Of a DNA stretch of 64,000 bases, positions 1 through 64,000 are shown in pieces; the stretch's first letter is position 1; the number at the start of each line of letters is the position of its first letter. The DNA is from Acarospora socialis. Its lineage: Eukaryota > Ascomycota > Lecanoromycetes > Acarosporales > Acarosporaceae. The notes below the pieces were generated by a model that worked only from the letters and a program-made list of their open reading frames with translations, was not told the origin of the DNA and made no database searches. The stretch lies in NCBI GenBank assembly GCA_025617375.2, contig JAMYGW020000001.1:1798001-1862000 (forward strand), read 5' to 3'. The position numbers and the translations under genes are program-made.

Positions 1-842
1 AGAGTCAGACAGCCATAATCCGTATGCGCCCCGGCGCGAACACGCCTCTGGAAAGAATCGATGGAGGTAGGAGGGTAGTGCAAACACGCGATGAAGTGAT
101 TCTTTTCCGTGACAAAGGCATCAAAGGCATCGGACTCGAGTCCCACGGCCTCGGCCAGAACGCTCAACAATTCCCGAACGACGCCATGGCACGAGTCGAA
201 GAAAGCGGCCAGCTCCCTCCGCATCGTCTGCGAGTCGGCATCAAGAAGCCACTGATTCGGCTTCTCCTCGTCGTCGTCGCGGTACATGCCAAAGAACTCT
301 TTGAGGTCAGAGGTGTCTGGATTGGCGGCCAGTTTGAGCGGGCAGCTCCATCCCTGGCTCGGGCCCCTTCCCTTGTCCATCTTTCCGAGGATCTTCATCT
401 TCTCGGATTCGGGCTTGGAGAAGAAGGTGCGGGAGATGGAGAAAAGCTTGTTGATGCCATCCTGAGTGATGTTAGGCTTTTTCAGATAGACGAACCTGTT
501 CCTTGGCCGTCAGTCTATATGTCTATCGAAAATGAGATTGGTTGTAGAGTTTCGTTGTAATCTTTTTCCGTTACTTTGAAGATATAGCCGGCTGTCACTT
601 CAACATTCCCGACTCGACAGGCAATGAAAAATTCCTCCCTTAACAATACCAGTGGGATGTAAGGGTAGAGGATATCGAAACAAAGGAATAAAAGTGTACC
701 CGATATTGCGCAATGCTTCGTAGAACTTGCGTCTCTCTGCATTTCGCGCAGCAGCCAGGTCAGAGTCCTTCGAGCTCAAGAGGGGATAGTCGATAACGAG
801 GAGTTCGGCTGGCACCGCCGCCTCATCTGGAGTACTACCCAT
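1..842 (-). CDS. 2-oxoglutarate/Fe(II)-dependent oxygenase, 3' end outside the window
   Basis: Isopenicillin-N-synthase-like oxidoreductase of the DIOX_N plus 2OG-FeII_Oxy family, which uses 2-oxoglutarate, Fe(II) and O2 to hydroxylate, desaturate or cyclise small molecules. The start MGSTPDEAAV at 842 is followed by an acidic N-terminal segment and FYEALRNIG. A 204-base intron (699-496) joins this to FVYLKKPNITQDG, the usual DIOX_N order (N-G-F-x-Y-L-K). Exon 2 runs off the window. The first iron-binding pair is visible in the HTDYGCLT stretch at its end. The second iron His and the Arg that binds 2-oxoglutarate must lie beyond base 1. It is divergent from the adenylating enzyme across a 750-base gap, which suits a tailoring oxidase of the same pathway. 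The substrate cannot be deduced. Confidence 0.85.
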
Positions 843-1596
843 TATGTAAACAACAACGACAACAATAACAAACCGTAGGTAGCGAGGATCGTTAAAAGAG
901 AAAAGCGAGTTTGGACCGAGAGCGGAGAAGAATATATGACACTCTTCACACCGATTGCATTGCTTACTTACTTGTATCACGTTTTATAAGACGAAAAACG
1001 AAAACAATATAAAAAGACAGTATTAGGTGCAGCCAAGGCCCAAAACGGTTCCTTGGCGGTAATCCGGTCAGCGCCTTCTCCGGTGACAGACGGAGAGAAC
1101 GGGCCGACCGTCAGCCCTAGTCTTGTCAGGGCTTGCCTAATCTCGGACATTCGTTGAGGTATGACGCTGCTTCACTGGAACACGATTACTTTGGAATTGG
1201 CCACATGTTCCAAATCCATGGAGATGTACTGTATCTCCCACGCGATTCATGGACAGGTGTCGCTTCAACGCGCGTATTACAGCTACGCGACTGCCAATCC
1301 ACGAGCCGTTCTGGAAGACGGGAGTCCTTCGGCGGAGGCCGAATCGGAGCAAGCTCGTATTTCGGAGTTGGCACGGAGGTGGGGGCAGAAAACGTCGTTG
1401 TGAGGCGTTGCGGCACGGTCAGGCTGGACATCGCCTTATGGGATGCGAAGCCCTAGGCCTAGCTTATTTGGGAAACTTGGTTTTGTGGATGGGGCTCCAT
1501 TTATATGCCGGCGGTTGGAGTGGTATATCCCTGGGACTTCTGAGTCGGCAGGAATGCAAAAAGACGTGCGAAAAGTTGCACAAAAGTTTGAACGCC
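843..1596. promoter_or_regulatory. Divergent intergenic region
   Basis: Lies between the oxygenase (minus) and the adenylating enzyme (plus) and should hold both promoters. No recognisable operator or other gene is seen. Overlapping open frames on both strands here have no protein character. Confidence 0.4.
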
Positions 1597-3334
1597 ATGA
1601 TCTTTCAATCGAAGCTACCAAGCCCTGCACGTCCTACTTTGGACGTTTGCAGTTACATCTTCGAGTCGCGCAGGAACTACCCTCCTGATAGAGTTCTCTA
1701 CAAGATGGACTGCAATAGTGAAACACTCACCTTGGCACAACTAGAGCAGAGAAGTCGAAAGTTGGCATGGACTTTGGTCAACCGCTTCGGGATCAAGCGT
1801 GGAGATACCGTGGCTATCCTGGCCCGAGATTCGGTAAGATTGTTGGAGAATCTTCGTACCGAGCGTTTACTGACCCCGCCAGCTGCTCTATCCAATTGTA
1901 TATTTGGCCATACTTGCCGCGGGAGCGACCGTGGAACTGATTCCGGTGCAGAAGGAATTGACCACCAACGATGTCATTGCTCGAATGAAGCAGGCAGAGA
2001 CAAAGTTGATTGTGACAGACTCAGTGTTTCTGACCATGGCGGCTGTGACTTCGGCCTCTCTTGGCGGCATTCCCCTATTCCTGCCTGAGACGGAGCATGG
2101 CCTGTTCGGACCAGAAGTGCCAGAGTACCATGATTTCAAGATTGACAAGGAGGAGGAGGCCCAAGTCTCGGTGGCCTTCGTCAACCGCACGAGCGGTTCG
2201 ACCGGCGGCAAGTTGAAGACTGTCATCACCACCCATGCGCATTTCATCGCCGCCCTGGAAACTACGTTGCACACTGTGCCGAAGAATACCAACCCAGACA
2301 CCGACACTTGGCTCTCTTCGCTGTCTTTCGGATTTTTCATCAATTCGAAGCTCCACATCGGGCTCAACATCTTGTTGGGAATTCCTGTGGTCATCATGGA
2401 CACCGTTTTCGGTCCGGACATACTCGATATTGTGGAGCGCCACAGGATCACGTTCCTGTTCGTTCCCCCACCAGTCGCGGCTTCGTTTGCGAAGCTTGAT
2501 GGCTCGAGAAAGAGCGTCGATGTCGGCAGTATAAAGTGGCTGCTTTCCGCAGGAGCCTCGATGCATGAAGGTCTTCAGCAAGCGACGTCGCGGAAATTGA
2601 ACGGCGTCCATCTGGACCTTGAATGGGGTACTTCCGAGACTCTGCTCATTGCTATCCAAATGGACGGGCACGCCTCTCCAGCCGGCTCCAGTGGCGTCCT
2701 TGTCAATGGCATTGAGGCCAAAGTCATCGATACCGTCACTCACGAGGAGCTTGAGGCTGGCGAGTCTGGGGAGATCTATATCCGCAATACCGCCTGCCGA
2801 TACGCTGGCTACAAAGCCAATGATACTGCTAACCGAGAAACTTTCGATGGCGAAGGATGGTTCCATAGCGGCGACTACGGGTACATAGATGATGATCGCA
2901 ACGTCTTCATCACGGACCGATTGAAAGAATTGATTCGCGTTGGTGGTGGCTATGGTGTCCACATCTCGGGAACAGAGCTTGAGTCCGTCATATTCGGCCA
3001 TCCTGCCGTCTCGCAAGTGGTCGTGACGGGAGTGCCGGATGTGGCAGCGGGAGTAGAGCGACCGACTGCGTTTGTAATCCTGACGCCGGAGTGGCAGGAA
3101 AAGCAAGACGTGGCTCTCACAAGCCTTCGTCAGTGGGTCAGGGAAAGGCTGACGGGATTGCAAACTCTAAATGGAGGCTTCTTTTGCCTTACAGAGTTCC
3201 CTCTGATAGGCTTCAAAATCAATCGACGTGCGCTGAAAAGCTTCGTGGTGAACAGCAGACTGAAGGACAAAGCTGATGCATGGACTATGAATGGGACTTC
3301 AGTCGTTATCCCTGAATTAGTGCGGGTTGCCTGA
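1597..3334 (+). CDS. AMP-dependent acyl-CoA synthetase/ligase (adenylating enzyme)
   Basis: ANL-superfamily enzyme, 562 residues in two exons (1597-1833, 1883-3334; intron 49 bases). It should activate a carboxylic acid as an acyl-AMP and pass it to CoA or another acceptor. The join gives GDTVAILARDS-LLYPIVYLAILAAG, which restores the family pattern. Visible motifs are the phosphate loop TSGSTGGKLK (the usual Pro before the Lys is replaced), GWFHSGDYGYID, DRLKELIRVGG, and near the C-terminus GFKINRRAL, whose Lys matches the catalytic lysine of GK[IV]xRR. No carrier-protein or condensation domain follows, so it is free-standing rather than an NRPS. The nearest groups are 4-coumarate-CoA ligase-like and fungal pathway ligases. 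The substrate is unknown; an aromatic or shikimate-derived acid fits the DAHP synthase next door (inference). Confidence 0.88.
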
Positions 3335-4121
3335 TCGTTCCAGAAAGTAGTTATACATGATAGTAACGCTCAATGGTTCAGATATACGATTCCCTAGAAT
3401 CAAGACCAACTTGAACTGTTTGAGAGATTGGACGTTTGAACCGAATGGAAACCTTGCATTTCCTCAATGAATGCCAACCCACAACAAGCCCATCTGTATT
3501 GTCATTCATTTCAACTTGCCGGAGCTCTTGCTGGAAGTTCCGTCGATGGACAGACCAAGCAACTTTGTGTCAGTATCTGCCTATGGAAAACCGGGAACAT
3601 TCGTTGCCAGTCGTACGAGTGGGTCAGTTGTGAGACACCTCCTTCCTGGATGAACCACGCATATTAGAGCCAATGGATATCAAGGAGCATCATGGGCCAT
3701 AGCCTTACAGAACGTGGCTCAAATCCGGCCCTTGTCCGTATCAAAATAAGCACTAAAATCGTTCCGGAACTTGATGACCCTCCGAAGCTTGGCAGTAGGG
3801 GGCCCACTGTCGGATTTGAAGTTGTTTTTTGCGGCGAAGAACAGTGCTGACTGCATTACATTCTATGATAGACGGGAGAAATGAAGAGCTAGACTCGAGA
3901 TTGTAGCTAGCAGAATTCACGGCAAATATGACCGTAAAAAGAGCCGTGTACGGGGTCCATCTTGTTCTGGAGATAGAATAAGTAGTTTGGTCAGTGCAGA
4001 TTCCAAAAGGACCCGGGACTCACGAGAGTCTGTTGAAATCACCGTTTGAGCCTGGATAGCTCTCAACAGCTTCTTGCTTGTATTCAATCTATTTATATAG
4101 GAGTCTTCTTCCAACGCCCGA
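3335..4121. other. Intergenic, no gene seen
   Basis: Terminator of the adenylating enzyme and promoter of the DAHP synthase gene, which lie in tandem. Short open frames around 3430-3670 show no family features. Confidence 0.4.
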
Positions 4122-5409
4122 ATGGCTCCCTCAACAGACTGGTCACCGTTGTCATGGTGCGATCGACCTGTTGCTCAGGCAATCACTTACTCGGATCTGC
4201 TCTGCTGGAATATGCGTGCAAGGACCTGGCCGGATTGCCCCCTCTTATATCCAATGTCGAAATAGAAGATCTCCGGCTGTCCATGGCCCTGGCATCCAAT
4301 GGACAAGCTTTGATCATTCAAGCCGGAGACTGTGCGGAAGCTTTCAATGACGTCCAAGTCGATATTGTTAATAGTAAAAGAGCTCTCATTCGTGAACAAG
4401 CCGGTATGCTAGAGAGAGCTCTTGCTATTCCTGTGTTGCAAATCGGCCGAATTGCTGGAAAATACGCGAAATCACGCACGATATCCAAAGAGTCCCTTCC
4501 CTGCGGTAGCATTGTTGATACCTTCCGCGGCGACAATATCAACCATCCCCTGGGAAAGGAAGCGAGAGCTCCAAAGAAAGACTCGTTCTCGGTCATTACC
4601 TGGCCGCGGCCACTCTGTCGATGTTACGCATCAGTAACGGATTCAACGTCGATGAGCGTTCCTGCAAGACGGGCATGTTCACTTCACATGAAGCTTTGCA
4701 TCTCCCACTTGAGTCCGCCCTGACCAAAGGCGCATACAACACGTCCACCCATATGCTCTGGGTCGGGGAACGTACGCGAGACATCGCCTGTGCTCATCTT
4801 GAGTATATCCGTGGACTGCGCAACCCGATCGGTGTCAAGCTGGGCCCAACGACGGATCCTTCGGACCTGGTACAGTTACTTTCGACAATCGATGCCGACA
4901 AAGTTCCCGGGCGAGTAACGCTGATTACCCGATTAAGTGCTCCGATGGTCTGCCATGTCCTTCCACCGCTCATTAAACAAGCAGAGTTCAAGCCGGTTTG
5001 GCTGTGTGATCCGTGTCATGGAAACACGTTCGCAACGGCTTCGGGGATTAAGACACGATTCGTCGAGACGATCATTGCGGAGGTCAAAGCCACGCATGTT
5101 GTGCACCGCAGTTGCAACTCGCAACTTGGTGGTCTGCATTTGGAGCAGACGGGCGAAGAGGTTACAGAGTGTGTTGAGTGGGATGGAGGTGTGGACGAAT
5201 TCCAATTTCCGAGTTACCGCTCGCTCTGTGATCCACGACTCTCACGGCCTCAAGCGCTGAAGGTTGTCGAGGAGTACGCCAGCTTTGTCAAAGCGACGTC
5301 TTCTGACTGGCAGACGGTAGTGACTAGCAGCGTCTATGAAGGAGACAAGTCAATCGAACCACAGCATCATCCTGAGGTTGTGGATAATATGGTAGTGGTC
5401 GAGGCGTAG
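4122..5409 (+). pseudogene. Class II 3-deoxy-D-arabino-heptulosonate-7-phosphate (DAHP) synthase with two frame breaks
   Basis: DAHP synthase condenses phosphoenolpyruvate and erythrose 4-phosphate, the first step of the shikimate pathway. The start at 4122 gives DWSPLSWCDRPVAQ, the class II N-terminal signature. Known metal-site residues are all visible: Cys in QAGDCAEAF, His in DPCHGNTF, Glu in GGLHLEQ and Asp in CDPRL. FRGDNIN, GERTRD and GRVTLITR also match class II. Two places change frame with no room for an intron: about 4195-4203 (after TYSD, before ALLEYACKD) and about 4570-4582 (after RAPK, before LVLGHYLAAA). Each behaves as one missing base. The gene is therefore broken, or the assembly has two local errors. 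A class II enzyme beside an adenylating enzyme suggests a dedicated precursor supply for a secondary pathway rather than the housekeeping enzyme, which in fungi is often class I or AroM-linked. Confidence 0.85.
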
Positions 5410-5852
5410 CAAACAGGTCCTTTTGGTCAAAGTTACAACACCTACTTGGATCGGAGAAGAAGGAGAAGAATGGCGTGGTCGCAAGTAAAGCTCTGATGTC
5501 AGGGGGCCACTGCTTATAGAGCTCGATCTGGAGCGTTTCGAATTAGATTTTCATAGACTGTGAGGAAGGAAGTTGGTAGCACGCAATCATTAGAACAGTA
5601 CAGAGGATCAGTCCGTGGCAATTAGCTTGTTATCAAGCATTTTCCAAGAACACAGCTTGTTCAGACAGTTTAGAAACCTGAACTATGTACACCTGGAGTA
5701 AAACGGTCCTGGCTGTAGAGTACGAGTACTCATGAGTATGGGGATGAGGTCTCGGTTACAAAAATGTATGCACACGTGACACAAGACTTAGTACTCTATG
5801 AGGTTCCATTTTTTATTTCTACATTAAAGAAAGAGTGCAGCTTTCATACGTT
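5410..5852. other. Convergent 3' region, no gene seen
   Basis: Separates the DAHP synthase gene (plus) from the uncharacterised 481-residue gene (minus), so it should hold two terminators. Nothing else is recognised. Confidence 0.4.
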
Positions 5853-7298
5853 TCAATCCCCCCTCGGCATGAAGGTCCTAGTTACATTGCAGAGTTGAAG
5901 GACGAATTTTGGAGAATTTGGAAGTGACTTGCCCGCCCTCTCCGCATCTGCCAGAGACCCTCCTGGTCCAACCACGATGACATTCTCCGGATATAATGTG
6001 CCGAGAAGAGCGAGAAGTATGACGTTGCTACTTGCCGGAATGAGATGAATGCCGCCATCTTTAGCTGTGACAAGCCCGATATCTGCTCTCACCAAAATGT
6101 CTTCTGCAGAATGAACGCCGGCAGGGACTGTAAATCCTGATCCATGTGAAGCCTTGTCGACACCGACGGCGCTATATGCATAGCGCCGGCCACGGCTTAT
6201 TTGACCTAAGTCAACAATTGCCTCCCTGTTCGCTGAAAATCGAACATGAAGCTTGAGGACACGACTTGGCTCCTCCTTGGTTGTAGAGTCTGAATCGACA
6301 GCAATCCAGGTGGCTTGTACTGCCTCTGCGGGAGAAGAAAGCATCGCGACGTCGACAGAACCGGGCTTTAGTGTATCCGTGGCCATGGCGATCTCAGACC
6401 GTGGAGCTGTGTAGTAATCTTGATGCTCGTTACGGAATACGAGCGAAGTACTCGTGTCGTCTAGCTTGACAGGAAGGTACCAAAGAAGACGTCGCGCATC
6501 GCTGCCAGCCACGAAAGACGGCAGGATTAGTCCTTGCGAGTACTGGCATCCATATCCCTCAATAGAGGCAAGTTCGGGAGCGAGAAGCGAGATGGCGGCT
6601 TTGAAAACGCCGTTCTGGGTCAGCGATTTGGTCATTAGTTCTGCAAGAAACAGTGACCTGTTCTGCTCTGTATACCTCATCCCGAGATTGCGGCCCTTCT
6701 TTCCCGGTATCAGGATGACAACTTCTTCGAAGTTTTCGAAGGGAAGGAGAGCGTCACGTAGGAGGACCATCTGGTGAAGGTATTCGTTATAGATTTGCAT
6801 CAAGTGCCCTTGGCCACGAGGTCCAAACATAAGCTCTGCTACGGGCTGTTTGAGGAGATGGCCTTCGCATGGACTGCGAATGGCATATTTCGTGTCAAAC
6901 TGTGCGTCCCTCGTCTCAGCGGCATATTGGACCAACTTTCTTCCGATCGTGACGGCTTGATGCGCTATCTCCTTGCGTCCAGCGTCCGTCGTTGGGAGAT
7001 GGAGGCTTGATTCTCGCGTGCCTAGATCAAGGTTCGAAGATAAATTGTCGAGCAGCATGTGTCGAGCGGTTGGCCCATTAGGAGGGTCAGATCCGAGGTG
7101 ATGCAGAACTGTTTCCAACAAAGGTGCGCAGCCTTCAACCACTTGTCTCGCAGTATAATTGCCCGCTGGTAAAGACCAACCGCCGCCAGTCATGGTAGTT
7201 CCATTGCTTCCATTTGCTGTCGGCTTGGTGATGCGACCTATGGTAAGATTGTCGAGGACGGGAACTTTGAAAGGCTGCTGAACAGCGGTAGGGGACAT
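5853..7298 (-). CDS. Uncharacterised 481-residue cluster protein
   Basis: Single uninterrupted frame of 481 residues; I do not recognise the family. The start MSPTAVQQPF at 7298 is followed by a Gly/Ser/Thr-rich leader (about residues 25-47). A first half carries LPAGNYTARQVVEG, a conserved-looking CEGHLLKQPVAELMFGPRG around 145-165 and IPGKKGRNLGMRY around 200. The C-terminal half is Gly- and Val-rich with SRGRRYAYSAVGVDK and ENVIVVGPGGSLADAERAG. There is no signal peptide and no clear membrane helix. No Rossmann GxGxxG at the start, P-loop, heme Cys or PLP motif stands out. It ends convergently to the DAHP synthase and starts divergently from the methyltransferase, so it sits inside the cluster and may be a core or accessory enzyme. 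Codon structure and length support a real gene. Confidence 0.75.
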   Translation of the reverse strand: MSPTAVQQPFKVPVLDNLTIGRITKPTANGSNGTTMTGGGWSLPAGNYTARQVVEGCAPLLETVLHHLGSDPPNGPTARHMLLDNLSSNLDLGTRESSLHLPTTDAGRKEIAHQAVTIGRKLVQYAAETRDAQFDTKYAIRSPCEGHLLKQPVAELMFGPRGQGHLMQIYNEYLHQMVLLRDALLPFENFEEVVILIPGKKGRNLGMRYTEQNRSLFLAELMTKSLTQNGVFKAAISLLAPELASIEGYGCQYSQGLILPSFVAGSDARRLLWYLPVKLDDTSTSLVFRNEHQDYYTAPRSEIAMATDTLKPGSVDVAMLSSPAEAVQATWIAVDSDSTTKEEPSRVLKLHVRFSANREAIVDLGQISRGRRYAYSAVGVDKASHGSGFTVPAGVHSAEDILVRADIGLVTAKDGGIHLIPASSNVILLALLGTLYPENVIVVGPGGSLADAERAGKSLPNSPKFVLQLCNVTRTFMPRGD

Positions 7299-7839
7299 TG
7301 TTGAAAGTGAAGTGTTCTGCTGCTTGACCGCTGGTGAAGAAAATAATCTATAAGCCTAGGAGGATTGCGTGTTAGTCCTCGATTGTCATAGAATTTTTCA
7401 CACCTACACTTACCTGGAAGGTGATAGCAAGGCCCACGACTCCTGTCCCAAAGGTCCCAAACGATTTGGCAGCGCACCAGACCCGAGGACTGAGCATTGG
7501 CCAGTGGCTGGACGATTGACAAGAAGGATCACGGCCATCAAAGCAACAAAAGAAAGTCCAGATATAGTGAATAAGGCACGTGATGACCAATCAACTCCGA
7601 ACATGTCGGACACGGTACCTTGTTGAGGAACGGAGGACTTGCGGACTTTGCAAACCGCCCCTGCATTTCCGTTGCGCCGCTTGCAACCGAGATAAGGCTG
7701 CAGAACCAGCCCTACACCATCGATATCAAACTCTCTTTAGGTGATATGTAAGAGTCTGAGCTGCATCTCAAATATCAGCACCATTAACCCTCGGCTGAAG
7801 AAGCGGTAACTTTCTGTTCATGAGTGATTATTCTGTGCA
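7299..7839. promoter_or_regulatory. Divergent intergenic region inside the cluster
   Basis: Shared upstream region of the 481-residue gene (minus) and the methyltransferase (plus). Several overlapping short open frames are present, but none resembles a protein. A binding site for a cluster regulator would be expected here (inference). Confidence 0.4.
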
Positions 7840-8869
7840 ATGGAAGATCCGATTACTTTTTCTGATTTGCAAACCTCCCTGCTACGGAAACCCGTTGATG
7901 AGTTTCATGGTACGGAGGGTGTATATCTTCTTCCCCATCACCGCGAGGAGATTGAGCGCCTGCAGAAACAGCATGAATTCATCAAATCCGCCACGGGTGG
8001 GCAATTGACGCCCATCCACCTTGGCACCAAGGCAAGAGTCCTCGACTGCGGATGCGCCGATGGTCTGTCCACATCACCTCTGCATTGAAAAGCGTTTTGT
8101 TGACCGCACCATAGGCACGTGGTTGGCAGATTTGGGACAGCTCCAAGATGGCAACCCTGCCTCACTATCACTTCACAAAGTCGACCTGGGCAGTTCTCTC
8201 TTCCGACGACACCGAGATTTGGATCTTAGAGAGCACGACATCCGCAGACCCTTCCCGACCTCGTGGGAATGGAACGACAAGTTCGATTTGGTTCACCAAC
8301 GCTTGCTAGTGTGGGGAATTGGTTCCGATGAGTGGACCGCTGTCATTCATACACTTACCGATGCTGTCAAGCCGGGAGGCTATATACAGCTAGTGGAGGC
8401 TGAGTCGGTCTCGTCCTCATATACCGAAGAGCAGCAAGAGCAGAAAAAACTGGCCATTGTTCAGGATTGGTCATGTTCATCCTCCGGGATGAATGTGCAC
8501 ATCTGGAAGAAGATGGCGGGGATCCTCGAAAACTGTGGCTTTCTGGACATTAGGGAAACGCCGTTTGACCTTGGCTATGGGGCAACCGCGAAGCAACCTG
8601 GAGACAGACAATGGACAGCCGAATTGTTGCCCAAGTCTTTTCGGCATTTAGCGCGCAAGATGCCTGGTATGTTCGATTTCAGAAAACCAATATCGAGCAT
8701 GGCCAAGAGCGGATTGCTAACCTCTTCACTTGCAGAGGGCGGAATCCCGGGTGTTGCTCGCGATGCGGATGAATACATGGCGTTTCTTGATAGACTCGTC
8801 ATTGAGATGAAGGCTGTTGGCTATACGCCGAAGCTACGATGGATCACGGCGAGGAAACCACCCCTTTAG
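7840..8869 (+). CDS. LaeA-like SAM-dependent methyltransferase
   Basis: 302 residues in three exons (7840-8062, 8115-8666, 8736-8869) with introns of 52 and 69 bases. The second intron has GTATGT, GCTAAC and TTGCAG signals. The first join restores the SAM-binding motif I, VLDCGCADGTWLADL. Further landmarks are FDLVHQRLL, the motif II/III region of LaeA/UMTA-like enzymes, and VKPGGYIQLVEAE, the post-III strand typical of class I methyltransferases. The third exon begins EGGIPGVARDADEY. Family members methylate small molecules or act as regulators of secondary metabolism. Within this cluster a tailoring role is more likely than the global LaeA regulator, because the long LaeA N-terminus is absent. 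All motifs are intact. Confidence 0.87.
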
Positions 8870-9598
8870 ATGATTGGACATGTAACCCATAGCCGTTCTA
8901 AGCTTTTGGAAAGTGTATTATCATGTTGATATCGCAACAAACCAGAAATTGCAAAAAGTCACTTAACTCTGGATGTCAAAATAATCTAAGCGAAGCTGAC
9001 TAAAGTGCACGTATCACGTGGGCATAAACCCAGGACTGGAGAGGTCGCCGTGTAGTCCTAATTTTGGCCCCTTTCCTCCTTTTCTGCCCCCTTTCCAACA
9101 GAAGCTCAGCCTCGTTAATGGTAGCGGAGTCTGCAGAATATACTCTCGGGTGAGGTTTGTAAGCTGGAGTTCTACGAATGTTTTGCTCCAAGTATCTCCG
9201 TAGTGCCGGAGGAAAACGTCGCCCCCTGGTCAGCCAACGGACGTCCAACTCCGACAGTGCAGGAGATAGCAAGCACTTGCACAGTTGATGATCGGAAGAA
9301 TGCTGCAACGGAGAGGATGCAATGGGAAGACAATTCCCATTACCATGGTTTGCAAACAAAGCGTTTTGTCAGCAAGGTGTTATGTTAGCATTTTGCCGAG
9401 TCGCTGTTCTGAAACGGTCATGTCTCTCTATAAAACTTTTCTGGGTGAGGAGCATCCCTCAAAGTCGTCTCTTCTTTTCTCTCCCGCTCTTTCTCCTGCA
9501 TCACGCTCTCAACCGACCTGCTGCTACTTGCAGTGATTCTTGCCTTGCTTGAATTGTCAGGGAAAACGCCAACTCATAGTCTTTCTCATATTGCATCG
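8870..9598. other. Intergenic, no gene seen
   Basis: Between the methyltransferase and the MFS gene, both on the plus strand. Overlapping short open frames near 9000-9550 on both strands have no family features. Confidence 0.4.
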
Positions 9599-12017
9599 AT
9601 GTCAGAGACCGGTCAGGAGACATCAGAAATGTCGTCGAAGCTGGACTTGGAGAAGGACGCGATCTCACCCGATGGCCAAGCCAAGTCAGATTCCTCAGCT
9701 ATTGTTGAGAACAAGGGCAGAGCAATCACGGGTTTTCGGGTGAAGATATTCTCTCCTCGTGATTCGAGTGCCACGAAGCACTTTGTACGAGAGTTTGGGC
9801 TGATAGTTGCTATATAGTGGGCTTTAACAATACTCAGCATGCTCTCCAGCATATTTCTGTTTTCACTCGACAATACTGTTCTTGCCGATCTGGTTCCAGT
9901 CATTGTGAATTAGTTCCATCGAGTCGATCAGATTACATGGCTTTCCGTCGGGTATGTTGCATTTTCTTGCACTGTTCCGCTCCGGATTGGCTGGGAACAT
10001 GTACTATGCTTCTGATTCGTGTAACCTGTTCCTCGGAGTTCAGAACCTCAAAAGTCTTTCCATGTCAACTCCGGACTACAAGCCGACTGTCATGAAGCCA
10101 GAAGCGTTACCTCTTTACCTCAATGGTGGAAATCCTAGCTGATTTGAAAAGGTTCACAATCGGAGCTGTCGTTCTCGCGCTGTCTTTCGGCAAGCTTTAC
10201 GCTACCTTTGATGCCAAATGGCTGTATATCGGGTCAAGTGTCTTTTTTTATGCAGCGTCTATACTTTGCGGGGCCGCGCCAAACATGGCGGCGGAGATCA
10301 TTGGTCGTGTGCTAGCAGGTGTTGGCGGAAATGGCATGTATCTAGAGCGTTGACCCTTATGATTACTCACACTCAAGAGCAGGAGCAAGGAGGTTACCTG
10401 GCATCCATGTGAGTTCGAAGTTACAGTTTGGGTTCAAACAAGCTGATAGTCGAACAGAGGGATTGTCTGGGGTCTTGGCACCGTTCTTGGACCTGTTGTC
10501 GGCGGCGGATTTGAAAAGGTTGATTGGCGCTGGGCTTTCTAGTATGTATTCTCTGATAAGTAAAAGCCGTGAATGGAGGTTCAGGGACAAGATGCTACAG
10601 ATTACCTTGTGCCTGGCTAATGGAACCCGCAGCATCAACCCCATGATCGGCGTCTTTTGTGTCGGGCTCTGCATCGTCTGTGTTCCATATACGGATCCAA
10701 ACGCTGAGACATCATTCAGTCGTCGCTTCGCTCGATTTGATTATGTGGGATCGACTTGATCACGGCATCTATCACCTCGTTGATCATGACAATCAATTTT
10801 GGCGGCACGCTTTTTGCTTGGAGCAGTGGTCGGACGATCGCTCTCTTCGTTGTCGGTGGAGTACTAGCTATAGCCTTTGCCATTCAGCAAACTCTCTGCA
10901 TCTTCACCCGCGTTGAGGATCGTGTCTTTCCAATCCAGTTTCTCAGCAATAGAAGCGCTGTTCTATTGTTCATCTGCGCTGCAGCTTCCAATACGGCATG
11001 CTTTGCACGTAAGTTTTCTTCGTTCCAACTTTTTGACCTTACGCTTAGTTATGTTAATCTCGAAGCCATCTACTATATCCCAATATATTTGTAAGTAAAA
11101 GCTGGCTTGTTTAATGGAGGGAAGACTAAACTCTCTCACAGCCAATTCACGCGAGGCGACAATGCCCTAGAGTCTGCGGTTCGCCTGCTGCCGCTCATCT
11201 TCATCCTTTCCGCCACGATATTCATCAACGGTCAAATCATTACACGATATGGCTGCTTTCAAGACTGGTATATTACTGGTAGTGTCCTTGCACTTATTGG
11301 CGGTGTATTGATGTGTAAGTACTTGATCATAATCATAGCTGCATTGCAAGTATAATAACCTCGACATGAAGCACGGATCACAACCACCACATTTACTGGA
11401 GCTATATACGGCTATGAAGTGCTCTTAGCTCTCGGCACAGGATCCTATGTCCAAGCTGGGTATACCACCATCTACGCCTACGTTGCCCCTCAGGATGGAG
11501 CGTACGCAGTCAGCTTCATGAGTCTTGGTATGTTCATCTCCATACTCTACATCTTGCAGCAATTGTAGTCAAGAGCTTTATGCTAATCCAGTATTAGCAC
11601 AACTTGGCGGCATAGCCCTCGGCCTTTCAATTGCCGGTGCAGTCTTCGTGAATGGAGCTGTGAACAACCTGATTCCAGTGCTCCCGAGTCTGAGTAACTC
11701 TCAGATCCTGCAAGTCGTTTCTGGCACGAGTAACGATTTCTTCAACACCTTATCTTCCGATGTTCGCGAGGAAGCTCTCGTCGTTATTGTCGATTCTTGA
11801 GAAAGATGTCAGTACCCGAGATTGCAATGATCATGCAACCTCTTCAACCGCTAATCCGCGACTCAGCTTTATCCTCGTGTATGTTGGCGCCGCCGTTGGC
11901 TTAGTGTGCTCTGTTTTCCTCAAGGTAAGGAAACGCACCAACGTTCGTAAAACGTGTCTTTTTGCTGACGTCGCATAGCGTGTCAACATTCATAAGTTGA
12001 TGACAGGACAAAGTTAA
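9599..12017 (+). pseudogene. MFS drug/toxin exporter (DHA, TRI12-like), apparently broken
   Basis: Many-exon major facilitator gene. It starts MSETGQETSE at 9599; a first intron (9740-9817) joins FR to WALTILSMLSSIFLFSLD, transmembrane segment 1. Later blocks match fungal 14-TM exporters in order: TWLSVG, GKLYATFDAKWLYI, RVLAGVGGNGMYL, WGLGTVLGPVVGGGFEKVDWRWAF, FTRGDNALESAVRLLP, GTGSYVQAGY and FILVYVGAAVGL. The last exon, 11979-12017, ends TGQS. Splice sites explain most frame changes. An in-frame TAG at 9911 and single-base frame losses near 10341, 10753 and 11795 remain. The family pumps secondary metabolites out of the cell, so this was probably the cluster's exporter. Unless the sequence has errors, it is no longer functional. 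The transporter identity is firm; the exact exon set is not. Confidence 0.78.
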
Positions 12018-12970
12018 AGTAAGCAACCCTGAAATAACATCGTCTCCACAAGCAACACTGGCTGGGTTTTGCGAGATCGAGTTCAAAGTATCACCCTTTA
12101 TAGGGACAAAGGCTGACCGGTTATTAAGAGCACAACGCCCTACACAACCTGAAAGCGACCTCCTCAATACCACACGGCTTGAAATGAGAATGATAGTTGA
12201 AGAACACTTGGAGAGGCTCTCTCTTACGTTCAAATCGCACATGGTGTTGAGAGATACTGTAGAAGGCGGGAGCAAATCGATTTAGGGGAAGAAAGGGTAT
12301 CTGGCTGGTTTCACATGTACTCTAGTTGAGCAGTCAAGTAAATTCCGAATTAGTTGCCAGCATCGTTACCTTAGATCCGTAATCATATACGAGTTAAGTA
12401 TGCCTTGTGCTCGCAGTCAGCTTTATTGAAATTAGTATCGCCTGCTCCGTTTGGGAGCAGATGCAAACAAACTACAGACGTATGATTTGCTTGAAGAGAG
12501 CTTCGGAATAAACTGACTTCTCGCCGGGCTATTGCGCATGGTCCTACCTGCAGAGGGAGACATTCAGACGAGGGAGAGAACAGGGAGGGACAAACCCTTA
12601 GCTGGGCATGTCGTCGTTGCAGCTAGCATCTACGGTACAATATCATACTTAGGTTCATGTGATGGTCTAGTTCAAGTACTTCGTACGACCTGAGAGGTCG
12701 TTCCACACATTACCCCGGATGACACTGCCGTTTCCGAATAGTATGGGTGGAAATCCTTCCGTTCTGTTCTGGGCCATTTGCGGCTCCGAATGATTTGCAC
12801 CCTACTGCGGCGATGCTGTCTTACTTTGTACCAACAGCGACGAATACGAGTCCGTGGCGTTGCCCAGTTTGTCTGCAGCCCCCACGTCAACCTGCCGCAA
12901 AGGTAAGTTGCTTTTTATTGTACGCGCTCGCAGATAACCTGGTGTTTGGACAAGGCACATCATCGCACGG
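12018..12970. other. Intergenic, no certain gene
   Basis: No gene seen with confidence. An open stretch from an ATG at 12813 reads WRCPVCLQPPRQPAAK and meets a good donor at 12903. It may be an extra 5' exon of the HET gene, but only a weak acceptor near 12988 keeps frame. Confidence 0.35.
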
Positions 12971-14983
12971 TTGCACATCAACACAAAGTCAGGCATGTTG
13001 ATTACAGTCCACTCAAACAGTACTTTCGCACCATGGTCCGATTTCAGTGAGCAATTCTCATGTGTACTGTGTCGACGGTGCATGGACTACTGTGAAGAAT
13101 GTCGTCTGCTGGCTTCATTATTCATCGCTACGGCAGGGAAAGGTTGTGTCATATGCAAACTTGTCAGAGCTGCCGTCGAGACCTTCGTTGTTGACCCAAA
13201 GCAGCGCGAGTCATGCTTCGTGGGTCTAGTTGGTGGGTTGTGTCTCTATGTGGGCCCGAGCAAGACGCGCATGCTCATCGATGTGTATTGTTTGCCGTTG
13301 GCGATATGTCCTTGGGACGATGGCATCGACCGAAAGAACGACCTGTCTGGATCAACCGCGTCGCTTGACTCCTGGAGGCAGGCGAAAGAGTGGCTTCAGA
13401 CTTGCTCAGATGAGCATGATAAATGTCTGCCTCGAACAGAGGCGCCTCCGACCAGACTGCTAGACCTGAACGTCGATTCTAGTCATATAAAGCTACTCGA
13501 TGTCGCTGAGAGCAAGGTGGCCGAGAGTACGTCTCAACCTTTTGCATTTGGTCGTCATTCCCTGCGGGACTGATGGATTCGGCTTGCAGAAACGGCAAGC
13601 TTCCGATATGCTTGTTTGAGCCATTGCTGGGGCACGACTGGAGGCTCTCTCGTAACCAGGACTTCGAACATCCGACAACACAAAAGAGGCATTCCATGGT
13701 CCAGGTTCCCTCCGACATACCAGAATGTAATCACATTCCTCCGCTGGCTAGGGATAAGATATCTCTGGATCGACTCACTGTGCATACTCCAAAACGATGA
13801 CGAGGACTGGCGCAAGGAATCCTCGATGATGGCTTCAATATACGCAGACGCATACATAACGATCGCTGCTACAGGCGCTGTGAACAATCAAGCCGGTCTC
13901 TTCGTCGACGGAAATCTGACAACCACCCGGGTACCCTGTCCCTACGGTGATGGTGAGAGCGTAGATTTGCACATGAGGAAAGCGATATCTCATGAGCTGT
14001 TTTGGGAAGAGGATGCTGTCTGCAATGACGACCCAAATGACGATTCAAGGTTGCCTCTACTCTCACGGGGCTGGGTGTACCAGGAGCGCATATTGTCTCC
14101 AAGGGTTCTCCACTTCACTCGCGATGAGCTTGTCTGGGAGTGCATGCAGACTTCGGATTGCGAATGCGGTGCACGCACACCTCATGTAACGCCTCTCAAG
14201 GGGCAAATGTCGGAGCCGCTGGTGGCTGGCGATTTGACAGCAGACGGTATCAACAATGCCTGGCACGATATTGTCACAGGCTATACTTCCAAGAGTCTGA
14301 CTTATGAGAAAGACAGACTGCCTGCCCTTTCTGGACTGGCAAAACGGTTCTGCCAGATGAAGCCTGGTATGGAATACCTAGCTGGACTATGGAGGGATAG
14401 CGTAGAGCTAGATCTGCTGTGGTTCATTGCGGGAAAGGCGGAGACTGAAGTCATCAATCCTCGTTTGCCTAGTTGGTCCTGGGCTTCAGTGAACGGAAAG
14501 GTTTGGTACAAGTCCCACAACAAAACTGACAAGCTTGCGATTGAGATTCTACACGCCGAATGCGACTTGCTCGATCCGGACCCCACTGGAGAGATCCGAT
14601 CTGGCAAGATCATTCTCAAGGGCATGATAGAGCCGCTCCAGAGCCTATCACCGCGCGATCTGTCCGGGGTTAAGGTGGTCGTTACGCCGTTCGAGGAGGT
14701 GCCAGAGTATGGCTCCAGCTACACCATTGCTCTCGACGACAAAAGCTTTGACTTCGTGACCATCTATTGGGACACACGGGAGTATACAGCCGAGGGTCTC
14801 TATCTGCTGAAGGGGTCAGAAACTAAGTACGCTGTGCATTTTCTTGTCCTCATCAATGTAGATCAAGTGTCCACGGATCGCTTCCGGCGGATTGGGATGG
14901 GGACCTGGGAGCATTCGTCGTCGCACGAAAGGCCGTCGCGTCCGTTTCCCAATTCGACACCTCGGACGATTACCTTGGTGTGA
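12971..14983 (+). CDS. HET-domain (heterokaryon incompatibility) protein
   Basis: Two exons, 12971-13526 and 13590-14983, about 649 residues. The 63-base intron join gives VAEKTASFRYACLSHCWG, the hallmark opening of the HET domain (PF06985). It continues with GIRYLWIDSLCILQNDDEDW, ASIYADAYITIAAT and LLSRGWVYQERILSPRVLHF, the classic conserved blocks. The N-terminal part is Cys-rich (CVLCRRCMDYCEECRLL and GCVICKLV), as often seen before HET domains. HET proteins trigger or control cell death on fusion of unlike strains and are common in polymorphic accessory DNA. The start is uncertain: ATGs at 12971 and 12995 are in frame and an upstream exon is possible. The HET core looks whole. Confidence 0.88.
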
Positions 14984-15752
14984 GGGGAAGCAGAGTGGAG
15001 AGCAAGAGAGATCTGAGGAGCAAGTAATGTATGGCAATGATGACAATGATTCATATCCGAAAAGAACATACCAGGATACAATTCAAACTGCAAGGAAACA
15101 GCTTTAGGCTTATGTGCAGGCTGGCTTTGTCATTTTTGGCCTATGACTGGGTGGACTAAGGAATCTAGGAATATATCTTGTGGCTCAGAGATGGCAGGAA
15201 TTTATAGGCGTAAAGAGCGGACAGTGCAGGCGTTATATAGAGCTTTTGACATGCACGTGCAGACTAGCAGAGAGAATACATAACGTTTCTGGAATCAAAA
15301 CCAAGGTTCTTACTATTCGACACCATCTCTGATCGTCGTGCAAGTGCGTCTTGGTTAAGATGATGTTTCGTCGGGATGTACGAGTCAGAAACGCCATTCC
15401 TGGGCTGAAATCGCCCAAAATCCCACCCTATTTTCTTCCCTCTCTCTCTCCGTCCTCTTCTGCTCTCAAGAGTACCTAGTACTCAGCAGATACAGAAACA
15501 CATCTCCACTTCTTCCCTTCACCCCTTCCTCCTAGTCTTTCTTCCTCTTCCACCTCTGTCCCAAATCCACATACCCAGCCCTACAAGGTATCGCACAACT
15601 CACTTTATGTTAGAACAGAAGGGAAAGACCGACACAACACAACGCCGTTCATACTCGTGGCTAATGGACGAGGCGTGCGCATGTGAAGTTAGGTGAGAAT
15701 TGGAGTTGAGATTGGAGTTTGAAGGGTTGTGGATGGGTAGGGAAGGAAGGTC

Positions 15753-15772
15753 AGAGAGAGAGAGAGAGAGAG
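15753..15772. repeat. (AG)n microsatellite
   Basis: About ten perfect AG units in non-coding DNA. Confidence 0.9.
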
Positions 15773-15866
15773 GGTGTATGTGTTTGTAATGTGGGGTTTG
15801 GGTTGAAGGTCGGATGAGGTGGGAGGGGTTTAAGGAGGTGGGTGGTTAGTGCGTAGGTGGGGAGGT

Positions 15867-15884
15867 GGGTAGGTAGGTAGGTAG
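15867..15884. repeat. (GTAG)n microsatellite
   Basis: About four perfect 4-base units, in a G-rich stretch. Confidence 0.8.
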
Positions 15885-16183
15885 ATGGTCGATACCATGT
15901 AAGTACTTAGGGAACTGATCATGTAGGATCGAGGTTCGAACTGTTGGTGGGGGGGACGTGCTGCTACGAGGGAAGAAGTACTTGTGCAGCTGGGAGGATA
16001 GTGATATTTTACTGGCGGGAGGATACCGGCGTAATGAGAGAGTAGGTAGTATAACTCTTCGGTTAAACATCACAGCCCAGGAACAGCATCATCATTATTA
16101 GCATGTGAGAACGGAAAATGCTGGTTCGAGACTCGCGTCTCATCTCTATGACCCTAGCAGTCAAGTCTAAAGGCAACTAACGA

Positions 16184-16202
16184 ACGGACGGACGGACGGA
16201 CG
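16184..16202. repeat. (GGAC)n microsatellite
   Basis: About four 4-base units following a CGAAC variant. Confidence 0.8.
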
Positions 16203-16837
16203 CTACTGATCTATAATACAAGTCTCCTTCTCGCTGCACAAGCGCAACAAACAAGGCGCTTGCGATGGTCCCACAGGATACGGGGACAGAGACAGCGTGG
16301 CTCAATAGAGGATATTAGGTAGGTACTCGTTTCCGACGACTGACCAGTCCAGCAACTCTATGCAAAACAGAAACACCGCCGACCGCGACTCGCTGTTCGA
16401 ATGGGTGGATAACAAGGCTGATAGAAGGTTCGCGTCCGATGCATGCTAACTCAAACAACGTTTTGCGCGTAATTGAGGGGCCGGTAACGCCTGAGCGCCC
16501 TATGCAGCTGAAGCACTCCCTGTGCGAAAGGAAAAGAAGAACTTAGGCTGAAGGTCGTAACGAGTGACTTCTGTAATATACACGCCCAGCCTGGGTCCAA
16601 AGGTCCGGATCTGGAGTCGACGGCAGTATGTGGTATCCATACAAGGCGAGAAACCAGTGCGGAAGCCTAAGTCGAACAAGTATAGAGCAAGGCAACGCTA
16701 TCGAGTACCGGCAAGGTACCGACAGCCTTTGCATAACAACAAAGCCCTGCGTAGCCTCGCCGGAAGGGTGACATAAACATGCGCCGATCGCAAAAAGCAA
16801 GGATCTATTTGTGCAGTCCTAAGGGATCGGGCCGATC

Positions 16838-18871
16838 CTAGCGCAGAGGCATCTTCACATCTTGCACTCCTCGCTTCAATACTTCGTTCAATCGCCATCT
16901 CGGTGGTTGAACCATTAATTGACCGTGCCCGTCAAATTTCTCCTGCCGTTTCCACTCCTTCTCCATCTCGAGTGTGACACCTTCAGGCAGAGGCTCGGCA
17001 CCGCCAGCGACACCAGAGGAGAACTTGAGCTGCAACACACTACCAATCTCATCACATGCCGAAAGCAATCTGTCGAGATCGTCCTTGGTATGTGCAGCAG
17101 ACACACAGAATCTGGCCCTCGATGAAACGAGGGGTGTTGCTGGATAGCCCACCACTACCACGGAAATCTTGCGCTTCAACATCTCGTGCGAAAAAGCAGG
17201 CATCTTAGCAGGGTTGTAAAGGAGCAGCGGAATAATCGGAGAATCATCGTGACCGTAGACGATGAAGCCAAGTCGTTTCAACCCGAGACGGAGGTAACGC
17301 GAGTTGAATGCCAGACGCTGCAGTCGCTCCTCTCCTTGGCCGGGACTGATCTCTCCAGTAATGCATCGCAACGCGCTGGATATCTGGACCAACACAGGAG
17401 GGGTGGGGGATTCTCCAAAGACCGTTCCGGCATTTGTAGTACGTAGCTTCTCGATGATGGCTTTGTCGCCTGCGATATAGCCACCGTTGGCCCCAAAAGA
17501 CTTGGTCAGGGTGCCCATAAGGATATCGACTTCAGACGTATCGATGCCGAAGTAATCGCATACACCTCTCCCTTTCGGTCCCAGCGCTCCGATCGAATGA
17601 GCTTCGTCGACGAAAAGGTTGAATTTGTACTTCTTCTTCAACGCAACGATGCCGGGGAGATTGCACATGGAACCTTCCATTGAGTAAAGACCCTCTACCA
17701 CCACCAAGATCTTCTTCCATGGACGGTGGGTGCGGGGCTGACCTTGTGAGATCACCTCGCGCAAGAGCCTCTCCAAGTCCTTGACGTCGTTGTGTTTGAA
17801 CATCTCAATCATGGCGCCGGACAAACGAGCACCGAATCGAATGGACGCGTGGTTCAATTCGTCAGAAATGATGAGACAACCCTTACCAACCAAGGCTGGG
17901 AAAGCCGTCGCGTTAGTACCAAAACCCATCGAGAAAACCATGGCGGCAGGTTTACCGACGAACTTGGCGATAAGATCCTCGACTTCAAGATGTAGATCGG
18001 AGGTGCCGGCGTCGCCTCGAGGACTGGCCGTAGTCATTCCGTACTTCTTCACCGCCTCTTCCACCGCATCCGCACAAGGACCTTCGGATTGTGCAAACCC
18101 AAGGTAATTGTAAGAGCTCATGTTCAGAGTTTCCGTGGTCGTGCCGGTGAGCTGAAAATGCAGGTTGTGGTCGTCTGATTTGCGATCCACAAGGGTGATG
18201 TAACGTCCTGGGACGCCAGTAACCGGTCTCGAGAAGCAATCGTTGATCCGCATCTTCAAGCGACGAACATAGAAATTGTCAAAGTCGCTATTCAGCGGAG
18301 CATAACCGTTCATGGCCTGGAGATGTCGGTAGTGTTCTTCGCGGAAACGTTTGCCAAAGAAGTCACGAACGTGACCGAAAATGATGAGGATGAGATAGCT
18401 GATGTAGGTTGTGAGGAGGTAGTAGTAAGGCGGCTCGTCCATGACTGGTTCTGGGAATTCTCCACCCTGAAATCGACTCGTATACCTGTGGCTCTGGCTC
18501 CCCAGCGGCCCGAATTGAGCATGTTGCCTGGCTATCCGTCTGGCCTCTGCCGGAGAAGGCGGCTGGAAGAGGGTGGTCGGTGGCTCATCCATGTTTGTGG
18601 TGCCGCCTGTCGCGGTTGTGAGGGAAATAGTCGGTAGTGACAGTGACGGTGAGTTCAGTGGTGTTCCCTGGTAATGTGCCGCTGCGAGCAGGGCTGAGGT
18701 TGCCGATTGTGGCTCTCTCACCTTGGGAGATGTAGAGAAGAACGATGCGATTCTGGTTGCTTTCGTGACGGATGGACGGCGAGAGTTCCCGCCCTTCTCG
18801 TTGGACACGGGAAGGGAGGGCGAGTTGGTAGGTACGGGGATGGCGAAAGGGTTTGTCGGTCTTCGAGGCAT
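16838..18871 (-). CDS. LCB2: Serine palmitoyltransferase subunit 2
   Basis: 677 residues in one exon. Catalytic PLP subunit of serine palmitoyltransferase, which joins serine and palmitoyl-CoA into 3-ketosphinganine, the first step of sphingolipid synthesis at the ER. A low-complexity Pro/Ser N-terminus (about 1-145) precedes a membrane segment around 149-168 (YLLTTYISYLILIIFGHV). The fold-type I aminotransferase core follows: NMSSYNYLGF, RGDAGTSDLH, DELNHASIRFG, VDEAHSIGALG and the PLP-lysine motif GTLTKSFGANGGY near residue 457. Length is slightly above the yeast protein because of the N-terminus. Its 5' end faces acetoacetyl-CoA synthetase across 1.5 kb. Nothing suggests decay. Confidence 0.96.
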   Translation of the reverse strand: MPRRPTNPFAIPVPTNSPSLPVSNEKGGNSRRPSVTKATRIASFFSTSPKVREPQSATSALLAAAHYQGTPLNSPSLSLPTISLTTATGGTTNMDEPPTTLFQPPSPAEARRIARQHAQFGPLGSQSHRYTSRFQGGEFPEPVMDEPPYYYLLTTYISYLILIIFGHVRDFFGKRFREEHYRHLQAMNGYAPLNSDFDNFYVRRLKMRINDCFSRPVTGVPGRYITLVDRKSDDHNLHFQLTGTTTETLNMSSYNYLGFAQSEGPCADAVEEAVKKYGMTTASPRGDAGTSDLHLEVEDLIAKFVGKPAAMVFSMGFGTNATAFPALVGKGCLIISDELNHASIRFGARLSGAMIEMFKHNDVKDLERLLREVISQGQPRTHRPWKKILVVVEGLYSMEGSMCNLPGIVALKKKYKFNLFVDEAHSIGALGPKGRGVCDYFGIDTSEVDILMGTLTKSFGANGGYIAGDKAIIEKLRTTNAGTVFGESPTPPVLVQISSALRCITGEISPGQGEERLQRLAFNSRYLRLGLKRLGFIVYGHDDSPIIPLLLYNPAKMPAFSHEMLKRKISVVVVGYPATPLVSSRARFCVSAAHTKDDLDRLLSACDEIGSVLQLKFSSGVAGGAEPLPEGVTLEMEKEWKRQEKFDGHGQLMVQPPRWRLNEVLKRGVQDVKMPLR

Positions 18872-20341
18872 CGCGAAATCTTATGACGATAAATGCTGCT
18901 ACCGGACTGAGGTGGTGGAGTCAATTGATATTGACGAGAATCAATCACCCCTCAATTGATCTTGTTGGATATCGTTCCGTGGTGCTTACGATTGAGGCGA
19001 AGCAGTCTCGAGTCTAATTTGAGAGCAACAAGACCTGGCTGCGTGGAGACACCACGTCGCCTCAGCCGTGTCAACTTGTATAAGGTCTCCAGACGAGAGG
19101 TTTAAGAAAGACGTAAGATCTGTGGGAGAGGTAAATACTGTAATAACAGAAGATTGTCGAGACGCCTCGGAAGGAGAAGGTGCTGGTAACGAAGGTGTAA
19201 TAAAGTTTTCCCTATGGCGCTAACGGGCGGTGATGGGAAACCGTCGCGTTCTTTCTCTTCCGAAAGCCGATGAGGTCAACGCAGTCAAATCGCCAAAGCT
19301 GAGGTAATTTGGGAGAGGTGTGGGGATGTTGAAGAGACGGAGAAGATTCCGGTCTTGGGGATGCTTGCAACAATAATAACGGTGAGATGTGATTATGCTG
19401 CGATATGGGCCTCTTCCTCGCGCCAGCCACAACAATAATGCTGTGCAGGTTCACGTCCAACACCCTATTCCTGCCAGTTGCAAACCAACTACCTATACGA
19501 CCAGGCTTGGATTGGGGAAAAGTTGAACTAGAAGGAGGTGTGAAGGAAATCGATAAGGAAGATTGAATAGTAGTGCAGGGGTTATCGACGATAATAACAA
19601 TAATACTCTAAGAGCAATCTCGAGGACAGCCCCCTTGGTGGAGATTACAGTACTTTGTAATCCGTACGTGCTTACCTTACGGATCCGGTACCGATGACTA
19701 ATCCTTCCTTTGGGGGCTGTTGCTGGCCAGCCGCAGCATAAGATTTCGACGGCGTCAGGGGCAAAGTACGCTAAAGGGCTCGTTTTCCGATTGCGGTGAT
19801 TACCCTCCTTACGTCATCACTAAAGGGCGCTTTTCTTGCTTAGTCATTCATATGAATCGCACTGTCGGGGAAGGATCCAAGTGTGAATCTTTGCTGTCTT
19901 CGCTCGGTCTTGGTTAGGGCAAGGTGAGTAAGTACATGAGTCATCTAATATCTATCAATGTTCGTTGCCATAAGTCCCCGATGTGATTTCTACATCCGGG
20001 AGACATGATTGAACTTCGAAGTATTCTCGTACTTCAAAAGTCTAGAACTATCGTATACGTAGAGGAAGGAGAAGGATTCTTCATACACATGTTGAGGTCG
20101 AACCGGTTGTAGAAAATTTGTCGGCGTCTCTGAAACCTCAACCTGCTGTGTAACTCTTCGCCAAGGCACACGACCGAGGCCGAGAGAACTCAAGGTACGG
20201 AGTAAATGCCGAGAACATGCCGTCTCCACACCTCAGATATCGGAAGCCGGCTGCCGGCCAAACGAATTACCTAGTAGCATTGACAACATCCTCAAAAATC
20301 AAAGTCACAACAAATCGGATTGGTGCATAACAGAAGCTACC
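18872..20341. promoter_or_regulatory. Divergent intergenic region
   Basis: 1.5 kb between LCB2 (minus) and acetoacetyl-CoA synthetase (plus). It should hold both promoters and long leaders. No protein-like frame or RNA gene was recognised. Confidence 0.4.
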
Positions 20342-22544
20342 ATGGCAATGGACACGGGAGAATACGACCAACTACCACGAGAGCTGTGGAAGCACAGCGC
20401 CCCGCAATCAACACGCATGTACCAATTCAAAGCACTGCTGAGCAAGAAATACAATACCCAGTTTCCGGGTTATGAATCTTTACGGCAATGGAGTATCAAC
20501 AATCTAGCTTTGTTTTGGAAAGAAGTATGGCAGTTTACCGGAATTCGAGCTTCGCAAGCTTTTACAGAAGTATTCTCGATCACTTCATTCATCTCAGATG
20601 TATAGTTGTTGTTGACCCCTATTAGGTTCTCGACGAGGGCAAACCTATGTTCCCTCGGCCAGCTTTCTTTGCAGGGGCGAAGTTGAACTTTGCTGAAAAC
20701 CTCCTGTACCCGACATGTGACCCAGACGAGCATTCCATTGCGGTCATTGCAGCGACCGAAGTCTCTCGAGAACACGTGACCTGGAAACAGCTCCGTGATC
20801 GGGTACGACTATGTACCGCAGCCATGAGGTCCGTGGGCATCAAGAAAGACGACCGTGTTGCTGGCTACTTGGCAAATCATACCAACACCTTGGTAGCGAT
20901 GCTCTCCACCACTGCTATTGGTGCCATCTGGACTGGTGTGTCTCCGGATACAGGCGTACACGCAGTCTTGGATCGCGTGCGGCAGATCGAGCCCTCCATG
21001 CTCTTTGCAGATAATGCTGTCATATACAATGGCAAGACTCATGACGTCCACGACAAGGTCGTGCAGGTGGTCCAAGAACTTCCGGAACTCAAGGCTGTTG
21101 TTATCTTTGACACCGTGGCTGATCACGCGTTTGATCTGACAGATCTAAAAGTCCAGAAAGGAAAAGCATGGAGATATGAGGAATTTGCGATGACCAGAGA
21201 CAGAGACGTGGGGCTTGATTTCGAGCAATTGCCACCTGACCATCCGATCTACATCCTCTACTCGTCTGGTACCACTGGCAAGCCGAAGTGCATCGTCCAT
21301 GGCGCTATCGGGACGCTGATCCAGCACAAGAAAGAACATGACATCCAATGCGATATCCGGCCGGGTGATCGTCTGTTCTATTTCACAACGTGTACCTGGA
21401 TGATGTGGCATTGGCTCGTGTCCGGACTCGCCAGTGGTGCAACAGTCATCCTTTACGACGGTTCCCCGTTTAGACCTCTGGAGACTTCAGGTCAGGGCGA
21501 GCTTGCTATGCCACGTCTAATTGAGGAGCTGGGGATAACGCACTTTGGTACATCCGCAAAATATCTATCGGTGCTAGAGCAGAAAAATATCCTGCCTAAA
21601 GAGTCTCTTCCGATGAAGTCTCTGAAAGCCATCTACAGCACCGGAAGCCCTCTGGCGCCATCAACATTTGAATATGTCTATGGTGCATTTGGCCCTGACA
21701 TTCACCTTGGCAGCATCACCGGTGGCACGGATATCATCTCTCTTTTCGGTGCACCTTCGCCATTATCACCTGTTTATGCCGGCGAGATACAAGTCCGAGG
21801 TCTGGGCATGGCAGTCGAGGCATGGGATCATGAAGGCAATAATGTCACGTTTACTGGCAAACCCGGCGATCTCGTTTGTGTGAAGCCGTTTCCTTGTCAA
21901 CCCGTAATGTTTTGGGGAGCAGATGGCGACAAGCTGTACAACAAGAGCTACTTCGAAGAGTTTCCGGGAGTGTGGCATCATGGCGACTTTGTAAGGATCA
22001 ACCCAAACACAGGCGGTCTGATCATGTTAGGCCGGAGTGACGGGATATTGAAACCGGGTGGCGTGCGATTTGGAAGTGCGGAGATTTACAACATATTGCT
22101 GAAGCACTTCCCTAACGTTGAAGATGCGCTCTGTATTGGTAGGCGGAGGGAGACGGATACGGACGAGACGGTGGTACTGTTCTTGAAGATGGCGAATGGT
22201 AATAAGTTCAGTGAAGATCTAGCCAAGGAGATCCAGGCGGTATTACGGACGGAGCTCAGCGCAAGGCATGTGCCTGGTATCATTGATGCGTGCCCCGAAA
22301 TCCCGGTTACCACGAATGGAAAGAAGTGAGTTTTTGGAAAGCTTTCCTTTCCCAACATTCTACTACTGTGCTTCAAGAATGGATATTGGGAGCAAGTGTC
22401 AGTTAGAGAACACTTTCGCTAATTTTCCCCAGAGTCGAAGTCGCAGTCAAGCAGATACTGTGCGGAATGAATGTGAAAACTTCGGCTTCCGTCGCCAATG
22501 CCGAATGCCTCGATTGGTACAGACAATGGGCAGCTAGTCACTAG
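20342..22544 (+). CDS. Acetoacetyl-CoA synthetase
   Basis: 679 residues in three exons (20342-20569, 20626-22325, 22433-22544). It activates acetoacetate to acetoacetyl-CoA in the cytosol, feeding sterol and fatty-acid synthesis or ketone-body use. The N-terminus is the ACAS_N type (ELWKHSAPQSTRMYQF, then FWKEVWQFTGI). The first join gives VLDEGKPMFPRPAFFAGAKLNFAENLL. The adenylation core has LYSSGTTGKPKCIVHG, GSITGGTDIISLFG (typical of AACS), GVWHHGDF and the RSDGILKPGGVRFG hinge. The last intron splits the catalytic lysine motif VTTNGKK/VEVAVKQ. Length agrees with the family (about 650-690). Confidence 0.95.
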
Positions 22545-23438
22545 ATTATTATCTCCGCTCGAAACTCCCATCATCATGATCTCTCCTCAACGATACGGGT
22601 TGTCGAACTGATTTCTGTATCACGTTGTTGACTCCCGAGGACTAAGGGATCTAGCCACGACACTTTAGAGACTCGAGATCTGTGACTCTCTTAGAGCGGA
22701 GTGCACGACTCACTGGTTGCTGTTACGAAGTCTCAACCAGTCGCCCGGTTGGTTTTATAAACGTACACCACCTGTTGTGAGCTCCGTGGTCCAAATACCC
22801 CCATAGTCGAACATGAGATTTTTTTTCTCCTAGTTGCAGTTACCACCGCCACCCTGAGGTACCACTACTTTAACCTGAGCTGACGGTGAAAAAGTCTGAA
22901 TTAAGGCCGAGGCCGGTGGATAGAAATGATGGCAGACCCAAATGAGCACACACTGAATGTCTCCCTTTCGCAGTATGATAAAGTGACCCATAAAAACATC
23001 AAATTCTGCAACTAGATATTCAGTGTACTATCATATGAGTTATTACCGAAAGCAGTGCGACGAGTGCTGACTGACATTTTTTCAACAACATAGAAGTATG
23101 ATCTTATCATTGTAGAGATAACTCTAAAATGAACTGTTCATCATCTGCAGATTAATGTGTTAAGTTAGAAATTCAAGTCAGAATTATTTGACTCGAGACG
23201 ATGACTTCTCATGATCATCATCAGATTGATATACTCAAATAGACTGAAAGCAAGAGGTTTTATGATCAACTACTGTTGGTGGTGGTTTTTATATTTTTAT
23301 GAATGTTTTGGCGAAACGAGAAGGGAACAACATGAAAGCACTGCTTCTCAAAGTACTAACAGCCCCTGTTGAAGACTTGAACACACCAATTGTGAAACTT
23401 GCAACGGTCTGTAAAGACCCTTCCTCCCCAAAGGTCTA
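22545..23438. other. Intergenic, A/T-rich in its second half
   Basis: Convergent 3' region between acetoacetyl-CoA synthetase and the NmrA-like gene. About 22930-23300 is visibly richer in A and T than its surroundings. No gene or repeat family was recognised. Confidence 0.4.
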
Positions 23439-24675
23439 CTACGGCTTATCGTGCCAAGCCTCAGCCAGGAACTGTGCTGCTTGGGTAAACTGATAGTCCG
23501 GCAGCAACCGGTTCCACTCATCTGTAACCTTCAACGCGCCAGTCGAGATACTTAACAGCATGCCAGCGACAAGCATCGGCGCCAGCGCTTCAGCCTGCTC
23601 GCGCAGAATACCTGGGTGGTCCACCGTGGGCAGCCAAGAGCACTTCGCCACGCCGGCTTTTAGGTCATTGGCCTTTAGCTTCTCGATGTGGAAGGGCTCG
23701 CCTGGTCCACTGGATGTGAGCGCAGCACGAAATGAATCGTGCAGGGGAACGTACCGCGAACTTTCTCACCAAGAGCGAGCAGTTGCCCGATCGAGAGTTC
23801 GGTACCTCTGATACCGCCAACAACAGGCCACTCACCTTCATACTCGACGGCCCGGGCTACGACGTTGGCGAGGTCCTGCACCGTTGTGAGGGTGATACGG
23901 TCATCGTCGCCTCCATCTAACGTGAGGGCTCGGCGTTTGTTGAAATCGATGTGGGTTTCAAAAGGGCGGAAGTGTTTGGCCGACTCATACGGATAGGTGA
24001 AGTAGTTTGTAAACAAGCCCGGCAGAAAGAGCGAGTATTCCAGAATCTAGGGTCAACATGTCAGCTGTTACGTCGAAATACAAAAGAAAGTCCGCTGTTC
24101 TGTTCCTTATTACCTTCTTGCCCTTGTTTAATTCTCGCAGATATTCGCGGATTTCGGCCTTGCCGGCGTACCAAGTGAGGTGCTCGAAGCTAGATCTTTG
24201 CGCACTATGTGAGTAAGAGCCGCGCGTGCTGAAGAGTTTGGACTGCTCACGTGGCCCATTCGCTGGGCGCAAAGCGCTTTACACCGGCCTGAACAGCGGC
24301 ATTAATGAGGTTCTTCTGGGAGACATTGCCCGGATCTGACTGCGTGACGATAAAGGAGAGCACTGTATGGACGCCTTTCAGGATTTCCCTCAGCTCCTTT
24401 GGGTCCTGATAACTCGTCTTGACCCATGTCACGGCCAGCCTACCGTCCTCGTCAGGAACGTCCTGTTCAAGTCAGTAAGTTGAGACAAAGCGTCTCAGGT
24501 AAAGATACGACGATCGTACTTTTCTAGATAAGAGCAGAATCTCATGTTTCTTAGTGGCAACAAGGGCATCGATAACCTCCAGGGCAACGTCTATCAAATA
24601 TATTAGCAAGATCTAAGGCATTTTGGGGTGGGAGAGCCTACTGCCAGATCCGCCAGCGATGGCGATTCTCACCAT
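23439..24675 (-). CDS. NmrA-like / isoflavone-reductase-like NAD(P)-binding protein
   Basis: 320 residues in six exons: 24675-24642, 24590-24520, 24462-24251, 24204-24114, 24046-23755 and 23701-23439. All five introns (46-67 bases) keep frame. The N-terminus MVRIAIAGGSGNVALEVIDAL is a short Rossmann dinucleotide-binding motif. It is followed by HEILLLSRK, VLSFIVTQSD, NLINAAVQAGVKRFAPSEWA and YAGKAEIREYLRE, the order seen in PCBER/isoflavone reductase-like and NmrA proteins (PF05368/PF13460). YSLFLPGLFTNYF and the ARAVEYEGEWP region follow. Such proteins are NADPH-dependent reductases or redox sensors. The next gene upstream is a Zn2Cys6 regulator on the same strand. The substrate is unknown. 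Confidence 0.88.
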
Positions 24676-25750
24676 GTTGCATTTCACAAGTCTGAACCGT
24701 GTTGACTGTAACGAAGAAAAATCGGCTCTGAGATCCAATTGTAGGTTGCCGAGCCCTTAATTATAGACACCTTTCGCCGTAGGAATGATTCATAGTGCAG
24801 AATTACTGCTTTTGCCGTGTACGTTTCGGCCGAACATACGGGCATGAGAGCTCCGATGCTTCGGCGGATTATGCAGGCAGGGGGGCATACAAGAGAAGGT
24901 AGTAAAGACAGGGTATTTCGTGTGGTGTATATGACCTGTATTTCCTTTAAGGAATATTTTTGAGAATCATCAATATCGGAGGCTGTGTCATGCAACGGGG
25001 CGTAGAGAAAATATTGATAATGTGATGAAATTTGACCGCAAGGGTGATTGATGTCTGTGAATCTAGACTTAGGCAATGGCATACTTATGAGACGCTTGCT
25101 GAAGCATGGCCTTCAGACATTGCACTGTAGCAATGTGGCTGAATCGCATTGCCAAGCATGTGACAGGCGTGACTACTCGATTCTGTCCATCCAGAGATCT
25201 GTTTGCAGCGAAAGAGTCACCTGCTTCCATCCATCGGTGTGGCTAGTGTTCTTTGACTTGCATCAATCATCTTTCTTGCCACAAAACCTCTACCGTCTCC
25301 TCGTCTTGTAGGGCCGTTGAACAATAAGCCGCAAGACTCTTGGCTAAGAGAAGTCTTACAATTGAATATTAAGTTACGGAACAGTAGTCCATTAGTCTTA
25401 TTTCAAGCTGTTCGATATGGCTCAGACATCATGGCTTCGTGATGGCGGACTTCAGAGACAGTTTCCTCGAGCTGCCGAGCGCCAGCCAGTGCCAACAAGG
25501 TGTCCTGCGACGGAAATCTAGTGCCTGTGCTTTGCATACAAGAGTGTGAAATGCCGAGTTTGAGATGATGGCACCGATAGTACGGTAATTAGAGGTGTGA
25601 GTAGCGGCATTTCCCTGCTTCACAGGCCTGCGCAGGTCAAAGGCAGAGCTTACGTCTTGTTTTGCGTATAATGGACTTAGAAACCCATCGATCTATCTTC
25701 TGCAAATGCCAGACTCCTGGAATTATGTATTGCATGATGTATCTCCCAAT
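24676..25750. other. Intergenic, no gene seen
   Basis: Promoter of the NmrA-like gene and 3' region of the Zn2Cys6 gene. Short open frames on both strands show no family features. Confidence 0.4.
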
Positions 25751-28210
25751 CTACTGGGTCCGGTACGACACCTCCGCGGCATCCAGCTCCGATCCTCGAA
25801 TAAGGCTATCAAAGAGGGCCGTGTCCACCCCCTGCAGGGCCCAGTCTTCCGCGCCTACTTCAAGTCCCAACATGAGCGGCTGGGCGACTTGGACACCGTC
25901 GCCATGAAAGCTGGAGATGCTCTGATTATTTGTCGCTGATGCAGAGTGCTGCGGGGGTACCAGCGGGCCAAAGCGCCACGGCACGCCCTGGCACTCTGTG
26001 TTGACAGGCTTGTCGCCGATGCTGTACCTCGTTGGGCAATCTAGCATATTTTGCGATTGTCTCATGTGTTCGACCTGTCTCTCAGGAAGCGGGGAGGTGC
26101 TAAACGAGAACCCGGGATCGACAGAAGACGCTTCTGACTCCAACGTGGTGGAAATTTCATCCGAAGGCATGGATCTTGAGACACCGCTGCGTTCGATTTT
26201 GATGGTTCCTAAGCGTGGAATGTAGATGTGCAGCACGCTCCCGCCGTCGCCTAACCGACCGCCGCAATCGAGCCCTTCCTCGCCGCTGGCGGAGGAGCTG
26301 GTGTTGTAGCTGCTACCGTCGGCTGCGTCGGCCTCGATGACGAGCAGATGACGGAAGATGGTGGCGATCTTAGATCCGATCATGTCAGGGCCAGCACTTG
26401 CCATATGCTCTACGCTCCCGAGCGCGCGTTCCATCATACCGCGGTCGCTAGGGCGTTGATGGACGAGAGAGTTGACGAAGAAACCACCGTCACCGTCACC
26501 GGCAAAGACCCGGCCTTGACGACGCGTCTCGACGTGCGCGAGGCACAGGGTCGTACTGGCGATGAATGCAAGAAAGTCGATACCACGGCAGTAGGAGCCA
26601 ATCGGACTGGAGCAGCGGAAGGCCACAAAGCGCGCCAATACCTCACGACTAGCATTTACGGCTGTGATCTTGCTGTATTCGTACTTGCGGTCGGCCAAAG
26701 TCCTCAGAAGATACGGCAAGTGCAGCCGTGCGAGCAAATGGTAGTGCGTAAACTGGTCCATGAGGCGAATCGTCTCATGGTAGTGTTCCATCTCGTCGCT
26801 TGCGCTAGATGCGAGGCTGGGTATGAGCCACCACTGAGGCGGCACACACATCGCAGCTTTGTGGAGCAGCTTATCGATCTCCTGCGTCGCCGCAAGGTCA
26901 TTTATGTCAGCCTCGTTACGCTGTAGGATGCGTCCGGCCACATCGCAGTCGATGCGCTGCAGGCGCTCCGTCGGCGTACAGCTTTCCAGCGCCGACGCAG
27001 TCGCAAAGAAGCCACTTTCAGGCACGCCTTGCGGCAGCCCGAGCATCAGCGAAAGATAGCGGTCTGATTGGACCAGGCGAAACCATATATGCTCCGGTCT
27101 GATGCACGTCTGACGCTCCAAAGTCTTCATTGATGGGGGGTTTCTGCCCCGATGCAGGCCCATCATCTGCGCGACCAGCATCGCTCGGCGCATGGTTAGC
27201 CAGGAGCGGCGGAGGTTCCCTGCATTGTTGTGGTACATGCTCTCGATCGTGATGCACTCGATGCCCTCGATTGAAGCGACGAGCTCGTCATTGCAATTAA
27301 CCAGGCTATGGACCGTGTCAACTGCGCGCGACATGATATCGCGGTGGTTGACGCCCAGACGGTCGAGACTCTGGATACCGCAAGGCGAGACAGCCTGCAG
27401 ATATGAGCCAAGAATCAGAAGCCTCCGCGCGACAAGGACTGGGTGGGATCCTGGCGGGGGCAGCTGAAGCATCTCCCGTGGCGATGGCGCTTTCTGGCTT
27501 GGAGCGCTGAAATGTGGCGTGCATATTAACCCATGAAGACATCCTGTGATGTCGACGGGAACGCTCAGGATGGTGTCGAGGTTGCGCTCGCTGGGCCATG
27601 TCGCTAGAAGCGCGTGGCATAATTCCTCGTGCTGACCGGCAGGCTGCGTGCTCGGTGCCGGGACAAGGACTGTGGGCGACGAGGGCGGCCTAAGCGGAGG
27701 CTTGGTTCCGGCAGGGTGCTCCGGATCTAGATCGTGCTTAGGCGATGTTAGGAGTGTAGGCGAAATAATGGTAGAAGCAACACGTACCACTGGCTCGTGG
27801 CCAAGCCCGTCGAGAACAGGGACCCCAAGGTCAGAAGAGGCTGGGGTCGAGACGCCCCACGTCGGAACCCCGCCGTTGGGGTAAGGGCCTTGCACGCCTT
27901 GCCTCTGCCGAGGCGGTAAGTCTATACCGCTGGTGTCGGCACTCTTGACTAACTGCTCGACGAGCGCTTCGACTCGGCCCAGCCTGTCCCCAACCGGCCT
28001 GGTGCTGCTTTGGGGGAACTCTTGGCTAATACACAAGATGCTACGGCGCTTGCACCCGTCGCAGGTGACACCCCGAGGCGGTGCGAACGTGCACCTGACC
28101 TTCCGCCGCTTACACTCCCAGCAGCTTTGAGTGCCTTTGCGGACCTTCCTCCGTCCGGACGTTTCTGCCGCCAACGAAAACCTGTAGGATGGGAGGCTTG
28201 TATCTGCCAT
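25751..28210 (-). CDS. Zn(II)2Cys6 fungal transcription factor
   Basis: 819 residues in one uninterrupted frame. The binuclear zinc cluster is at residues 30-60: Cys 30, 33, 40, 50, 53 and 60 (CWECKRRKVRC ... CDGCKRRSILC) with the basic RRK loop. A short linker and a Pro/Ser-rich segment follow. The middle contains the fungal_trans-type region (about 290-420) with LRRSWLTMRRAMLVAQMMGLHRG and RPEHIWFRLVQSDRYLSLMLGLP. It acts in the nucleus on CGG-type half-sites. The C-terminal 150 residues are low in order. It could control the adjacent NmrA-like gene, but cluster membership is not shown. Confidence 0.92.
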   Translation of the reverse strand: MADTSLPSYRFSLAAETSGRRKVRKGTQSCWECKRRKVRCTFAPPRGVTCDGCKRRSILCISQEFPQSSTRPVGDRLGRVEALVEQLVKSADTSGIDLPPRQRQGVQGPYPNGGVPTWGVSTPASSDLGVPVLDGLGHEPVVRVASTIISPTLLTSPKHDLDPEHPAGTKPPLRPPSSPTVLVPAPSTQPAGQHEELCHALLATWPSERNLDTILSVPVDITGCLHGLICTPHFSAPSQKAPSPREMLQLPPPGSHPVLVARRLLILGSYLQAVSPCGIQSLDRLGVNHRDIMSRAVDTVHSLVNCNDELVASIEGIECITIESMYHNNAGNLRRSWLTMRRAMLVAQMMGLHRGRNPPSMKTLERQTCIRPEHIWFRLVQSDRYLSLMLGLPQGVPESGFFATASALESCTPTERLQRIDCDVAGRILQRNEADINDLAATQEIDKLLHKAAMCVPPQWWLIPSLASSASDEMEHYHETIRLMDQFTHYHLLARLHLPYLLRTLADRKYEYSKITAVNASREVLARFVAFRCSSPIGSYCRGIDFLAFIASTTLCLAHVETRRQGRVFAGDGDGGFFVNSLVHQRPSDRGMMERALGSVEHMASAGPDMIGSKIATIFRHLLVIEADAADGSSYNTSSSASGEEGLDCGGRLGDGGSVLHIYIPRLGTIKIERSGVSRSMPSDEISTTLESEASSVDPGFSFSTSPLPERQVEHMRQSQNMLDCPTRYSIGDKPVNTECQGVPWRFGPLVPPQHSASATNNQSISSFHGDGVQVAQPLMLGLEVGAEDWALQGVDTALFDSLIRGSELDAAEVSYRTQ

Positions 28211-29610
28211 AGATATACTGCTTAATTAGAGTAAGGCCTAATATTACCATTAGCTAGTAGACAAAGAACCTCAGAATAACAGCAATCTGTGGAACTGCAG
28301 CTTCATGTGGAGTCCTGGCGGAAGGGGGTCGGACGAACTTTATGTCGCCAGATGGATCTTGGCCCTAATTGGCCAGGGGCATCTCCGAAGCTTCCGCCGA
28401 GACGCGGCGGACGGATTGTGGCTATGCGTTGGTTTACGCCATTGATCCCTTCCTCGAAGCAATAATCTAATGATAATTTGACTGATTGAAAATGATGCCG
28501 TTTGATCATCACCACTTCAATGAATCCCACCATGGAGGTCTTCTCCCGCAGCCTAGCACAGCCTGAGAAGATCAGCGGCCACAACATCAGGAGACGCGGG
28601 GTTCTCAGCCAACGCCATATCGCGATATTTGCGTTCACTCAAGCGAGACACGTCGGTACCCTTCGAAGTCGTATGGTAGCATCTGCGATGAGCAAGATAG
28701 CACTCACATATGCTGAGATCGCGTGCATCATTTCTGCGGGAAGATCCGACAGTTCCGCACCACCACTGTAGGAAACAGCCAGTTTATAGGTGCCTGTAGA
28801 GAAAGCGATGTCAGATCGCTTTCTAGAGGTCTTTTGGCCTAGTTAGTTATGGCAACTACAGGTGCCGTTTCTACACCACCCAAAGACTTCATGAGGCGAT
28901 CAGAGCTCGACTTGAACACCTCACCGCCACCAAAGGCCTTCTGCATCTGTCTTTAGCTGTGGCGATAGCTCGGTCGGAACTGGGGAACGAGACGGATGAA
29001 TTATGTTTTTGTCCGTTCAACTGTACCGATACTGGTCGAGAGGGTCAGGGAGCAGCAGTTGATATTCGAAGCGAACAAAGGGGTTCCCAAGGGGGCCAAC
29101 GGGCAGCTTGCCCCACCGGTCGCTCCATCACGGGTCTTTCACCTAACCTCACACGCACCTTCTGTGCAGCAGCCACAAAGTCACGAAGCCGGAATAGGCT
29201 CGGCACTCCTTACCAACGCTGACACAGACCGGGTAACCGGGTAAGTGATCTGACCTGCAGTTTTGCAGAGTACAAAAGCTCCAACCGCGCGGCGTGGCGC
29301 GTTCTAGTTGTCGCCCGCAGACCTAAGAGTCATGTCTTGCTATAGGTCACAAGACAGTCACAGGACGCCTCGGCGTAATGATATGTAGCATTCTTGCCTA
29401 CTAATAGAACGCTTCAGCTTTAAATACTACACAGCAACGTTAAGCAATGTATTTGAAGTGAGAGGTGATTTTTATATCTATAGTCAACACATCGAGTTGC
29501 CAAGTTGCTCGCCACCTAACCAGACGTTCTGATCCTCTGAGTACTCACATGGAGCGCAGAGAAAATTCCCCATCTCCTCCGTCGCGCGATCCGACCCTCA
29601 AGTCTCCTCC
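28211..29610. other. Intergenic, no gene seen
   Basis: 1.4 kb upstream of the Zn2Cys6 gene, ending at the stop of the small secreted protein. Open frames around 28300-29240 lack protein character on either strand. Confidence 0.4.
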
Positions 29611-30042
29611 CTAGCAAGGCCCAGCCCCGAACCCCGACCGATTGCACCTAAAAGCCGTCCTAACGCTACACGAGCCCATTCCAAAAGGCTGCAAGCAAAA
29701 ATGGCTTTTACCCGTATACCCATAACAAGTGTCCAACAGCGTGCCGTCGCCATTCTTCTTATAGAAGTCCCAGTTCCCGCCCTTGGCATAGAAGTTCAGA
29801 TCCATGCCGCACACGGGGAGGGTCCAGGGCGTCTGCCTCGAGAGCGGGTTCGCGATGGTGTTGGAGTTGTCGTACTCGACGCAGCCGGCCTCGGTCTGGC
29901 CTTTGGTGAGGAAGATGCGGTCTGTGCTGCCGGATCCGTTCAGCGTGGAGCAGAGGGCGGTGCCGATGACGAAGTTGGCTTGGCTTTGGACGGCGGTTGC
30001 GAGGAGGGTGAGGGAGAGTAGGATGGGTTGCGAGAAGAGCAT
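29611..30042 (-). CDS. Small secreted cysteine-rich protein (effector-like)
   Basis: 143 residues in one exon. The N-terminus MLFSQPILLSLTLLATAVQSQA is a textbook signal peptide with cleavage expected after about residue 20. The mature part has eight cysteines (ALCSTL, AGCVEY, LPVCGM, DTCYGY, HFCLQP, GSCSVR, FRCNRS and the terminal GPC), an even number suited to four disulfides. It is rich in Gly, Asn and aromatic residues (NFYAKGGNWDFYKKNGDG). No known domain is recognised. Size, secretion signal and Cys content match fungal effector or antimicrobial-type proteins. It borders a stretch of decayed genes, as many effectors do. A role in host interaction is inference only. Confidence 0.72.
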   Translation of the reverse strand: MLFSQPILLSLTLLATAVQSQANFVIGTALCSTLNGSGSTDRIFLTKGQTEAGCVEYDNSNTIANPLSRQTPWTLPVCGMDLNFYAKGGNWDFYKKNGDGTLLDTCYGYTGKSHFCLQPFGMGSCSVRTAFRCNRSGFGAGPC

Positions 30043-31189
30043 TGTGCTTTCAGTGAGATGGGTTGGGTAGGATGGGCTCTGTCTAGCTGGCCGGTCTAGA
30101 AACCCTAGGTGTTGTGAGGGTCGTCACGGTGATGGTTGTGTGCCTGAACGGACGGTTTGAATTTAAGTGCTTGATAGAGATGTAGAAAGAATGCTTGTAA
30201 GAGCCTGCCAGCTGGAAATCCTGTGCCCTATATATATCTGTTTTAGGGCCCATGTTCTCACAGCTTGAACATCGGTCGACCTTTTGACTTGGCTGACTTT
30301 CAACCTCAATCCGGTAATGATAGCCTTCTAGGTCAGCCTCCAGTATGAGTTCGAACAGGTGATCCTCTTACCATCGCGACATCGTATTATGCATCTTCTC
30401 ACAACACGCGACTCGTATTATGAATCTCTTACAAACACAACAATGCCAAGCCGCAGCCGGTAAGCCGTCCGCCAAGCCCTTCGGGGGACCTTATCCGCCT
30501 GGGTGAGGCACAAGGCTCGGAAACGGGGTTCGGGTCGTGCGTTGTAACGTTAGCTATTCTGTGGGCGAAGCGGTATGTACGTTAAAGTGGTCATGGCTGG
30601 GGGTGGTGGTTGTTTGTGCACGATTGATGCCGCTGTAAGTGCATGGATTGGTGGACGTCTACGGTGAGAGGGTGGAACAGCGTGCTGGTTTTTTCCGGTG
30701 CCTGTGTGGTTGGAAAACTTATGGTCGCCCCTTCTTTTCGCTGGAGTGCTTGAGCTGGGTGTAGAGGGCGGTTGCGGAGCTCGGAACTGGCACCGAGCTT
30801 GGCCTGGTGTTTTTGTAGCGGGTGACGTGTTGCTGTTGGCCTCCAGGCTGGATGGTATTGGGAAATTGCTTTACAGTTAGGATAAACAATAGCGAGGTGG
30901 TTAGAGTCGTCGAGGTTTGGAAATGGATGTATTGCAGGAAGAAGAGCATAACGTTTAGCAAGCGTTAGATCACAAGATCTCTATCAGAATCTAATCGCGA
31001 TATAAGACCATTCCTTATTCTCGTTTGAAGCACCTTATGTAGTACTGTACACCTCCGTGTCCGTCAACAAAACGCTGTTTCACAGCCCACCGAAAACGCA
31101 AACTCAATCAACTCGATATCATTTCGAACACTTATTTCATAGCACCGTAAAACGCTCTTTCCATTCCCCTTCTCCCTCAAACCCCTTCT
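30043..31189. other. Intergenic, no gene seen
   Basis: Upstream of the small secreted protein gene. No coding signal was found on either strand. Confidence 0.35.
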
Positions 31190-32355
31190 CAACCCCCGAG
31201 AAGCAGAATAGATGCGGCAGATAGTTGCGACCAGGCTTGCAAACCTGCCCTGATACTCGCTCTCTCCTCAATCATCTCAAGCAACTTCCGCATCAGAACC
31301 TCATCTCGAAGCACCTTGATAACTCTCCTCCACTCCCACTGCTCTTGCGATTCACACCTTGAACTCCCTCACTCACTCAATCCCCACCCAGCCCTACAGG
31401 GTCAAAAGTGATGCGACGAGAAGTTGAGATGTGGCTTTCAAAGCTGCTGAAACTTTAACAGTTCCTACCTCGATAATCCCAACCAGCTCCATTTCAGATT
31501 CTTCCTCCAAAGCACCCTGAAGCCTATTTTCCAAATCGCCCACCCTTGCACCACCCACCACTCCACTCCCTCACTCAATCCGTGCCCACCGGCACCAGGC
31601 AGAATGAAGACTGATGCAACGAGAAGTTGACATCGACGGCTATCGATGGCAGCGAGTGCTCTGCTGAGACAAGGTATGTTGAATGAGAGTAGTAACTGCT
31701 ACTCTGGTGCGGACCGTGTATACGTGCGGTAGGGTAGAGGGTGATTCAGACTGTGGTTGAGAGTCGTCTCTAAAAGCTCGATATTGTGAGCCTCACTCGT
31801 CGATGGGTCTTCTCAAGACTAGCTTGTAGAGGGCTGCCGAGCCCCTCCCTCTCTTCCCAATCCTCCGCCAACTCTTGCTTCACCTCCCTAATCTCCCTTT
31901 ACCTCACTCTCCTAGCCCTTCCGGCCGCCGTCCTCGCCCTCGCCGCCGACTGCAGCGGTCCAGCAGGGAGCGGTAATGCGCGACAGCCTCGTGCGGCCAG
32001 GCTTGCTAGTTCCATTCTCGTATGGCGGCTTCGAGGGATGGGTGTGCGCCCAGAGGGTGGAAGAGGGCGAGGAAGTTGGTGGTGCTTGTTAGGCCTGTTT
32101 GGTGCGGGGTTGGTCAGCTTTGTAGACAGGTGGGGAGGAGAGTGGTGAGGGGATGACACTGGGGTGTTGAATTGGTGGAGCAGAGAGATGAAGATATGGT
32201 GAGGTGCACCAGGGTAAGGGAGAGCGATAGAGAAGTTTTCGAATATCGAGGACCTTTGAGGGTTGTAGAGGTGGAGAAAGAGATGAAGGAAACGTACTGT
32301 CTTTGATTCTCCACCACTCAAGTTCCTCAGCTGCAGAGAGACCGACAGGAGGCAC
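31190..32355 (-). pseudogene. Decayed or partly resolved coiled-coil-type gene with repeated blocks
   Basis: I do not recognise the product. A start at 32355 gives MPPVGLSAAEELEWWRIKD and runs to a strong GTACGT donor (exon 32355-32298). An acceptor before 32094 continues in frame with LTSTTNFLALFHPLGAHPS and LEAAIREWN, then an in-frame TAG. Further downstream, coding-like blocks in several frames read EIREVKQELAEDWEEREGL, LENRLQGALEEESEMELVG and VLRDEVLMRKLLEMIEERAS, all rich in Glu/Leu/Arg as in helical coiled coils. Three of them end alike (SQLSAASILLL, SQLLVASLLTL, CQLLVASVFIL) about 200 bases apart. The TAG and scattered frames suggest decay, but more introns than I could place are possible. 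Confidence 0.4.
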
Positions 32356-33599
32356 GGCTGGGAACTATAGATCTTCAGATTAGCGAGACAACTAGTTATA
32401 TCACGTGAAGGCTTGACGTGTGGAAGTGAGGTGCAGACAGTGGGCTCGAGCCCTAAGCAGCGAGATCGCCGTGAGAACACGGAAGAGAGAGATACTTACT
32501 TGTTTAACCGGCCTTGGGGGCATGATTGTTCGCTCCTTGTGTTTATTTGCTATACGTGAGCTTGAGTGGTTGTGTTGTCAGAACGCTTTATGTACGGTAA
32601 GGTGTTTTGAAGAATGGATGTTGGAGGAGTTCGTTGAGATTTGTGTTGTGTGGGCACGACGACTAAGCACGACGAGGTCCTGCTTAGTCGTCGTTCTGCG
32701 CCAAGAATTCACACATGGACGACGGTGAGGTTTGGAAAACAGTTCCATTATGCCGGGCAGTCTTGCCTCAGGCAGGTCTTTCCCAATTGATGTAATCCAC
32801 TATTTCCATAATATCCCTGTCCCTTTCGATTACCATCCAGCTTCAAACCTCGAAGATTCGCCCAAGTATCAATCAACAATCCCAGAGCCAATTTCCGTTG
32901 TTCTGGAAGTCGTCCATTAGCTTGAAGCCGGGCGAGTCGCCTTGGACCATGGCAATAGTGATGTTGGACGTCTCCAAGGCAATAAAGTGGGCTGGTATCA
33001 GCCATAAGCCATCTTCAGCTCCACCTTGACTGCTCCAGCCGTACTGCTGTTTCCTAACGCTCCACCCCCGGCAGGCAATGCAACTCGTTCTTCCATCCAA
33101 TTCCCTTCCCATCACTCTTCTCACTCTAACGGAACGCTTCAATGTCAACAACACCGGCGCTATCACTGAAAATACCCAGAACCAGTGGGAGAACACCTCG
33201 ACTTGATGGACGCTGTTGGGAAGAGAGAATCTATTCGAAGACGGAAGGGCGTAGAACATTGGGGATTCTGACCGCGCTCTTGCCAGCGGCTCGCCAGGTA
33301 CTCTTGCGCTGACTTGTTGGTGCCAGTCATCGATTCTGTAGGTCGTCATCTTACCGATCATAAGGTCACGCATTATATCACCCCAGATATTCCCTTCATT
33401 CTTTGTCCTAACCCAGCATTTATCTTGAGACTTGAAAGATCCACCAGTACTAGCTTTGCCACACCGGAATCGGTAGGCAATCATCTTCCGCGGCGTCTAC
33501 GAGAATATCATGCATTATGCCGTTGTTGCCGTAGCTACACGACTACGACTGAGCTGAACGAGAACCGATCGACGTTCAAGTATTCGATAGAGCTCCCTT
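32356..33599. other. Intergenic or fully decayed DNA
   Basis: No gene could be supported. Open frames on the minus strand near 32870-33480 contain a hydrophobic stretch but no recognisable family. Confidence 0.35.
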
Positions 33600-34280
33600 C
33601 TCACGGGGCTAAGAAAGTCGAATGTTTTCGCCGCGAAACGGATTGGTACAGTTGTCTTGACAGATACCGCACTGCTTCTTGATACATTAAGCCAATGCCG
33701 TTGCTCTTCTGTTCCCTGAATATGGTAGCACAGAGATTGTACAGATCGTACCTGTCAGCCGTCACAAAGTTTTGGGTCAGGAGTTCTGCCTCATCATCTC
33801 CTTCTTTGGTGTATTCTGCTGCTATGAAAAAAGGCCGTGAAGGTAGTCAAGCAGATGCCTGCTCATCTTTTGGAAGCACGATGTATCGCGGCCCAGACTG
33901 CCCGAGAGCATCCGAGCAGCGGCGCTCCAATACAGATAAGTCGGACAGTAGTTCTTCATGGGCATAGTATTTTGCTTGCTCTGGGCCAACAGAGAGTGAG
34001 AATATTCGGTAATTGAATGTGCTATATGCCAAAAGGCTAGGCTTAGCAATGCTGCATCTTTCCTGAGGTTTAAACACGACAGGTATACTTTGTCCATCAA
34101 AAGCCATCCTTGATCGAATCTTGTGGATCGTCGCTGTACTTGTACTCATGGCCCTCAATTTGATACCCCGTCGGCAAGTCCGTGCCGTTGTCCATCCTCT
34201 TGAGGATGCTCTGTGTACTGATCTGACAGTAGTTGTAGTGACAGAAGTGCAGTTCTGACACGTAAGCTGAAGACTTGAAA
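33600..34280 (-). pseudogene. BTB/POZ-domain gene relic
   Basis: Minus-strand pieces resemble fungal BTB/POZ proteins. These are IPVVFKPQERCSIAKPSLL, then YYAHEELLSDLSVLERRCS (the 'xVHKxLLxxxSxxFxxxL' part of the fold) and PRYIVLPKDEQAS. A piece LDYLHGLF in a shifted frame is followed by AAEYTKEGDDEAELLTQNF and TADRYDLYNLCATIF, matching 'ADKYDIxxL'. The order is right, but at least two frame changes near 33830-33860 lack splice signals, so the gene looks broken. BTB proteins mediate protein contacts, often in ubiquitin ligases. Confidence 0.45.
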
Positions 34281-35152
34281 TCACAGAAGTGGGTAGCTGA
34301 ATAATGAGATCTGAACAGTCTCAAGTGTGTGTGCATAGTTCAACCCTAAAGGCTGACAGTTACCGACATCCAGAGTTATGTATTTGCCGTCAAAGCAGAT
34401 ATCATCGTGACATGTGTGAAGGGATCGTCCAAGCCAATTTTCAACAACAACTGTATTGTAGCTCGTATGTTACTAGGGTCAGGAAAGGAAGAGTTTCTCA
34501 ACAAAGCCAAAAGACTTGAGAGGTGTAGCGCTTTCTTGATCGATTTCCACCGTCCTCAGTATCGTGTGCTTCACTCTGAAGCCATTATTTCCGCACCTTG
34601 GGCAAGAGCAAACAAGGGCTTGGAGCATCTCCTTGTAGCTGCCTAGTGGACTGAGTTCAAGAGGTAGCAAAGGCTTCTATCGCAGTTGCTATCTCGCCGC
34701 CACAATCTGAGTTCGCAATAGAGTGATTGAAGACAATGATGACCTCATCCAGGCTCGAAAGTGAGGTAAGTAGTATTCACCCGCAAGCAACCGAAAGATT
34801 GATCTACTTCTCTCCAGTCACCGACCGAATTTGCATTAGTCGAATCCAAGAGAGTGAGAGCTACCTCCACGGCGGTCTCCAGAATGGTAGGTAGCGGTGT
34901 CCCACAGCAAACAAAGATTTGACCAATGCTTTTCAGTCGCCGCTTGAGACCGCACTCAATGTTGCTCCGAGGACACATTGCCTTATGAGCACTCAATGCT
35001 GAGACTTGTCTTCTCAACATGACCTCTGTCTATAACAAGACCAAAGTTCCTCATCAATTAAGGTCTCACCTTCAGTGAGAGGATGGGCGTCGGGCGCGGC
35101 AAACACTGCTAGATCCATTCTGCTCAGAACTCTCTCTCACGCAAAGCTATGC
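34281..35152. other. Unresolved stretch between two gene relics
   Basis: A 91-residue open frame on the minus strand (35020-34745) ends REVDQSFGCLRVNTTYLTF and might be a relic exon. No family was recognised and no complete gene can be built. Confidence 0.25.
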
Positions 35153-36544
35153 TTAGGCTGCAACATGGCCCCTGGTATGAACGACTTCAGACCGCTTCCT
35201 CATGTTCTCGAAGGCGTCATACATGTTCCTCCTCTTCTTAGATGATCGGAGCCGCGCTAAATAGATGTCATAGGCGAAATCATCTCCGCCACGTACATAG
35301 GGCTCGACATACTCGTCGAAATATTCCCCCTCATCTTGCACAGACTTGCAAGCCATTCCTCAATAGAGTCTAATAAGAGCGACGTGAAGCTCGAATAGGA
35401 GGGCTCTGAAGCCCGTGGTTCCGATCTAAGGTCAAGCAATGTCTCTGGCGTAGAAGGCACTGGACCACAGGCTTGAGAGCGTCTCTCCAGGTTCAAATCC
35501 CAGACGCAGCACAAAGGCATCATCCGCAACCATCGTGTCCTCTTCATCCACCGCTCAAACAGAGTCCTCCTCGTTGGCAGTCTCCCCGCAACGCCTCCTC
35601 CTCTACCGGTCTCCACGGGCTCAAAGGGTCCACAGATACCGTGGTGCACCTCGGGCAAAGGTCGTCGCTCGAGATGGGTGCATGATGGGCCTAGCCCTTC
35701 CCAGCTTCTCCATTGAAACACTCCCAACCACACCAAGATGAATGTGGTGGTTGTTTCTGACCAAACATGCAGTGGGTACGTCCGATCTTAGATGCCCGAT
35801 GGAATGTTTTCGAACATAATCGATTCGTATTCTTACGGCCAAGTACTTCCTGAGCGTCCCCCAGAATGGGGTATGTATAGAGGTCTCTCTCATTATCTTC
35901 TCCAATGCTCGTAGATCATTCCATTCAACATAGATGCCGTCTTCGCCGAAGCCGCAGTATCCTTGGTTGAACAATGGGTCAGGCCGCGGAACATGGTGGT
36001 ACGGTTTAATGTGTGTTGGCATGGTAGGTTGCCGGGCGCCGATATAGAAGAGGGCCTTGGCCCAGTGTGAGTTTGGGTTTGAAGCTTATGAGAGACACTC
36101 GCCCTGGCAAGGTGGCTTCCGTGGCGTACACGGAAACCCAGTTCCAAAGCGCTATCGGTCGTAACAAGTAGGACCAAATCCACTTTTCAGACCTGACTAA
36201 ACGTGCTTTCGTTCGAGGCCGAGATATAGTTTGCGGGCCGCTAGACGAGAAGTAGGCTGCTTGTGGGAGCAGAACAACTTGATTTCGATGGCGCTCCGAA
36301 TGTGACAAAGGTGAAGTCGAAGCAGAATGTTGAACTGCCATGGAAAATGGTACTCGCTTCTGGGTAGACTGCCTTGTTCTGGTTCAAGGGCAGGAGCGGC
36401 AAGTACCCGTGTAATTCGCTGGAAGCGGGCTCTGGAAGCTTTGTTGAACTTTTTAGACCTTGTGGTCCTTGTAAGAGGGGTCGAGTTTGTGGGTCGTGCA
36501 TCGTCTGGTGGCGTTAAACTGTTGTCGACTTGTCCGTTCTCCAC
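35153..36544 (-). pseudogene. 2EXR/F-box-like fungal gene relic
   Basis: Minus-strand coding-like pieces in several frames. From 36544 one frame begins MENGQVDNSLTPPDD and is basic. A second frame carries YPEASTIFHGSSTFCFD, close to the 'YREAxxIFYxxNTFxF' signature of 2EXR-domain proteins common in Pezizomycotina. Later pieces are YVEWNDLRALEKIM and, at the end, EYFDEYVEPYVRGGDDFAY closing at 35153. The frame changes between pieces do not all fall at usable splice sites. The gene may be decayed or may have introns I could not place. The 2EXR assignment rests on one motif. Confidence 0.38.
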
Positions 36545-36880
36545 CAGTGGTTACATTTCCTCATTCTGTGCTTCTGGGCAGCGAGAAGACGAACCATTCC
36601 CATAGCATAACACTGAGGCCAGAGTTGTAGCAACCCTCGAATGCCGGTGACTTGAAGAGGCTGTCTCATGCACCAAATATGGTACCTTTGCCGGTACTTG
36701 GAATTTCGATGGTCAGAAATGGGAGGTGGCCCAGCCCCCGCTCGTCTCACTTTCATGTGCTAGGCAGTCCTGTCTCTACCTTTTACCACAACCACCCCAC
36801 CCAGCATTCCGTGAGCCACAGTTTTACCGCAGTGTTTGGACGTTTGAATGAATTAACCACAAACGAAACCCTTTCACGCC

Positions 36881-38160
36881 TTACTCAAATATCTCCGTCT
36901 CCAGCTCCTCCATCGCCTGCGCTCTTAGGTCGCCTTCAAGCTGTGCAACTGCCTCCTTGTATGCTTCGGATGCAAGGTATCTCCTCTGCTCCTCCTCAAA
37001 CGAAGACGTATCTCAACGCGGGTAGCTTCAGCACGACGCACAACGCGGTTTGTGACCTTTACATACGATCCGCGCCAACGTTAATTTTCTCGCTGTGTCT
37101 TTGCCTTTGGCTTGATTTCGCGCTTGTCGGCTTCGGCGCTCGTGATCATCTCTCCACGTGGGCTTTGCTCCTCGGCTGCTGCACTGCCCTCTTGGCGTAA
37201 CATGCGATCCTGGGTCGAACCACACTGAGGGGGCCCGTATACGACTGTTAGGTCATGTATTGGAACAATTTGCAAGTCTTCTCTATGAAGAACTCTTTGT
37301 AGACGACCTCCCCTCCAGTATATTCTCATAGGGCCTTCTTCCCGCCCTATCTCTTGAGCTCTGTCATTCTGTCTCCATACTCGCCATTGCATGAGCATCT
37401 CCCTGATGCTACTTCTTCGGCCTCGCTGAAGGCTATTTCCTCCGGCGCTCTTAAGCTGGTATGCTCCATCAGAATGTCTCGCATAAGGCTGTATCGCATC
37501 CCGAAGTCTTTCTTCGGACCATCAGTGCTATTTCGGTTTGTGTTGGTTGTTAACAAGACTTCGTCGTGTTGCCTTTCCCACCAGTCGCTGCGGAACGCTT
37601 GACTGATGCTGTACTTTGGCGGTCAGAAAGCCTTCGCATATTTGACTCTTATGGATCTATTAGGAATTCTCCCTGTTGATCCAAAGGCGAGCATTGCTCC
37701 CTTAGGACTCGAGGCTAGCTCTGATACTGCCCGTTCCCGAGAGTTTCCAATCTAAACGGGCACAAGCCAACGACATGGTCTAGCTATGGTCGCCAAGATT
37801 GTCGCGACGCCATCGTTCATTGTTGTTTTTGTGCTGTTGGGAGAACATGGGTTTCTCAACAAGCTAGCGGTGCTCTCATCAGCCCGGTGTGTCTCTCCTT
37901 TTCCACATAAGCTAATCGCGTCAGTGTTAAGTGTTAGCTGTTTGCTTTTCCCCAGCGAAGATGAAGGGGTCTCTTGTTTGAGCCTCGAAACGAATCCGTA
38001 GCTTTGGTATGGCAGTTCGCAGTATGGTCTCAAGGTGGATGTCTGACTGGCGCCACCATGAGAGATATAGCCTATGCAGCAGAACCAGCTTCGTAAGTCT
38101 TCCTCTATTCTTGGGTGCGCAAGTCGTAGTGCAACTGCTGAGCGCGGCAAGCGCATCAGT
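36881..38160 (-). other. Minus-strand coding-like blocks, unidentified
   Basis: Several open blocks in different frames look like protein, for example FGMRYSLMRDILMEHTSLR with APEEIAFSEAEEVAS around 37400-37530. A Glu/Ala/Leu-rich C-terminus YLASEAYKEAVAQLEGDL and AQAMEELETEIFE ends with TAA at 36881. No family is recognised. It could be the far end of the SNF2-like relic at 38.5-39.3 kb or a separate dead gene. Confidence 0.25.
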
Positions 38161-38265
38161 GATCAGCCAACAAGGACGTGAAAGAGATGAACTACATCAG
38201 AGGAGCAGAACCGATGGGTTCGAGGCACGGGCGTGTGGCCCTGTCTGCAAGAAGGTGCGAGAGGT

Positions 38266-38291
38266 TCGAAAGGATCGAAAGGATCGAAAGG
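38266..38291. repeat. Short tandem repeat of a 9-base unit
   Basis: About three units of GATCGAAAG, the first slightly altered. Confidence 0.75.
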
Positions 38292-38559
38292 AATTATGAG
38301 ATTAGAGCTAGATTTTTCTGAGTCCTAGCTTATAGAACCTTTGAATCCTTCTTTCAATGCGGTCAAGGCTAACCCACAGGCCATAGCTGTTGGCTCATCG
38401 TAGGCGTTTTGAGACCTCTGCCTTATGGACTTCCGTCTAAACCGCCTCGCCACCTGGATAGTAACCGTGCCATATGCCGTTTTGTTCGGGTAATTTGACG
38501 ATTTATACTCCGATGTGCCCTCTATGCGGTGCTCTTTTCACAGCCGGCAACGTTCGGAG

Positions 38560-39260
38560 AGCAGAGGCAGTCGCTTGACTGCCCTATAGTTGCCTTTCCC
38601 ATTAAGATCTTAAGCAGCCGATTCTTTCCAGTGTGCTTGAGGAAAAGATATGGGTATTCGACGTTCTGGGAGAATTGGTAGTCGAAGATGGCTGGCAGGC
38701 ATTGAATGTCATCACAAACTTTAGACTTCTTGAGGATCACTCTGGGCATGAATTCGTAGAACTTCATCTGGTGCAGCCGATCAAGAACATCTCCACGTGC
38801 CATTGGGTCATGGGCCACTCTGCAAAGATAAGAACATGATGGTTTTGGTCCAGAACCTTTTGTAAAAGGATTTGAGCGAGGTAGCAGAGCTTGGGACAGC
38901 TGTTGGCAAGGTAGAATCAATTGCAGATGATGGGCATGCCATAATCCAATTTGACCTTATTCATAAACCATGTGAGGCCGTGATCGCGGTATTCGTGCCA
39001 CTTGTTGATGCTAGCTACGGTGTTCTTTCTGGAGGCTGCTTTGTAGAGACTCCAGGGAGATGGAGTAACTAAGGTGACAAAGTCAGCGGTATGAGGTCAT
39101 ATCGAAATGTGCTGCGCCATCGTTCTCTTTGGCATCGGTGGTGGAGGAGTTCCGCACGAGCCGATCGATCAGTGGGGTGAAAAAGTGAGTGAATTCATCT
39201 TGTTCCTTGGGAGACATCTTCAACTCTTCTCCTTCATATTGATGTTATTATGAACCAGTA
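38560..39260 (-). pseudogene. C-terminal relic of a fungal SNF2-type helicase-like gene
   Basis: Minus-strand reading gives EEQ-type text (EELKMSPKEQDEFTHFFTP, then LIDRLVRN), then FVTLVTPSPWSLYKAASR, INKWHEYRDHGLTWF, PKLCYLAQILLQKVL and HVLIFAEWPMTQWHVEMFL. The last three match, in order, the start of the helicase C-terminal lobe in fungal SNF2-family proteins ('PKLxYLxxLL', 'KVLIFxxWPMTQWxxExFL'). An in-frame TGA lies near 38917, between the second and third blocks. The expected later motifs (LVTSLRxS, QAGGRxxRIGQ) are not found. The upstream ATPase lobe is also absent, because an unrelated intact gene ends at 39494. This is therefore a truncated, broken copy. Confidence 0.5.
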
Positions 39261-39493
39261 AGTCGTCGATTGGACAATTCAGTGACGGTGTAGTCCATCC
39301 AGTCGCTCTTCGATCTTGGGTTTGAGTTCGGCTTTCCTTCGGCTGTTTCTCAAGAAAGTACAAAAGAGGGCGTGATGGCGGCAACGGCCTGGCTTCTCGA
39401 CTGATCGCTGCTAGAAATAGAAATAGATATATATATAAGTTTACCCTCGACAGTACTACCGTAGTGCGTCCTCAGGACAACGTGTTTGTATCT

Positions 39494-41212
39494 TTAGAGT
39501 GGCACCTCCACGGCAGTAAGAACCTCTTCGATCACATGCCCTGGAGTGATGCCCTCAAGCATAGCCGTAACGGCAGCTAGCTCACTTCCATATTGCATGC
39601 TCCTTTCGTTCCTAGGATTGGTGATGCATAGCCGGTGCGAGTATATTTTTCTAGCGGCAAGCGCCACTAAAGAGGGAGTGACGTAGTTCAGCGAATGTAG
39701 AGGCGCAAGACATCTGCAGCTGTAAGAATAAATATCAGGAGAAGAGAAGGTCGCAAGACACACTTTACGAGTAGATCAAAGTGCTTGGTAGCCCGAGCTG
39801 AGATCCCACCGGCAACGGCACGATGTAGTCGAAAAAACACAACTATGTTCTGCAGGTAACGCTTGACTTCGGCGGTGATGGTGACACCATGACTGCGACA
39901 GACCAGACTATCCAGATCCTGCGGCCATTTCAGTAAAGGACGCCTTAGTAGTAATGGTTTTGCGTACAGTGTGAGAGATGAACCTTCTGTTGTATGACTC
40001 TTTGGGGTTCTCAGCGTCTGACTTGTGCACAACAGATGACATCGAAGCTCTGTCATCGGCGAACCAGTCTGAATTATCCTCAAGATTGGGGAAGCCATCT
40101 TCAGGACTATGGTAATGAGAGATAAAGACTTGATCATTCTATCAATCATTAGAAACACCCTATCACAAAAGGCACAACACTCACAAGATGTTTGACCAAT
40201 CGCGGTCCAGATGAGGAGAGCAAAAAGAGAACCAGAAAAGGATGCGGCACATTGTGTACTGTGGTGCCAACAGAGATGCATCCAGTCCGTATAAGCTACA
40301 AAAGTAAGTATAACAACAACGTAGTAAGCACCAGAGTCTACCTCACCTCAAGTGCCTGTATTTGAACTAGGGTGTCGGCCAGGTTGACATCTCTTGCGAT
40401 GATGACATTGGAAATCTTTTGATGATTGAGTTTGGTGTTTGATGACAATGGTTGTTGTTGGGACTCAAATGATGTGACTTCGGCGGCAGTTGGAACGTTG
40501 AAGTCCAACTTAAACATACAGTCAGCATGTGCTCCAATAATATCCCCTTGCCTCAATATTGCGTAATGTGTGACTGCAAGTGATCACACAAACATACATC
40601 TCTGCCTGACTTTCACTAAACCAAAGAATTCGGAGAGCCTTAGAAGGCATGAGGAAATCTGATGACCAATGCCGCATGACTGAAAAGGTGTCGATGGGAG
40701 TAGATCAAGTGTATTGGGGATTGGGATACAATATGATATACAAATAGTATGAGAGATGATTTAATTGTGGCAGTAGCAGCATATGCGGTGCAGAGATGCA
40801 TGGTTGAAAGATGGAAACTGGTGGGATGTTCGATGGTACTTAAGCGCTGAAGTGACGAAAAAACTTACAGCATTCACAGCATCACCGAGGGGTAACACAG
40901 AACTCTGATCTGAGGTTTTGCCATTCATCAGAATTGCATTGGTGAAGTCATCAACAGTAGTGTCGTCGGCACAGCGAATCACAGTCGACGAGAGACCAAA
41001 AACATTGGAGACGGCCTAGCCATTGTGTTAGCAGTGTGTATAGAAATCTTGTGAAATATGTCTGAGACCAGTTGAAGCTCCTGCTGAAGGTTATCCAGAA
41101 CTTCACTGTTGGTGCTAATGATACAATGTTCTTTTGCAATCAGGCATAGCAGCGTAGCCAATTCCAGGTCACTGAGCTCGTGTATCTTGTCAATGATGTC
41201 TAGAACTTCCAT
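39494..41212 (-). CDS. Conserved fungal magnesium-chelatase-like protein
   Basis: 372 residues in seven exons: 41212-41069, 41015-40869, 40508-40347, 40295-40185, 40138-39984, 39943-39764 and 39713-39494. The frame is kept throughout. It starts MEVLDIIDKIHELSDLELA and continues LATLLCLIAKEHCII, VSNVFGLSSTVIRC, ISNVIIARDVN with QIQALE, EVKRYLQNIVVFFRLHR, GGISARATKHF and YVTPSLVALAARKIY. From memory, this order matches a Pezizomycotina family usually labelled magnesium chelatase-like, or distant AAA+. No Walker A (GxxxxGK[ST]) is present in this model, so ATPase activity is doubtful. Two donors are weak (GTCTCA in intron 1, GTTCAT in intron 5). The 360-base intron 2 could hide another exon. Confidence 0.75.
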
Positions 41213-41540
41213 GGCGGTTGAGTAGTGATTGATTGAAGGTGTCGCAGGTAGAATTTCTGCTTGTCACATGCAAACACTGGGTTCAAACCTCAGCTCCTCT
41301 TGTAGTTGCCGTATCATCAACTTGAGTCCCCTTTTGTCGGAGCGGCTACACCTGCCTAACAGGGTTCACTTTCGGCAGCACTTCCCGGGAGACGAGCGCT
41401 CGGACCACACCTTAACTGAACCCACATCGTCAGCGGATCGACCCATGTCAGTTTCGAGCTTTGGTAGGAAGTTAACGAACTCTCAAGCTTAATAGAGGTT
41501 GAGCGCTCGCGTTCGATGGATTTAAACAGAGTCGCCCACC
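41213..41540. promoter_or_regulatory. Divergent promoter region
   Basis: Shared upstream region of the magnesium-chelatase-like gene (minus) and VPS16 (plus). No specific site is recognised. Confidence 0.4.
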
Positions 41541-44421
41541 ATGTCAAGTCCTACTGTAGACTGGGATAGGGTTGGCGATACCTTTTATCGAAAGATCAAG
41601 CTCTACGAAGCTATCTTCGACCAAGACCTCGAGCTCGAGAATTACATCCTATGCGGAGCTCCTTATGGTGGTGCCATAGGTGTGTCTCGATGGATTGACA
41701 AGATGTAGTTCACTCTGAGTATGTTCTAGCCTTATACCGTGATGAACACAAGCTGCATAGCTACAGAGGGTCGCAAGCAGCAAAGTCCAGCATTGACGTA
41801 TACAGCTGTGCTGGCAAGCTCATCCGTCGAATCAATGTGCGTTGATATTGTAGTAGCTGGTGTATTGTCCGGGAACTGACGCTTCCGGTGCAGTGGGATA
41901 AAGGCTCGATTCGAGGCCTTGGCTGGTCGGACGAGGAAAAGCTCTTAGTTGTCACCGAGGATGGAACTGTTCGCTGCTACTATGACCTCCAAGGCGATTT
42001 TACGCAATTCTCCCTGGGCCACGTAAGACTTCACTTAGTCCTTTCATGTATCAGCGCTGAGTAAAGACATAGGGAGCCGAGGAGGTCGGGGTAAAGGAAT
42101 GCCGCTTCTGGTCTGCGGGATTCATTGCAATACTTTCCAATAACCATCTTATATCTGTCTCAAGGTATGATGAGCCTCGCCCAAAGCTACTAGCCGTACC
42201 ACCCGAGGGTTCTGTCCATTCTTGGGCACTCATCCCACCAGCCTACACACTCTCTCGCTCTGTCGAAGTACTTCTCGCCATCGGCCAGTCTATCTATGTT
42301 GTTGATTCGTCCGAATGTGAAGATCGAATGTTACAGAATGGGCCTTTCCACCATATCGGCGTCTCACCGGATGGGCGATTCGTTACCTTATATACAGAAG
42401 ACGGCAAAGTTTGGGTGATCAGTAGTGACTTCCAGAACAAACTGAGCGAGTATGATTCAAAAGCAAAAACCGTGCCAAAGGACATGCAGTGGTGCGGGAA
42501 CAGTTCAGTGGTGTTAGCCTGGGAAGACGAAATCCATATGGTGGGACCAAATGGCGTAGCATCCAAGTAAGTCATCTTACAGCGTTGAGATTGGGCTTCT
42601 GCTGATACAGAGTTTGAGGTACTTTTATGATGCTTGGGTACACTTGATTGCAGACATCGATGGCGTTCGAATAATCACAAATGATGTCTGCGAGCTCTTG
42701 CAGAAAGTGCCTGGCAAGCTGTTCCCTCTATCTCGACTATTACACTACGGGTCTAACAGGCAGTACAGATGTCACAGAAGATGTCTTCAAACTCGGCTCT
42801 ACCACTCCGGCATCCGTATTACTCGACGCTATAGACCAACTTGAGAAGAAATCTCCCAAAGCCGATGATAACATCCAGCTGATTCGACCGAACCTAGTGG
42901 AAGCGGTGGACACATGCATCAAAGCCGCTGGCTACGAGCACAACGTTCACTGGCAGAAGCAGCTGCTCAAAGCTGCCTCGTTCGGAAAATCTGTCATAGA
43001 CCTATACAACAGCGATGAGTTCGTTGACATGTGTGAAACCCTTCGTGTGCTTAATGCTGTACGAGATTACCGAATAGGTCTACCACTATCGTACGACCAA
43101 TATATCCGCCTTACTCCGGAACGATTGGTGCAGCGCCTGGTCAATCGTCATGAATACCTGCTCGCCATTCGCGTCTCGGAATACCTTCATCTCCCTACTG
43201 ACAAGGTGTATATACACTGGGCTTCACAAAAGGTCCGCACGTCCAGTGAAGACGAAGACACTATCTGCCGCCTCATTGTTACTAAACTGAACAATAAACA
43301 CGGCATTTCTTTCGAGTCTATCGCTAGGGCAGCGTACGACGAAGGTCGCAGCCATCTAGCCACAGAACTCCTCAACTACGAGCCTCGCGCAGGGAAGCAA
43401 GTACCCCTTTTGCTCAGCATGGAAGAAGACGAGATTGCACTTGACAAGGCCATCGAAAGCGGAGACACAGACCTCATATTCTTCGTTCTCCTACATCTCA
43501 AAAAGAAGCTGCCCCTCGCAAGCTTCTTCCGCGTTATCAACAACCGGCCTGTAGCCAGCGCACTGGTCGAATCCTCCGCGAAAGCCCAGGACAAAGAACT
43601 ACTGAAAGACCTCTACTACCAAGACGACCGCCGTCTCGACGGCTCTAACCTGCTACTCGCGGAAGCGCTGCAGCAAACAGCCTTGCAGACCAAAACCGAC
43701 AAGCTCAAACTTTCGGCTCGGCTGCTGTCGGACTCCAAGGACGCCTCTGCCGTCTTCCACAGCAAAGCGCTCGCTGAAGCCCAACAATTGCTCAGATTAC
43801 AAGATGCTTACGACAAAGACCTCGATGGCGGCTTCACAGGCTTGAGCGTTAACGAAACCATGTACAAGCTCATCCGATCCGGTTATGGTAAGAGAGCAGC
43901 AAAGGTGCAGAGCGAATTTAAAGTACCCGAGAAGACATATTGGTGGGTTCGGCTGAGGGCGCTAGTTGCCAAGAGAGATTGGGGTGAATTGGAGGAGAGC
44001 AGTAAGATCCGGAAGTCGCCGATCGGATGGGAGGTTCGTTGTCTTCCAACATCGCAGCCCCCATTCTCCGCTACACAGTGGCAACCATCAACACTAGTGG
44101 GAGGGGTGCCATCCTAGCCAAACCCCAAGTAGAGAACAATCGCTGACATGTCTGATTCTCGCACGCATTTAGCCGTTCTTCACTCAGATCCTCGGCGCAG
44201 GGAACACTAAGCTCGCCTCAACTTTCATCCCGAAATGCACCAATCTCACTGCGGCGGAAAGAATTGAGATGTGGGTCAAGTGCGGGATGATGGTTAGAGC
44301 AGGCGAAGAGGCGCTGAAGGCAAAGGACCTGAATGCGCTGGAGCTGCTGAAGAGCAAAGCGAGCGGTAGTGCGGTTGGGGACATTGACAGGTTGATAGTA
44401 CAGCTGCGGCCGAAGCGATGA
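41541..44421 (+). CDS. VPS16: Vacuolar protein sorting-associated protein 16
   Basis: 827 residues in seven exons: 41541-41679, 41730-41836, 41894-42022, 42073-42566, 42613-42713, 42769-44033 and 44173-44421. VPS16 is a core subunit of the HOPS and CORVET tethering complexes, acting in endosome-vacuole and vacuole-vacuole fusion. The N-terminal beta-propeller region includes YSCAGKLIRRINWDKGSIRG, LGWSDEEKLLVVTEDG and FHHIGVSPDGRFVTLY. The C-terminal alpha-solenoid has FKLGSTTPASVLLDAIDQLE, IRPNLVEAVDTCIKAAG and FGKSVIDLYNSDEFV. The last exon ends PFFTQILGAGNTKLAS ... AERIEMWVKCGM. Intron 5 (42714-42768) has a GC donor. Exon 5 uses the acceptor AGAG at 42612. Length matches the fungal family. 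Confidence 0.95.
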
Positions 44422-44613
44422 TATTTGATTCTCACGTGCAGCAGGAATAAGGGATCAGGAGCATATCCATTATTGAGACCAGCAATGTGGATTTGCGACG
44501 CCTGATTGAGCGCCGCTAGCACCCGGTGTCAAGTGCCATGGTATCGTATCGCCTCTATACTAACTGATCGCGCCGCGCACTATTGCCATTGAGAATTCCT
44601 GACACCAATATGC

Positions 44614-46510
44614 CTAGTTGACCCTGACTTCGCCCAACGGCACCTTCGCGACTCCAAACCGTGAATGATCATCCGCCACCTTGCGCCTAAATAGACCCAG
44701 GTCTTTAAGCAAATCCTCCATCCTAGCCTGCATCTCCATAGCCTCTGCCTCACTCGCATCCACACTCCCCTCCTCAACCTCGCCACCATCATCCTCATCC
44801 CACACAATCTCGGGTTCCGGCGGCGGACTGGCATTCTCCTTCTCGCCATCCTCCACCCCCTTCCCTCCCTTCTCCGCCTCTCGTGCACTCGCCAGACTCA
44901 CGCTCCGACTCCCCACCACCTCAACGCTCGGAATCGGATTCTTCAGACTCTCCACCGCAAGTTTCAGATGCAGGCGCAACGCCTCATTCTGCGTCATGAG
45001 CTGACGAATCTTGCACTCGCTAACCTGCCTCGTCTCTTCCATCAACCTTTGCATCTTCTCGACCTGCTTCTGATACTCCTCCAGCTGCTGCGTCTGCAAG
45101 TCGTTCTCGCGCTTCGTGACGGCCTGCTGCGAGACGCTGACCTGCAGGGTGCGGATCGTCTCCTGCATGTCGGCGATCTGGGCGTCGCGCTCGGCGGCGG
45201 AGACGTGGTCTTGGTTGACGATGGCGCGGGTGCGGATGTGCTTGGCCTGGTCGGCGTAGCGCAGCGTCGAGAGCGTCTCGTCGTAGTCGGACGGCGAAAT
45301 GCACGCGATCATGGCCGTTTTCGAGTTGCCGCCGAGGCTGTCTTTCAGCAACCAGGTCAGGATCGAGTCGCGGTAGGGCACGACGTCTTTGTTGCGGCCC
45401 TTGGCGTGCAGGCGGCTGTGTTTCGGGTCGGCGAGGGCGGCGATGACGCGGCCGAGGGTGGTGAGGGATTTGTTGATGTTGGAGCCTTCGCGGAGGCGTT
45501 GGCCGGTGGCTTCGGTGGCTTTGGCGCGCTCCGAGCCGGCGAGGTCGACGAGGCGGATGCGGGCGAGGCGTTCGGTGGTTTCGTCGGTGGAGAGGTCGTG
45601 GTGCATCTGCTTGAGCATGATGGTGAAGACGGAGTGGGAGCGGGAGGAGGTGTCATTCATCTTGGTCGAGGCCGTCGTGCGGCTACTGTCGCCCATGCGC
45701 ATGTAGCGCATGATCTCGGCGAAGTTCTTGACGGGCACGTCGGTGAGGTCTTTGACGTAGGGGCCTTCGGTAGGTGATTCGCGGATTTTGAGGTAGTATG
45801 GGGGATCAGTGCGGGGAACGAGTAGGTCGCGGACGTGCTCGTTATAGACTTCGAAGTACGAGACGCGGACGCTGTAGCTGATGTTCGGAGACGAGCTCGA
45901 TTCGATGCGTTGGAAGAGATCCTCGCACGTTCGAGGGATCAAGCCTGGCTGCTCCGGTGTCCCCATCATCGTGTAGCTTTTGCCCGATCCGGTTTGTCCG
46001 TATGCGAATATGCACGTATGATATCCCTCGAAGTTGTGATCCAGAAATTCCTCACCGAGGCAATTGTAGATATCTTCTTGATGGGCATAGTGTTCGTCTG
46101 ATGTGTCATGAGACCAGAAGGAGTTGTCGAATGTGAAGTGCTTCTCTTCGATTACCTTCCGACTCTGTGAACGGACGTTGGCTGGGTCGGTGCTGTTCGG
46201 TACTAGGAGTGTAGTGGCTTGATTCAGAGGGTTCATCTCGATGAGACATTCTGCTCCACGCTGAACCTCTACAGCACCGTCAGCGATTGAACCTCCATAT
46301 CACAACGACACCTTCGGGATGCAAACCTCTTGGTAAGAAACCTCTGACTCTGACGACAACTCGCACATTACCACCGCCAATGTCAGGTGTGCTTCTGCCC
46401 ATCGGTACCACCGCCGACTCTCTCGAGCGGAGAGACGGTGAGGAAGCAGAGGACCTAATCTGCCGCTGTTCAGCAGCAATTCCAGGAAATGCGCGACCGT
46501 CCAGAGCCAT
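44614..46510 (-). CDS. Kinesin-3-type motor protein, short form
   Basis: Microtubule motor of about 610 residues in two exons (46510-46327, 46268-44614). The join restores VRVVVRVRGFLPREVQRGAECL. Motor motifs are the P-loop GQTGSGKSYTMMG, switch I NDTSSRSHSVF, switch II LVDLAGSER and NINKSLTTLGRVIAAL. A neck and coiled coil follow (EYQKQVEKMQRLMEETRQVS). The tail is acidic and ends PLGEVRVN at 44614. The protein stops before any FHA or PH cargo domain of UNC-104/KIF1, so it resembles the short kinesin-3 relatives of filamentous fungi. The start is uncertain: ATGs at 46510, 46576 and 46651 are in frame. The motor domain looks intact. It converges with VPS16 with only 190 bases between stops. 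Confidence 0.92.
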
Positions 46511-46949
46511 TGCCGCCAGCGTTGTGGTGATCTCGTCGATGAGCTCTCTGTATCGTATTCGGTCGGTAGTAAACATGGAAGTTTTTGTGCAGCCCTTATG
46601 CACAAAATAAACAAGGATCGCCAGCCACGCGACTGGGTGCTGGTCAAACACGAAAGTGTCACTTCAGCATATGGTCGACCATTTATGAGTTAGATCAATG
46701 GGCGCATGTTTAATAGCAATTTTGCAGATATGCCATACGCGTTGGATGATGTTGTGGTGTCATGGGCGGCAGAGTAATGCGTGAGGGTTGCGGCAGGGCT
46801 GTCCCGCAATTGTGATTGCTTACATAAGAGCCGGAGGAGCTTATACAAGTATCGCTATCTACCATCGCGAGTATCGTGGCCTATCAACCAGGTAACCTTC
46901 CTCGAACGCCCGATGAGTTTTCCAACCGCCTGATCGACCACATGCTCCT
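46511..46949. other. Upstream region of the kinesin gene
   Basis: Lies between two minus-strand genes. It may hold an N-terminal extension of the kinesin up to 46651; otherwise no feature is seen. Confidence 0.35.
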
Positions 46950-47652
46950 TTATTTGAAGACTCCAGCTCTCCTCATGACGCCTTCAAAATCCTGTAGGCC
47001 AACTCCCCGACTAATACCACCCCCACCGTTGGCCTCCAACATCATGTCTTTCATCACGTCTTCTGAAACATCCTCTTTCAGCTGGGCTGCTATTCGTCTC
47101 AAATGCGCCATCGTGATCGGCCCCTCCCCACCGCCAGTGAAAAGCCTATATGCTGCCTCGACCTCGTGTGATATGCTTTCCTCAGAGCGCGAATGTAGCT
47201 TCAACGCGCAGACCGTGACGAAGGAGGGATAGGTCGCAAAGCCTGTAGAAGTGGGGTCGACCGTGTCGATTATCTCGTTCAGTTCATCTTGATCGTTTGG
47301 AGGAAGTCCGAGAGCTCTGGTTTCGTACCACGTACAAGTCAGCTTGTACGATTTGAGGCGAGGACGATCGTAGCGTTTCTTACATGAGTGCTCTACGGAC
47401 GTCAGCTATCGGAATCACACCTTCTTTCTCATCTTCGAAGTTCGGGTGTGGTATGGAGAAGAGGTGATATGCTTCTTTGATTTCGCCTTCTTCGTCCGCT
47501 GAGATGTTATTCTCTTTCGCGATCCTCGATTGACGAGCTTTTTTCTCCTGACCACCTGTTGGAGCTGGAGGACGTCGCTTTGGAGGCTTTTTCAAGATCG
47601 TGACGCGTTAGCATAAATCGTTTCATGAGCAGAGGGTTGGATATCATACCAT
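46950..47652 (-). CDS. EF-hand family protein (calmodulin/centrin-like)
   Basis: 190 residues in three exons: the start codon alone (47652-47650), 47586-47384 and 47316-46950. The ATG is followed at once by a GTATGA donor. The intron contains GCTAAC and joins to PPKRRPPAPTGGQEKKARQ, giving a basic N-terminus of the MPPKR type seen in fungal relatives. Two helix-loop-helix pairs follow: EEGEIKEAYHLFSIPHPNF ... GVIPIADVRRALIALGLPP and DELNEIIDTVDPTSTGFATY, then HEVEAAYRLFTGGGEGPITM and VMKDMMLEANGGGGISRGV. The loops lack several Asp ligands, so calcium binding may be weak or lost. The function is likely structural or regulatory; the partner is unknown. Confidence 0.82.
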
Positions 47653-47967
47653 CGCAGAGCACGACCAATTGTAACAATGCGCTATAATGACGTCTTTGTC
47701 GACGATTTTCTTGTGAGTTCGGAGAGATAGTGCCCGAGGGCGGTGAATGAATAGATCCGGCAGAACCCGTCCGGGCGCGACTTTGACGCGATGTTGACAC
47801 ACTTTGTCAACCTCGATTATATCAGCCGAAAGTACACTCAAGAATGCTGCCTTTCTCTTACTCGCAAGTCGCCGTTCCTCGCTCCTAGATTTGTGCTTTC
47901 AACATACACTAGGTGTTACACTGTCGCTTCTTCTCACTTGCGAAAGCTACAGAAGTACTTTTACCTT
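47653..47967. promoter_or_regulatory. Divergent promoter region
   Basis: Between the EF-hand gene (minus) and the PPPDE-thioredoxin gene (plus). An open minus-strand frame starting at 47800 overlaps it but is not needed by the EF-hand model. Confidence 0.4.
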
Positions 47968-49972
47968 ATGGAGGTGCAACTCTATGTCTATGATCTCTCA
48001 AAGGTATGACCTAACGTCATCTTATTAAAAAGACATTCGTTGACGGTGTGCAATAGGGTCTTGCCAGATCGGTAAGCTCATCTAGCCTCGTCTCCCTTCC
48101 TTCCACGCTCACCATCAGTAGATGTCCCTATCGTTGCTGGGGATCAAGATCGATGCTGTTTATCACACCGCTGTTGTCCTAGGCGGCGTCGAATACTTCT
48201 ATGGTGCAGGGGTACAAACATGCTATCCTGGAACTACACATCATGGGAGGCCCATGGAGATTGTAACTCTTGGGAAGACCGATTTGCCGCTAGATATTAT
48301 ATTGGAATACCTCGAGTCGCTGAAGCAGATATACACCGCAGAAGTAAGTCATATCAGCCCGCCCAAGTCAATATGCGTGCAGCTGATAAAGATACAGTCG
48401 TATGACCTCTTTCTTCACAACTGCAACAACTTTTCCAATGATTTCACCATGTTCTTAGTCGGCAGGGGGATCCCAGATCATATCACGTCCTTACCACAGA
48501 CCGTGCTCAACACTCCGTTTGGGCAGATGCTGAAGCCTCAGCTTGATGCGGCAATGCGTCCAGTCACACAGGCACCAGTGCCACCCTCTGCGATGAAGAA
48601 ACGATCTGAGAGATCAGCGACAATGAGAAACGGTGCCACGTCGATACCTCAGCAGTCACCTACCTCCAACGGGATCTCCTCAGGAAGCATGAGGAATGGA
48701 TACGCCCCACCCTCCTCTTCCCCAGCTGTAGGAATTGTGCACAGTGTTACCAACAATAAAGAATTGGAACGCCTCCTAGCATCGGCCGAGAAATCTTGCG
48801 CTGTCATCTTCTTCACTTCAGCAACCTGTCCTCCATGCAAAATCGTATATCCCGCATACGACGAACTGGCCGCCGAAGCCGGGAAAAAAGCCGTCTTAAT
48901 CAAAGTCGACCTCAGTCAAGCTTACGACGTGGGCGCAAAGTACAATGTCAGAGCCACACCTACCTTCATGACCTTTCTCAACGGCGAGAAAGAGCAGGAA
49001 TGGTCCGGCGCAAACGAAAGCCAGCTTCGAAGCAACGTCCGCATGCTCATCCAGATGGCTCACCCTCCACATCCGCACACAAATCTGAAGCTACCAAGCA
49101 TCCAAGGCGCCAGTCTCAAACCAGTCACATACGCCAAACTACCCCCCCTCGACAAACTGATCGCGAAGATGGGCGACGCCGGACACGACTCCGCCGTCCG
49201 CGACGTCCAAAACTTCCTCACGCAACGCTCCACCAACGGCCCCAAAGAAGCCCCGCTCCCGGACCTCGCAGCCTTCAGCGCCTTCATCCGCACCGCCCCA
49301 ACCACCCTCCCCCTCTCCCTCCTCTTCACAGCCGTCGACCTCCTCCGCTGCACGCTCGTCGACCCCCGAGTAAGCGGCTACTTCGCCGCCGAACCCCCCT
49401 CTCACGCCACCATCGCCCCGCTCCTCCGCCACATCACCTCTCTTCAAGACTGCCCCTACAACCTCCGCCTCGTCACCCTCCACCTCGCCTGCAACCTCTT
49501 CACCTCCCCGCTCTCCCCACCGCACATCCTCTCCGCCCCCATCCTCTCCACCCCGACCGTGCAGCTGGCCGTCAGCAGCCTCCTCGACGTCGACCACGCT
49601 AACCTCCGCGTCGCGGCCGCGTCCCTGGCCTTCAACCTCGCTGCTGCGAACCATACACATCGCCTCGAGCCGGAGGCGGAGCTATTGCCGGAAGACGAGC
49701 AGTTGCAGCTCGTGGCGAGTCTGGTGGAGGCGATTGGCGAGGAGAAGGAGAGCGAGGAGGCGTTGAGGGGCGAGGTGCTGGCTTTGGGGTTGTTGGTTTA
49801 TGGTGCAGAGGCGGAGGGGGAGGTTGTGGGTGCTTGTAGGGGTTTGGTGGCTGGAGAGGTGGTGAGGGGAAAAGCGAAGGGAAAGATTGGGGAGGGGGAG
49901 GGGTCTGGGAAGGTGGTGGGGTTGGTGCGGGAGATTGGGGGTGAGTTGCTTGGGAAAGGGGTGGGGTGTTAG
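47968..49972 (+). CDS. PPPDE peptidase - thioredoxin - PUL domain protein
   Basis: 615 residues in four exons: 47968-48003, 48057-48071 (15 bases), 48122-48343 and 48398-49972. The N-terminal PPPDE/DeSI domain starts MEVQLYVYDLSKGLARSM. Its catalytic pair is visible as His32 (AVYHTAVV) and Cys100 (FLHNCNNF), with LVGRGIPDHITSLPQTVLNT after it. Such enzymes remove SUMO or ubiquitin-like tags. A thioredoxin fold follows with CPPC at residues 235-238 (TSATCPPCKIVYPAYDELA) and the cis-Pro region VRATPTFMTF. The C-terminal half (about 330-615) is an ARM-like PUL domain, as in Doa1/PLAA, which binds Cdc48/p97. The last 60 residues are Gly/Glu/Val-rich. The order PPPDE-Trx-PUL is known in fungi. A role in Cdc48-linked protein quality control is inferred. 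Confidence 0.92.
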
Positions 49973-50549
49973 GGGGGTTGTAGGAGCAGGGTTTGGTAGG
50001 AGGGTCAGTGTTTTGGAGCTGCGCTGGGGTTGTGCGGGTGAGGGTCGTTCTGGATGGCGTTTTGGAGGGGAGGAGTTCGAGTTAGAACTAGAATCGGAGA
50101 TTCCTGTAGACTAGATTCCATTGAGATCGACTATTCCTAACCACTACATATCTCGCCTGAGATTGCCCGCGCCTTCGCACGCCAACGACGACTATGGGTG
50201 GATGAGGCGCAGACAATTGATCTACCTAAGACAGTGCTTCCGTGCACAGAGATCTTTCCAAACACGTAGACCTCCGCACGGAACTAGACTTGCAGATCAT
50301 TCACTTCCCGGACTCTGAGAAATCCAACCTCACCATATCCTGTCCATTCATCCGGTCAAATAATTCAATCCATACCGAATCGTACCATACCGTACCGTTG
50401 TCAAACCGATCCGTTCATTGCTCCGTTCGTCCGTCCTCGACACGCCGACATAAGAAGCACATATCCATACCGTATCGCCATTTCCATTGCCCTTGCCGCT
50501 TATGCTGTGTGTAGAATGTTCCCAGGTACGGTGAAACACTCGACGAAAT
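49973..50549. other. Convergent 3' region, no gene seen
   Basis: Lies between two converging stops. Repeated ACCGTACC-like text near 50380-50400 is too short to name. Confidence 0.4.
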
Positions 50550-51833
50550 CTAAACCGTAGCTTCCGCGCCATCCATGCTCGATTCGTTCTCCGACTTCTT
50601 CTCCCCGAGATCCAAGTTCGCGACACCATTCCCAACCACCTCCACCTCGCCCGCCTTCGCCTTCGCAGCCGCCACAACCTCACTGAACCCCGCATGCTCC
50701 TCATGTTTCTTATAATAGTAGCTCGACTCCTTCGGCTTGAGATGCTCCGGCAACTCCTCCAACACCACCTCCAGAATCCCCTGAATGGACTTTTGATTCG
50801 CGCCATCACGATTCCAAACGCTGATCAAATTGCTCGTGAAGCGCGTCGTCAGACTCAACCCACAGATATCGTCCCCTTTACCGATGACGTCGTCGAAGCC
50901 CTCGCCCACGGCAATGACCTGCACCAGCATCCAGAACTCGGTGCTCTTCTCCTTCGGCACGCGGAAGGTCCAGCTGCCGCCGCGGACGTTGCGCGGGTCT
51001 TCCCAGACGGGCTTGACGCCGCGCTTGAAGAGGTGAAAGGAGTCGCGTTGGCGGAGGTTCGCGCAGGGAGTGTGGTTGTAGATCTGATAGAATTCTTTGA
51101 TATCGTGGATCTCGGCGTACATGAGGGTGAGGCGGTTTTCGTAGGTGGTGGACGGGTGGGTGCCGTCGGCGGTGGTGGTGTTGGGGGCCACGTACTTGTC
51201 GTGCCAGAAGCTCCAGACGTTGGTGAAGGGTGGGGGACGCATGCGCTTGAGCATGTTTAGTTTGGCGGCTTTGCGGTCGATGGGTTGAGTAGTTTCGTTA
51301 GTGTTGCCATTGCCGTTGGAAGCTGTGGAGGCAACGCTGTCTTCGGAGACGGTAGCGAGGCCGTTGACCTGTAGAGCTGGGTGGTTGGCGGCCATGGCGT
51401 TGACCGAGACGTAGGTGCCTTTCTGAGCGGATTGACGAAGAGCTTCTTCGATGGACCAAATGATGGTGGTTTCTTGAGCGACAGCGCAGGACTGCTTGAT
51501 GTATTCGAGCTCAAAGTCTTGCTCAGCTATTTCTCCAATAGTAGGTTCAGCCTTGGGAGCAATCAGTCTGCGGAAATCCTCTGGGTCAATGTTGAATTGC
51601 TGGGCACTCTCGACGATAGCTGAATCCCAATGCTCGCGGAAGAGTGCAATGTATTTGTCCTCATCCAACAGTTGAGGCGAGAGCACGGGAGGTTCGTCGA
51701 CGTAAGTTTTGAAGCCGAAGGAGGCAGTGAACGGAGACAGAATGTCGTTGTCGAGACGATGGACGTACTCGTCAACGGTAAGGGTTTGCTCGGGCAAGCT
51801 ACGACCTGCGTATTGGCTGAACAAGTAAGACAT
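50550..51833 (-). CDS. eIF4E-family cap-binding-like protein
   Basis: 427 residues in one exon. An N-terminal region of about 200 residues (LPEQTLTVDEYVHRLDNDIL, later TTQPIDRKAAKLNMLKRMR) precedes an eIF4E-type domain. The domain has FTNVWSFWHDKYV, LTLMYAEIHDIKEFYQIYNH, FHLFKRGVKPVWEDPRNVRG, GSWTFRVPKE, the expected alternation of Trp residues and GKGDDICGLSLTTRF. This places it with the 4EHP/nCBP-like or fungal-specific eIF4E branch rather than the short canonical eIF4E of about 210-260 residues. The C-terminus is Ala/Val/Gly-rich and acidic. It should bind the mRNA cap, possibly as a translational repressor (inference). A later in-frame start is possible but not needed. Confidence 0.87.
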   Translation of the reverse strand: MSYLFSQYAGRSLPEQTLTVDEYVHRLDNDILSPFTASFGFKTYVDEPPVLSPQLLDEDKYIALFREHWDSAIVESAQQFNIDPEDFRRLIAPKAEPTIGEIAEQDFELEYIKQSCAVAQETTIIWSIEEALRQSAQKGTYVSVNAMAANHPALQVNGLATVSEDSVASTASNGNGNTNETTQPIDRKAAKLNMLKRMRPPPFTNVWSFWHDKYVAPNTTTADGTHPSTTYENRLTLMYAEIHDIKEFYQIYNHTPCANLRQRDSFHLFKRGVKPVWEDPRNVRGGSWTFRVPKEKSTEFWMLVQVIAVGEGFDDVIGKGDDICGLSLTTRFTSNLISVWNRDGANQKSIQGILEVVLEELPEHLKPKESSYYYKKHEEHAGFSEVVAAAKAKAGEVEVVGNGVANLDLGEKKSENESSMDGAEATV

Positions 51834-52678
51834 GGTGCTGGTATTGAGAAAGAGAGTATCGCGCTTGAAGTAAGACGGAAGTGAAGATGACGCTGGCTTG
51901 AAATGTATACGCTGATTGTCAAGGCAGGCAATTGATTGTTGCTTAGATGTGGAAGGAAGATGAAGAGACGAAGAGAGATGTAAGAAAGATGAGGGAAGAA
52001 AGATGAATGTGCAGATGACTCGAAGTTTTGTCCATTGAATCGGGGGGGTTGGTCATTTAGTTGGTGACAGAAAGGGACTATGGAGGAGTGAATCCGCTCT
52101 TCAGACATCGCAATTTCTACCAGAGCGTAACGGGAAAATGAGAGGTTGGTAAAATCAGAAGCAGTTTTTTCTGATAACAGTAACGCCAATAGCGTCCCAT
52201 AATAATTCGAAAAGAGTAGAGAAAGACCTCCGAAGTCGAGCACCAAGAACACAATGAGGTTTACAAAGAAAGTGAACGTCGTGACCATCCTTACCTACAG
52301 AGTGTCTTCGGCCAGTTGCTATGTAATTATGTGTCTAGTCCACGATATCCGAGTCGTTTGCTGGATATTGTTCTTGGTCTTAGAGGATATGGGAATGTCA
52401 CGATATTTTTATATGATGGTGTTGAACTTTGAAGGATGCCTTTGTTTTAGCTGCCGCCCTGCAACCACGGAAGAGACGTGGCGTCTGCCTGTCACTCGAC
52501 CTGCATTAGCGAGTCCGGGAAGTGAAACCGGAAACGCACGGACCAAGTGTGAAAATCCGAAACCCCGACGGTTCGGGTAGGGTAACACGAGTAACGGTGA
52601 TGCACACAATTCGATGATATTTGACCAATCGTCTATCTTATACTCCAGCCAATATTAGTGGTACTCTAATGGGCAGCA
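51834..52678. promoter_or_regulatory. Divergent promoter region
   Basis: Lies between the eIF4E-family gene (minus) and the NOPCHAP1-like gene (plus). No other gene is supported. Confidence 0.4.
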
Positions 52679-53476
52679 ATGAAGAGAAAACTTTCATCAG
52701 ATGAAGATGGCACCTCAAGTCCACCGCTAATCACCAAACGACGCAAGGCGGTCGATCACGCACCTCGTCAATGCATTTCCCTGTTAGCACACCAGATTAC
52801 ATCTCCCTCCAGCCATAGAAAGAGCGGCTCCTCTCTCACCGCGAGATCAACCAAATTAGACACAGGATCCGATTCGGACGACAGCGGATCACAAGAATCA
52901 TCAGTATCGCTATCACCCTCCTCGGAGTCAAGTGCAGAGGCCTCCGAGGAGGAGCCGAAGAGCGAAGACAGTATTACCTCCACCTCTACCTCATCGCCGT
53001 CTTCCTCATCTTCGGATTTGCCAAGCTCCAGCGATAGTACACAGATCCTCACTCTCCCCGTCCCGCAGAAGCCGTCCATGACGCGCATTCCACCATCTGC
53101 CACGATGTCTGACCTCCATCAACGACTGTCCAACTTTCTTCCAGATCTCGCAGCCGCGAACCACGAGCTAGAAGTCGAGCGCGCTGCGGGCACTTTGGGA
53201 GAGCGGAGCATTGAAACAATCGGAGCAGATGACCAGGACTATATTGAGATGGATTTAGGGTTGGGCGTGCTGGAGGAGAAGAGACTTGATGCCGAAGGTA
53301 GTGGGAGTAGTGGGGACGATGAGAGCTTTGATGGCGATGACCATGGTATCGAGGAGGATAATGCCGAAACAGGAGATGGAGGGTTACGGCATGAACGGGG
53401 CGAGACGGATGTGCTGGGAAAGTTGCTGCGCCGCAAGAAAAGCAATGTTAACATTCAGGTGATTGATGCTGGGTAG
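52679..53476 (+). CDS. NOPCHAP1-like (DUF4598) protein
   Basis: 265 residues in one exon. The N-terminal half is disordered: a basic MKRKLSSDEDG with KRRK, then long Ser/Asp/Glu tracts (about 60-130). The conserved core is at about 143-200: MSDLHQRLSNFLPDLAAANH and ELEVERAAGTLGERSIE, followed by DQDYIEMDLGLGVLEEK. This matches the family around human NOPCHAP1/C12orf45, which loads the box C/D snoRNP protein NOP58 onto R2TP. The C-terminus is acidic then basic (LGKLLRRKKSN). It is likely nuclear. The assignment rests on this one motif and the overall layout. Confidence 0.8.
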   Translation: MKRKLSSDEDGTSSPPLITKRRKAVDHAPRQCISLLAHQITSPSSHRKSGSSLTARSTKLDTGSDSDDSGSQESSVSLSPSSESSAEASEEEPKSEDSITSTSTSSPSSSSSDLPSSSDSTQILTLPVPQKPSMTRIPPSATMSDLHQRLSNFLPDLAAANHELEVERAAGTLGERSIETIGADDQDYIEMDLGLGVLEEKRLDAEGSGSSGDDESFDGDDHGIEEDNAETGDGGLRHERGETDVLGKLLRRKKSNVNIQVIDAG

Positions 53477-54040
53477 AGAGACTTATTGTTGAGTCGTATA
53501 TCATTGTTTGAAGCTTACGGTATGATAAACTGTAACTACTACTTAAGATATTTATCAGGGGGCCTTCAGGCGCAGTATCTGAAGATCCTTGTCTTATGAC
53601 ACAAGGTCATTGTAACTTGCGCAGATCAGATTACAGGAGCATCAAAGAAAAGGCTACGAATGTTTTACAAACAAGTCGTCGCAACCCCGCGGTGGCTTCT
53701 GCTTACGTAAAATGATAGTGGGCTCGCTCCCACCGCTTTGCTTCGGGCAAGTGGATCTAGAGATAATTTGACGTGATTTATGCAAGCGGCTCAGATCGAG
53801 CGTTATACCCGCTACCCGTTATCTCGAGGGAGTCCAGTGTCCGTTGTTGAACTCAGCTGTAAAGTATCCCAAGCAAGCGCAAAAGTATGTTGTCTATAGC
53901 GGCTATGCCCAGCGCTGTCAGCGCTGTCAGCCCGTCGCGCCAATGTGACTTATATCCAGCGCTCTCCATTCTCCTGCTGTTTCGCACTTATGTTCTCTTT
54001 GACAAGATACAATATATGAACGTGTATATATCAAATCGCA
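53477..54040. other. Intergenic, with a short tandem duplication
   Basis: Upstream of the second methyltransferase gene. A 9-base unit (GCGCTGTCA) occurs twice in tandem near 53912-53930. No gene is seen. Confidence 0.4.
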
Positions 54041-55872
54041 ATGGCAGCGCTTTCAGCCCAGAGTCAATCCATAGAAGCGGACGTATGCAAGGACATTTCT
54101 CCGCGTGGCGATCTTCCGCTAAGCAGATAATCATTATAGCCCCGGGCAGACGAGTATGGCTCCGACTACGATAGTGCCGCCTCAGATACGACCTCGCTGG
54201 CGTCGTCGTTGTTCGATTATACATATGAGAATGGGAGACGATACCACCCACAGCGTGAGCGTGACGAGGGTTACGTACGTCAAGGCGATCCGTAGTAATA
54301 CTTCGAATGCTGACGTGGAGGACGTGTCCCGATAGTTGCTGCCCAATGATGCTAAGGAACAAGACAGACTTGACATGACGCATCATGTCTTCAAGTTGAC
54401 GCTCGGCGGCGATCTATGTGTGACGAAACTGGATCATCCTCAGAGAATCCTAGATGTGGGAACGGGCACCGGCATCTGGGCCATCGAGAGTTGGTCCTCA
54501 ACTGTAGGGCTTATAAGCATGTAATGACAATGATCCGGCAGTGGGGGAAGCATACCCGTCGGCAGAGGTTATCGGGACCGATTTGGATCCAATACAGCCC
54601 CTATGGTAGCTACAAGTCCTCCGTGCGAGAGACTAGCCAGGACTGATCAAAACGTAGGGTTCATCCCAATGTGCGGTTCGAAGTAGAGGATGCATCTCAG
54701 ACCTGGACATATCCTCGGGTTTGTGACTCGGTTGGTTGAAGTATCCAGTCTCTCTGGCTAACCGTCATATCTGCTACTCTTAGGAGTATTTCGACTTTAT
54801 CCATGTTCGCACACTTGGTGGCTCAATACGAGACTTTCCCGCACTCTTGGAACGCTGCTACAAGTACGTATATGAGCGCAATCTACCTCAGGACTACGAG
54901 CATGTACCTGATGCATGCCGCAGACACCTGAAGCCTGGCGGGAAGATCGAAATTGCCGAAGGGCGTACGCGTTTTTTCTGTAACGATGATACATTCCCAG
55001 AGACATGCTACACGCATCAATGGCTCGTATGTTTTGCCTAGTTTCGTTCTCTGGTCCACTTCATAGTAGTCCGAGGATCCCCTGGCTGATGTTCAGTTTA
55101 ACCAGACCGAATTTTTGGGGGCTGCTGATAAGGCCGGCGTCAAGTTCGATCCCATCCCCGAAGTGCCAGGATGGCTTGAAGAATGCTCCTTCGTTGACGT
55201 GGAGGAACATCCTCGCATCGTCCCGCTTGGACCGTGGCCAAAGGACAAGCATCTGAAAGAGATTGGACGATACTTCCGCTGCCAGTTCCAGGAAAGTGCT
55301 CTCGAGGCATATAGCTTGAAGTTATTAACTTCCGTGTCGGGATGGAGTAAGTTATTCCTACCTGTGAACTCATCGTCTCTAGACCCTAAATCTTTCAATC
55401 CCTCTGCTCCGTCGTCCCCATGGCCCTTGGTGCCCACCCATTCTTTAGAACTGTGCTAACGCGCTCTACAGCCAACGAAGAAGTGCAAGTGCTGCTTGCT
55501 CATGTCAGGAACGAGATCAAGAGCAACAAGATGCACATCTACACATACTGGTACGTGTGCCCAACCCAGGAGAGGTCAATGTTGCGTCATTTCTCAGCGA
55601 GTGAAGAGTTGCTGACATGGAGCAGCACCTTTGTAACCGGTACGAAGCCCAAGGCACCTGCGAGTGGCGCAGACGATCGCCCAATATCGGACCCTGCGAC
55701 CTCGAGTACCGCCGCGACGGACACTACGAAACCCAATCTCGATTCGAAAGCCAACCCTTCAAATCCAACAACGGCCGATACACCAAGTGCGGATAGCACT
55801 GCATCGAAGGACACAACTAAAAGTGTCGAGGCTCTGAAGGAGACCGCCTCGAAAGAAAAGGCTTCCAGCTAA
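54041..55872 (+). CDS. LaeA/UMTA-like SAM-dependent methyltransferase
   Basis: About 413 residues in ten exons: 54041-54082, 54140-54274, 54336-54489, 54542-54605, 54658-54718, 54784-54863, 54924-55026, 55070-55346, 55472-55550 and 55626-55872. Every junction keeps frame. The spliced product has an acidic N-terminus (DEYGSDYDSAASDTTSLASS) and LPNDAKEQDRLDMTHHVFKL. Motif I is RILDVGTGTGIWAIEMGEA, followed by SAEVIGTDLDPIQP, FDFIHVRTLGGSIRDFPALL and HLKPGGKIEIAEGRT. Next come VPGWLEECSFVDVEEHPRI and the family's C-terminal block VQVLLAHVRNEIKSNKMH. A disordered Thr/Ser/Lys tail of about 75 residues is added. It probably modifies a metabolite or regulates secondary metabolism. It lies 560 bases from a P450 on the same strand. 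Confidence 0.88.
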
Positions 55873-56433
55873 GAGCACTCCGACTACAGCGACCTAAGTG
55901 CTTGAGTATGTGACGATGATTCTGTGTTGATCCAAGCCTGGTACATGACGAGCGGTCTGCAGGTTAGACATGATGATGTTCGATCTACCAACCTAGATAT
56001 ATTTGTACTTGTGAACGCTACAGAGTCAGTGTACCTAATGCTCTGTGTGATTCCCCTCTGGAATTTGAACCTTCGGATACGGTAATGGTTCGGTCGGTCG
56101 GTGCCTACTTAGTGCCTGCATGTCAGAACTGGCCCACGTGTCGGCCTTTTAAGATTTACCCATCGTCGGGCTTCTTACCTTACCAAGGTAGCGATCGGAG
56201 CCCACCCGTGGGAATAAGGTACTCATTCTTCGGTAAACCCCAAAGCAAGTTCACCACCTGCCTGTTTAAAGCTAAGTTAAGCGGAATCCGGACCGTAATG
56301 CGCTACCTTATGAAAAGAGAGTAACCAAAACTGTCAATCATTTTCTTTCGACAGCTACCATGCATCCAATTCAGCCTCCACCTTCTACTCCTCGGACGTC
56401 CTTCTTTCTGCTCGCTGGGGTAGAGAACTCACA
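55873..56433. promoter_or_regulatory. Intergenic promoter region of the P450
   Basis: Tandem gap between the methyltransferase and the P450. An out-of-frame upstream ATG at about 56360 precedes the P450 start. No other gene is seen. Confidence 0.4.
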
Positions 56434-58242
56434 ATGGCATATGCCCCCTTTCCCCTGAACCTCCTCGTTCTCGCCGTGTGCACGTCTTTAGCCTACTGTT
56501 TCTATATCGCTATTTACCGCCTATATTTTCATCCTCTTGCCAAATTCCCAGGCCCGAAGCTGCCGGCCTTGACAACATGGCACGAGTTCTACTACGATGT
56601 TATCAAGCGTGGTGTGAATATCTGGAATATCCAGGAATGGCACAAGCAGTACGGTAATGCGTCATTCCCACTCCATTTTCTCCTCAGAAGCGATTCCACC
56701 TTCTATGTCTATATGTACTGGATCAAGAGCACGTGTAACTGAGGCTTATGATACGTAGGACCGATTATTCGGATAAACACCAATGAGATACACATTGACG
56801 ACCCAGATTATTGGGACGAGATCTACGCTCCCGCCTCGAAAAAACGGGATAAATATGCATGGTGGACTAGACTGGCGGGTGCCCCCGGGTCGGTCTTCTC
56901 TACCGTCCCCCATGACGTCCACCGAATGCGCCGAGCCGCGCTGAACCCATTCTTCTCGAAACGTTCGGTCACTCAATTAGAGCCTATCATCCGGGAAAAG
57001 GTTGAGAAGCTGGCCGACAGGTTTGAGGCGGCGGTAAAGGCACGGGAGGTCATCAGGTTCGATGCGGCGTACATGGCATTGACGATGGACGTGATCACAC
57101 AGTATGCGTACGCCAGAAGCTACAACTATCTGGCCGAGCCTGATTTCAAGCTCGAATGGAAAAACACGCTCATGGGCGGGTTCGAGATGGGCGCGACGAT
57201 GAGACACCTACCGTGGATGGCCAAAACGCCCGATTGGCTCGTCAAGGTGATCAATCCGGGGATGATGATGTTCTTCAGTTGGCAGAGGGATGTGAAGAGA
57301 CAGGTCCAATCCATCATGGAGAGTAGGGATGCGGGGGCGGAGAAAGCTAACAATACTATCTTCCACGAACTACTCGACAGTAATCTGCCCAATCAAGAGA
57401 AGACACTAGGCCGACTTGCGGATGAGGGAGAGATCTTGATCGGCGCCGGAAGCGAAACGACTGCGATGGCTCTATCGCATATTTCTTTCTACCTGCTCCA
57501 GAACAGGACCCTACTCAAACAGTTGAGAGCGGAGTTGAGAGAAGCATCACCAGATCCCAAAACAAATATACCTTGGTCCAAACTTGAGCAGTTACCCTAC
57601 CTTGTATGGATTCACCAGTCTACTCCAATCAAACCCACTCGAGAACTAAACTGACTGACTTGACACAGTCGGCCGTCATATCCGAAGGACTCCGTCTTTC
57701 ATACGGCACAACCACACGACTGCCCCGCATCGCACCCAACGAAGTTCTCAATTACAATGGATGGGAAATCCCAGCTGGTGTAAGTCCCCTATACTCGCTG
57801 AGAACCACCACAGCTTTGTAGAACACTAATTCGCGTGCAGACCCCAGTCAGCCAGACCCCCTACCTCGCCCTCATGAATCCCCGCATCTTCCCCAACCCC
57901 GAAAAGTTTGACCCAGACCGATGGATCACCGCCGCCCGAGATGGCCACCGTCTCGATCGATATCTCGTTTCGTTTGCCCGCGGGAGCAGACAATGTCTCG
58001 GCATGAAGTGAGTTGCCCTCTTCACTTACTCTTTTGGTCTTAGCAGATCACTACTGATTCTCTTCTCAAGCCTGGCCTACGCAGAACTCTACCTAACAGC
58101 AGCGACGATATTCCGCCGATTCGAGATGGAGTTGTTCGAAACGACGATCGAGGACGTGCAGATGGCTCATGATTTCTTCGTCGGCGTACCGAGGCTGGAT
58201 AGTAAAGGTGTCAGGGCCGTCATCACGGGATTGCTTGACTGA
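56434..58242 (+). CDS. Cytochrome P450 monooxygenase (trichodiene-oxygenase-like)
   Basis: 504 residues in five exons: 56434-56653, 56759-57603, 57669-57779, 57841-58007 and 58071-58242. The N-terminal membrane anchor is [20 protein letters not shown], followed by the Pro-rich hinge [15 protein letters not shown]. The I-helix oxygen groove is [11 protein letters not shown], the K-helix ExxR is SEGLRLSYG, and [17 protein letters not shown] is the PERF region. The heme loop [12 protein letters not shown] carries the thiolate Cys and is split by intron 4. The product is ER-bound and needs a P450 reductase. The layout is typical of fungal secondary-metabolism P450s of the trichodiene oxygenase group. 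The adjacent methyltransferase suggests a small two-gene pathway or a cluster remnant. All catalytic motifs are intact. Confidence 0.94.
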
Positions 58243-59578
58243 GATCTCTAAATGGGATGGAGGTAGTAATTACGAGCTACTTGTTCACCGCTTATGCTGT
58301 GGGCTGACGGGCTTCCGGGCTGTAGATATCCATCTATATATGTGATTTACAAAGCAGAGTGCTGCCGTAGACAAGCATTGTATATACATTCCTGCCCCAG
58401 GTTTTCGACGTCAGTTCTGTGTCGATGCTGATTGTCTTTCCCGGGGCACTCACTCTGTCACACGAGAATACCAAGACGATATGATTCAAGGATAGTGTTT
58501 CAGTAATATATGGAGGTCTCCACAGCAGTCTGCTCGTGAGGAACACGAAGCCCTTGACAACAAAGATATGCATAGGGCTGAGGCATTCACGTTGTTTGCT
58601 TAGTCATGGTCTTAGGCTGGAAGGACGGTGCCCGCTAGCTTGGGTACCTCCATACCAAATTGGCTTCACTTCATTTACAGTAGTTATGGTTTGACAGAAT
58701 CTGGCGTGAACAGTGACATGAGGAGTGCTTCTCCCCTCTCCCTTCCACCTAATCGCTTACCCTACCACTGCCTACCCGCCCCATCCCCATTCATTCCCCA
58801 ATCCTTCCCTCACAACCGCTGAGTCCGCGTGTCTGTCTGTGCCTTTTCTTTCTGTCCCGGGAGATGGGGAATAGAGGGTCGGGTAGGGTAGGGTATGGTA
58901 GATCCGGTGGCGTGGGGCCGTGATGCGCGGCAGACAGGAGAAGGAAGGCGCGGGGTGCAGGGCGAGAGGCGAGGTTCATGACGGGGCTTGGAACGGATGA
59001 AGGAGCGGGACTGTGCTGTACTGGATGTTCGCAACTGTCCGTTGGCAACCCACTGACCGGTCAAACAGGACGAGCGCGCTGGTGGCTTTTCAAGTGAGCG
59101 AGCGAGGTGTGGGTTGTGCTTCTTCTTCGATGTGTGTGGTTGTGTCTGGGGAAGGGGAGCAGGAAGGGATGGGATGGGATGGGATGAGGTGCGCTGGCTT
59201 GCGGGAACGGGCGCGGGCAGGGAGTAGGCCGGGGAACTCTAGGACGCAGCGTGGGGGTCCTTCCGAGGATGAGAGGGTGCTCATGCTAGTGCTCGATTCC
59301 TTGTTCTCGGTGCGGGGGAGTAAGGGGAGACGTGGGTGGTTGGTTGGTTCTCTGACCTTGACTGGACTGGCCGCGGTGAGGGAGCGAAGCGGAGCAGAGA
59401 CGCAAGCTCGTGCGTACAAGGCATGAGGCAAGGTGGCTGCTTGGGCGTGGCTTTGCTCTGGCTGAGTTGCGCTGGTAGAATCAGATTCTTTCTACCTACC
59501 TAAGCCTTCCTGATCGAGCGCACAGGAACCTAACGCATGACGCCGAGAGCAGAATGACAATTGCAATTACGCTGTCAA
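58243..59578. other. Convergent intergenic region, G-rich on the plus strand
   Basis: Between the stops of the P450 and GDA1. About 58860-59400 is G-rich with a GGGAT repeat. No gene is supported; open frames in both directions here are products of base composition. Confidence 0.45.
59165..59186. repeat. (GGGAT)n short tandem repeat
   Basis: Four successive GGGAT units. Runs of three G at regular spacing could form a G-quadruplex (inference). Confidence 0.85.
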
Positions 59579-61522
59579 TCACGAGACCTCCTTGACACGA
59601 CACGTCCAACCAGAGTCCTGGCTCAGGAGTGGTAAACTGCGGGCACAAAGATCCGTTAGCCGAACCTCCTGACTCCAGCCCGATGCGATGAAAGTGGCAT
59701 GAACAGAACTGACCTGGCACCCAAACACCACCCCAACTCATTCCCTTTGATTTTCTTCGCAATCTTGACTTCCCTGTCGGCCGGCATCTCATACCCCGTA
59801 TGCAGCAGCGCGAGCATAAAGTTCAAATCCAAGCACCACTCCGGCCGGCCCTTCAACTCCTTCAAGGCGCCCTCCACACCCGCAAAGACGTCCCAGCTCT
59901 TCTCGCCATCGCACACTTTCGCCGTAAGGTCCCTCAACTCGCCCAGCGTGAAGGACTCTGGCATGCCGAGCGGCGCCGTTCGGTCATAGAAGTAGCTGAA
60001 GATGTAGACGTCCTCGCGCGCGAAGGTTTTGGAGAGCGACGGTTGGTGCACGCCACGGAAGGAGCAGGGAGCGAGATCGCAGGCGGCGTCTTTTTCGAGG
60101 ATCTTTTCGGCGAGACCGCGGCATTGTGCCGGGCTGCTGGTGGGGGGGCCGGTCATGTTGACGGTGAGGGTTTCGCCGAGGGGGTGATGGGCATCGAGGG
60201 TGACTTTGACGGAGCGAGTCATGCCCGGCGCGATGCATGGGTTGACGATCCCTTGAGAGAGCCAGTTTCGATCGCTGGAGTCGGCGTCGAATTTCGCTTG
60301 CACGACGACCTTGTGGATTGCTTCACGGGCTGTCATTAAGCCGTATCCAAGATGTGAATGCTGATAGAGCGTAAAGTCTCGGCCGCCGAAATTCAGATCA
60401 TATTTATGATCGCCTGGTTTCAGAGTCTCTGGCATACCGCCCGAGGGACTCTTGAAGGTTGGCTGGAAGACAATCTGAGTAGAGCCGCCGCCAAGATCGA
60501 AGACCGCAGCGGTTGGCGTTTTATCAGGACCGCCAATTTTTCCCAACAGGTAATTCGTGGTTATCCATGCGTAGACGCCCTCGTCCTTCCCTTCCATGAT
60601 CTGCACCCCGTTATTCTCCTTTGAAACTACAGGGAACGGATACACGGTCTCCAGACGTTCTCTAACTGCTTCAAGGATCTTATTGCTCATCTCCGTTCCA
60701 AGCAACCTCAACCCGGCCGTAGCCTTGACGGCTACCGGCGAGCACGATTTGAGTCGATCTGGCACCGTCTTCATCGCGACGTCCATCAACACGTCCAAGC
60801 TCTTCGCCGCGCCTTCTGCATCCGTCTTGTACGAGCTTAGTCCCGACCCGCCAGCTACCTTCTCCGTCATCTTAAACTCCTCGTGTTCCAGCTCCGGCGT
60901 CGGCCCGCAGTTGTTGAAGCGGTAGACATGGATGCGGGAGCCGGTGCTACCGGCATCAATCATCAGGGCATACTGTATGAGCGGTTTGGAAGACGAATAG
61001 GACTTCGAGCACTTCGTCGTCCCAAGCGAGGGGTCAGATACCACCGACCCACTCGAGCCTTTCCCATGACCTTTGCGCAACGACGTTAGCTCTCACCCCT
61101 CCATGAATACTGCCCAAAGGATGCAATTGAAATAGAGACATACTACCCACAAACTCCCTCACACTCGCTCTCTCGCCCGGCGCAAAGAAAAACAGCAACA
61201 ATATAAGAAACGCAATGATCCCCCCGGTCTTCAGATACCGCGATCGCTGACTTTGCGTCATCAACGCGCCCTTGATATTATTCACCACGCCTGCCGAGCC
61301 GTTGGCGTGGCCGTTAGTCCGCTGATGCCGGTTTGCTTTCTCGAACGGATCGTTCACGGTGTTGCGGGTGGGAAGTGAGACGGAGCGTCTGCGGGGCGAG
61401 GAGCTGAAGCTGATATATGACCATAAACTAGGGCGTCGTCGGGCGTCGACGGCCGTGGACATAAGGAAGGGGGAGGAAGACGCGGAGGAGGAGAGGAGGG
61501 AAGTGTCCTGTTCAATGGACAC
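59579..61522 (-). CDS. GDA1: Guanosine diphosphatase (Golgi nucleoside diphosphatase)
   Basis: 596 residues in three exons (61522-61147, 61070-59714, 59636-59579). Type II Golgi membrane protein that hydrolyses GDP left by mannosyltransferases, allowing GDP-mannose/GMP exchange. The cytosolic N-terminus is about 95 residues and the single anchor is LKTGGIIAFLILLLFFF. The lumenal apyrase/CD39 domain shows all conserved regions: MIDAGSTGSRIHVYRF (ACR1), VKATAGLRLLG (ACR2), EGVYAWITTNYLLG (ACR3) and FDLGGGSTQIVF (ACR4). The last intron joins GNELGWCLGA to SLPLLSQDSGWTCRVKEVS, the conserved end of the family. Both introns keep frame. Length is somewhat above yeast Gda1 because of the N-terminus. 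Confidence 0.95.
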
Positions 61523-62403
61523 TATCTTCTCGACCGCAGTCTCTGGGAACTGAAGAATAAGCGCTGAGAGAGCGTATTGAATATGAGTAATGGGTTATGC
61601 GCCTTAATTACATGAAATGGGATAGTTGTAAAAATTGCAGAGCCAGAGTCGGGAAGACTGAGATGAACTGTGGCAAGCAAGACGAGCCGAGCCCCTGCAA
61701 CGCCAGGACGTTTAAGATTGCCACTTTGGTGGAGCTATTCTTAGACCTCGCTAAGTTTCAGTCTCTTCCGAACTACGAGTACGGAACTCCGAAAGAGTCC
61801 CAACGCACTTCACATATAGAAGAATTTCAATAAAGCCACTGCTACAGCTCGCAGCAATATTAATACTGCAGCAGTTGAAGACCCCTCCATTGCTGGGCTT
61901 AATGGTCTTAGCTGACCCATAATATTCACCTGCGATCTTTCACAGGTTCGGCACTCATGCATCTATGCTCTTCCAGAAATTTGCTATTACAATGTTGAAG
62001 CTTCCGAATTTGCTAGAGCCCACCGTCTCCACCACCCCGGACGAGTGAGTGTAGACAGTGAAGCAAGAGCAAGACCGTCTCGATGTTGAATCCAATGCCG
62101 AGATACTTCTAAACTATTCGCTCGACTCTTAACTGAGCTCGACGTCTGGAATCGACGGCCAGATAGAGAGTGTTTGGAAGACAAAGAATTGCACATGAGC
62201 ATTTACGATGATGCCATTCATAGTGGTCAAATCATTGCAACGTATGTCACATCATTTTGGCCCCTCCGCCGTCCGTCCGATTGAATTCTGCACGCCCTCC
62301 GGATAATTCGCATGGCCACCATCACCCCCTTGACCCGATAGCTTCTTCTGCCCAGACGTCGACCCTTCCTTCCACACGCTATCCGCATCTACCACAACGG
62401 GCG
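61523..62403. other. Intergenic, no gene seen
   Basis: Promoter region of GDA1 and the 3' flank of the OBAP-like gene. Short open frames lack protein features. Confidence 0.4.
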
Positions 62404-63241
62404 TCAGTAATAGACTACGTCCAATCTGAAGGTAGCCTCACCAGCATGAATCTCCGGCTCCCCAATCCCGCTCCTCTTCTCCCTCTTCTGCTCGTAACTA
62501 ACCCCATACCTGCGATCCCGATCCCCCACCACCTCCGTAAACTGCGGAAACTGCTCGTAATCCGTAAAGCTCATCATCAGCTGCGCCGGGCCCAACGGCA
62601 ACTTGTCGCCGCGATCGACCTGCCAGAAATGGTACGTCTTCCCGTACAGGCCGACGACCTGCTCCATCTCCTTGGTCTCGGCCTCTTCCCAGATGCCCGT
62701 CGGGAGGCCGTTCGGCCCCGGCATGATCAGCATCCCGCTCTTGACTTCGAACACGTGGCTGTGCCACAGGCGGCGCTCGTCGGGCTCGAGCGTCTTGTAG
62801 ACGGCCGCGCTGATCATGTATTCGACGCCGATGAGGCGCGCGTTGGGGAGGGGCGTGTCGTAGATGAGGCATTGGCGGACGTCTGTGGGGGTGGGGTCGT
62901 CAGAGATGGTGACGGTAAGTAGAGAGGGAGACTAGGGGGAAGCAGGAGGTGGGACCTTCGTTCAGGTGGGTGCAGTAGTGGTTGGCTTCGACGCAACGGC
63001 CGGGGTCAGTGGCGTAGACGTGGAATGCATTGAGATGAGCACAGATTTGCTTGACGGGACTAAAGTCCTAAACAGTAAGGGAGGAAAGATAAGCTTCCTG
63101 AATGTTGTTATGCATGGTGATAAGGCCACTGAAGAGGCTAACCTGGGCTAGGGCTGCACCCGTCTCCAGAACCCTGTTTTCGGTGGAGAGCGGGTTGCCG
63201 ATGGCGCCATTGGTGACATTTTGAGTAGGATCGGTGCTCAT
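62404..63241 (-). CDS. OBAP/DUF1264 family protein
   Basis: 229 residues in three exons (63241-63143, 63067-62956, 62882-62404). Start [11 protein letters not shown] at 63241; an in-frame ATG at 63316 is less likely. The joins give [19 protein letters not shown], then [19 protein letters not shown] and [19 protein letters not shown]. Next come [20 protein letters not shown] and [11 protein letters not shown]. This is the conserved core of DUF1264, named oil-body-associated protein in plants and widespread in fungi. The His/Cys-rich CxHLNAFH and NHYCTHL positions are kept. The biochemical role is unknown. The second intron uses a weak donor (GTCCCA), but the frame and family both support it. 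Confidence 0.9.
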
Positions 63242-63496
63242 TTTGATGACTGAGGATTCTACGACGGGTTGGAGATACTGATCTATATACTGAACTCTTT
63301 TGGGATTACTGATCATGTGTTATGTAGTTGACGTCATCATGATAATAAGGACGCTCTGCGGAATTGGCGGAACTGCGACATACATGTACAATTGCAACAT
63401 CGTTGTCTCTCACAATTTTGAGCCAGAAACAGGCCTACAGAGACGCCCGGTTAGCGTCAGCCTGGGATCAAGTAGTAAGCTGAAGATTTACTGGAT

Positions 63497-64000
63497 TCAC
63501 ATCTTATTCTTCATCTCCCTCAGCGCCGCCATCACATCTACCGGGTCGGTCTTCCCCGTTGCTTTTTGGATCTCCGGGTCCTGCGTAGTGGTCAGTCATA
63601 GACAAAGGTATAGACGCATTTGGAGACCATACCTGAACTCTCATGAAGACGTTGTGAAGCTGCGGTTGCTGTAAGCCAAGAGATCGGTTGAAGATAAAGA
63701 ATACCATACCTTCTCGTCCCCGATCGTAAACTTGCCCTGCGTTTGTTTGTTGTTCTCCGCGAAGGATTGAAGCTTCTTAATTGGTTCCGACTGGGACACT
63801 GACATGCAGAACTTTACATTCTGCTTCGTATATTCGTGGCCGGGCTTCAGCATGTCAGCGTATCCTTTGTCCATAAACCGAGACTCTTACTCACATAGAC
63901 TTTGGTATCGTCCGGTAAAGTGGCAAGTGTCTTGTTCAACGCTTTGTGCATCTCTGCCGCCGTCCCCTCGAAGAATCGCCCGCATCCTGCAAAGCCCTTA
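63497..64000 (-). CDS. Hydroxyacylglutathione hydrolase (glyoxalase II), 5' part outside the window
   Basis: C-terminal part of glyoxalase II, which splits S-D-lactoylglutathione into D-lactate and glutathione in methylglyoxal detoxification. Exons visible are 64000-63895 (incomplete), 63844-63710, 63659-63633 and 63580-63497. The product reads [36 protein letters not shown], a helical segment, LHNVFMRVQ and [20 protein letters not shown], ending [15 protein letters not shown] and the metal-binding His in YPGHEYT are diagnostic, and the HNVFMRV block is the glutathione-binding HAGH_C domain. The metallo-beta-lactamase THxHxDH motif must lie beyond 64000. A 27-base exon encodes LHNVFMRVQ. Confidence 0.93.

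Follow-up and report, generated by a model that had tools for sequence, protein, structure and literature searches.

A probable fungal biosynthetic gene cluster without a backbone enzyme, with a type IIB-like class II DAHP synthase and partly decayed in Acarospora socialis

The window, i.e., the whole stretch of 64,000 nucleotides that was analysed (G000:C1:1798001-1862000, C1 being its contig), belongs to a 31.1 Mb genome of Acarospora socialis assembled in 38 contigs. Six adjoining genes, over which the G+C ranges from 0.475 to 0.512, were recognized at its left end, and both their families and their adjacency, as read in the earlier note, were borne out by Pfam profile matches for five genes and by an open frame for the 481-residue protein:

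1..842, minus strand: 2OG-Fe(II) oxygenase, 5′ part (DIOX_N, 2OG-FeII_Oxy, frame motifs, PDB relative)
1597..3334, plus strand: 4-coumarate-CoA-ligase-like ANL enzyme, intact, two exons (intron at about 1834-1882; AMP-binding and AMP-binding_C)
4122..5409, plus strand: class II DAHP synthase, type IIB-like, disrupted (PF01474; tblastn of P0121 and P0122)
5853..7298, minus strand: 481-residue protein of an undescribed family, intact (open frame without Pfam match)
7840..8869, plus strand: SAM-dependent methyltransferase, two exons, apparently intact (intron at 8063-8114, placed by eye; Methyltransf_23)
9599..12017, plus strand: MFS transporter gene, disrupted (Sugar_tr/MFS_1; right end as in the earlier note)

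Among the matches listed, the closest protein relatives of these genes come from filamentous ascomycetes. The set was also said to lie apart from any PKS or NRPS backbone, and this agrees with our searches: the contig has no condensation-domain match listed, nor a ketosynthase match closer than about 120 kb. Indeed, the nearest ketosynthase matches on C1 are located at 1,671,204-1,672,007 (~125 kb to the left) and 2,065,211-2,066,067 (~255 kb to the right of the gene set), and the 25 condensation-domain matches of the genome are all on contigs other than C1.

The oxygenase gene extends beyond the left end of the window, reaching about C1:1,797,547 (L006:9547, L006 being the stretch to the left). 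Its DIOX_N match lies at 3-509 on the minus strand (E 3e-11, Pfam) and its 2OG-FeII_Oxy match just beyond the edge, in L006 (E 5.1e-5); HTDYG and MHRVIEP stretches are readable in its frames, and its best PDB relative is the thymine dioxygenase 5c3o (E 2.6e-17). Further left, at about 7.4-9.1 kb of L006, a possible Zn2Cys6 regulator was seen by eye, without a Pfam call. The ligase displays AMP-binding (E 6.2e-34) and AMP-binding_C (E 1.5e-10) Pfam domains, shows 94% identity to P0241 in a gap-free tblastn alignment of 462 residues, and has the 4-coumarate-CoA ligase 3a9u as its best PDB relative (E 1.7e-36). These AMP-binding domains stand alone, and the A-T-TE NRPS-like architecture of the acy and alf clusters is absent from the protein. 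For the methyltransferase, a frame change raised the suspicion of a broken gene, which was discarded because a 52-nt intron explains it: the spliced protein passes Methyltransf_23 (28.3 bits for a cut-off of 27), and the unspliced one reached only E 0.099. Of its former description as ‘LaeA-like’, the methyltransferase part is supported by generic models, while kinship to LaeA is only loosely supported, no PDB match being found up to E 0.1. Note that ‘Amanitin’ Pfam matches on this protein were below cut-off and were taken as chance.

The class II DAHP synthase does not have an uninterrupted frame in A. socialis, and intact copies are found in relatives. PF01474 matches the window pieces at E 2.9e-26 and 1.1e-72, and the intact relative P0121 at E 2.1e-121. 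Using P0121 and P0122 (intact DAHP synthase relatives of 433 aa) as tblastn queries for the frame check, we found the gene in three reading frames (4122-4196, 4199-4582 and 4543-5406), with 85-100% and 87-92% identity of the pieces to the two queries, respectively. Introns do not explain the two frame changes, since the pieces abut, and in addition the last piece shows an in-frame gap of three residues against both queries. The stretches GDCAE, DPCHGNT, LEQTGEEVTEC and CDPRL are still readable, and we take them to be of the kind that holds metal ligands. The MFS gene is damaged as well: its first in-frame stop was set aside because an intron accounts for it, but the second (9911-9913) is not removed by any visible intron, and a frame change was seen by eye near 10345. 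Its profile match at 10096-10353 is weak (Sugar_tr, E 1.8e-6; MFS_1, E 5.4e-5, below its cut-off).

These broken genes stand beside intact ones, namely the ligase and the 481-residue gene, the latter aligning without gaps to P0001 over 480 aa (90% identity, tblastn), and beside the methyltransferase, which reads through after one intron. The intactness of these two neighbours, ligase and 481-residue gene, would also suit a reading in which the frame changes arose during assembly and A. socialis has a complete, functioning cluster. We consider this quite improbable, given that the DAHP synthase combines two separate frame changes with an in-frame gap relative to both P0121 and P0122, that the MFS gene has a stop as well as a frame change, and that conserved genes nearby are open (e.g., a 680-aa frame at 16838-18880). 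As read in this one assembly, the locus is probably a fungal biosynthetic cluster that has no backbone enzyme and of which this copy has partly decayed. With the DAHP synthase and MFS genes disrupted, A. socialis may no longer make a shikimate-derived molecule; the pathway would be either off in this genome or fed by other DAHP synthases.

Type II DAHP synthases are divided, in the part of the source available to us, into type IIA enzymes, which have an N-terminal extension together with the α2a/α2b helices and serve mostly primary metabolism, and type IIB enzymes, which have the extension without these helices and serve mostly secondary metabolism (PMC6435475). The type IIB enzymes are also characterized there as dimers in solution that lack allosteric control by aromatic amino acids (PMC6435475). 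The extension, which spans residues 1-59 in 5uxm (PMC6435475), is kept in the fungal group, as residues 4-172 of P0121 align to 7-175 of 5uxm and the window pieces cover the same part. At the α2a/α2b site, P0121 passes over about 46, 39 and 38 residues of 5uxm, 5huc and 2b7o, respectively, and its alignment with 6bmc, the IIB structure of PA1901, is unbroken. The α2-β3 loop was compared in an alignment of 120 relatives plus the genome's own class II copy on contig C5; it counts 18 residues in P0121, 9-46 in the 103 measurable relatives (17 fragments being unmeasurable) and 63 in the C5 copy. The statement that class II DAHP synthases can be dedicated to secondary pathways in bacteria was well founded as regards shape, which matches that of the bacterial type IIB enzymes as described in the same partial source (PMC6435475), and the gene context might fit such a role here. 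However, P0121 obtains a higher bit score with the IIA enzyme 5uxm (288.9) than with the IIB enzyme 6bmc (236.9), and for this reason the insert may have disappeared from the fungal group independently of the bacterial IIB enzymes. Residual regulation through other sites on the DAHP synthase is possible.

Co-location was evaluated from the best 120 of 7809, 357 and 250 matches for the three genes DAHP synthase, ligase and 481-residue protein (250 referring to the latter family), and contigs were counted as shared on the basis of equal size and locus tags, not of DNA inspection, no value being repeated within one list. Among these best 120 matches per gene, DAHP synthase and ligase occur together on at least 30 contigs, of which 24 are smaller than 80 kb. 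For DAHP synthase and 481-residue protein the number is at least 13 (11 below 80 kb), for ligase and 481-residue protein at least 11, and for all three genes at least 7. Wherever both tags are given among the matches listed, those of the DAHP synthase and the 481-residue gene are 3-5 numbers apart:

Pyrenula: DAHP synthase Q9160_008823, ligase 008824, 481-residue protein 008827
Xylographa pallens: DAHP synthase MMC27_008452, ligase 008451, 481-residue protein 008449
Peltula: DAHP synthase M1816_000404, ligase 000403, 481-residue protein 000399
Chaenotheca: DAHP synthase M4579_005132, 481-residue protein M4579_005136
Aspergillus hancockii: DAHP synthase BBP40_003531, 481-residue protein BBP40_003534

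In addition, the tags of DAHP synthase and ligase differ by 1-3 numbers in Wetmoreana, cf. Caloplaca, Piccolia and Aspergillus tanneri. Conserved co-location had been proposed as a check for all six genes; it holds for these three, with at least 7 contigs carrying the whole trio, so that they are not scattered. The data show recurrence rather than universality, because only the best 120 matches were used and 107 of the 120 listed 481-residue relatives have no contig in common with any listed DAHP synthase; this protein may often stand alone.

The presence of the trio in fungi as distant as Aspergillus, lichen-forming fungi and Dothideomycetes is wider than for many secondary clusters, and could also mean that the genes adjoin for a shared primary role, as a housekeeping module of aromatic salvage or activation. 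We regard this as unlikely. The other DAHP synthases of the genome are encoded by four class I loci (in general, a length of 387 aa is typical of class I enzymes) and by the class II gene on C5, and together they cover primary needs; given the four class I loci, primary metabolism can make its aromatics without the cluster enzyme. Moreover, the cluster copy has decayed in A. socialis and so is dispensable, and the enzyme of the cluster is without the regulatory insert.

The 481-residue gene is single copy (one match in its own genome), and its relatives number 250 at E <= 0.001. The family also has members in some bacteria, with about 30-38% identity between bacterial and fungal proteins. In the alignment of the family, Arg139, Cys142, His145, Glu170, His173 and Asp180 (numbered after its reference sequence) are invariant. 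None of the Pfam or NCBIfam models matches the family, nor does any solved structure, although its fold was modelled with confidence. Calling the route ‘ordinary-looking’, as was done earlier, undersells a family without described function or matching solved fold. Two distant kinships were considered, and neither found support in profile comparison with the sampled parts of the two families, where probabilities were 0.1-0.5%, similar to those of the TetR and hydrolase controls (0.0-0.3%). For chorismate mutase (AroQ fold), the sample consisted of 27 sequences, all from Streptomyces, after two cut loci were dropped. For DinB, of which 26 of 30 sequences were used (four with more than one stop being dropped), DinB_2 was matched in 4 of 12 members with a best E of 0.015, and hhalign remained at <=0.5%. 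Viral contigs gave 62 pattern matches, and no relative of the family is encoded by any of them.

In actinomycetes, a TetR-type gene is located just upstream of the 481-residue gene in 14 of the 21 loci, a fifteenth such member (L009) not being adjacent, and an alpha/beta hydrolase lies downstream in 9 of the 21; among these neighbours, Pfam covered one TetR-type protein and four hydrolases. Paenibacillus has an MFS gene directly upstream. Note that two bacterial loci, L036 and L037, repeat the genes of L012 and L009. With three fungal DAHP synthases as tblastn queries, no DAHP synthase was found near the bacterial genes in these 21 loci and 13 short ones. One ligase-like match was observed in bacterial locus L023, about 10 kb from the 481-residue gene. 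In Streptomyces, the family is matched in 16 of 295 sampled genomes (two matches being partial), where it is an accessory gene. Neighbours of the TetR, hydrolase and MFS kinds are typical of inducible detoxification, and, in keeping with the accessory status as well, the protein could possibly serve to resist or detoxify the product instead of taking part in its synthesis. We give this rather low credence, since the fungal gene travels with pathway-entry genes, and at the identity noted above the roles in bacteria and fungi may differ.

For the fungal pathway itself, the gene content, the recurrent trio and the missing DAHP synthase insert are the observations from which we infer every chemical step. 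The insert-free DAHP synthase would raise carbon flow into the shikimate pathway and escape feedback from aromatic amino acids. The ligase would convert an aromatic acid from this pathway into its adenylate or CoA ester, on which, or on an intermediate close by, the 481-residue protein would carry out a committed step. The oxygenase and the methyltransferase would finish the product, and the MFS protein would export it. As a bolder and only tentative proposal, for which we see less than even chances, the 481-residue family might represent a new enzyme fold common to fungi and a few bacteria and might catalyse, in fungi, the committed step that sets the scaffold of a widespread aromatic pathway not yet described. 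The DAHP synthase feeding this pathway would be type IIB-like, free of feedback and evolved independently of the bacterial one. If the main reading is right, many sequenced fungi (with named Aspergillus, Penicillium and lichen-forming species) would carry a pathway missed by cluster finders based on PKS, NRPS or terpene genes, and recognizable by three adjoining genes, for an insert-free class II DAHP synthase, a 4CL-like ligase and a member of the 481-residue family. The set would also provide a candidate feedback-resistant enzyme for aromatic production, and an enzyme family without described function or matching solved fold.

In part, the fungal route is not new, as fungal clusters that include a dedicated DAHP synthase have been published, to judge from the parts of the papers at hand (PMC9047271, PMC12105029). 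The ascocorynin cluster of Ascocoryne sarcoides, fungal like the A. socialis locus, includes a co-expressed DAHP synthase gene of its own, which its authors interpret as increasing the flux through shikimate towards an aromatic product (PMC9047271). In contrast to our locus, it relies on the NRPS-like A-T-TE enzyme AcyN, and the portion of the article available mentions neither the 481-residue family nor a separate ligase, and does not give the class of the DAHP synthase (PMC9047271). The allantofuranone cluster alf likewise has its own DAHP synthase, alfS, in addition to an O-methyltransferase and a C6 transcription factor, but differs by its NRPS-like backbone AlfA and by the length of alfS (387 aa), compared with the class II enzyme of A. 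socialis, as far as the accessible part of the paper goes (PMC12105029). Among bacteria, PA1901 of Pseudomonas aeruginosa, the type IIB DAHP synthase of phenazine/pyocyanin synthesis, resembles the fungal group in keeping the N-terminal extension and in the absence of the α2a/α2b helices, according to the excerpted source (PMC6435475); it differs in being bacterial, and the fungal P0121 scores higher with the IIA enzyme. The trio is not described in the literature searched, i.e., in the available parts of open-licence PMC papers. Altogether, compared with the two fungal clusters, the novelty here lies in an insert-free enzyme of class II, in the lack of an NRPS-like backbone and in the 481-residue family, which is undescribed.

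A candidate regulator gene and a HET-domain gene flank the cluster, and the genome holds a second class II DAHP synthase:

L006:7400-9100 (left of the window on contig C1, about 1,795,400-1,797,100): candidate Zn2Cys6 regulator adjoining the oxygenase gene, read by eye
window 13574-14983: HET-domain (heterokaryon incompatibility) gene, right-hand neighbour of the cluster
G000:C5:792101-793705 (another contig): second class II DAHP synthase, with a long loop

Judged from its sequence, the left-hand gene is likely a Zn2Cys6 regulator; its cysteine motif, as read by eye, seems to shift frame, and Pfam gave no call for this candidate. The long-loop DAHP synthase presumably serves primary metabolism.

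Bacterial relatives of the 481-residue protein (loci L009-L029) belong to small gene sets, being grouped with an alpha/beta hydrolase and a TetR-type regulator in actinomycetes and with an MFS gene in Paenibacillus.

At G000:C1:22768-25519, an AMP-binding match, falling in a 1058-aa open frame, lies ~0.8 kb from a class I DAHP synthase. This layout is similar to the pairing of NRPS-like enzyme and DAHP synthase described for the ascocorynin (PMC9047271) and allantofuranone (PMC12105029) clusters.
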